A program made the position numbers and the translations under genes. Positions 1 to 28,395 of a stretch of DNA of 28,395 nt are shown one piece after another. Position 1 is the first letter of the stretch. The number at the start of each line of letters is the position of its first letter. Where the stretch lies: the IMG/VR virus record IMGVR_UViG_3300037961_003768, positions 1 to 28,395 of that record; one strand, written 5' to 3'. Under the pieces are notes generated by a model, which was given only the letters and a program-made list of their open reading frames with translations, did no database searches and was not told the DNA's origin. Source of the stretch: a virus.

Positions 1-2
1 AC

Positions 3-329
3 AGAGAAAGATGTTTAAGATATTTTTATAGGTCAAGAAATGAATCAAATGGAACTGTTTGGTTTGGTTCAATGACAAACGCAGCTATGGGATGCACACA
101 TCAATTTCCAGTTATAATGAGAGCAACTCCAACTATGGGATATGGATGGACATCTGCTTATAGTGGAAATACCTTTGCAGACATAATTACTGGAGGTACA
201 TCAACTTGGACACTAACACAGAATCAAGTTGGTAGAGAGTGTGTAAAAAATATTTATGATAGTGGAAAGACTGGAATTACAGTTGGCAGACAGTATGGAA
301 CGCACATGGAGGCAGACGCAGAACTATGA
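3..329 (+). CDS. Tail fibre/tail protein, C-terminal fragment (cut by window edge)
   Basis: The reading frame is open from position 3 to the TGA at 327-329, so the gene starts outside the window; the ATG at 72 is internal. The visible 108 residues contain 'RSRNESNGTVWFGS' and 'CTHQFPVIMRATPT', a pattern I know from C-terminal domains of phage tail fibres and receptor-binding proteins, where a short strand-rich module ends the fibre. It lies just before two more fibre-like genes, which supports a role in the adsorption apparatus. The exact fibre type cannot be told from this fragment. Confidence 0.7.
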   Translation, partial: RERCLRYFYRSRNESNGTVWFGSMTNAAMGCTHQFPVIMRATPTMGYGWTSAYSGNTFADIITGGTSTWTLTQNQVGRECVKNIYDSGKTGITVGRQYGTHMEADAEL

Positions 330-502
330 GTTATAAATGGCAATTAGGAAAAATAGGTTTAATTGATTTAACGACTGGTAAATCAATACCAAAAGACGAA
401 GATAACAGACATTATCAAGAGTGGAAAATTTGGGATGCACAACCTGAAAATACTACTCAAGAGCCAGATGATGATCCAAATAATTTTGGAGGTGGTGAGT
501 AA
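326..502 (+). CDS. Small acidic hypothetical protein, 58 aa
   Basis: The ATG at 326 overlaps the TGA of the preceding tail gene, and the TAA at 500-502 overlaps the ATG of the next gene. The product begins MSYKWQLGKIGLIDLTTGK and ends in an acidic, Asn/Gly-rich tail (EPDDDPNNFGGGE). A GGAGG lies at 308-312, somewhat far from the start. I recognise no family. Its position between two tail fibre genes with coupled starts suggests an accessory tail or fibre protein, but that is inference. Confidence 0.65.
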   Translation: MSYKWQLGKIGLIDLTTGKSIPKDEDNRHYQEWKIWDAQPENTTQEPDDDPNNFGGGE

Positions 503-1317
503 TGGCATATTTAGGTAGAGGAATAGAAAACTTATCAGATAGAGTAGTATTAGACTCATTAACTGCTAGTGCTACTGCTAGTTATACCTTGCAATTAAAT
601 TCAGTTAATTTTGTACCAAGTAGTGCATCATCACTAACAGTTAGTTTAAATGGAGTTATCCAAAAACCAGATAGTTCTTATACTGTATCTGGCTCAACGC
701 TTACATTCTCTAGTGCTTTAACTTCGTCTGATAGCATAGACTTTATTATTGCTGAAAGAGGAATTACTTTACAAACTCCTAGTGCTGGTTCAGTTAATAC
801 AGATCAGTTAGCTGCATCTGCTGTTACCAATGCAAAGATTTCATCAACTGCTGCTATTGCTACAACAAAACTTGGATCTGGTGCTGTGTTGCAAGTTGTA
901 AATAGTTCTAATTCTGGAAATTCGTCTAACACAACAAGCATTAGTTTTACTGATACAGTAAATACTTTAAATATAACTCCTTTATCAAGTAATAGTAAAA
1001 TTGTAGTTATGGCAGACCATGCTGTTGCAATAGCTCCAGGTTCAGATGATACAAGAATAGATGCAAGACTTAGAGAAACAACTACATCAACAACAATAGG
1101 AGACAAAAGATTTATTGGTGCAGACCAAACCACTCTCAGTAAATTAAATCTTCCTTTTGCTTTAGTTGGTGTTTTAACAAATTCATCAACTGCTCAAAAA
1201 ACTTTTACAGTGCAAGTTAGAAAAGGAAATGGCTCCGCAGGTCAAAGTGGAGCAATTGATTTAAACTGGTACACCAACGCAGTTCACAATATGATTGCAA
1301 TGGAAATAGCTGGATAG
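502..1317 (+). CDS. Tail fibre protein, 271 aa
   Basis: It is rich in Ser, Thr, Ala and Asn with almost no Cys, as phage fibres are. The N-terminus (MAYLGRGIENLSDR) is of the kind seen in marine phage fibres. A strand-rich segment with an LNGVIQ motif follows, then a collar-like stretch ending NTDQLAASAVTNAKI, which is typical of fibre shafts. The last ~140 residues form a separate beta-rich tip domain (ISFTDTVNTLNITPLSSNSK) that resembles most of the next gene product. The start is fixed by the TAATG overlap with the upstream gene. It probably contacts the host surface. Confidence 0.8.
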   Translation: MAYLGRGIENLSDRVVLDSLTASATASYTLQLNSVNFVPSSASSLTVSLNGVIQKPDSSYTVSGSTLTFSSALTSSDSIDFIIAERGITLQTPSAGSVNTDQLAASAVTNAKISSTAAIATTKLGSGAVLQVVNSSNSGNSSNTTSISFTDTVNTLNITPLSSNSKIVVMADHAVAIAPGSDDTRIDARLRETTTSTTIGDKRFIGADQTTLSKLNLPFALVGVLTNSSTAQKTFTVQVRKGNGSAGQSGAIDLNWYTNAVHNMIAMEIAG

Positions 1318-1329
1318 GAGAAATTAATT

Positions 1330-1770
1330 ATGGCACTTATAACTTTAAATAAATTAGCTTTACCTACTGGAAGCGTTTTAAATTCATATACAAATGTTAA
1401 TACAACAGCAGACAGCACAACATCTACATCTTTTGTTGCAAGTTCTAGTGCAATAACACTTACTCCAGTTTCATCTTCAAGTAAATTTTTACTTTTATTC
1501 AATTCTGTTCTTGAAGTAACAAATGGTTGTAGACCAGAATTTACTTTTTTTAGAGATAGTACCAACATAGGTGTTGGTCATAATAATTCTATTGTTAGAG
1601 ACCAAGATACAAGCAATATAAATGTAAGTTATGGTATGCACAAAGTTGATACTCCAAGTACAAGCAGTCAAATTGTGTATAAAATGTTTTTTAGAAGTAG
1701 TAATGGAAATCAAGCTTTTGCAGTTTCTGGTGGAGAAGCAAATTTAACAATTTTAGAAATTAAATCATAA
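1330..1770 (+). CDS. Tail fibre tip-like protein, 146 aa
   Basis: AGGAG lies upstream of the ATG. The protein is Ser/Thr-rich and follows the same order of elements as the C-terminal domain of the preceding fibre: a VLNS/VLQV start, an 'SF...ITL/NITP.SS.SK' strand motif, then beta-rich segments ending in a hydrophobic strand (NLTILEIKS). It looks like a free-standing copy of that tip domain, produced by duplication or by separation of fibre and tip. It would act at the fibre end as a receptor-binding or trimer-capping module. I infer this from internal resemblance only. Confidence 0.7.
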   Translation: MALITLNKLALPTGSVLNSYTNVNTTADSTTSTSFVASSSAITLTPVSSSSKFLLLFNSVLEVTNGCRPEFTFFRDSTNIGVGHNNSIVRDQDTSNINVSYGMHKVDTPSTSSQIVYKMFFRSSNGNQAFAVSGGEANLTILEIKS

Positions 1771-1784
1771 GGAGGTAAATCAAT

Positions 1785-2153
1785 ATGGTAGATATAGCAC
1801 AAGCAATCCAAGCATTAGACAGTTCAGCTCAATTCGTTATTCATGGTACGCCAACTAACGAAGCTGAATATCAAGAACAAGTTAAATATGTTTCTGGTGA
1901 AGATGAAAATGGTTCAGCTATTTTTTCTGATACGCAAACATTTACTTGGTCTGAAGTTTCAGCAAAGCAAACGGAACTACAAGCTGAGTATGATGCTAAA
2001 CAATATCAAAGAGATAGAGTATATCCAAGCATAGGAGATCAGCTAGATATGTTATGGCACTCAATAGATAAAGATGGAGATTTAAAATCAAAATATTTTG
2101 AATTCTATGAGGCAATAAAAGCTGTAAAAGTAAAACACCCTAAAAATGGCTAA
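1785..2153 (+). CDS. Tail fibre-associated small protein (assembly chaperone-like), 122 aa
   Basis: A strong AAGGAGGT ribosome site precedes the ATG at 1785. The C-terminal half carries 'RVYPSIGDQLDMLWHSID' followed by 'FYEAIKAVKVKHPKNG'. I recognise this as the signature of a small protein that often follows fibre genes in marine and other phages and is usually labelled a tail assembly chaperone or left hypothetical. The N-terminal half is acidic and less conserved in kind. It overlaps the next gene by 8 bases. The chaperone role is family guesswork; the resemblance itself is clear. Confidence 0.65.
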   Translation: MVDIAQAIQALDSSAQFVIHGTPTNEAEYQEQVKYVSGEDENGSAIFSDTQTFTWSEVSAKQTELQAEYDAKQYQRDRVYPSIGDQLDMLWHSIDKDGDLKSKYFEFYEAIKAVKVKHPKNG

Positions 2154-2487
2154 TATATATAAAAACGCTATGTTTGATCTTACAACGACAAACAAAACTA
2201 CAGTTTATACTTGTCCGACAGATAGAACAGCTTTAATAAAATCAATACAAATAACAAATATTCATACTGGTAATATTGAAGTTGAAGCCTTTACGACAGA
2301 CTCATCAAATTCAGGTGCAGAGCATGAAGTAGCTCACATAAGTTTATCATCTAAAACAGTCGATAATCTTGTTAAAGGTACTATGGTTTTAGAATCAGGT
2401 GATACTTTAAAATTAAAAGCTGGATCTGCTAATAATATAGCAGGTATAGTAAGTTATTTAGAAATATTTGATGAGAAAAGTGCGTAA
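2146..2487 (+). CDS. Small beta-rich virion-associated protein, 113 aa
   Basis: It begins inside the end of the previous gene, so translation is probably coupled. The sequence alternates hydrophobic and polar residues in strands: 'TTVYTCPTDRTALIKSIQIT', then 'TMVLESGDTLKLKAG', ending in 'GIVSYLEIFDEKSA'. Such short all-beta proteins lie next to fibre and neck genes in marine phages and may decorate the virion. I cannot assign a precise role. A hairpin follows the stop codon. Confidence 0.6.
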   Translation: MANIYKNAMFDLTTTNKTTVYTCPTDRTALIKSIQITNIHTGNIEVEAFTTDSSNSGAEHEVAHISLSSKTVDNLVKGTMVLESGDTLKLKAGSANNIAGIVSYLEIFDEKSA

Positions 2488-2490
2488 TTA

Positions 2491-2510
2491 TATTGTTGTT
2501 TTAAACAATA
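2491..2510 (+). repeat. Hairpin in the gap after the tail genes
   Basis: TATTGTT (2491-2497) pairs with AACAATA (2504-2510) around a 6-base loop, and a few more A-T pairs are possible with a bulge. No run of T follows, so it is not a canonical terminator. It sits between the tail genes and the ejection-protein genes and may protect a 3' end or weakly attenuate transcription. Confidence 0.4.
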
Positions 2511-2511
2511 A

Positions 2512-2517
2512 TATAAT
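2512..2517 (+). promoter_or_regulatory. Candidate -10 element (TATAAT) placing transcription start on the ATG
   Basis: A perfect TATAAT lies at 2512-2517, and the usual 7-base step puts the transcription start at 2524, which is the A of the next ATG. No Shine-Dalgarno sequence precedes that gene. No good -35 is visible 16-18 bases upstream. In such AT-rich DNA a chance match is possible, so this is only a candidate for a leaderless internal promoter. Confidence 0.3.
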
Positions 2518-2523
2518 ATATTT

Positions 2524-2967
2524 ATGAAATTAGTACGAATACCAACTCAAGAACTTGATAAAGTTTGGGGTTTAGTAGATAAAGACATAAGACAAGCTCT
2601 TAGTTATTCAAGTCAACTTACTGATTCAGAATTTGTATTAGAAACTGCAAAAGAAAATAAGTTTCAAATCTGGATTCTTTGGGATGAAAGTCAAAAGAAA
2701 CCAGTAGATAAATATTTTGGAGTTGTCGTTACTGAATTGATAACTAGAAAATTTGGTAAAGTTTGCCATATTTATATTATGACTGGCAAACAAAGACACA
2801 AATGGCAATACCTCATAAAAGATATTGAGGAGTTTGCAAAACAAAATGATTGTCAAATGATGGAATTGATTGCAAGACCAGGTTGGCAAAAAGTTCTAAA
2901 TAACTTTGGTTACAAAAGAACCCATGTTGTTTTAGAAAAGAAAATTAAACAAGAGGAGATAGAATGA
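2524..2967 (+). CDS. GNAT acetyltransferase-like phage protein, 147 aa
   Basis: The length and pattern fit the small GNAT-like proteins found beside internal virion genes of podoviruses. There is an N-terminal helical part, a central strand pair (FGVVVTELITRKFGKVCHIY), a basic turn (TGKQRHKWQYLIKDIEEFA), then 'QMMELIARPGWQKVLNNFGY', which matches the last strands of that fold. The pyrophosphate-loop motif of classic acetyltransferases (Q/RxxGxG/A) is not evident, so activity is doubtful. No ribosome site is seen before the ATG. The stop overlaps the next ATG. Confidence 0.6.
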   Translation: MKLVRIPTQELDKVWGLVDKDIRQALSYSSQLTDSEFVLETAKENKFQIWILWDESQKKPVDKYFGVVVTELITRKFGKVCHIYIMTGKQRHKWQYLIKDIEEFAKQNDCQMMELIARPGWQKVLNNFGYKRTHVVLEKKIKQEEIE

Positions 2968-3665
2968 GTTTTGGAGGAGGATCAAGTGGTGGATCAACCA
3001 CATCAGCAGTAACACCTTATGCACCAACAGAACCAGCATTAGCTCAAATAGTTTCTGAGGCTGGTCAATTATACGGACAAGGTGTAGGAGCATCAGGTTA
3101 CGTTGCACCGACAACACAAACATTACAAGGTCTGGCTGGACAAGAGGCTTTAGCAAGAGGTTCTCAACAACAATTAGCAGCAACTTTAAGTGGTCAATAT
3201 CTAAATCCTTTTTTACAACCTTTGTTACAAAAATCAGCACAAGATATTGCAACATCAGTTTCACAAGAATTTTCAGGAGCAGGTAGAACACCTGGATCTC
3301 CTATGTCTCAACAACAAGTAGTTTCAAGAGTAGCACAAGCTGCATTACCTTTAGCCTTCCAAGAGTACGGAACTGAAAGACAAAGACAACTAGGTATTGC
3401 AACAAGAACACCAAGTTTATTTCAAACAGGACAACAACTAGAGGCTTTGCAAAGGCAACAACAACTTGCACCACTTCAATCATTACAAAATTATGCAAGT
3501 TTAGTTACACCTATCGCATCTGGTTTTCCTACAACTGTAGGCGCACAACAAACACAAGCAAACCCATTAACAACTGCTCTAGGTGGAGCTGTTTTAGGAG
3601 CAGGATTACCTGGTGTAGGAGCTTTAGTAGGTGGTGGACTTGGATTATTAGGAGGTCTGTTATAA
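2964..3665 (+). CDS. DNA ejection/internal virion protein, Gly-Ala-Gln rich, 233 aa
   Basis: GAGGAG precedes the ATG. The product opens with a Gly/Ser-rich segment (MSFGGGSSGGSTTS), continues as an Ala/Gln-rich helical region with 'GRTPGSPMSQQQ', and ends in a glycine-zipper-like hydrophobic segment (GGAVLGAGLPGVGALVGG) that could insert into membrane. This composition is typical of podovirus ejection proteins that leave the capsid with the DNA and help span the envelope. It is the first of four such genes in a row. The assignment rests on composition and context, not on a conserved motif. Confidence 0.65.
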   Translation: MSFGGGSSGGSTTSAVTPYAPTEPALAQIVSEAGQLYGQGVGASGYVAPTTQTLQGLAGQEALARGSQQQLAATLSGQYLNPFLQPLLQKSAQDIATSVSQEFSGAGRTPGSPMSQQQVVSRVAQAALPLAFQEYGTERQRQLGIATRTPSLFQTGQQLEALQRQQQLAPLQSLQNYASLVTPIASGFPTTVGAQQTQANPLTTALGGAVLGAGLPGVGALVGGGLGLLGGLL

Positions 3666-3775
3666 TGGATAAAATAAAAAAAATATATTTTGATTTAGAA
3701 AGAAAAGTCAAAGAGAAACCTATGAAGTTTTTTATAGGTATGTTTATTCTTTTTGTAATCGCAATAATAATTTAA
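3665..3775 (+). CDS. Single-span membrane micropeptide, 36 aa
   Basis: The ATG at 3665 overlaps the preceding TAA (TAATG), and the frame ends with TAA at 3773-3775, three bases before the next ATG. The product has a basic N-terminus (MDKIKKIYFDLERKVKEK) and a C-terminal hydrophobic span (FFIGMFILFVIAIII). By the positive-inside rule the N-terminus would stay in the cytoplasm. Its tight fit between two ejection-protein genes supports it being real. It may be a membrane accessory of ejection or lysis; the function is unknown. Confidence 0.6.
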   Translation: MDKIKKIYFDLERKVKEKPMKFFIGMFILFVIAIII

Positions 3776-3778
3776 AGC

Positions 3779-4939
3779 ATGGATAGATTAAAAAAATACG
3801 CTGGACTGCTTAATGATGCAGCTCCTTCAGGTGAGTTTTTAGCTTTTATAAATAAAGATGAAGCTAAAATGCTAGAGGATGCAGGTGGTTCTGGCTTATT
3901 AACAAGATTTGGTATTCCATCATATAGAGTTGGCGGACAAGCTGGTAGAGAATATGGTGGAGGCGGTGGAAACAGAGGTGGCGGTGGCTCTGGTGGCGGT
4001 GGCAACAATGATGGAGCTGACAGAGATGGTGGTAGTTCTGCAAGAGAAAGAGCAGCACAACAAGCAAGAGAAAGAGCAGCACAACAAAGAGCAGCACAGA
4101 AAGCAGCTCAAGAAAGAGCAGCTAGAGATAGGCAAAGAGAACAATATGCTGCTACAAGAACACAAACACCAAGAACCCAAACTGTAAGTGTTCCTGATAG
4201 AGATGATGCACCTTATCAAATGGTTGGTGGTCAAAGAGTTGCTATTGGAGATCCAAGAGCTGCTGAACTTTCTAATGTCATAGATACAAGATCACCTTTT
4301 GAAAAAGGAGTTGCTAGTGTAGTTGATTATTTTAAATCAGGCGGAATATTGGGAGCAATAGGAAGAACTTTATCACCTTTATCTGCATCTATACAAAAAA
4401 AAGCTATGGAGTTTGGTTTAACAACTAAAATAAATAGACTTGTAAATAAAAAAGGTTCAACACCAAGAGAAAATAATATTATATACAGAGATGAATTAAC
4501 AAAATTAAGAAATGATTTGGATGGTGTTAGAGATGGATCATTTACACAAAACGACTATACAGCAAAATATGGTAGTGGTGATGCAACAAATCCGTTAGAC
4601 GCATCATTTAATCCTAATACGTTATCAGGTTCAGAGAGAGATAATTTACAAAATTTATTTACACCTGAATTAACCTATGCAGTTTCAGGATCAGCACCAC
4701 AACCATCAATGGTAAATCAGTATTTTTCTAATTTAGGTATGAGCAATCAATCTCCTCTTTCATCTAAATTAGAAACAGACTATAATGCAGCAAAACAGAC
4801 TATGAATAGTTTATTGGGTATAGTACCCCCAAATCAGCAGTTTGGCTTCTCAGCAGACCCCTATGGCGGTCTAATGGCATCAAATTTGGCTACTAACCCT
4901 TTTAACATTCCATACTTACAACAAAGAGGATTAATATAA
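3779..4939 (+). CDS. Internal virion/ejection protein with Gly-rich and Ala-Arg-Gln repeat region, 386 aa
   Basis: The N-terminal ~50 residues (MDRLKKYAGLLNDAAPSGEF and onward) look like a conserved domain of marine podovirus virion proteins. Residues ~58-80 are almost pure glycine. Residues ~87-135 repeat the unit ARERAAQQ and variants, predicting a long charged helix or coiled coil. The C-terminal 200 residues are mixed, with 'SPFEKGVASVVDYFKSGG' as a likely helix. The neighbours on both sides are also ejection-type proteins. I propose a role inside the virion and during DNA delivery. Confidence 0.6.
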   Translation: MDRLKKYAGLLNDAAPSGEFLAFINKDEAKMLEDAGGSGLLTRFGIPSYRVGGQAGREYGGGGGNRGGGGSGGGGNNDGADRDGGSSARERAAQQARERAAQQRAAQKAAQERAARDRQREQYAATRTQTPRTQTVSVPDRDDAPYQMVGGQRVAIGDPRAAELSNVIDTRSPFEKGVASVVDYFKSGGILGAIGRTLSPLSASIQKKAMEFGLTTKINRLVNKKGSTPRENNIIYRDELTKLRNDLDGVRDGSFTQNDYTAKYGSGDATNPLDASFNPNTLSGSERDNLQNLFTPELTYAVSGSAPQPSMVNQYFSNLGMSNQSPLSSKLETDYNAAKQTMNSLLGIVPPNQQFGFSADPYGGLMASNLATNPFNIPYLQQRGLI

Positions 4940-5982
4940 TGGCTATACTAGATGATATAAGAAAAATGATGATGGAAAGAGCATCACAAGGTATTGGAAC
5001 AGGTGGTGGAATTATGGGTAATCAACAACAACCTGGTCTTTTAGGTGGTATGGCTAATATAAATCCTAATCTACTTTTAGGTGCTAATATAATTAGTTCT
5101 GGAATAAGAGGAGTTGATCCATTTTCAGCATTTACACCTGCTTTGATGCAAACAAGCCAAACATCAGCAGTGTTAGGAGAAATGGAAAGACAAAGAAAAT
5201 CAAAAGCATTTGTTGAAAAGTATAAAAAAGATTTACCTGAAGGAAGCACATTAAAAACTTTATTTGAAGTAAATCCAAATAAAGCATTAGATTTTATTTC
5301 AAAACAAGAATTAGCAAAATTAAATGCAGAGGGTAAAAGAACCACTGCTGTAAAAAATGCTTTAGCAATCGGATTAGTTCCAGACACAAAAGAATTTAAT
5401 GATTTTATAAGAGCACAAACAATTAAAACAGATGTGGCTGCACAAGCACTAGCACAACAAGGTGGTCAAGTTATTTCTCCAAGTAAAAGAGATGAAATAG
5501 TTAAAGATTTAGAATTTGTAAGAAAAATAGAATCACAATTAGGAAATGTAATACAAAAAGTAACAGATGATGAAACTTTGTTAGGAGGTATGGGTGCTGT
5601 AAGAAGGGGTGCAAATAAAATAGGAACTTTATTACAAGATTTAGACATAGATATTGAACCTTATCTTCCAAAAGGATTAGGAAAGGATTTTATATTTGAT
5701 CCTGATATTCCTACAATATCTGCATTAGAAAATACAATAGCAGCAGGTTATGCAAAAGTTTTATATCCAGGTCAAAAAATTACTAATCAACAAATTAATC
5801 AGGCAAGAGAAATAGTTAATTTAACAGGTTTTACTGGATCTGATGAAGTTAAAAATAGATTATTACAAGTTCAAAGAGAAATGAATAATTTTACAACATC
5901 TTATCAAAATTTATTAGAGGTAGATAAGAAAAAAACTAGATTAAGACTTAATCTTGAAACTGGCGAATTAGAGGAATTTTAA
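4939..5982 (+). CDS. Internal virion protein, helical, 347 aa
   Basis: It is coupled to both neighbours by TAATG overlaps. The N-terminus (MAILDDIRKMMMERASQGIG) is an amphipathic helix followed by Gly/Asn-rich sequence. The centre is strongly helical and charged, and the C-terminal third (KVLYPGQKITNQQINQAREI) resembles part of ejection proteins known from T7- and P22-like phages, where a large helical domain packs in the capsid core. No enzymatic motif is seen. The role is assigned from position and composition. Confidence 0.6.
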   Translation: MAILDDIRKMMMERASQGIGTGGGIMGNQQQPGLLGGMANINPNLLLGANIISSGIRGVDPFSAFTPALMQTSQTSAVLGEMERQRKSKAFVEKYKKDLPEGSTLKTLFEVNPNKALDFISKQELAKLNAEGKRTTAVKNALAIGLVPDTKEFNDFIRAQTIKTDVAAQALAQQGGQVISPSKRDEIVKDLEFVRKIESQLGNVIQKVTDDETLLGGMGAVRRGANKIGTLLQDLDIDIEPYLPKGLGKDFIFDPDIPTISALENTIAAGYAKVLYPGQKITNQQINQAREIVNLTGFTGSDEVKNRLLQVQREMNNFTTSYQNLLEVDKKKTRLRLNLETGELEEF

Positions 5983-8036
5983 TGGCTGAGATATTTGTAG
6001 AAGGTTTAGGCAATGTTAATATTCAAGGAGATGTTCCTACTTCTGAAGAAAAAGAAGCAATAATAAATCAATTAAAAAAAAAACAACCTAAAGAAGAAAC
6101 AATTCAAACACAAGATGCAGAAGAACAAAAAACTAAATCTTTTGTGGAAGGTGCAATAGACGCTTTTAAAACAAGAGATACTGCACTTATGGCTGGTGGT
6201 TTAGGCGGTTTTGCAACTGGTGCAAGGATGGGAGCTGTTGCTGGATCTCCTTTTGGAGTGCCTGGAGCAGTTGTAGGTGGTCTTGTTGGTGGAACTTTAG
6301 GTGCTACAGGATTTGGTCAAGTTTATGATATTGTAGATTCTTATATTCAGGGAGATAATAAAACATTTGATGAATCTGCTAAACAAGCATTAAAAGATGC
6401 AAAAAGAGAAACTATGTTTGGTATGATAGGATCAACTATTCCAGGTGTAAAACCAGCTATAACAAGATTACTTTCAAAAAGAGAAAAGGGAGAATTGATA
6501 GGAAAAGATGTTAGAGAACTTTATAATGCAGGAAAAAGAATTGGAGTTGATATTCTTCCAATGGATGTGTCAGGAAAAGTAGGAAAAATGTATGGTAGAG
6601 TTGTAGGTGTTTTTCCTATAGTTGGAAGACCTTTAAAAACATCAGCAGAGAGAAGGGGTCGTCAACTTAATTTGATTAAAGATCAAGTTTTAAATGAATT
6701 AGCACCAAATTCACATATATCAGATTTAGGTGTAGATATGTTTAATGCTGCAAGAAAAAGTTCTAAGGAATTTAGAAAATTATCAGGTGATTTATATAAA
6801 GTATTTTATGAACAGGCATCTCAAATTAATAAACCATTTATACCATCTAAAAATATAAAAGAATCTGCAAATTCTATAATTAAAGAGTTTCTACAACAAA
6901 GACCTAAAGAAGTTTTAACAAAAACTGTAGTAAGAAATGGCAAAAAAGTAAAAATAAAATTAAAAAAACCAATTAAACCAGCAGTAAATCAAAAATATTC
7001 TAATTTTATAAGAAGTTTATCAAGATTAGATGATTTTGTAACTCCTGCACAAATAAAAAAAATAAAACAAGATTTAAATTATTATTCTGATTTAGTTGCA
7101 GGAAAAGATGGTGCAGGAATTTTTAGATTAACAAAAATGTCAAAAGCTGCGGATGGTGCTTTAAGAGATTTTGATAATTATAATTTATCTGTTTTTGCAA
7201 AAGACCCAACAATTACACCTAAAACCTTACAAAAAATGGTTACAGATTTAAAAAAAGCTGATGCTTTTTATGCAAATGGAATACAAATATATAATAGATC
7301 AACAGCAGGTAGATTTAGAAAAGCAGATAAAAATATTTTTATGGCAGGTTTTGATAAACCTGGATCTATAGAACCAGACGAATTATTTAGTCATGTAATA
7401 AAAACAGGTTCGCCACAATCTTTAAAGGATTTAAGAAAATTAATTGGAGATGATAATTTTTCTAAAGTCGCAAGAAAAATAGTTGACAATGCTTTTACAA
7501 AATCCGCTATAAAAGATGATAAAAGTAGAAATTTATTATTTAATCCTTATGTTCTTGAACAAGAATTAGGAGCAATTGGTAAAAATCCTGAATTGCTAGA
7601 AAATCTTGTAAAAGGAACTAAATTAAATAAACAAAAATTATTAGATTTAATAGAGGTTTCAAAATCTCATGCAAATCTTGAAATACCTGATGTTAATTCA
7701 TTTATTCAAAGAAGGATTACTTTAGGTGGTGCAAAAAGCATTTTAGGTACATTTGCTTTAGGCGCAGGTGTTATTGCAGATCCAGTGGCTGTCGGTGCTT
7801 TAATTGGAATTACAAATAGAACTTCTGCTTTTTTTGCTAATCCAAAAAATGTAGAACTTGCAATTGAGGCTTTAGATATTACTGCTCCAAGATCAGTAAG
7901 ATATATAGCTGGAGAAAAATTACTGAGGGGATATGTAAAAGATACAGAGGGTGATGAAAAAGAAGTATATGAAAATTTATTAAAAGAATATAAAGAAAAT
8001 AAACCAAACATTCTTGAAGAAATGAGAGATTCGTAA
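5982..8036 (+). CDS. Large internal virion/DNA ejection protein, 684 aa
   Basis: This is the last and largest of the ejection series. Residues 5-30 (FVEGLGNVNIQGDVPTSEEK) match a short N-terminal motif, a small strand pair plus 'EE..AI..Q' helix, that opens many phage virion proteins. Residues ~67-112 form a long glycine-rich hydrophobic stretch suited to membrane insertion. The rest is Lys-rich and helical, with a second hydrophobic Gly/Ala segment near residue 590. No transglycosylase motif (ExxG...) stands out. It probably forms part of the trans-envelope channel during infection. Confidence 0.65.
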   Translation: MAEIFVEGLGNVNIQGDVPTSEEKEAIINQLKKKQPKEETIQTQDAEEQKTKSFVEGAIDAFKTRDTALMAGGLGGFATGARMGAVAGSPFGVPGAVVGGLVGGTLGATGFGQVYDIVDSYIQGDNKTFDESAKQALKDAKRETMFGMIGSTIPGVKPAITRLLSKREKGELIGKDVRELYNAGKRIGVDILPMDVSGKVGKMYGRVVGVFPIVGRPLKTSAERRGRQLNLIKDQVLNELAPNSHISDLGVDMFNAARKSSKEFRKLSGDLYKVFYEQASQINKPFIPSKNIKESANSIIKEFLQQRPKEVLTKTVVRNGKKVKIKLKKPIKPAVNQKYSNFIRSLSRLDDFVTPAQIKKIKQDLNYYSDLVAGKDGAGIFRLTKMSKAADGALRDFDNYNLSVFAKDPTITPKTLQKMVTDLKKADAFYANGIQIYNRSTAGRFRKADKNIFMAGFDKPGSIEPDELFSHVIKTGSPQSLKDLRKLIGDDNFSKVARKIVDNAFTKSAIKDDKSRNLLFNPYVLEQELGAIGKNPELLENLVKGTKLNKQKLLDLIEVSKSHANLEIPDVNSFIQRRITLGGAKSILGTFALGAGVIADPVAVGALIGITNRTSAFFANPKNVELAIEALDITAPRSVRYIAGEKLLRGYVKDTEGDEKEVYENLLKEYKENKPNILEEMRDS

Positions 8037-8248
8037 TGGAAAATTTATCTCAACAAAATAAGGAAAAATTAATTAAATTAGATGGTGAGATAAAGCTAAT
8101 AAACAACAAGATAGACACTATTAAAGACAATCACCTACAACATATTGACGAAAAGATAAACAATATCTATAAAGTATTATGGGTAGTTTTCGGAGTAAGT
8201 ATGAGTGGATTAGTAAACTTAGGGATTACCCTTATCTCAAAATTATAA
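8036..8248 (+). CDS. Coiled-coil protein with C-terminal membrane span, 70 aa
   Basis: Residues 1-45 are a charged heptad-like helix (KLDGEIKLINNKIDTIKDNH), followed by one hydrophobic span (VLWVVFGVSMSGLVNLGITL) and a short basic end. This tail-anchored layout is like XhlA/hemolysin-type phage proteins that sit in the inner membrane and assist lysis. The ATG overlaps the stop of the ejection gene. The last 70 bases also encode the start of the next gene in another frame. Confidence 0.6.
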   Translation: MENLSQQNKEKLIKLDGEIKLINNKIDTIKDNHLQHIDEKINNIYKVLWVVFGVSMSGLVNLGITLISKL

Positions 8249-8529
8249 CACCAAAATCAGTAAAAGGTATTGTAGGAGAGTTAGAAATAATCTCTGAACT
8301 TACAAAAAGAGGATATTATGTGGCAAAGTCTTTAGATCCTCAATGTCCTTTTGATATTGTGGTTGTTGACAGAAATGGTAAAATATCTTTGCTTGATATA
8401 AAAACAAATACCTATCGTAGAAAAGGTAAAACAAACTGGACTAAGCGGTCAAGGAAGATTTACAGAACTCCAACCAATAAGCAAAAAGAATTAAATATAA
8501 AATTAATGATGGTAGATTATGAAAGTTAG
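8179..8529 (+). CDS. PD-(D/E)XK endonuclease, 116 aa
   Basis: The fold signature is clear: G30-x-x-G-E34 in the first helix, then 'CPFDIVVV' with D59, then 'ISLLDIKTNTYR' giving D73-x-K75, followed by a basic tail. This is the layout of small Holliday-junction-resolvase or restriction-like nucleases. Metal-dependent cleavage of branched or damaged DNA would help resolve replication products before packaging. It is unusually placed, among virion and lysis genes. The ATG overlaps the upstream gene by 70 bases, with an in-frame stop 9 bases before it and no other ATG ahead of E34, so this start is the only good one. Confidence 0.75.
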   Translation: MGSFRSKYEWISKLRDYPYLKIITPKSVKGIVGELEIISELTKRGYYVAKSLDPQCPFDIVVVDRNGKISLLDIKTNTYRRKGKTNWTKRSRKIYRTPTNKQKELNIKLMMVDYES

Positions 8530-8890
8530 TGAAAACACATCTGTTGCAATGCCAATCAAGAATATGATTGGAATAATTGTTGGTGTTGCTATGGGTATCT
8601 TTGCATATACAGAAATAACTGCTAGGCTAACATCACTTGAAACATCAAGAGAGCTTATGAACGCTGATTTACTAAAGGCTAGTGAGCAAACTACAGTAGA
8701 TAAAGAACAATTTTTATTGCTTGAAGATTTATATGAGACAGTAGAAAAACATCAAGAACTTTTAGATAAAAATATACACAATCAAGTTATGTTACAACAT
8801 ATTGAAAAAATGCTAGACAAAGCATTAGAAGACATTGAGCAGCTCAAAGATCAAAATAGAGAAATGAAATATACTAATGGTACACACTAA
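8519..8890 (+). CDS. Membrane-anchored coiled-coil protein, i-spanin-like, 123 aa
   Basis: A short N-terminus is followed by one membrane span (residues ~15-31, MIGIIVGVAMGIFAYTE). The rest is a long charged helix with heptad character up to residue ~118. Similar proteins are common beside lysozyme genes of marine phages. The type II membrane layout with a periplasmic coiled coil matches an inner-membrane spanin (Rz), which fuses inner and outer membranes at the end of lysis. No lipoprotein partner with a clear lipobox is seen, so the spanin label is tentative. Confidence 0.55.
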   Translation: MKVSENTSVAMPIKNMIGIIVGVAMGIFAYTEITARLTSLETSRELMNADLLKASEQTTVDKEQFLLLEDLYETVEKHQELLDKNIHNQVMLQHIEKMLDKALEDIEQLKDQNREMKYTNGTH

Positions 8891-9099
8891 TGCAAGAGGT
8901 AGTTATAGCTTTATTATTACTGGTAAATGGAGAGATCAAGGAGCATAGAATACAAGAATCTATGAGTGATTGCTTGAAAGGAAAAAGAGTTGCATCTAGG
9001 GGTGCATCAAAAAATATAGAGTATCAATGTATAAAATCATTAGCAGAAACAGAAATTTATATGGGTGAAAAATCAATTAAAACATTAATATTAGAATGA
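8890..9099 (+). CDS. Small protein with hydrophobic N-terminus and two Cys, 69 aa
   Basis: It begins MQEVVIALLLLVNGEIKEHR, a short hydrophobic segment like a signal peptide. It has two cysteines (SMSDCLKGK and IEYQCIKS) that could form a disulphide after export. I recognise this as a recurring small marine-phage family near lysis genes, without a known role. The TAATG overlap couples it to the spanin-like gene upstream, and the next ATG lies inside its end. It could be an envelope partner of the spanin-like protein, but this is speculation. Confidence 0.6.
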   Translation: MQEVVIALLLLVNGEIKEHRIQESMSDCLKGKRVASRGASKNIEYQCIKSLAETEIYMGEKSIKTLILE

Positions 9100-9293
9100 T
9101 AGATAAAATTATATATACTTTTTTTGGATGGCTAGACAGCTTTGCAGAACATTTAGATAAGGTTTTTTTTCCAAAAACTAAAAAGAAAAGAAAAAAATGT
9201 AAAGAATGTCATTGTGACTGTCATTGCAAAGATGATTTACACTTACATTTTGATAAACAAGCATTATGCACTTGTGATAACTGCGAACATTAA
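9096..9293 (+). CDS. Cys/His-rich metal-binding-type small protein, 65 aa
   Basis: The N-terminal third is an amphipathic, hydrophobic helix (MIDKIIYTFFGWLDSFAEHL). A lysine run (KTKKKRKK) follows, then a dense cysteine/histidine cluster (CKECHCDCHCKDDLHLH and CTCDNCEH) able to bind several metal ions. Its location in the lysis block and its helix suggest attachment to the membrane. No DNA-binding finger spacing is obvious. I do not know a function for it. Confidence 0.6.
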   Translation: MIDKIIYTFFGWLDSFAEHLDKVFFPKTKKKRKKCKECHCDCHCKDDLHLHFDKQALCTCDNCEH

Positions 9294-9313
9294 GGATTTT
9301 ATGAGGTTTAATT

Positions 9314-9430
9314 ATGGACAAATTTTTGTTATTGATAGAGAGACTATTGTCCAAATTAAATATTTGGATTTATCAAAAAAGGATTAGAAGATATGTACGA
9401 AGAAGTAAAAGAGGAGATAAAGATTTGTGA
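9314..9430 (+). CDS. Amphipathic, strongly basic micropeptide, 38 aa
   Basis: The ATG at 9314 follows GAGG (9303-9306) at a workable distance, and the frame closes at TGA 9428-9430, overlapping the lysozyme start by 38 bases. The product (MDKFLLLIERLLSKLNIWIY, then QKRIRRYVRRSKRGDKDL) has a leucine-rich amphipathic helix and an Arg/Lys tail. It fills the only gap in the lysis block. It resembles small membrane-active peptides. An alternative ATG at 9301 gives only 28 residues of no character. Confidence 0.45.
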   Translation: MDKFLLLIERLLSKLNIWIYQKRIRRYVRRSKRGDKDL

Positions 9431-9824
9431 AGGTTATGTGCCAAAAATTTATAAATGCACAGAAGGCTTCGATACTATATTCTATGGACATAAGATAACA
9501 CCTGAAGATAATTATGAACATGGAGTAGAGTATTCAAAAGAAGAAGGCGATAAGGTTTTTGAAAAAGATTTTCAAAGAACATTAGATGCAGCAGAAAGAT
9601 TGATAGGTAATAGACCTGTAAACTATATTGCTAAACAAGTAATTATTAATATGGTTTACCAGATTGGCGAAGGCGGTGTATCAAAATTCAAAAATATGTG
9701 GAAAGCTCTTGATAATGAAGATTATGGAGAGGCAAGTTTCCAAATGCTAGACTCTCTTTGGGCTAAACAAACGCCTAACAGAGCAAAAAAATTAGCAGAA
9801 AAAATGAGGAGTGCAAAACTATAA
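9393..9824 (+). CDS. T4-type lysozyme (GH24 endolysin), 143 aa
   Basis: The active-site region 'CEGYVPKIYKCTEGFDTIFY' aligns with the start of T4 lysozyme and gives the GH24 triad E13-(8)-C22-(5)-T28. Cysteine replaces the usual aspartate. Cys is a known alternative in this family, and the D20C form of T4 lysozyme has been reported active. 'IINMVYQIGEGGVSKFKNMW' is the second conserved region. No signal or SAR segment precedes the domain, so release by the adjacent holin is expected. It cuts peptidoglycan between MurNAc and GlcNAc. Confidence 0.85.
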   Translation: MYEEVKEEIKICEGYVPKIYKCTEGFDTIFYGHKITPEDNYEHGVEYSKEEGDKVFEKDFQRTLDAAERLIGNRPVNYIAKQVIINMVYQIGEGGVSKFKNMWKALDNEDYGEASFQMLDSLWAKQTPNRAKKLAEKMRSAKL

Positions 9825-10207
9825 TGTGGTTAAGTGCAATAAAATTAGCAGTTAGTGCTGGTTCACATATTTATAAAAAGAAACAAGAAACTAAGATGCG
9901 TATGGCTGATGCTCAAGCAGCTCATGCAGAAAAGATGGCTAGAGGAGAACTAGAGTATAGTGGTAAACTTTTGGAGGCAAGACAATCAGACTGGAAAGAC
10001 GAATTCGTATTGATCGTTTTAACTTTGCCAATTTTAGTCATTGCTTATGGGGTTTTCAGCGAAGATCCTGCTGCCTCTGCAAAAATAAAAGAGTTTTTTG
10101 AACAATTCCAACAACTTCCTTCATGGTTCACAAATTTGTGGATTTTAGTGGTCGCAAGTATTTATGGAATTAAAGGCACACAGATTTTTAAAAACAATAA
10201 AAAATAA
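9824..10207 (+). CDS. Holin-like membrane protein, 127 aa
   Basis: Residues 1-60 hold an amphipathic N-terminus and a charged helix. Two clear membrane spans follow at ~61-78 (FVLIVLTLPILVIAYGVF) and ~101-117 (WFTNLWILVVASIYGIKG), separated by an acidic loop, with a basic C-terminus. It starts at the stop codon of the lysozyme gene. Such two-span proteins next to the endolysin in marine phages are taken as holins that open the inner membrane. No sequence motif proves it; topology and position are the evidence. Confidence 0.65.
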   Translation: MWLSAIKLAVSAGSHIYKKKQETKMRMADAQAAHAEKMARGELEYSGKLLEARQSDWKDEFVLIVLTLPILVIAYGVFSEDPAASAKIKEFFEQFQQLPSWFTNLWILVVASIYGIKGTQIFKNNKK

Positions 10208-10210
10208 TTA

Positions 10211-10423
10211 ATGTCCGACATTGATTTAATTAATGAATATAAGGATCAGGTAAGAATCCTTAAACAAGAGGTTGCAGAATTACAAGACGCAGGTAAATCC
10301 AAAGATTCTGCTAACAAAAGATGTTTACAGAAACTAGAACATTCTCAACAAGACCTTATAGAAGCGTCAAAAAAAATTAAAGAATTAGAGAATGAAATAC
10401 AAAAGTTAAAAGATAAAATATGA
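10211..10423 (+). CDS. Coiled-coil protein, 70 aa
   Basis: Almost the whole product is a charged helix with heptads (YKDQVRILKQEVAELQDAG and KKIKELENEIQKLKDKI). There is no membrane span. It follows the holin gene by three bases and overlaps the next gene (ATGA). It could be a cytoplasmic partner of the lysis proteins or a regulator of holin timing, but no homologous function is known to me. Confidence 0.6.
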   Translation: MSDIDLINEYKDQVRILKQEVAELQDAGKSKDSANKRCLQKLEHSQQDLIEASKKIKELENEIQKLKDKI

Positions 10424-10662
10424 AAATTGTATTAACTATTATTATGTGTTCAATTATTGATGGAAAAACAACTTGTATTGAACCTTACACATCACCAACT
10501 TATTACAATGATAGTTATACTTGTTTGTTAGAAGGTTATCAAAAATCAATTGATAAAATAAAAGCAATAGGAAGAAAAGACGTAAATACTTTTGGAATAT
10601 ACATAAAATTTGGTTGCCAAGAAATAATATTACCGAAACCAAAACCAAAAATTAACGCATAA
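10420..10662 (+). CDS. Small exported Cys-containing protein, 80 aa
   Basis: The N-terminus (MKIVLTIIMCSIIDGKTTC) looks like a short signal segment. Cys10 could be a lipobox-like cysteine (IIMCS), though the fit is poor. Further Cys residues lie at 'YTCLLEGY' and 'KFGCQEI', and the end is a Pro/Lys tail (PKPKPKINA). It belongs to a type of short secreted protein that recurs here (compare the products at 8890-9099 and 14744-14971). An o-spanin role is possible but unproven. It is coupled on both sides. Confidence 0.55.
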   Translation: MKIVLTIIMCSIIDGKTTCIEPYTSPTYYNDSYTCLLEGYQKSIDKIKAIGRKDVNTFGIYIKFGCQEIILPKPKPKINA

Positions 10663-10853
10663 TGTATTGTATTGTTTGGAAAAGAGAAGGTTCTGATTTG
10701 CATGAAATGTTTACAAATCAAATATTTGAAACAGAAAAAAAAGCAATTGAATTTAAAAATAAACAAAAATCTATGCGTAAAAAACATGATTGCAGAGTAT
10801 TAGAATATGAATATAAATACTTTGATGGAGTAAAATTAGATGGCGATAGATAA
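10662..10853 (+). CDS. Small hypothetical protein, 63 aa
   Basis: The product (MYCIVWKREGSDLHEMFTNQ, then a Lys-rich helix and DCRVLEYEYKYF) has the strand-helix-strand character of a small alpha/beta domain. Proteins with 'Y.I.......F.T...A......K' patterns are frequent in marine phages and remain uncharacterised. The start overlaps the previous stop, and the next gene begins within its last codons. No function can be given. Confidence 0.55.
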   Translation: MYCIVWKREGSDLHEMFTNQIFETEKKAIEFKNKQKSMRKKHDCRVLEYEYKYFDGVKLDGDR

Positions 10854-11079
10854 GTCAAAAATGAAATGTAATACACCTAAAAGACAAATTTCAGGTGGAA
10901 AAAAGTTTGTCGTCAAGGCTTGTAAAGATGGTAAAGAAAAGATAATTAGATATGGGGATGCTAATATGAAGATTAGAAAATCTAACCCCAAAGCTAGAAA
11001 GAGCTTTAGAGCAAGGCACAGATGTGCTAGTGCTAAAGATGTGTTCAGTGCTAGGTACTGGTCATGTAAAAAATGGTAA
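10840..11079 (+). CDS. Small basic Cys-containing protein, 79 aa
   Basis: It begins MAIDKSKMKCNTPKRQISGG and continues 'KKFVVKACKDGKEKIIRYGD', then 'KARKSFRARHRCASAKDVFS' and ends ARYWSCKKW. I recognise this layout from a widespread small marine-phage family with conserved 'KMKCN.PR', 'VVKAC..GKEKIIRFG' and 'RA.FKARH' motifs. The four cysteines could bind zinc. Its charge suggests nucleic acid contact. It opens the cluster of tiny basic genes up to 12267. Confidence 0.65.
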   Translation: MAIDKSKMKCNTPKRQISGGKKFVVKACKDGKEKIIRYGDANMKIRKSNPKARKSFRARHRCASAKDVFSARYWSCKKW

Positions 11080-11094
11080 CAATAGGAGATAATT

Positions 11095-11166
11095 ATGCCA
11101 AAACATTACGGAATGAAAAAAAAGAAGAAAACAAAGAAGAAGAAAAATAAGAAGAAAAAATATTAA
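11095..11166 (+). CDS. Poly-lysine micropeptide, 23 aa
   Basis: AGGAG at 11084-11088 sits correctly before the ATG at 11095, and TAA ends the frame at 11164-11166. The product starts MPKHYGMKKKKKTKKKK and is almost entirely lysine after residue 7. Peptides beginning MPKHYG or MPK followed by lysines occur beside similar small genes in other marine phages, as far as I recall. The good ribosome site supports expression. A role in binding nucleic acid or acidic partners is a guess. Confidence 0.6.
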   Translation: MPKHYGMKKKKKTKKKKNKKKKY

Positions 11167-11223
11167 TATTAGGTGAAATCATTTTAATGATTGGGTATGA
11201 TGGAGGGGTAACAGGAGTTAAAT

Positions 11224-11352
11224 ATGCCAAAAGGTAAAAACAAAAAGTATAGTAAGAAACAAATGAAGATAGCAAGAATGGCTGCACCATTCGACAAAAT
11301 AACAGGTGCTGATTTTAAAGCACTGCAAAGAAAGAAAAAGAGAAAAGCATGA
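11224..11352 (+). CDS. Small basic protein, 42 aa
   Basis: AGGAG lies just ahead of the ATG at 11224, and TGA at 11350-11352 overlaps the next start. The product (MPKGKNKKYSKKQMKIARMA, then APFDKITGADFKALQRKKKR) fits a recurring marine-phage microprotein with 'SKKQMKIA..A.....I...DF..L...KK'. Its C-terminal part is probably one helix. The function is unknown. It is part of a coupled chain of five tiny genes. Confidence 0.65.
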   Translation: MPKGKNKKYSKKQMKIARMAAPFDKITGADFKALQRKKKRKA

Positions 11353-11492
11353 TGAAAACAGTAAAAGCACCAAAAGGTTATCATTGGATGAAAAAAGGCA
11401 ATTCATATAAACTTATGAAAGGAACTTACAAACCACACAAAGGTGCAGTTAAAGTTGCTAAGTTTGCAGTTCAAAAAAGGCATACAGGATGA
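11349..11492 (+). CDS. Small basic protein with APKGYHWMK motif, 47 aa
   Basis: Two ATG codons stand in tandem (11349 and 11352) and either may be used. The product carries 'APKGYHWMKKGNSYKLMKG' followed by 'YKPHKGAVKVAKFAVQKRH'. The 'KAPKGYHWMK...KLMK...PHKGA...KF.VQK.H' signature is one I know as a conserved, uncharacterised marine-phage microprotein. It contains aromatic and basic residues as nucleic-acid-binding peptides do. It overlaps both neighbours by four bases. Confidence 0.65.
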   Translation: MMKTVKAPKGYHWMKKGNSYKLMKGTYKPHKGAVKVAKFAVQKRHTG

Positions 11493-11686
11493 AACAAGCC
11501 ATCTTAGATGCACTTGAAAAAAGGTATCAGGCTCAAATATCAGAGGCTGATGCAACCATAAAGATTTATTTAGAAAATAGTGTTGGTATTGGTGAGCATC
11601 CTCAACACATAGACGAAGTTGATAAATTAATTACTAGAATTACAGATGCTGAAGAAAAATTAAAAACATTAAAGGAGTTTCAATAA
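11489..11686 (+). CDS. Helical hypothetical protein, 65 aa
   Basis: Unlike its neighbours it is neutral to acidic. It is predicted to be two helices (MKQAILDALEKRYQAQISEA and HIDEVDKLITRITDAEEKLK) joined by a Gly-containing turn (ENSVGIGEHPQ). The type recurs in marine phages between the same small basic genes. Coupled ATGA and TAATG overlaps place it in one translational unit with them. It may pair with or neutralise a basic neighbour; this is inference. Confidence 0.65.
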   Translation: MKQAILDALEKRYQAQISEADATIKIYLENSVGIGEHPQHIDEVDKLITRITDAEEKLKTLKEFQ

Positions 11687-11844
11687 TGGCTAAACTATGT
11701 GCTAGAGGTAAAGCAGCAGCTAAAAGAAAGTTCAAGGTATATCCTTCAGCTTATAGCAATATGTACGCAGCAGGTGTTTGCAGTGGTAGAATAACTCCTG
11801 GCGGTAAAAAGAAAAAGAAAAAAGCTAAAAGAAGAAAAAGATAA
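11686..11844 (+). CDS. Small basic protein, MAKLC...VYPSAY family, 52 aa
   Basis: The product opens MAKLCARGKAAAKRKFKVYP, continues 'SAYSNMYAAGVCSGRITPGG' and ends in a Lys/Arg tail. This is a very recognisable microprotein of marine phages with 'KAKFKVYPSAYAN.YA..VC.GK'. Two cysteines are conserved in kind. GGAG at 11674-11677 sits 8 bases before the ATG. It is strongly positively charged and likely binds DNA, RNA or polyphosphate-like surfaces, though nothing has been shown. Confidence 0.7.
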   Translation: MAKLCARGKAAAKRKFKVYPSAYSNMYAAGVCSGRITPGGKKKKKKAKRRKR

Positions 11845-12092
11845 TGGCTAAAAAAGGTTTAAGGTCTTGGGTTCAACAAAACTGGGTTGACATTGCTAAT
11901 CCAAGATCAGATGGTTCATTTCCAAAATGCGGAAGATCAAAAGGTGAGAAAAGAAGAAATTACCCAAAATGCGTACCGATAGCCAAAGCAAGAGCTATGA
12001 GTCCTTCCCAAAGGAGAGCTGCGGTATCAAGAAAAAAGAAAGCTGAAAGAAAGTCAAGAAAAGGCAAAAAGCCTAATTATGCAAAAACCTAA
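11844..12092 (+). CDS. DUF5872-like small basic protein, 82 aa
   Basis: 'LRSWVQQNWVDIANPRSDGS', 'FPKCGRSKGEKRRNYPKCVP' and 'AKARAMSPSQRRAAVSRKKK' follow the layout of a conserved phage family in which a short 'L..WV.Q.WVDI' helix precedes a 'KCGR...YPKCVP' Cys pair and a basic 'MS..QR..AV.RKR' helix. I believe this is DUF5872, from memory. The two CxxR/CVP cysteines may bind metal. It shares the LC/YP themes of the preceding gene and overlaps both neighbours. Confidence 0.7.
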   Translation: MAKKGLRSWVQQNWVDIANPRSDGSFPKCGRSKGEKRRNYPKCVPIAKARAMSPSQRRAAVSRKKKAERKSRKGKKPNYAKT

Positions 12093-12267
12093 AAAGAAAA
12101 CTTGGGTTAAATTAAAGGAAACATTATTAAATATTGGTAAATGTAGGTATTGTCATAAAGAAATGGTCAATACAGAATCTTTCGTTTGTTTTGCAGACAA
12201 GACAAAAGCTCATTACAAATGTATGAAAGAAGATGACGCTAAAGTTAAAACTGCTTTTGATTGGTAA
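12079..12267 (+). CDS. Small zinc-binding-type protein, 62 aa
   Basis: The cysteine pattern C22-x2-C25 (KCRYCHKEM) followed by 'FVCFADKTKAHYKCMKEDD' suggests one small zinc-ribbon-like or treble-clef site. The N-terminus is lysine-rich. It begins inside the previous gene and ends immediately at the hairpin terminator, so it is the last gene of the rightward late transcription unit. Its function is unknown. Confidence 0.6.
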   Translation: MQKPKKKTWVKLKETLLNIGKCRYCHKEMVNTESFVCFADKTKAHYKCMKEDDAKVKTAFDW

Positions 12268-12305
12268 GGCAGCCATATTTCAGACTGCCTCATTTATTTA
12301 TTTCT
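12267..12305 (+). terminator. Terminator between converging transcription units
   Basis: AGGCAG (12267-12272) pairs with CTGCCT (12285-12290) around a 12-base loop, followed by the T-rich run CATTTATTTATTTCT. It starts at the stop codon of the last rightward gene and lies before the end of the leftward gene at 12298. The stem is short, so efficiency is uncertain. Confidence 0.55.
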
Positions 12306-12510
12306 TAACGCAAACTCCATGAATTCTAATATTACCATTTTCCTCTGTAATAGTAATCTTAACTCTTTCATCAGGTTTGCAATTTTCTATTTCATTTTGA
12401 TAAACCATATTTATCGATAATATGATTTGATCTAATGGAGTTTTACAACCTTTTAAAGACTCCCAATTATCTTTAATAAGTTTCTCCAAATGATTAGTTG
12501 CTTTGCTCAT
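12298..12510 (-). CDS. Hypothetical protein, 70 aa
   Basis: AGGAGA sits five bases before the ATG at 12510, so this start is preferred to the one 10 codons upstream. The product (MSKATNHLEKLIKDNWESLK, GCKTPLDQIILSINMVYQNE, then a strand-rich end 'RVKITITEENGNIRIHGVCV') looks like a small alpha+beta protein. The 41-codon gene before it overlaps its start by 17 bases. I do not recognise a family. The pair lies alone downstream of the nuclease gene. Confidence 0.6.
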   Translation of the reverse strand: MSKATNHLEKLIKDNWESLKGCKTPLDQIILSINMVYQNEIENCKPDERVKITITEENGNIRIHGVCVKK

Positions 12511-12619
12511 CTGTCTCCTTATTGTTTTCTTCGTTATCATTAGAGTTGTTTTCTTCTAACTCTTTTCGCACCTTTGCTAACTCTTTATAGTAGCTTGGGT
12601 GTTTCCATTCATGACTCAT
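12494..12619 (-). CDS. Acidic hydrophilic micropeptide, 41 aa
   Basis: AGGAG precedes the ATG at 12619 by eight bases, and the frame ends at TAA 12494-12496 inside the next gene. The product (MSHEWKHPSYYKELAKVRKE then LEENNSNDNEENNKETDEQS) has a short helical head with aromatic residues and a disordered acidic tail. The ribosome site and coupled arrangement argue that it is translated. Acidic disordered phage peptides often inhibit DNA-binding host proteins, but no target is implied here. Confidence 0.6.
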   Translation of the reverse strand: MSHEWKHPSYYKELAKVRKELEENNSNDNEENNKETDEQSN

Positions 12620-12898
12620 ATTTTTCTCCTATTTTTTTTTTATAAATATATTTTACCATACGCACTTTTTTGAAATCGTCTAAAAGTGAGTAAAATGTTT
12701 TTTTGAAAAAAATTATTATTGATTACTGCGGTGTATAAATTGAAAGAAAATGCTTTTTTGAATTTTAAAGTAATTTTTTTTTTATTTTTATTGAATAGTA
12801 ATCGACATTTCTGTCGCACCACATTAAATTAGTAAGCATTGGCGTTGTAATAAAATGTGATCTTACAGTTTTTGAAAAATTTAAGTGATTCGAAAAAA
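12620..12898. other. Non-coding gap with A/T runs between leftward genes
   Basis: No convincing gene is seen. It holds several A or T runs, a small perfect hairpin CGACA-TTTC-TGTCG (about 12803-12816), the larger hairpin at 12650-12696, and on the minus strand an extended -10 (TGGTAAAAT at 12650-12658) 31 bases before the ATG at 12619. The leftward 60-codon frame here is low-complexity and lacks a ribosome site, so I leave it out. Confidence 0.5.
12650..12704 (+). terminator. Candidate second rightward terminator
   Basis: ATTTTAC (12650-12656) pairs with GTAAAAT (12690-12696) and, inside it, CACTTTT (12663-12669) pairs with AAAAGTG (12682-12688), with an uneven internal loop. Seven T residues follow at 12698-12704. 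This could stop late rightward transcription that passes the first terminator before it runs against the leftward regulatory genes. The stem is AT-rich, so strength is uncertain; it could instead be an operator-like structure at the small leftward promoter. Confidence 0.4.
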
Positions 12899-13534
12899 TT
12901 AAAGTTCGTAAAATTTTATTGCATCTTTGAGATAATTCTCATCTAAATCATTCTTCCATCTGTAATCATCAAAATTAGGTTGAATGAAATCTTTTATAAT
13001 TTTTGGATCAGAACTTATCTTAAGTAAGTTTTGTCTAACTTTACATCTGTGAATTATTTTAGGTATTCTTTTTTTAATATTCTCTGGTTTAAGTTCATCA
13101 CAATTGTCAGCATGAAATACTTTGAAAGATTCCTCATTGATGTAGCAAAGATAAACAGGTTTCTCAAAAACAGAATAATAAAAATCTACTTGCAATAAAT
13201 GATATTGCTCTGGTCTTTCTTCAGGTAGTTTATTATTTAACCAAGACCTAGTTCCATCTTTTTTAACTCTACCTTTTCTTGGGAACTTACATTTATCCTC
13301 AATGATAACATCACCTAATAAATCTACATATCCATGCACAGGAATATTAATACCATCAAACCATTTAAAAGCCTCTATCTCAGGTTTGCATTTTTCATAT
13401 CCAGGTATTGTTTGATGAGCTTTATGACCATTTTCTATCATCAAAGGAATGATAGATTTATAGTATTCAAACTCATCAAACTGAGAGATATGAACATTTA
13501 TTTTTTTAAATTTTTCGTTAATTGGTGTGAACAT
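12899..13534 (-). CDS. PD-(D/E)XK exonuclease, catalytic half (split gene), 211 aa
   Basis: 'GYVDLLG' supplies D71, 'VIIEDKCK' supplies E79-x-K81, and 'YHLLQVDFYYS' gives the Q115xxxY119 motif of RecB/Cas4-type nucleases. The C-terminal 'FIQPNFDDYRW' matches the end of this phage family. A full enzyme is usually near 300 residues and starts with a helical domain carrying 'SxSQLN...W...G..V'; that part is missing here but is encoded 2.6 kb away at 16108-16368. The ATG at 13534 (AGAGG upstream) overlaps the XRE gene. The likely role is 5' end resection for recombination. Confidence 0.8.
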   Translation of the reverse strand: MFTPINEKFKKINVHISQFDEFEYYKSIIPLMIENGHKAHQTIPGYEKCKPEIEAFKWFDGINIPVHGYVDLLGDVIIEDKCKFPRKGRVKKDGTRSWLNNKLPEERPEQYHLLQVDFYYSVFEKPVYLCYINEESFKVFHADNCDELKPENIKKRIPKIIHRCKVRQNLLKISSDPKIIKDFIQPNFDDYRWKNDLDENYLKDAIKFYEL

Positions 13535-13802
13535 TGTTTTCAACCTCTTGTTCTATAAAATAAGAAATAGGTTTATTTAAATATTTTGAAATTTCTAATA
13601 GTTTATCTACTGGAACTCTATTTACAGCCTTTTCATATTTTTGTATTTGTTGAAATGTAATGTTTAAAGCATTTGCCAATTCAGTTTGTGTTACATACCT
13701 TCTTGGCATTTTTCTTTGTGGATTGAATTGTTTTCTTGCCATATTTATTCTGGCAAATTTTATTCTTTCACCAATTTGTTTATATAGATGTGATGTTTCC
13801 AT
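13518..13802 (-). CDS. XRE-family helix-turn-helix regulator, 94 aa
   Basis: AGGAAGG lies directly before the ATG. Residues ~37-85 form a Cro/C1-type domain: 'VTQTELANALNITFQQIQKY' is the helix-turn-helix with the typical Q..I..YE turn, followed by 'VPVDKLLEISKYLNKPISYF'. There is no peptidase or dimerisation domain, so it is Cro-like or a restriction-controller-like regulator. It has its own sigma70 promoter, overlapped by an imperfect inverted repeat (autoregulation likely), and is coupled to the nuclease half downstream. Confidence 0.85.
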   Translation of the reverse strand: METSHLYKQIGERIKFARINMARKQFNPQRKMPRRYVTQTELANALNITFQQIQKYEKAVNRVPVDKLLEISKYLNKPISYFIEQEVENNVHTN

Positions 13803-13826
13803 TTTTCCTTCCTTATTTAAATTTAG

Positions 13827-13855
13827 AGTATAGAACCCCTATGCAGTTTATACAA
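13827..13855 (-). promoter_or_regulatory. Sigma70-type promoter for the XRE regulator and nuclease half
   Basis: On the minus strand TTGTAT (13850-13855) and TATACT (13827-13832) are separated by exactly 17 bases. The start would be near 13820, giving a leader of about 18 bases with AGGAAGG. GTATAAAC and GTTCTATAC form an imperfect inverted repeat across the promoter, a possible operator for the XRE protein. Confidence 0.6.
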
Positions 13856-13869
13856 CTTTCAATATTTAT

Positions 13870-14052
13870 CTATTTACAATAGATAAATTTAGCGTCTTTA
13901 TTTTCAAACTCTACAATTCTTCTATATGTTTTTACATATTCCTTGACAGCTTTTAAAGAATGAACGCATTGTCTTCTTTTTTGACCATTCATTATCTTTT
14001 TATGGTTTTCTTCAAGCTGTTTGTAGAGTCTAACATTATTGTTGCTCAACAT
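13870..14052 (-). CDS. Small basic hypothetical protein, 60 aa
   Basis: I take the ATG at 14052 (MLSNNNVRLYKQLEENHKKI); a GTG start seven codons earlier is possible. The rest (QKRRQCVHSLKAVKEYVKTY, then RRIVEFENKDAKFIYCK) is basic and helical with two cysteines. A GAGTAATAACTC inverted repeat lies just before the ATG, between it and a GAGGAG. The gene ends 68 bases before the XRE start and closes the upstream leftward chain. No family is recognised. Confidence 0.5.
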   Translation of the reverse strand: MLSNNNVRLYKQLEENHKKIMNGQKRRQCVHSLKAVKEYVKTYRRIVEFENKDAKFIYCK

Positions 14053-14251
14053 TAGAGTTATTACTCTCCTCACCGATTTTTTTTATGTTGCCTTGAATGA
14101 ACTTGCTGTCGGTGATTTTTATATCAGCAGTTTCGTTCAAGTCTTTTGAAGATTGTGCTTTTTGAGTAGCTTCCTCAATAGTTGCACCCTCAAAATACTG
14201 CTTTACTTGAGCTACTATTTCGTATGATGATGTTTTTTCAACTTTTATCAT
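14036..14251 (-). CDS. Hypothetical protein, 71 aa
   Basis: The product (MIKVEKTSSYEIVAQVKQYF, EGATIEEATQKAQSSKDLNE, then 'ADIKITDSKFIQGNIKKIGE') has a strand-helix-strand start and an Asn/Ser/Glu-rich, probably disordered tail (EESNNSNVEQQ). No motif is recognised. It overlaps both neighbours and lies directly after the LexA-like gene, so co-expression with recombination functions is expected. Confidence 0.55.
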   Translation of the reverse strand: MIKVEKTSSYEIVAQVKQYFEGATIEEATQKAQSSKDLNETADIKITDSKFIQGNIKKIGEESNNSNVEQQ

Positions 14252-14474
14252 TTAACTTTATATTTCTTCTATATCCTGGCATCCTTATTAGGTCGCCTCT
14301 TTGCTCAAGTTTCTCAACCAATTGAGTGATTGAGTTCTTGCTTTTGTACCCCATTTTATCAGCCATAAACTGAAAAGTAGGATAGAAACCATAATTTGTA
14401 TAATATTTTCTAACAAATTCAAGCAATCTTTTCATAGCTGGTGTCATGGGTCTTTTATTTTTTTCTTGTTTCAT
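14238..14474 (-). CDS. LexA-like winged-helix DNA-binding protein without peptidase domain, 78 aa
   Basis: The whole protein is one domain with the layout of the LexA N-terminus. 'MTPAMKRLLEFVRKYYTNYG' is followed by 'FYPTFQFMADKMGYKS', the 'G..PT...IA...G..S' signature, then 'NSITQLVEKLEQRGDLIRMP' and 'YRRNIKL' as the wing. LexA needs a C-terminal S24 peptidase for RecA-triggered cleavage and dimerisation, which is absent. It could compete with host LexA at SOS operators or regulate the phage block. Confidence 0.75.
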   Translation of the reverse strand: MKQEKNKRPMTPAMKRLLEFVRKYYTNYGFYPTFQFMADKMGYKSKNSITQLVEKLEQRGDLIRMPGYRRNIKLNDKS

Positions 14475-14751
14475 TTATAATTAACCCCCTCAAAAGTTCC
14501 GCATATCCTTGAATATCGTCAAAACTATCAGCTTTGTATCTATCTGATTGCATGACCCTCCAACATTTTAAAAATATCATAATTATACCAAAAAATTTAA
14601 TTGGCACTTTTACATCTTTATTATTGTAAAATGTCAAGTATTCAGACATTATCTTAGTCATTATGTAGCTTGTATAATCAAAGCCACCATAGTCTTTTTC
14701 TTTTTGTTCTAATAATTTTTCTAAACTTTTTGTAAATTTAATATCATTCAT
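14455..14751 (-). CDS. DUF6378/DUF1599-like, MazG-related all-alpha protein, 98 aa
   Basis: 'LEQKEKDYGGFDYTSYIM' near the N-terminus and 'FLKCWRVMQSDRYKADSFDD' with 'IQGYAELL' near the end match the phage domain 'K..DYG.f......A..w..yL.......v...l..lK..R.......D...D..GY..L'. Family relatives are linked to nucleotide pyrophosphatases or to nucleotide modification. The acidic residues expected for metal binding are partly present (D and E in the last helix). It may adjust nucleotide pools or modified bases; the exact substrate is unknown. Confidence 0.65.
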   Translation of the reverse strand: MNDIKFTKSLEKLLEQKEKDYGGFDYTSYIMTKIMSEYLTFYNNKDVKVPIKFFGIIMIFLKCWRVMQSDRYKADSFDDIQGYAELLRGLIINETRKK

Positions 14752-14971
14752 ATTCTGTTCCTAAATACCATTTGCCATGTGCATTGATACAATAATGGCT
14801 GCCGACAGTGTAATTATTATAAAATCCCAAATATCCATTTTTTACCTCTTTGAATTCTACCAGTGCCTCAAATATTTCATCACAAGTGAGAAAAGTTTTT
14901 ACCTCAATTTTTTTCCAGTAATAACTAGACTCACTTGTGACTAGCAAAAGAAACAAATAAACAACTTTCAA
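14744..14971 (-). CDS. Small exported protein, 75 aa (TTG start)
   Basis: No ATG exists before the hydrophobic N-terminus, so a TTG at 14971, five bases after the previous stop, is the best start. 'MKVVYLFLLLVTSESSYYWK' is a signal-peptide-like segment. The rest has two cysteines (FLTCDEIFEA and SHYCINAHGKWY). It resembles in style the other short secreted products of this phage (8890-9099, 10420-10662) but is expressed from the early leftward block. Modification of the envelope, for example superinfection exclusion, is possible but unproven. Confidence 0.5.
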   Translation of the reverse strand: MKVVYLFLLLVTSESSYYWKKIEVKTFLTCDEIFEALVEFKEVKNGYLGFYNNYTVGSHYCINAHGKWYLGTEYE

Positions 14972-14976
14972 ACTAA

Positions 14977-15345
14977 CTAGAAGGGAGCTGCTTGTTGTCT
15001 ATTATCTTGTTTCTTGTTTGCATCTTTTCTTGGTTCGTTCTTATAACCAGAAAGAATTGTTCCAGAGTCATTCAACCAGGCTATCAAGCCTTTCTCTCCC
15101 CCTGCATCTGGGTAATTGATTTGACCTGTAAATTTGTCATCACCTTTAAATAGAACACCGACTTGAGCAAATATTCTAACAAATCTTTTTGATCCATCTT
15201 TACTGGATGCTTTGACACCTAAAATTGTACCTTTAGCACCATTAGTTAAAGATATGTTTCCAGAAAAATCTAATTTGATAGACTTTTCATTGTTTGGCTC
15301 ATACGGAAATAGTGCAAAATCTTTTTGCTTACCATTGTTTGACAT
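14977..15345 (-). CDS. OB-fold-like protein, possible ssDNA-binding protein, 122 aa
   Basis: GGAGGT stands six bases before the ATG at 15345, so I prefer this start to the ATG four codons upstream. The body is beta-rich (KLDFSGNISLTNGAKGTILG, then 'KRFVRIFAQVGVLFKGDDKF') with 'GEKGLIAWLND', followed by a disordered Lys/Gln tail ending QQAAPF. The final Pro-Phe recalls the PF tip by which SSB proteins recruit partners, though the acidic residues are lacking. Its place next to an annealing protein supports ssDNA binding. No direct family match is claimed. Confidence 0.5.
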   Translation of the reverse strand: MSNNGKQKDFALFPYEPNNEKSIKLDFSGNISLTNGAKGTILGVKASSKDGSKRFVRIFAQVGVLFKGDDKFTGQINYPDAGGEKGLIAWLNDSGTILSGYKNEPRKDANKKQDNRQQAAPF

Positions 15346-15934
15346 TTTGACCTCCATTAGTCTTTATTGTTTGTTGTTTATTCTGAAATAGTTTTTCTAT
15401 TTCTTCTTGGTTGTTTTTCCAATCCGAATAGAGTTTATTCAACTTTGTTTCAGTTGTTTGTGATTCTATCCTTTCTTTGATTGAAACTGTTTTAGTATTT
15501 GTTTTAGTACCGCTTTGATTATTCAAAGCATTAACTAATTCTTCAGCACTAGCATATTCTGAACCTGATAACCCAAACGCTGCTAAACATCTACCTAACG
15601 CTGAACTGGAGCAATTTTCTAATGCACTTGTTTTATTAATAAATGATGAATTTCTAAATTCTTCTGCAAAGCCAACTGAATAAATTGTTTCACCAATATA
15701 AAGTTCAGTTTTAACAATTACTCTTTCAACGTCATGGAATATTACTTCTTCATTAAATCTTGCCTCTGGAAAATATTGTAATAAATGTTTATGCCTTTCG
15801 TTTACTGTAGAATATTTTTTACCTTTAATATTTACTGTTGGAATATTTATTGCTTTTTCTAAACAATCCTTTCTTCTTTCTTTAAAAGAACCTTTACTTT
15901 TTTCTATTGGCTCTTGCACTTGTTTTCTTGTCAT
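15329..15934 (-). CDS. Single-strand annealing protein, ERF/Rad52-like superfamily, 201 aa
   Basis: The central domain has 'RVIVKTELYIGETIYSVGFA' strands and the helix 'KTSALENCSSSALGRCLAAF' followed by 'GLSGSEYASAEELVNAL'. This 'ALE...SSA.GRALA..GL' signature is shared by ERF-type recombinases and the related phage annealing proteins of marine viruses. It would anneal complementary ssDNA made by the exonuclease. The ATG at 15934 is preferred because GAGGAAAG sits before it. A Lys/Gln-rich C-terminal tail may bind partners. Start and end overlap both neighbours. Confidence 0.75.
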   Translation of the reverse strand: MTRKQVQEPIEKSKGSFKERRKDCLEKAINIPTVNIKGKKYSTVNERHKHLLQYFPEARFNEEVIFHDVERVIVKTELYIGETIYSVGFAEEFRNSSFINKTSALENCSSSALGRCLAAFGLSGSEYASAEELVNALNNQSGTKTNTKTVSIKERIESQTTETKLNKLYSDWKNNQEEIEKLFQNKQQTIKTNGGQNVKQW

Positions 15935-16118
15935 TTCTTTCCTCATTTAGTTGTTTATTTAAAAAATCTATTAATTCTTGTTTTTTCTCTAATTGCTTTT
16001 TTAATTCTGTTATTTCTTCATCTCTTTCCAATAACATATTTTTTTTAATTTTTTGCTCATGTTCTAAATCTTTAATTCTTCTCTGCATGGTAGCAGCTTT
16101 ATTTAAACTAAGTTCCAT
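15894..16118 (-). CDS. Coiled-coil protein, 74 aa
   Basis: The ATG at 16118 has AAGGTG just before it; a GTG two codons upstream is an alternative. Almost the whole product is a charged coiled coil (RDEEITELKKQLEKKQELID) with a basic end (DKKTSARANRKK). It begins within the last codons of the nuclease N-terminal half and ends within the annealing protein gene. It might bridge the nuclease and annealing proteins, but this is inference from position. Confidence 0.55.
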   Translation of the reverse strand: MELSLNKAATMQRRIKDLEHEQKIKKNMLLERDEEITELKKQLEKKQELIDFLNKQLNEERNDKKTSARANRKK

Positions 16119-16368
16119 CTTCACCTTTCATAACTTCTTTTGTAGTTAAATTGTAAACTATTCTGTCTTGCATAGCCTGACCGACCAAAGCACCTGCAAT
16201 CATTTTGGCGTTTGGAGGTATGTTTTTTCTTTGTTGTTCATCAAGTACGCAATAGTCATTGAACCACTGATCTATAGGTTTATTTAGTTGACTTGGACTA
16301 AGATGAGTTGCACTAAAACATCCACCTTCTTTTTTATGAGTAAATTCTTTCCCAATTTTTTTAAGCAT
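16108..16368 (-). CDS. PD-(D/E)XK exonuclease, N-terminal helical half (split gene), 86 aa
   Basis: 'ATHLSPSQLNKPIDQWFNDY' followed by 'AKMIAGALVGQAMQDRIVYN' is the N-terminal signature of phage RecB-like exonucleases ('S.SQLN....W...Y' then 'G..V..A....'). The frame ends at VMKGEDGT just where full-length relatives enter the catalytic domain, and no catalytic D/ExK residues are present. The missing part is encoded at 12899-13534. Together they make about 297 residues, the usual full size. It is the first gene of the leftward block, and the mapped promoter puts its mRNA start one base before the ATG. Confidence 0.7.
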   Translation of the reverse strand: MLKKIGKEFTHKKEGGCFSATHLSPSQLNKPIDQWFNDYCVLDEQQRKNIPPNAKMIAGALVGQAMQDRIVYNLTTKEVMKGEDGT

Positions 16369-16375
16369 TACGAAT

Positions 16376-16404
16376 CAAATACCAATATAAACAAACAATG
16401 TCAA
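16376..16404 (-). promoter_or_regulatory. Leftward sigma70 promoter, start point at the ATG
   Basis: On the minus strand TTGACA (16399-16404, a perfect -35) is followed after 17 bases by TATTTG (16376-16381). The start would be near 16369, one base before the ATG at 16368, and there is no ribosome site. It should drive the whole leftward recombination block. Confidence 0.6.
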
Positions 16405-16421
16405 TACCATATACAATTTAC

Positions 16422-16449
16422 TTGATATATAATTAAAAAAAAGTATTAA
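16422..16449 (+). promoter_or_regulatory. Rightward sigma70 promoter for the modification genes
   Basis: TTGATA (16422-16427) and TATTAA (16444-16449) are 16 bases apart. The start would be near 16456, leaving about eight bases before the ATG at 16464 with no ribosome site. It stands back to back with the leftward promoter, within the only gap between the two units. Confidence 0.5.
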
Positions 16450-16463
16450 ATAAACCATGATTT

Positions 16464-16658
16464 ATGAAGGGAAAACATCCAAATATTTATATGGACTATA
16501 GGACTTGTTGTAAATGCAAAAATTCAGCAGATGTAGTAGAAGGTTCTAAGGATTATTGTGCTAGTTGTTATTTCATTCATATTGTTGGTATGCCAATTGA
16601 ACAATATGAAAAAAACCAAAACCAATTAAAAGAAAAAAAAAGACAAAAGTATGAATAA
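16464..16658 (+). CDS. Small zinc-ribbon protein, 64 aa
   Basis: 'RTCCKCKNSADVVEGSKDYC' continues into 'ASCYF', giving CxxC (with an extra Cys) and a second CxxC, the spacing of a small zinc ribbon. The C-terminus is a Lys/Gln-rich helix (YEKNQNQLKEKKRQKYE). The ATG at 16464 is chosen; the one at 16457 leads to a short dead frame. It overlaps the methyltransferase start by eight bases. Nucleic acid or RNA polymerase contact is plausible for such early proteins, but no target can be named. Confidence 0.65.
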   Translation: MKGKHPNIYMDYRTCCKCKNSADVVEGSKDYCASCYFIHIVGMPIEQYEKNQNQLKEKKRQKYE

Positions 16659-17187
16659 TTTAAATATTGTTGGACATAATACAAAAAAAGATAGAATTGA
16701 TTATGATTTTTACCCAACACCAGAAATAGCAACATTAAAATTATTAGAAAAAGAGTCATTTAAAGGAAATATTTGGGAATGTGCTTGTGGTGATGGTGCA
16801 ATTAGTAAAATATTAAAATCAAAAAATTATGAAGTTTTTAGTTCAGATATAGTTTTTAGAGATTATGGAGAAAAAACAATAGATTTTTTAAATTCAAAAA
16901 TGATTTTTGACAATATAATAACCAATCCACCTTTTAAATTATCTTTGGAGTTTGCTTTACATGGTCTTAAATCAGTAAAAAATAAAATGGTTTTGTTTCA
17001 AAAATTAGTTTTTTTAGAGGGTATAAAAAGAAAGAAAGAATTATTTTCATTAAATAAATTAAAAAATATTTATGTAATTAGTAATAGATTAAAATTCAAG
17101 GGATATAAAACTGGTGGCTTAATGTGTTTTGCTTGGTTTATATTTGATGTTAATTACAATGGTAAACCTACTATTGATTGGATATGA
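16651..17187 (+). CDS. N6-adenine DNA methyltransferase, 178 aa
   Basis: 'DYDFYPTPEIATLKLLEK' is the N-terminal signature of many phage adenine methyltransferases. 'WECACGDGAISKIL' (residues 42-55) is the SAM-binding motif I with D66 at the end of the next strand. 'NIITNPPFKLSLEF' holds the catalytic NPPF motif (92-95). There is no separate target-recognition domain, so specificity is short or loose. It probably protects phage DNA from host restriction. It overlaps the next gene by ATGA. Confidence 0.85.
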   Translation: MNNLNIVGHNTKKDRIDYDFYPTPEIATLKLLEKESFKGNIWECACGDGAISKILKSKNYEVFSSDIVFRDYGEKTIDFLNSKMIFDNIITNPPFKLSLEFALHGLKSVKNKMVLFQKLVFLEGIKRKKELFSLNKLKNIYVISNRLKFKGYKTGGLMCFAWFIFDVNYNGKPTIDWI

Positions 17188-17693
17188 AAATAAAACTTAA
17201 CTCTAATGATGTTGAATTAGCTTATACAACAGCTCAAAGAAGATTTATTGGTAATGTAAGAATGAACAAAGGTTTTTCTTATGGTTACAATAAAAATTTA
17301 AAGAATCAATTATATGATGGGTTTTTAGGTGCTATGGGTGAAGTTGTTTATGCAAAGGCAACTAATAGCTTTTTTAATGGTTCATACACTGACAATAATG
17401 AGTTTTATTCTAACTCCGACTTTCAAAACAATATAGAAATTAGAACACAAGATAAAAAATCATATAATTTTTTGTTAATTAGACCTGGAGAAAAGCAAGG
17501 AAAGTATTTTTTAATAATAAAAGACAATGACAAAGATTATAATTTTACAATTAAAGGTTGGTTTTTATATAAAGATGATTTACCACCTGAAAAACTATCT
17601 AATTTTGGCTATCAGGATAGACCTGCTGCTTATAAAATTGAAATAAATGAACTAACACCATTGGAGGCAAATGTCAGACAAGATAAATTTTAA
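17184..17693 (+). CDS. PD-(D/E)XK nuclease-fold-like phage protein, 169 aa
   Basis: The ATG at 17184 overlaps the previous TGA, so I prefer it to the TTG two codons earlier. 'GFLGAMGEVVYAKA' gives a G..GE helix, followed by 'SDFQNNIEIRTQDKKSYNFL' and 'KYFLIIK', then 'FTIKGWFLYKDD' and 'GYQDRPAAYKIEINEL'. I know this order (G..GE, D, EVRT, L.IR, YVLV, GWI, RPAYFV) as a recurring uncharacterised phage family with a restriction-nuclease-like core. Arg stands where Lys is usual in ExK, so activity is uncertain. Confidence 0.55.
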   Translation: MKIKLNSNDVELAYTTAQRRFIGNVRMNKGFSYGYNKNLKNQLYDGFLGAMGEVVYAKATNSFFNGSYTDNNEFYSNSDFQNNIEIRTQDKKSYNFLLIRPGEKQGKYFLIIKDNDKDYNFTIKGWFLYKDDLPPEKLSNFGYQDRPAAYKIEINELTPLEANVRQDKF

Positions 17694-18315
17694 ATTATTT
17701 AAACCTTTTGGTTCAACTCTTGCAAAAGCAGAGTTGCCATTACAACTATTAAAAGATTTCAAAGATGATTTAAAAACAATAAGAGAAGATAAGCAAAAAA
17801 GAAAAGATCATAACTGGGGAGATAGGCTTGTAGGTCATGTTCAAGAAGAATATTTAATATCTCCTCCTATCATGCTTAAGTGGAAAGCAGCTTTTTTTGA
17901 TCCAATTATTATATCATATACTAACGCACATTTTAAAATGGAAAAGGTAAAATCAGTTTTAATTAATTCAGCATGGTACGTTGTTTCAAAACCAGGAGAT
18001 TACAACCCTTTACATAATCATTCAGAATATATTAAAGGTAATTATAGTTTAAGCTGCGTAGGTTATTTATCATTGCCAGAATCAATGATTCCTAGTGAAA
18101 ATGCAAAATCACATAACGATTATAGCGGACAAATTCAGTTTGTTGAAGGTTCGGAAAATCAATTTTCTGATAGTCAACTTAGAATAGATCCAAAGGTAAG
18201 GGATTGGTATTTATTTCCTAATTATTTAATGCACTCTGTATATGCTTTTAATTCAGAAAATAAAAACGCTGAACGTATTTCTTTTAGTTTTAATGCTACA
18301 ATAAACTTTGAATAA
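17671..18315 (+). CDS. 2OG-Fe(II) oxygenase, phage type, 214 aa
   Basis: GGAGG precedes the ATG. The C-terminal half has 'YNPLHNHSEY' (iron ligands likely H115 or H117), 'LSCVGYLSLPES', 'WYLFPNYLMHSVYAF' (H188) and 'ERISFSFNA' (R202 for 2-oxoglutarate). This matches the 2OG-FeII_Oxy_5-type family common in marine phages. It would use 2-oxoglutarate and O2 to hydroxylate a substrate, possibly a nucleobase or protein; the substrate is unknown. Co-transcription with a methyltransferase favours a nucleic acid target. Its end overlaps the converging HNH gene by 20 bases. Confidence 0.8.
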   Translation: MSDKINFKLFKPFGSTLAKAELPLQLLKDFKDDLKTIREDKQKRKDHNWGDRLVGHVQEEYLISPPIMLKWKAAFFDPIIISYTNAHFKMEKVKSVLINSAWYVVSKPGDYNPLHNHSEYIKGNYSLSCVGYLSLPESMIPSENAKSHNDYSGQIQFVEGSENQFSDSQLRIDPKVRDWYLFPNYLMHSVYAFNSENKNAERISFSFNATINFE

Positions 18316-18928
18316 GTTTATTTCCTTTACTTATATTTTCTTCAGCAGGAATAATTCTTAAATTATTTTCTACATGAAGACCGCAAACTTTGTCATTTAT
18401 TAATGGTATTATGTGATCTACATGAAAACCTTTAGGACAATTTTTATAAATTTTTTCTATTTCTTTTAAATTTGCCCATTTAGGAGTTGCGTTTAGTTTG
18501 TCTGCTCTCCTTTTAGCTTGTCTTATTTTATGAGGTACTAAAAAATTATCAGTTTTTCTAAATTTATTTATAAAAAATATGTATTTAGAACTTAATTGAT
18601 ATTTTGCCCTGTATTTTTTAAGTGTGCCATTAGCTTTTAATTTTTGTATGTAATTTATATATTTTTCTTTTTTTCTATATTGTTTTAAATAAATATTTTT
18701 TTTTGTTTTATATTTAGTTGATTTTTCTGCACAACTTTTTTTACAGTATTTTCTATTTTTAGCATAACTTGTATCTGTAAATTCTAAATTACAATTAAGA
18801 CATTTTTTTTTAATTGTTATAGGTGTTTTTCTTCTACCTTTTGATTTACATTTATAAGAACAATATTTTTTTACTTTATTTACCGAAAAATCAATAAATG
18901 AAGTTTTGCAAAATAAGCATTTTTTCAT
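18296..18928 (-). CDS. HNH endonuclease with two N-terminal zinc fingers, 210 aa
   Basis: Two similar CxxC...CxxxC fingers (C4/C7/C23/C27 and C43/C46/C62/C66) precede a lysine-rich linker. The HNH domain is 'PKGFHVDHIIPLINDKVCGL' followed by 'HVENNLRIIPAEENISKGNK' (H169, D171, H172, N189, N198). This matches free-standing phage homing-type endonucleases. It lies on the opposite strand to the oxygenase gene, has its own promoter and is even more AT- and Lys-rich than its surroundings, all of which fit a mobile gene. Confidence 0.85.
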   Translation of the reverse strand: MKKCLFCKTSFIDFSVNKVKKYCSYKCKSKGRRKTPITIKKKCLNCNLEFTDTSYAKNRKYCKKSCAEKSTKYKTKKNIYLKQYRKKEKYINYIQKLKANGTLKKYRAKYQLSSKYIFFINKFRKTDNFLVPHKIRQAKRRADKLNATPKWANLKEIEKIYKNCPKGFHVDHIIPLINDKVCGLHVENNLRIIPAEENISKGNKLIQSLL

Positions 18929-18940
18929 TTAATTATTAAG

Positions 18941-18969
18941 AATATATAAACTAAAAGAAACTAGCTCAA
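18941..18969 (-). promoter_or_regulatory. Promoter of the HNH endonuclease gene
   Basis: On the minus strand TTGAGC (18964-18969) and TATATT (18941-18946) are exactly 17 bases apart. The start would be near 18934, six bases before the ATG at 18928, with no ribosome site between. The upstream gene ends at 18984, so this promoter gives the HNH gene independent expression. Confidence 0.5.
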
Positions 18970-18983
18970 TAATGATAATTATT

Positions 18984-19493
18984 TCAAGCATTGACAGTTT
19001 TTAATTTTTCAGATTCAATTACTTCATTAAGTTTTTCATTTGTCCAACCTTTATGAAAGAAAACTAATTTTTCTCCAAAAGTATTTGGATCATAAATTTT
19101 AATATGTTTATCGTTTTCGTTATATCTTATGTGAAAAGCATATCCCAATTTTATAAACATACTAAGTTTTTTATCTTTTTTTATGTTTTTTATTAAATCT
19201 TTTAGTTTTTTAGGTTCGCAATAAATAGTTCTTATTTTTTGGTCGCCATGTTCATATATTAAATGTTGCTCCGTAAATACAAAAAAACCCACTTCATTAG
19301 GTTTTAAATCGGTTTTATTTTGTAAATAAAAACATTCAAAAGTTCTACAAGTCAAAGGTCTATTTTCATAAACTTTGCAATTTCCTTTTTCTATATTGCA
19401 ACTTTTGCACCATAAAAAAGATTTTTTATGGTATTCTAAATCGTTTATCTCTGGTAATTTACAACACAGGCTACAATCTTGGCACTCTCTCAT
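18984..19493 (-). CDS. CxxCxxCC (YkgJ/UPF0153-type) metal-binding protein, 169 aa
   Basis: 'MRECQDCSLCCKLPEI' gives C4xxC7xxC10C11, followed by 'WCKSCNIEKGNCKVYENRPL' and 'TCRTFECFYL'. This is the complete cysteine pattern of the YkgJ/UPF0153 family, thought to bind zinc or an iron-sulphur cluster and of unknown activity. The rest is Lys-rich. The ATG at 19493 has GAAAGGGAAAA before it and starts right at the motif, so the longer frame is rejected. It is unusual as a phage gene and may be host-derived. Confidence 0.7.
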   Translation of the reverse strand: MRECQDCSLCCKLPEINDLEYHKKSFLWCKSCNIEKGNCKVYENRPLTCRTFECFYLQNKTDLKPNEVGFFVFTEQHLIYEHGDQKIRTIYCEPKKLKDLIKNIKKDKKLSMFIKLGYAFHIRYNENDKHIKIYDPNTFGEKLVFFHKGWTNEKLNEVIESEKLKTVNA

Positions 19494-19620
19494 ATTTTCC
19501 CTTTCTTTTAAAATTTTTATATCTATTGTAATGAACCCCACCAACCACAGAAAGAATATTTTTGAGCATATCAATTTTCAATTGGTGAAGTTCTTTTTTT
19601 GTAAGTTGTTTATGATTCAT
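19471..19620 (-). CDS. Small basic hypothetical protein, 49 aa
   Basis: The ATG at 19620 overlaps the previous gene's TGA (ATGA), and the frame ends at TAG 19471-19473, 23 bases inside the next gene. The product (MNHKQLTKKELHQLKIDMLK, then 'VVGGVHYNRYKNFKRKGKYE') is a basic helix plus a short Gly/Tyr segment. Coupling on both sides is the main evidence. No function is known. Confidence 0.5.
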   Translation of the reverse strand: MNHKQLTKKELHQLKIDMLKNILSVVGGVHYNRYKNFKRKGKYERVPRL

Positions 19621-19790
19621 TTTTTTTTATCTCTTATTCCCTTTATTAAAGAATATACTACCTGTAAATCATAGACAGAGCAAGAGCCGATAAATTCTAA
19701 TGTTTCCTTTCTCATCTCCTTTTGTTCTTCATGTGCCTTTGCTTTGTTTTGGTCTATTATTTCAAAATGTTCCTCTTTTAGTTCAGGCAT
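19617..19790 (-). CDS. Small helical hypothetical protein, 57 aa
   Basis: It runs from ATG 19790 to TGA 19617-19619. The product (MPELKEEHFEIIDQNKAKAH, then 'GSCSVYDLQVVYSLIKGIRD') is a charged helix followed by a second, more hydrophobic helix. Its start lies inside the end of the preceding 45-codon gene, and its stop overlaps the next start, as expected in a packed early operon. No family is recognised. Confidence 0.55.
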   Translation of the reverse strand: MPELKEEHFEIIDQNKAKAHEEQKEMRKETLEFIGSCSVYDLQVVYSLIKGIRDKKK

Positions 19791-19920
19791 TTTTAATTCT
19801 CTTTTTAGATTGATTTATTCTTTTTTGGCAATCTCCAAAATCCATAAATGAATAAAAATGTTTATTATTATGTTTCTTGGATAATATAAAAGTTATTGAT
19901 TTATAGTCTTTAGCTTTCAT
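19783..19920 (-). CDS. Small basic hypothetical protein, 45 aa
   Basis: GGGAGG lies four bases before the ATG at 19920, which decides the start over a longer frame beginning 17 codons upstream. The product (MKAKDYKSITFILSKKHNNK, then 'HFYSFMDFGDCQKRINQSKK') could fold as a short strand pair plus a basic helix. It is co-directional and almost contiguous with its neighbours. No function is known. Confidence 0.6.
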   Translation of the reverse strand: MKAKDYKSITFILSKKHNNKHFYSFMDFGDCQKRINQSKKRIKNA

Positions 19921-19933
19921 TGTCCTCCCTTTA

Positions 19934-20128
19934 TTAATTAATAGTATTATTGATTGGTTGATATTTTGCAAAAGTCAATTCCTTTCTAAATCTTTCAAGC
20001 TCTGATTTATAATGAAATCTTGAAATAGTATGTTTTGCAATCTTTCCCTTTTCAAAGAACAACCAACAAGAAGTTTCTTTAATTGGTGTTCCCATGTCTT
20101 TAAGTTCGTAGTTATCTAAAATTTTCAT
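19934..20128 (-). CDS. Hypothetical protein, 64 aa
   Basis: AGGAGA precedes the ATG at 20128, which overlaps the TAA of the upstream gene. The product (MKILDNYELKDMGTPIKETS, then 'CWLFFEKGKIAKHTISRFHY' and 'KSELERFRKELTFAKYQ') looks like a compact alpha/beta domain: strand, strand and a charged helix. I do not recognise a family. It is expressed in the second gene position behind the leftward promoter at 20667-20695. Confidence 0.6.
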   Translation of the reverse strand: MKILDNYELKDMGTPIKETSCWLFFEKGKIAKHTISRFHYKSELERFRKELTFAKYQPINNTIN

Positions 20129-20631
20129 TATTTGCTCTCCTTTTCATATTGTCTAATTAAATCAATTAATGAGTGATCGATAACTTTGTCAAATGATGAC
20201 AATAATTTTTCATCAAAGCATCTACCCCCACCAACGCAAGTAAAAGTTTTAATATCTTCATTATCAAAATGTTTTTTTGCTTCATCATGCAATTCAGAAT
20301 AAGATTCATCATGTCCAGGATATTCTCCATCTTGATAATTTAAACAATCCTCAACATAATCCTTCAAAGATTGTTCTGTGCTATCTGCATCTACAGAAGA
20401 TTTCCATATTTCTCTGTAATATTCAACAGCATTATCAAAATCATTATTTTCATCTATTTCAGATTGAGTTACTGGATCAAGTACAGTTCCAGTTGCTCCT
20501 TTCATTCCGTCTTTATAATTAAAGATTTCCTTTAAAAAATAAATTGATCCATCTTTAATTCCAACTGGTTTATTGTAAACATAAGACTCTCTTTGTAAAT
20601 TTGAGTCATATTTTAATTGTGCTTGTGTCAT
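20128..20631 (-). CDS. Acidic hypothetical protein, first gene of leftward unit, 167 aa
   Basis: The ATG at 20631 has AAAGGGAAAA before it and lies about 29 bases after the predicted transcription start, whereas an earlier in-frame ATG at 20676 would precede that start. The product is Asp/Glu-rich (YVEDCLNYQDGEYPGHDESY and 'SYSELHDEAKKHFDNEDIKT') with an N-terminal 'GSIYFLKEIFNYKDGMKGAT' segment. A 'CVGGGRCF' patch has two cysteines. It may be a DNA-mimic or host-directed early protein, but only acidity and position suggest this. Confidence 0.6.
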   Translation of the reverse strand: MTQAQLKYDSNLQRESYVYNKPVGIKDGSIYFLKEIFNYKDGMKGATGTVLDPVTQSEIDENNDFDNAVEYYREIWKSSVDADSTEQSLKDYVEDCLNYQDGEYPGHDESYSELHDEAKKHFDNEDIKTFTCVGGGRCFDEKLLSSFDKVIDHSLIDLIRQYEKESK

Positions 20632-20666
20632 GTTTTCCCTTTCTAGTGATTTGTTAAACATACGAA

Positions 20667-20695
20667 TAAATAGCATAAAATAATATACTTGTCTA
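20667..20695 (-). promoter_or_regulatory. Leftward early promoter
   Basis: On the minus strand TAGACA (20690-20695) and TATTTA (20667-20672) are 17 bases apart. The start would be near 20660, leaving a ~29-base leader with a ribosome site before the ATG at 20631. Its -35 box shares five bases with the -35 of the rightward promoter. Confidence 0.45.
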
Positions 20696-20716
20696 TAGTT
20701 TGTATATATTTATTAT
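20689..20716 (+). promoter_or_regulatory. Rightward promoter for the winged-helix gene
   Basis: TTGTCT (20689-20694) and TATTAT (20711-20716) are 16 bases apart. The start would be near 20723 with a leader of about 62 bases before the ATG at 20785. The -35 overlaps that of the divergent promoter, so the two probably compete for RNA polymerase or share one control site. Confidence 0.45.
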
Positions 20717-20784
20717 GTTCTCTATTTGTTCTGTTGCTTTATATTTGATTGAGTATTAAACAAGCAATCAGGAAAGGCGCAGAA

Positions 20785-21174
20785 ATGACAACAAAAGGTT
20801 TTACAATGATCCCAAACCAATTAATAATTGATGAGGGGTTGAGCAAGGAGGCGAAAGCCTTGTTTATTTATATAAGGTATTTATCCCCTAAATTTAGAAC
20901 TTTGAGAAATGCCACATTATTGACAAAATTGGACATCTGCCTATCCACTCTCCAAAAAGCTAAAAATGAACTTATTAAAAATGGCTATTTAATTATCCAC
21001 AGGAAATCATCAGCTAATTATTACGACCTCAGACTAAGTAAAAAATACTCAATCAATAGAGTATTAAATAAGCAAGAGACTAAGTATAATTTACTTAGTA
21101 TTAAGAAGAACAATACTATGTATAACAACACTATGTATAACAAGAAAGGTTTCAAAGGTTTTAAAGATAAATGA
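20785..21174 (+). CDS. Winged-helix DNA-binding protein, possible replication initiator or regulator, 129 aa
   Basis: AGGAAAGG precedes the ATG at 20785, so the TTG start 12 codons upstream is not used. Residues 5-75 (FTMIPNQLIIDEGLSKEAKA, 'LFIYIRYLSPKFRTLRNATL', 'LDICLSTLQKAKNELIKNGY') match the winged-helix domain at the N-terminus of phage and plasmid replication proteins and related regulators. The tail is Lys/Asn-rich with a repeated NNTMYN unit. With no polymerase or helicase visible, it may help load host replication proteins at the origin-like DNA 1 kb downstream. Confidence 0.65.
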   Translation: MTTKGFTMIPNQLIIDEGLSKEAKALFIYIRYLSPKFRTLRNATLLTKLDICLSTLQKAKNELIKNGYLIIHRKSSANYYDLRLSKKYSINRVLNKQETKYNLLSIKKNNTMYNNTMYNKKGFKGFKDK

Positions 21175-21452
21175 GTTTATATTACTATAATAATGAACCT
21201 TTGCAGCATTGGTATAATAACGACTACTCCCCCTCTGATAAGCTAAATATTACAATTCAAATACAGGAAGATTTTAAAAATGGCTTAATTTCGACAGATC
21301 AACTGGTCTGGATTATTAGAGAGACTAGATTTGGCGATTACTCTGCAAAGCTCATAATTGATCGTTTAATGTTCGAAGGTAAATTAAAATATAATCCTGT
21401 CACAATGGATACTAGAAAAAATATTAAGGAAAGATCAGCTTTTGACATTTAA
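21171..21452 (+). CDS. Hypothetical protein coupled to the winged-helix gene, 93 aa
   Basis: It starts by an ATGA overlap with the preceding gene and ends before the palindrome and terminator, so the two form a bicistronic unit. The product has an aromatic N-terminus (MSLYYYNNEPLQHWYNNDYS) and a helical middle (GLISTDQLVWIIRETRFGDY, 'SAKLIIDRLMFEGKLKYN'). No known family is recognised. Its strict pairing with the DNA-binding protein suggests a partner in replication or regulation. Confidence 0.6.
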   Translation: MSLYYYNNEPLQHWYNNDYSPSDKLNITIQIQEDFKNGLISTDQLVWIIRETRFGDYSAKLIIDRLMFEGKLKYNPVTMDTRKNIKERSAFDI

Positions 21453-21463
21453 TTGATTGAAAC

Positions 21464-21477
21464 CACAATATATTGTG
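21464..21477. repeat. 14-bp perfect palindrome
   Basis: CACAATATATTGTG reads the same on both strands. It lies between the end of the bicistronic unit and the terminator. It could be an operator or a dyad used by a dimeric regulator; the XRE, LexA-like or winged-helix proteins are candidates. Confidence 0.6.
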
Positions 21478-21490
21478 CTATTCTTGTTTT

Positions 21491-21510
21491 GCTCCCTTTG
21501 GAGCTTTTTT
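21491..21510 (+). terminator. Rho-independent terminator
   Basis: GCTCC-CTTT-GGAGC is followed directly by six T residues (21505-21510). This is a canonical intrinsic terminator ending the winged-helix unit and separating it from the TerS gene. Confidence 0.85.
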
Positions 21511-21578
21511 AGTTAATTAACTTTTTTTTTGAGTTCTGGCAGTATTTCCCTATCTTTCCTTTCTTAGCTGCCAGGCTC
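21511..21578. repeat. 12-bp palindrome and bulged inverted repeat before TerS
   Basis: AGTTAATTAACT (21511-21522) is a perfect palindrome between T runs. Then GAG-TT-CTGGCAG (21531-21542) can pair with CTGCCAG-G-CTC (21568-21578) around a 25-base pyrimidine-rich loop. No gene fits here. The position just before the small terminase gene is where phage packaging sites or TerS-binding sites often lie. Confidence 0.55.
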
Positions 21579-21602
21579 AACAATTTAGAATTATTTTAAA
21601 CT

Positions 21603-22031
21603 ATGGCAAGAAAAAGAAAACTTACTGACAAATTAAAGGATCATATTTTATCACTCATTGCAGACGGATTAACAATCAGAGAATTATTTTCAAGGGAAGA
21701 TGTTCCAATTTCTTGGCAATCTTTTAGAACTTATTTAATTAATGATAATGATTTGATGAGCCAGTATATTAAATCTAAGGAGTTAGCAATTGATCTTAAA
21801 TTATCTGAATTAGAAGACAAAAGAAAAGAATTAGAATCTAAAATAGAAACAGGTTCAGTTGATCCTAAATCTGCACAAAATCTAGTAAACCTTTATAAAA
21901 TTATTACAGCTCATTCGCAGTGGTCAGCCAGTAAATTATCTTCAAAAACTTATGGCAAAGCTGCTGAAACTTTACAAATTAAGTCCAATAATGATTCAAA
22001 TTTAGCAATTTCTTGGATGAAACCAGATTAA
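21603..22031 (+). CDS. terS: Terminase small subunit (TerS), 142 aa
   Basis: Residues 1-45 form a helix-turn-helix domain (ARKRKLTDKLKDHILSLIAD, 'GLTIRELFSREDVPISWQSF'). A long charged helix follows, then 'LYKIITAHSQWSASKLSSKTYGKA' split around residue 105, which resembles the 'L.I.A..W.ASKL.PK.YG' motif of many phage small terminases. It would recognise the packaging site and load the large subunit. No ribosome site is seen before the ATG. Palindromic DNA upstream and the non-coding region downstream are candidate binding sites. Confidence 0.75.
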   Translation: MARKRKLTDKLKDHILSLIADGLTIRELFSREDVPISWQSFRTYLINDNDLMSQYIKSKELAIDLKLSELEDKRKELESKIETGSVDPKSAQNLVNLYKIITAHSQWSASKLSSKTYGKAAETLQIKSNNDSNLAISWMKPD

Positions 22032-22150
22032 ATGTTAGTAAGTTTGTTAATAAAGTTGTTGATTAATGTTGATAATATTGGAGTTGTGGAGAAAGTTACA
22101 CACATAAAAAAGGATTTATACACATGAGTTGCAAAAATATCACACAAAAC

Positions 22151-22165
22151 TTAGAACAATTCTAA
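22151..22165. repeat. Inverted repeat TTAGAA-CAA-TTCTAA
   Basis: Two perfect 6-base arms with a 3-base spacer, operator-like in size. It stands next to the DnaA-box-like sites and may bind a phage regulator or initiator. Confidence 0.5.
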
Positions 22166-22178
22166 ATTGGTGATAACT

Positions 22179-22239
22179 TTAATTATCGGAAGTATTAGTA
22201 TTGATAGGAATTAATTATCGTTAGTAATAATTTAACGAT
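22179..22239. repeat. Direct repeat TTAATTATCG and 7-bp inverted repeat
   Basis: TTAATTATCG occurs at 22179-22188 and 22211-22220, about three helical turns apart. The second copy leads into ATCGTTA (22217-22223), which is mirrored by TAACGAT (22233-22239) with a 9-base loop. These look like iteron or operator sites for one protein. Confidence 0.5.
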
Positions 22240-22319
22240 TTATGGAGAACAAAATGCGAACTTAGGGGTTTTATTTTGCCCTATGCCCAGTTTTGCGATT
22301 GTTGATGAAATAAAAATTA

Positions 22320-22532
22320 ATGGATGATACAAACAAACAAATGGACAATTTGCTTTTACAAACAATAATTTTCATAATGAAAGAAAAAACCACAGGAAAA
22401 CCTGTGGTTGTAACTCATTTCACAGGATTTCAGTCTGACGAAGAAGCTCAATTCTTTTCTAGGTTCTTGCAAGACCAATTCACAACCCCTTTAAATGAAG
22501 AAGATTATAATAAAAACTACACACTTCATTAA
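22320..22532 (+). CDS. Hypothetical protein, 70 aa
   Basis: The N-terminal 19 residues are helical (MDDTNKQMDNLLLQTIIFIM). The rest reads 'GKPVVVTHFTGFQSDEEAQF' and 'FSRFLQDQFTTPLNEEDYNK', like a small strand plus a helix that begins 'DEEAQFF'. No ribosome site is obvious, so a start at the ATG of residue 20 is an alternative. It ends one base before the start of the methyltransferase gene. I know similar short genes beside terminases of marine phages but no function. Confidence 0.55.
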   Translation: MDDTNKQMDNLLLQTIIFIMKEKTTGKPVVVTHFTGFQSDEEAQFFSRFLQDQFTTPLNEEDYNKNYTLH

Positions 22533-23060
22533 ATGGACTTTCCTAATAAAAAATACGACATAATTGTTATAGATCCACCATGAAAGGTAAAAAAGGTTAA
22601 AAGAAAAATTAGACCCAATCAAAAAGAAATGGATTATCCTCTAATGCAATTAGACGATATTAAAAAAATGCCAATAAAAAGTTTAGCAAAAGATAATTGC
22701 TGGGTTTTTCTTTGGAATGTTCAAAAATACATTTTTGAATCTAAGTCTGTTTTAGAAAATTGGGGTTTTAAATATTTATGTATGGGAGCTTGGGAAAAAA
22801 CATTTGGAAAATCAGCAGGTCAACCAATGTTTGGTTTTAGATGGAACGCAGAATTTATAGCAATAGGATATAATAATACTCCTGATTTCTGGTGTAAGGG
22901 TAAAAAATTAATTCCGTTAATATTTCAAGCTGAAAATATCAGACATTCTCAAAAACCAGATAAATTTTATAAAATGATAGAACCTTTAGGACAGGACAGG
23001 ATTGACATTTTTGCTAGACAAAAGAGAAAAGGTTGGGATGTTTGGGGAAATGAAGTATAG
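22533..23060 (+). pseudogene. MT-A70-family N6-adenine methyltransferase interrupted by in-frame TGA at the DPPW motif
   Basis: From ATG 22533 the frame reads MDFPNKKYDIIVIDPP, then TGA, then KVKKVKRKIRPNQKEMDYPL and the rest of an MT-A70 protein ('CWVFLWNVQKYIFESKSVLE', 'NWGFKYLCMGAWEKTFGKSA', 'FGFRWNAEFIAIGY', 'RHSQKPDKFYKMIEPLG'). The TGA falls exactly at the Trp of DPPW, the catalytic motif IV, and both sides stay in the same frame for 175 codons in all. An ATG at 22629 would give only 143 residues without the catalytic motif. It may be a point mutation, a sequence error, or a gene read through at UGA. Confidence 0.8.
22581..22583 (+). other. In-frame TGA codon replacing TGG (Trp) in DPPW
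   Basis: Codon 17 is TGA in the context CCA-TGA-AAG. One G-to-A change would restore Trp. TGA ends many other genes here (for example those ending at 17187 and 21174), so general reading of TGA as Trp is unlikely. UGA followed by A is a fairly leaky context in bacteria. Confidence 0.85.
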
Positions 23061-23076
23061 GGGGTTTTGATATAAT

Positions 23077-24345
23077 ATGAAACAAATTGTTATTCCTTAC
23101 TCACCAAGAGAAATCCAAAATTTTTTGCACAAAAAATGCGATATGAACCGATTTAATGTTGTCATTGTTCATAGAAGGGGTGGTAAAACTGTTTTTGCTA
23201 TTAATCATTTGATAAAAGCTGCTTTGACAAACAAAAAACCTTATCCAAGATATGCCTTTATTTCGCCATATAGACTTCAAGGTAAATCTACTGCTTGGGA
23301 TTACCTAAAACAGTTCTCATCAGCAATACCTGGAACTAAATTTAACGAATCTGAGCTAAGAGTTGACTTTTCAGTAAATAACAGTCGTATTCAAATCATT
23401 GGTGGAGAGAATAGTTCAGCAATAAGAGGTCAATACTTTGATGGTGTGATAGTGGATGAAACACAAAACATATCACCTGACCTATTTGACACCATTTTAA
23501 GACCATGTCTTTCGGATCGACAAGGTTTTGCCATATTTATTGGAACGCCAATGGGAAGAAACTGGTTTTTTGAATTACATGAGAAAGCAAAGCACACAAA
23601 AGATTGGTTCACTTGTGTTTTTAAAGCTAGTGAAACTAAAATAATACCAAAAGAAGAACTAGACGCTGCAAAAGAAACTATGTCTCCAGAGGCTTATCAG
23701 CAAGAATTTGAATGTTCATTTCAAGCTGGTATTAGTGGTTCTTATTTTGGTAAAATTATTGAGGAGTTAGAGCAAAAAGGAAGAATAAAAGATTTTGAAG
23801 TTGATGAAAACCTAGAGGTTGAAACATGGTGGGATTTAGGAATGAACGATAGCACTGTTATAACCTTTGCTCAAAGACATGGTGATGAAGTTAGAGTAAT
23901 TGATTGCTATGAAAACTCTGGTGAAGGTTTAGAACATTATTTGAATGTGATTGATGATAAGGGATATACATATTCAAAACATATTGCACCCCATGACATC
24001 AGGGTAAGAGAGATAGGAACAAATAAATCAAGGTGGGAAACTGCAAAAGAGATGGGATTAGAATTTGATATAGCTCCAAAACTTAGTGTGGAAGATGGTA
24101 TTGAACAAGTACGAAGAATGTTGCCTAAATGCTATTTTCATAAAAACAATTGCAAAAAGCTAGTAGAAGCATTAAAAAGCTACTGTAAGCGTTGGGATGA
24201 AAAAAATAATTGTTTTAGGAATAAACCCCTACACAATTGGGCATCTCACTTTTGCGACTCCATACGATATGGTGCTATAGTCGAACCCATTGAAAGGTCG
24301 GACTGGTCAAAGCCAATAAGAGTACAAACGAATTATATAATTTAA
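23077..24345 (+). CDS. terL: Terminase large subunit (TerL), 422 aa
   Basis: The ATPase domain has Walker A 'HRRGGKT' (residues 32-38), Walker B 'GVIVDE' (123-128) with the catalytic Glu, and coupling motif 'FIGTP' (154-158). The C-terminal RNase-H-like nuclease begins 'WWDLGMNDST' (D253), continues 'HIAPHD' (302-307) and ends with an Asp in 'HFCDSIRYG'. It is of usual length. It drives DNA into the procapsid at the portal and cuts the concatemer. The portal gene follows one base after its stop. Confidence 0.95.
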   Translation: MKQIVIPYSPREIQNFLHKKCDMNRFNVVIVHRRGGKTVFAINHLIKAALTNKKPYPRYAFISPYRLQGKSTAWDYLKQFSSAIPGTKFNESELRVDFSVNNSRIQIIGGENSSAIRGQYFDGVIVDETQNISPDLFDTILRPCLSDRQGFAIFIGTPMGRNWFFELHEKAKHTKDWFTCVFKASETKIIPKEELDAAKETMSPEAYQQEFECSFQAGISGSYFGKIIEELEQKGRIKDFEVDENLEVETWWDLGMNDSTVITFAQRHGDEVRVIDCYENSGEGLEHYLNVIDDKGYTYSKHIAPHDIRVREIGTNKSRWETAKEMGLEFDIAPKLSVEDGIEQVRRMLPKCYFHKNNCKKLVEALKSYCKRWDEKNNCFRNKPLHNWASHFCDSIRYGAIVEPIERSDWSKPIRVQTNYII

Positions 24346-24346
24346 T

Positions 24347-26578
24347 ATGGCAAAAAAAATAATCGAAATTTCAGATCCTAAATTACGAAGTTTATTATCA
24401 AATCAAATTGAAAATGCTTTAGGTTATTTAGGAGGCAATCTTTCTCAAAGCAGAAAAAAATCTTTAGAGTATTATCTAGGTGATAAACTTGGAACAGAAA
24501 TAGATGGTAGATCACAAGTTGTTTCAACAGATGTTTCAGATACTATTGAAAGTATTTTACCAAACCTTCTAAGAATTTTTACAGCATCCGATAAAGTTGT
24601 AAGATGCGAACCTGTAACAGCCGAAGATGTTCCTCTTGCCGAACAAGCGACAGCTTATTTAAATCATGTTTTCTACAAAGACAATAATGGCTTTCAATTG
24701 CTATATAATTTTTTCAAAGATGCGCTTATTGAAAAAAATGGTTTTTTAAAAATATATTATGACGAAAGTGAAAACGTAGAATTTGAAACTTACAAAAATT
24801 TATCAAAAGCAGAAAAAGATGCGTTGTCTGACACAGATGATGAAATAGAAGAAATTGAAGAAGAAGTTTTTGAGGATGAGTCTGCCAAAGAAGAATTCGA
24901 TAAATTAATAAAACAATATCAAGATCAAGGTGTTGATACCTCACAAGTTCAAAAACCAGATTTTAGTTTGTATAATTGTAAAATTAAAAGGACTACCAAA
25001 AAAGGAAAAATAAAAATTGACTCTGTTCCACCTGAAGAATTTTTAATTGATAGAAATGCTAAATCAATTGAAGATGCAGATTTTGTTTGTCACAAAGTAT
25101 TGATGTCAAGATCAGACCTTGTTGCTATGGGTTATGATGAAGAAGAAGTTAAAAATTTACCAACATCAGATGAAGATATTTACAACACTGAAGATATGGT
25201 AAGACAAAGAAATGTTGACGAATACCCTGTCAGCTATACTGGACAATCCTCAACTGAAAAAGTTTTAATTTATGAGTCTTATATAAAATATGATTTTGAT
25301 GAAGATGGTATTGCAGAGTTAAGAAGAATAGTATCCGCAGGTGATGATGGTTCTATGGTTTTAGAAAATATGCCTTGCGATAGTGTTCCTTTTGTAACTA
25401 TTACACCAATACCAATGCCTCACAGATTTTATGGAAGAAGTTTATCTGAATTAGTTGAAGATATTCAATTAATGAAATCAACTGTAATGAGACAACTGTT
25501 AGACAATATGTATTTGACTAACAACAATAGAGTTGCAGTTATGGATGGTATGGTAAATATGGATGATCTTCTAACATCAAGACCTGGTGGTGTTGTAAGA
25601 ACAAAGCAACCACCAAACCAAGTTATGCAACCATTACAAGCTCAACCAATTTCACAACAAGCCTTTCCTTTGCTTTCATATCTTGATAGTGTTAGAGAGG
25701 TGAGAACTGGTATCTCTAAACAAGTTCAAGGTTTAGATCCAAACACTCTCAATGCTAAAACCGCAACAGGTGTAAATGCGTTAATGACGCAAACTCAAAT
25801 GCGATCAGAGTTGATTGCAAGAATCTTTGCCGAAACAGGTGTTAAAGATTTATTTAGAAAAATTTTTGAACTGATGGTTAAGTATCAGGACAAAGAAAGA
25901 ATTGTTATGCTCAACAATCGTTACGTTCCAGTAAAACCTACCGAATGGAAAGATAAATTTAATATTTCTATAGTGGTAGGTTTAGGAACTGGCTCAAAAG
26001 AGCAACAAATAATGTTACTAAACAATATCCTAGAAAGACAACTTCAAGCGTTTAATTTACAAGGTGGAAAAGAAATGCCAATGGTTACATTAAAAAATAT
26101 GTATAACACATTGTCTAAAATTATTGAAAACGCAGGTTTGAAAAATGTTGAAAGTTATTTTGTTGATCCTGAAGTTGGAAAACAAATGATGCCTCCACCA
26201 CAACCACCACCACTAACACCGATTGAAAAAATAGAATTTACTAGAATAGATGCTGAGAACAAAAGAAAAATTGCTGATCTTGAATTACAATATCAAGAAC
26301 TACAACAGAAATCTCAAGACATGGTTCTTGGTTTTGAAGCTAAAATCAAAGAAATGGCTTTGAAATATAATACACAATTAGATACAGCTAAAATAAAAGC
26401 AGATGCTGATTTAGACAAGATGATGATGGCAAGTGATTCTAAGATTCTTGAAAAAGCACAACAATCTGCTAATATATTTAGCCAACAATTACAAGGACTA
26501 AATGGAAATCAAAGACCAGGCGGACAGATCGAAGGAGATCAGTCGATCCAACCAAGCCAAACAGGTTTTAGAGAATAA
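24347..26578 (+). CDS. Portal protein, P22-like, 743 aa
   Basis: It is large for a portal, as in P22-type podoviruses. The N-terminal 'DGRSQVVSTDVSDTIESILP' and 'LLRIFTASDKVVRCEP' are the conserved clip/wing entry. An acidic insertion lies near residues 155-190. The core carries 'PHRFYGRSLSELVEDIQLMK', 'LDPNTLNAKTATGVNALMTQ' and 'RIFAETGVKDLFRKIFELMV', all typical. The last ~120 residues form a coiled-coil barrel-like tail (KREIADLELQ-type heptads). The ring of twelve copies forms the DNA entry vertex. Confidence 0.95.
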   Translation: MAKKIIEISDPKLRSLLSNQIENALGYLGGNLSQSRKKSLEYYLGDKLGTEIDGRSQVVSTDVSDTIESILPNLLRIFTASDKVVRCEPVTAEDVPLAEQATAYLNHVFYKDNNGFQLLYNFFKDALIEKNGFLKIYYDESENVEFETYKNLSKAEKDALSDTDDEIEEIEEEVFEDESAKEEFDKLIKQYQDQGVDTSQVQKPDFSLYNCKIKRTTKKGKIKIDSVPPEEFLIDRNAKSIEDADFVCHKVLMSRSDLVAMGYDEEEVKNLPTSDEDIYNTEDMVRQRNVDEYPVSYTGQSSTEKVLIYESYIKYDFDEDGIAELRRIVSAGDDGSMVLENMPCDSVPFVTITPIPMPHRFYGRSLSELVEDIQLMKSTVMRQLLDNMYLTNNNRVAVMDGMVNMDDLLTSRPGGVVRTKQPPNQVMQPLQAQPISQQAFPLLSYLDSVREVRTGISKQVQGLDPNTLNAKTATGVNALMTQTQMRSELIARIFAETGVKDLFRKIFELMVKYQDKERIVMLNNRYVPVKPTEWKDKFNISIVVGLGTGSKEQQIMLLNNILERQLQAFNLQGGKEMPMVTLKNMYNTLSKIIENAGLKNVESYFVDPEVGKQMMPPPQPPPLTPIEKIEFTRIDAENKRKIADLELQYQELQQKSQDMVLGFEAKIKEMALKYNTQLDTAKIKADADLDKMMMASDSKILEKAQQSANIFSQQLQGLNGNQRPGGQIEGDQSIQPSQTGFRE

Positions 26579-26798
26579 ACTTTTTATAGAGGCAATAGAA
26601 TCTCTAAAAAAACTTTATTCTGAGGCACTGTTAGAAAAAACAGGTGCTAAAGAAAGCGATACCAGAGAAAAACTTTGGATTGCATATAATGTTGTTGGAA
26701 AAGTAGAGCAACATCTACAAACTGTTATTGAGACAGGTAAACTTGCATCAAAACAGTTAGAAGATTTCAGAAAACAACAGCATCAAACAAAATTTTAA
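26502..26798 (+). CDS. Helical hypothetical protein after the portal, 98 aa
   Basis: The ATG at 26502 has AAGGA upstream and a stop codon directly before it in frame, so the 77-base overlap with the portal gene seems real. After a polar N-terminus the product is helical: 'LFIEAIESLKKLYSEALLEK', 'DTREKLWIAYNVVGKVEQHL' and 'TVIETGKLASKQLEDFRKQQ'. Similar short proteins stand between portal and scaffold genes of marine podoviruses and are uncharacterised. A role in capsid assembly fits its position. Confidence 0.65.
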   Translation: MEIKDQADRSKEISRSNQAKQVLENKLFIEAIESLKKLYSEALLEKTGAKESDTREKLWIAYNVVGKVEQHLQTVIETGKLASKQLEDFRKQQHQTKF

Positions 26799-26853
26799 CC
26801 ATCAGGTTAAAATAAGCCAAGTCATTATGACAGCTTAACAATAGGAGGACTTA

Positions 26854-27846
26854 ATGTCTGATTCAAACCCTTTATTGTCTTCAGAGACAATGCAAGGTGC
26901 AGCTAAACATATTGAGAGTTTAATGGACTCAAAAGGAGTTATCAAAGAACCTCAAGAAGAAGTAGCACCAGTTGAACCAAAAGAACCAGAGGCAAAAGCC
27001 GAAGATAATCAAGAAGTTCAACAACAAACTGAAACTCAACAAGAGGAAACTCAAGAAGTTTTAGAAGAAGCATCTGTAGATTCAAATGCTCAAAATGAAC
27101 AAGAAACCGATCTACACCAAGTTATTGTTAATGGTGAAAGGATTGATGTTGACCTTGAAGAATTAAAAGCAGGTTATCAAAAGGATGCCGACTACAGACG
27201 AAAAACTGAGGAATTAGCAATTGAAAAAAGAGAGCTAAAGATCGAAGAAGATCGTCTGAAAAACCAGTATTCAACCAAGATGGATGATTTAAATTCTCTT
27301 GTGGCTACTTTGAACACTGAGATTAACAACGATATGAATTCCAAAGAGCTAGATGCACTTTGGGAAGAAGATCCAACTGAGGCTGCTAAAGTTGATCGTA
27401 GGATTCAAAAAAGAAAACAATCGATACAACAAGCACAGCAAAAACTGAGAGAACATCAAGAAGTTCAGTTTCAGGAAGTATTGAGAGAAGAACAAAAAAA
27501 ACTTCACTTAAGACATCCAGAAATTGCTGACCCAATAAAAGGTGCAACAGTCAAATCAAATATTATGAACTACTTAGGTTCTAAAGGCTTCTCTAATGAG
27601 GATGTCGCAAGAATTTATGATTCAAGATATTTTGATGTAATTATTGATGGTATGAACTTTCAAAAAGCTAAATCAGTAAAACCTAATTTAGTTTCTAAAA
27701 AAGTTAAACCTACTAAATTTGTTAAATCAGGTGTCAAATCTACCAAAGAGGATATGAATAATAAGTCAAGGTTGGAGAAAATTAAAACATTAAAAAGAAG
27801 TGGTAGTCCAAAAGACGCTACAGACCTTTTAATGAAATACTTATAA
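26854..27846 (+). CDS. Scaffolding protein, 330 aa
   Basis: AGGAGG precedes the ATG. Residues 30-90 are a disordered Glu/Gln/Pro-rich region. 'VNGERIDVDLEELKAGYQ' then 'DADYRRKTEELAIEKRELKI' is the conserved phage scaffold motif ('V.G.....L.EL..GY....DY.RKTQ.L'). A long coiled coil follows, and a basic C-terminus binds the capsid protein in related phages. It sits between portal and capsid genes as expected. It would shape the procapsid and leave before DNA entry. Confidence 0.9.
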   Translation: MSDSNPLLSSETMQGAAKHIESLMDSKGVIKEPQEEVAPVEPKEPEAKAEDNQEVQQQTETQQEETQEVLEEASVDSNAQNEQETDLHQVIVNGERIDVDLEELKAGYQKDADYRRKTEELAIEKRELKIEEDRLKNQYSTKMDDLNSLVATLNTEINNDMNSKELDALWEEDPTEAAKVDRRIQKRKQSIQQAQQKLREHQEVQFQEVLREEQKKLHLRHPEIADPIKGATVKSNIMNYLGSKGFSNEDVARIYDSRYFDVIIDGMNFQKAKSVKPNLVSKKVKPTKFVKSGVKSTKEDMNNKSRLEKIKTLKRSGSPKDATDLLMKYL

Positions 27847-27872
27847 ACCAATAACCTCAAAGGAGAAATAAA

Positions 27873-28395
27873 ATGGCTGTATTTCAAACATATCAAACAG
27901 TCGGCATAAGAGAAGATTTGGCTGATATTATTTATTCAATATCTCCAACTGAAACGCCTTTTATGTCTGGAGTTGCTAAGACATCTGCAACAAATACTTC
28001 ACACCAATGGCAAACAGACGCTTTAGCTGATGTAGCTGCAAACGCTGCTGTCGAAGGTGCAAGTATTTCTTATGGCACTTTGTCTGCAACAACTAAACTA
28101 TCAAACAACACTCAGATTTCTACAAAAGCTGTTCAAGTATCAGGAACAAATGATGCTGTAACATCTGCTGGTAGAAACAATGAGTTAGCATATCAAGTTG
28201 CAAAAGCTGCAAAAGAATTAAAAAGAGATATGGAAACTGCTCTTTTATCAAATGTTGCTGCTGCGGCTGGTAATGCTACAACTGCTAGAAAATTAGGAGG
28301 AGTTCAAACTTGGATTTCTACTAATGTTGATGCTGGTTCAGGTGGATCAGGTGCTGGTGGTGGAGCTGCTAGAACAGATGGAACTCAAAGAGCTT
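27873..28395 (+). CDS. Major capsid protein, SU10/DUF5309-type HK97 fold (partial, cut by window end)
   Basis: AGGAG precedes the ATG at 27873. The visible 174 codons begin 'MAVFQTYQTVGIREDLADII' and 'YSISPTETPFMSGVAKTSAT', continue with 'WQTDALADVAANAAVEGASI' and include 'QISTKAVQVSGTNDAVTSAG' and 'AAKELKRDMETALLSN'. These are signatures of the DUF5309/SU10 capsid family. A Gly-rich loop (SGGSGAGGGAA) lies near the break. Hundreds of copies build the icosahedral head. The C-terminal part lies outside the window. Confidence 0.9.
   Translation, partial: MAVFQTYQTVGIREDLADIIYSISPTETPFMSGVAKTSATNTSHQWQTDALADVAANAAVEGASISYGTLSATTKLSNNTQISTKAVQVSGTNDAVTSAGRNNELAYQVAKAAKELKRDMETALLSNVAAAAGNATTARKLGGVQTWISTNVDAGSGGSGAGGGAARTDGTQRA

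Follow-up and report, generated by a model that had tools for sequence, protein, structure and literature searches.

A split PD-(D/E)XK nuclease gene in pelagiphages that probably encodes a two-subunit exonuclease

Genes of the locus

A sequence-only reading of the window (the whole 28,395-nucleotide stretch of DNA that was analysed) had singled out two open reading frames, and their coordinates, strand and sequences were all confirmed. The gene for the putative N-terminal subunit (NT, 86 aa; 16108..16368, minus strand) was assigned with a profile of one-gene relatives, hhalign and dN/dS, and its product reads SPSQLNKPIDQW...GALVGQAMQDRI...VMKGEDGT. The gene for the putative catalytic subunit (CAT, 211 aa; 12899..13534, minus strand), assigned with the same profile, motifs, an AlphaFold model and PDB matches, opens with an ATG start (MFTPINEKFKKI) and contains GYVDLLG, IIEDKCK and QVDFY. 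The two products add up to 297 aa. CAT lies about 2.6 kb downstream of NT, with nine ordinary operon genes between them.

All nine are on the minus strand. NT is followed by a short coiled-coil ORF (15894..16124; from the ORF list), whose place is also held by a short ORF in one-gene relatives (HTVC028P gp08 and Skadi7_26), and then by an annealing-protein-like gene (15329..15946; phrog_11717, E 4.5e-22) homologous to the gene at the equivalent place in the HTVC028P group. The small protein encoded next (14977..15357) is conserved across split loci; it had no significant Pfam or PHROG match and is read as OB/SSB-like from its position and the sequence-only reading. Further downstream are a 75-aa gene (14744..14971; from the ORF list), a 98-aa DUF6378/'phosphofructokinase'-like (PFK-like) gene (14455..14751; Pfam/PHROG comparison) that in one-gene relatives also sits between nuclease and XRE, a gene for a winged-helix protein resembling the LexA DNA-binding domain (14238..14474; Pfam LexA_DNA_bind, E 3.6e-9), two genes of 71 and 67 aa conserved in split loci (14036..14251 and 13870..14073), and an XRE/Cro-type HTH regulator gene (13518..13802; Pfam HTH_3, E 2e-9) whose 3' end overlaps the CAT start.

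Such an overlap of CAT start and XRE stop is usual, in most relatives as a 1-base TAATG-type overlap, and this short overlap suggests linked translation but does not demonstrate regulation. All operon genes run in one direction, and in a promoter scan promoter-like sites were no commoner than in shuffled sequence, lying below the shuffle mean. The two promoters proposed earlier thus found no support, nor did separate XRE control of the catalytic half, whose gene is linked with the XRE gene through the stop/start overlap.

NT and CAT as parts of one nuclease

Profile comparisons confirmed, at the level of sequence, that NT corresponds to the N-terminal third and CAT to the C-terminal two-thirds of one RecB/RecE/Cas4-like PD-(D/E)XK nuclease, which is encoded by a single gene in C72C1, HTVC028P, HTVC034P, Lederberg, Greip, Skadi and other pelagiphage relatives. 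On a profile of 310 positions built from these one-gene nucleases alone, NT matched positions 25-85 (E 8.6e-14) and CAT positions 116-306 (E 4.5e-44), so that the two cover separate parts without overlap. When the 86-aa protein was compared with 3538 ORFs, its only clear above-background matches beyond its own orthologues were the N-termini of one-gene nucleases, the same ones that the 211-aa protein matched independently; this pattern is therefore not due to chance. In a set of 8815 ORFs, an NT profile likewise found one-gene nucleases, with E 1e-5 to 1e-11. In profile-profile alignments, NT aligned to residues 5-66 of a 270-aa C72C1-type relative (hhalign, P 3e-10) and CAT to its C-terminal part (E 1e-29). 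Essentially no residues are lost at the junction relative to the closest one-gene relatives.

These matches bear out the earlier view of the two genes as complementary parts of one nuclease, with little or nothing missing between them. In a check set beforehand, no family other than this one matched the 86-aa protein, and the 211-aa protein, instead of aligning end to end, was confined in its alignments to the C-terminal two-thirds of nucleases longer than itself. No Pfam family recognises NT or CAT, searches of Pfam and of solved-structure sequences were uninformative for both halves and for the nuclease family, and no relative was found in bacterial genomes.

Helix alphaA, which corresponds to RecB motif Ia, lies on one side of the cut and motifs I-IV on the other. 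NT holds an LSPSQL...W...Y segment and helix alphaA with G-x3-G-x3-Q at the motif Ia position of RecB-type nucleases, and it retains W35, Y39, R47, G59 and Q67, which are common to one-gene relatives. CAT carries the motifs required of RecB/RecE/Cas4-type PD-(D/E)XK nucleases, namely I (E; E52), II (D; D71), III (E-x-K; E79-x-K81) and IV (Q-x3-Y; Q115-x3-Y119), and all six residues are invariant in an alignment of 38 relatives. C72C1-like proteins retain the motif Ia histidine, which is replaced by Gly in NT and the HTVC028P group and by Asn in the Greip group. In MGME1 this histidine contacts metal, and mutating it significantly lowers activity (PMC6237815); given the Gly in NT, the role of the severed helix might be structural rather than catalytic. 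Cas4 proper has four conserved cysteines for an Fe-S cluster (PMC5704561), and no cysteine was invariant in either of two alignments of relatives.

Structure prediction placed a fused relative in a single domain (pLDDT 95.4, pTM 0.90), in which the NT-equivalent residues form helices, including alphaA (44-62). This model matched RecE (Z 13.7, 188 aligned, 3.7 A), AdnA (Z 12.2) and MGME1 (Z 11.2-11.3). The AlphaFold model of CAT from the window (pLDDT 88.8) matched MGME1 (Z 10.9, 115 aligned, 2.3 A) and RecE (Z 9.6). The predicted fold of both models is thus that of the RecB/RecE/Cas4-type family.

Spread and origin of the split

The split is carried by a clade of pelagiphages, viruses of the abundant ocean bacterium SAR11, including the cultured phage HTVC106P, whose genome is complete. 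Both halves were found in 91 loci (82 non-identical), in every one of which they lie on the same strand, 2.5-3.6 kb apart. To the earlier question of whether related genomes share the split, the answer is that these loci and HTVC106P do and that other pelagiphages have one gene. Since the arrangement is kept in 91 loci and a complete cultured genome, an assembly artefact was ruled out. Loci with CAT only are contigs that end too early, and neither the window nor the complete HTVC106P genome holds a second copy of either half. Two loci (L142 and L144) considered as lacking NT despite having room for it were rejected: in both, an inserted PAPS-reductase-like gene precedes the annealing gene, so NT would lie past the contig end. 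A candidate second split on contig 3300030095_005159 (L199/L200) was also discarded, as the two locus ranges are only about 10 bases apart, which we read as an assembly gap within a single gene. The catalytic halves form a single clade in the tree (support 100/100), and by this phylogeny the nuclease gene was divided once, in one pelagiphage lineage. Literature searches returned no report of this NT/CAT split.

Gene order shows what moved. In the HTVC028P group a whole nuclease gene is followed by the annealing, PFK-like and XRE genes, with no nuclease part behind XRE, and downstream of the nuclease one-gene relatives match split loci in both order and strand (annealing, PFK-like, XRE). Judging from this synteny, the catalytic 3' part was relocated to the opposite operon end and no cassette was inserted. 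Neither origin put forward earlier agrees with this: the genes of the supposed insertion already stand downstream in one-gene relatives, and an inversion is at odds with the shared order and strand. The ancestor would have been a single RecB/RecE/Cas4-type PD-(D/E)XK nuclease gene at the operon front, adjoining the single-strand annealing protein gene. The cut probably fell in a length-variable stretch just past helix alphaA; the 5' third would have kept its place as a gene of about 85 aa, and the catalytic two-thirds would have come to lie directly behind the XRE gene with their own start codon. We see even odds that this came about by tandem duplication of the operon and complementary loss (of the 3' part from the front copy and the 5' part from the rear copy) rather than by a single transposition. 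Duplication would explain a 3' part behind XRE, on the same strand and with the intervening gene order unchanged, but no two-copy intermediate occurs among 139 fused and 91 split entries. The choice between the two concerns origin only, not function.

A probable two-subunit enzyme and its relation to known systems

Both genes are under purifying selection (median dN/dS 0.25 for NT and 0.22 for CAT). Their partial mirror-tree correlation was 0.51-0.62, the highest of 15 gene pairs, although distances may co-vary for reasons other than contact and the sequence pairs are not independent; that between NT and the annealing gene was about -0.10. With genes outside the cassette added, the NT-CAT value was 0.52-0.77, the highest in three of four sets and the second highest in the remaining one. 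NT and CAT distances therefore covary more than in almost every other gene pair, even pairs of immediate neighbours.

We consider it probable (about 80%) that NT and CAT, the halves of a pelagiphage gene split once, form a two-subunit exonuclease that is the partner of the annealing protein. The two would most likely associate non-covalently, with CAT providing the beta-sheet core (motifs I-IV) and NT adding helix alphaA (motif Ia) as well as the N-terminal helices. Such a complex would serve annealing-based recombination or replication by resecting DNA ends. NT and CAT together cover intact one-gene homologues, as is expected of split phage enzymes that are reassembled in trans. The reassembly in trans advanced in the sequence-only reading fits the selection, co-occurrence and co-evolution data; the physical assembly itself and the exonuclease activity are what we infer.

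That CAT alone is a sufficient, reduced nuclease and NT a fragment with a new role, for example in binding the annealing protein or DNA, appears unlikely. CAT holds motifs I-IV, NT lacks the motif Ia histidine, and the CAT model is predicted with fair confidence to fold by itself, so CAT alone may be active; against this, NT keeps the five residues common to one-gene relatives, is under purifying selection and co-varies with CAT instead of with the nearby annealing gene, and the RecE match drops from Z 13.7 for a whole one-gene relative to 9.6 for CAT. Split phage genes are known to contain inteins, introns and other interruptions (PMC3653736), and joining of NT and CAT into one chain by a split intein or by RNA trans-splicing was considered. 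It is very improbable here: only about 5 aa follow the NT homology and about 22 aa precede that of CAT, too short for intein halves, the window contains no intron or other Rfam family, and CAT begins with an ATG of its own that is coupled to the XRE stop. With no room at the break and no Rfam match, we rejected this explanation. The idea of a decaying nuclease whose two pieces are remnants on their way out could draw on the failure of any Pfam family to recognise them, but it is already contradicted by conservation: both pieces are intact in 91 loci and a complete cultured phage, the catalytic residues are invariant and dN/dS is about 0.2.

For the favoured two-subunit enzyme, it is a rather doubtful further proposal that the split serves control: nuclease activity would lag behind the annealing protein or be gated with respect to it, and whichever subunit is scarcer would set the limit. 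The nuclease would then need both operon ends to be transcribed and XRE to be translated through its stop into CAT. If the halves assemble, they would constitute a natural PD-(D/E)XK nuclease whose catalytic domain is severed between motif Ia helix and core, an arrangement stably maintained across a large clade of ocean phages. This would offer a ready-made split nuclease for structural work and engineering, a means of testing the contribution of alphaA to RecB-type nucleases, and a clean case of gene fission without homing endonuclease or intein. Two HTVC106P genes annotated as hypothetical, gp12 and gp22, would also gain likely functions.

The nearest known counterparts are the one-gene pelagiphage nucleases (C72C1 CDS0045, HTVC028P gp07, HTVC034P gp15, Lederberg gp44 and Greip gp37), which are homologous over both halves, stand in front of the annealing-protein gene as NT does and share the catalytic motifs of CAT, but are single chains of 270-360 aa, unbroken from alphaA to core. 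E. coli RecE (PDB 3h4r), which works with the annealing protein RecT, and human MGME1 (PDB 5zyu) rank among the top structural matches for the nuclease as a whole; unlike NT and CAT, they have alphaA helix and core in one polypeptide. Fractured genes with split inteins (Dassa 2009, as cited in PMC3653736) are similar in having two parts at separate places, whereas NT and CAT have neither intein sequence nor room for one. Split phage enzymes include Aeh1 NrdA, the Aeromonas phage DNA polymerase gp43A/gp43B and the T4 topoisomerase large subunit, and activity of the reassembled products has been shown for NrdA and gp43 (PMC2988022). As in NT and CAT, an ancestral single chain is encoded by two genes. 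Their halves are adjacent, usually with a homing endonuclease or short insert in between; in the nuclease the second half is relocated to the far end of the operon, beyond nine ordinary genes, several of which one-gene relatives likewise have in their operon, and ten scanned genes of the stretch (all but the 75-aa gene) matched no homing endonuclease family. Split phage enzymes such as Aeh1 NrdA and gp43A/B are thus already known, and NT/CAT is a new variant among them.

Homology of the two halves to one-gene nucleases

The two open reading frames proposed in the sequence-only reading as halves of one exonuclease, the 86-residue small half (NT, 16108-16368) and the 211-residue catalytic half (CAT, 12899-13534), were found at exactly those coordinates, both on the minus strand of the window, an IMG/VR virus record of 28,395 bases. 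Their nearest named relative at the nuclease locus was the cultured SAR11 phage HTVC106P (77% identity for CAT and 60% for NT), and no second copy of either gene was present in the window or in HTVC106P. When phage genomes were searched with tblastn, both halves matched a single 270-aa protein, C72C1 CDS0045, NT in its N-terminal part and CAT in its C-terminal part. A phmmer search of 3538 ORFs with NT ranked its own orthologues first, followed at E 2e-5 to 7e-4 by one-gene nucleases, matched at their N-termini; background began at E 0.26. Among 8815 ORFs, the NT profile matched C72C1-like (E 1e-5 to 1e-11) and HTVC028P-like proteins (about 1e-5 to 1e-9), and by itself gave only background scores for the more distant Greip-like group. 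By hhalign, NT aligned with residues 5-66 of the C72C1 protein and CAT from residue 87 onward, and the halves had no mutual similarity. On a 310-position profile built exclusively from 33 one-gene proteins, NT covered positions 25-85 and CAT 116-306; the stretch covered by neither coincides with insertions that distinguish the HTVC028P and Greip groups from C72C1. Because this junction holds about 5 residues in NT and about 22 in CAT, versus about 20 in C72C1, nothing essential is missing, as had been anticipated from the sequence. Judged from alignment to full-length relatives, the two products are complementary parts of the same one-gene nuclease.

Structures were predicted as single chains. 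The model of the one-gene relative L112 (pLDDT 95.4, pTM 0.90) matched RecE, 3l0a, ACE1, Cas4, AdnA, Dna2, MGME1, AddB and lambda exonuclease (Foldseek and VIA-align). NT corresponds to its residues up to about 70, including helix 44-62 with the GTAVHGGLQ motif. The window CAT, without the equivalent of this helix, was predicted with a pLDDT of 88.8, and its match to MGME1 started at about residue 198 of MGME1, versus about 121-129 for the fused L112 model. Since helix 44-62 falls in NT and the MGME1 match of CAT starts later, the break in these models parts motif Ia (the helix alphaA position of RecB-type nucleases) from motifs I-IV. In MGME1, His180 of motif Ia contacts a metal ion, and H180Q lowers activity significantly (PMC6237815).

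Distribution and origin of the split

A scan of IMG/VR with CAT gave 232 relatives, 80 of which were retained; with four further scans, the collection came to 139 entries with a fused gene, 91 split loci carrying both halves, of which 82 are non-identical, and 48 entries in which the catalytic part stands alone, a few contigs being counted twice. NT and CAT share a strand in every split locus, and the distance from NT end to CAT start is 2519-3634 bases (median 2717). Contigs of CAT-only split loci stop short of the expected NT position; three carry a truncated NT right at the contig edge, and for L142 and L144 a gene insertion displaces NT beyond the contig. That insertion, which precedes the annealing gene in a subset of the split loci, is a PAPS-reductase-like gene (L142:170-997; L144:2-427); in C72C1 and HTVC034P the fused nuclease lies directly downstream of PAPS-reductase genes. 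HTVC106P alone had the split form among 22 phage records matching this nuclease. Split proteins formed a single clade (support 100/100) in a tree that drew a long-branch warning from the tool, the exact sister group being uncertain.

The HTVC028P-like operon runs on a single strand as fused nuclease, annealing protein, PFK-like gene and XRE, and the genes behind XRE are unrelated to the nuclease. The order in the split clade is NT, coiled coil, annealing protein, OB-like, 75 aa, PFK-like, LexA-like, 71 aa, 67 aa, XRE and CAT, the XRE stop and CAT start usually overlapping by one base and in some loci by up to 44. As read from these two gene orders, the front third of the nuclease gene kept its place and the catalytic part was relocated behind XRE. 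The suggested origin by insertion of a cassette into the gene, or by inversion, is unneeded and conflicts with the HTVC028P-like order. Relocation could have proceeded either by transposition or by duplication with complementary loss; the relatives collected included no intermediate between the fused and split arrangements.

Annealing partners and neighbouring genes

The nuclease family is partnered by three annealing-protein families, namely Sak-like (C72C1), Erf-like (HTVC034P) and phrog_11717 (HTVC028P and split groups); the genes compared were L002:5537-6196, L003:5376-5972, L004:5558-6205 and window 15329-15946. Although its function is listed as unknown, phrog_11717 is likely an annealing protein, because it partners the nuclease where others have Sak-like or Erf-like proteins. 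Also between the halves, and conserved across split loci, is a LexA DNA-binding domain that lacks the protease part (14238-14474). By eye, a 178-aa protein with an NPPF-type motif (16651-17187) is DNA methyltransferase-like and a 214-aa protein (17671-18315) resembles a 2-oxoglutarate oxygenase; 37 split loci keep a member of the latter's family upstream of NT. A Cys-rich 210-aa protein (18296-18928) with an HNH-like C-terminus (HVDHIIPL), also recognized by eye, is possibly a free-standing HNH endonuclease, and its gene lies outside the stretch between NT and CAT.

Selection, co-variation and proposed assembly

Estimates from the coding sequences show that selection acts to keep both halves, the median dN/dS across the 82 non-identical split loci being 0.25 for NT and 0.22 for CAT, inside the range of the remaining operon genes. 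Co-evolution was measured by correlating pairwise protein distances with other genes held fixed. NT-CAT ranked top of 15 gene pairs at three redundancy-removal levels (0.62, 0.51 and 0.51); NT and the annealing gene gave about -0.10, though they lie near each other, and XRE and CAT 0.17-0.39, though they adjoin. With genes outside the cassette added as controls for shared background, NT-CAT ranked first in three of four sets (0.70, 0.75 and 0.77); in the remaining set it scored 0.52 and came second to OB-like-XRE (0.55). NT and the outer genes gave -0.50 to 0.25. As NT-LexA-like, OB-like-XRE, LexA-like-XRE and XRE-CAT were also significant by permutation test, NT-CAT co-variation supports contact, short of proof.

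The two products most likely act as a heterodimeric (or higher) exonuclease in partnership with the annealing protein whose gene lies between theirs. Homology, relocation and selection for both halves are established, whereas we infer that the halves assemble, that they have exonuclease activity, and any regulation. Phages commonly have split ribonucleotide reductases (PMC3653736), and split phage enzymes can reassemble, as in the active Aeh1 NrdA and phage 25 gp43A/B, which co-purify with activity (PMC2988022). As far as the literature examined shows, the present case is new in being a RecB-type nuclease cut within its catalytic domain, split without a homing endonuclease or intein, and with one half moved to the operon's far end throughout a stable clade.
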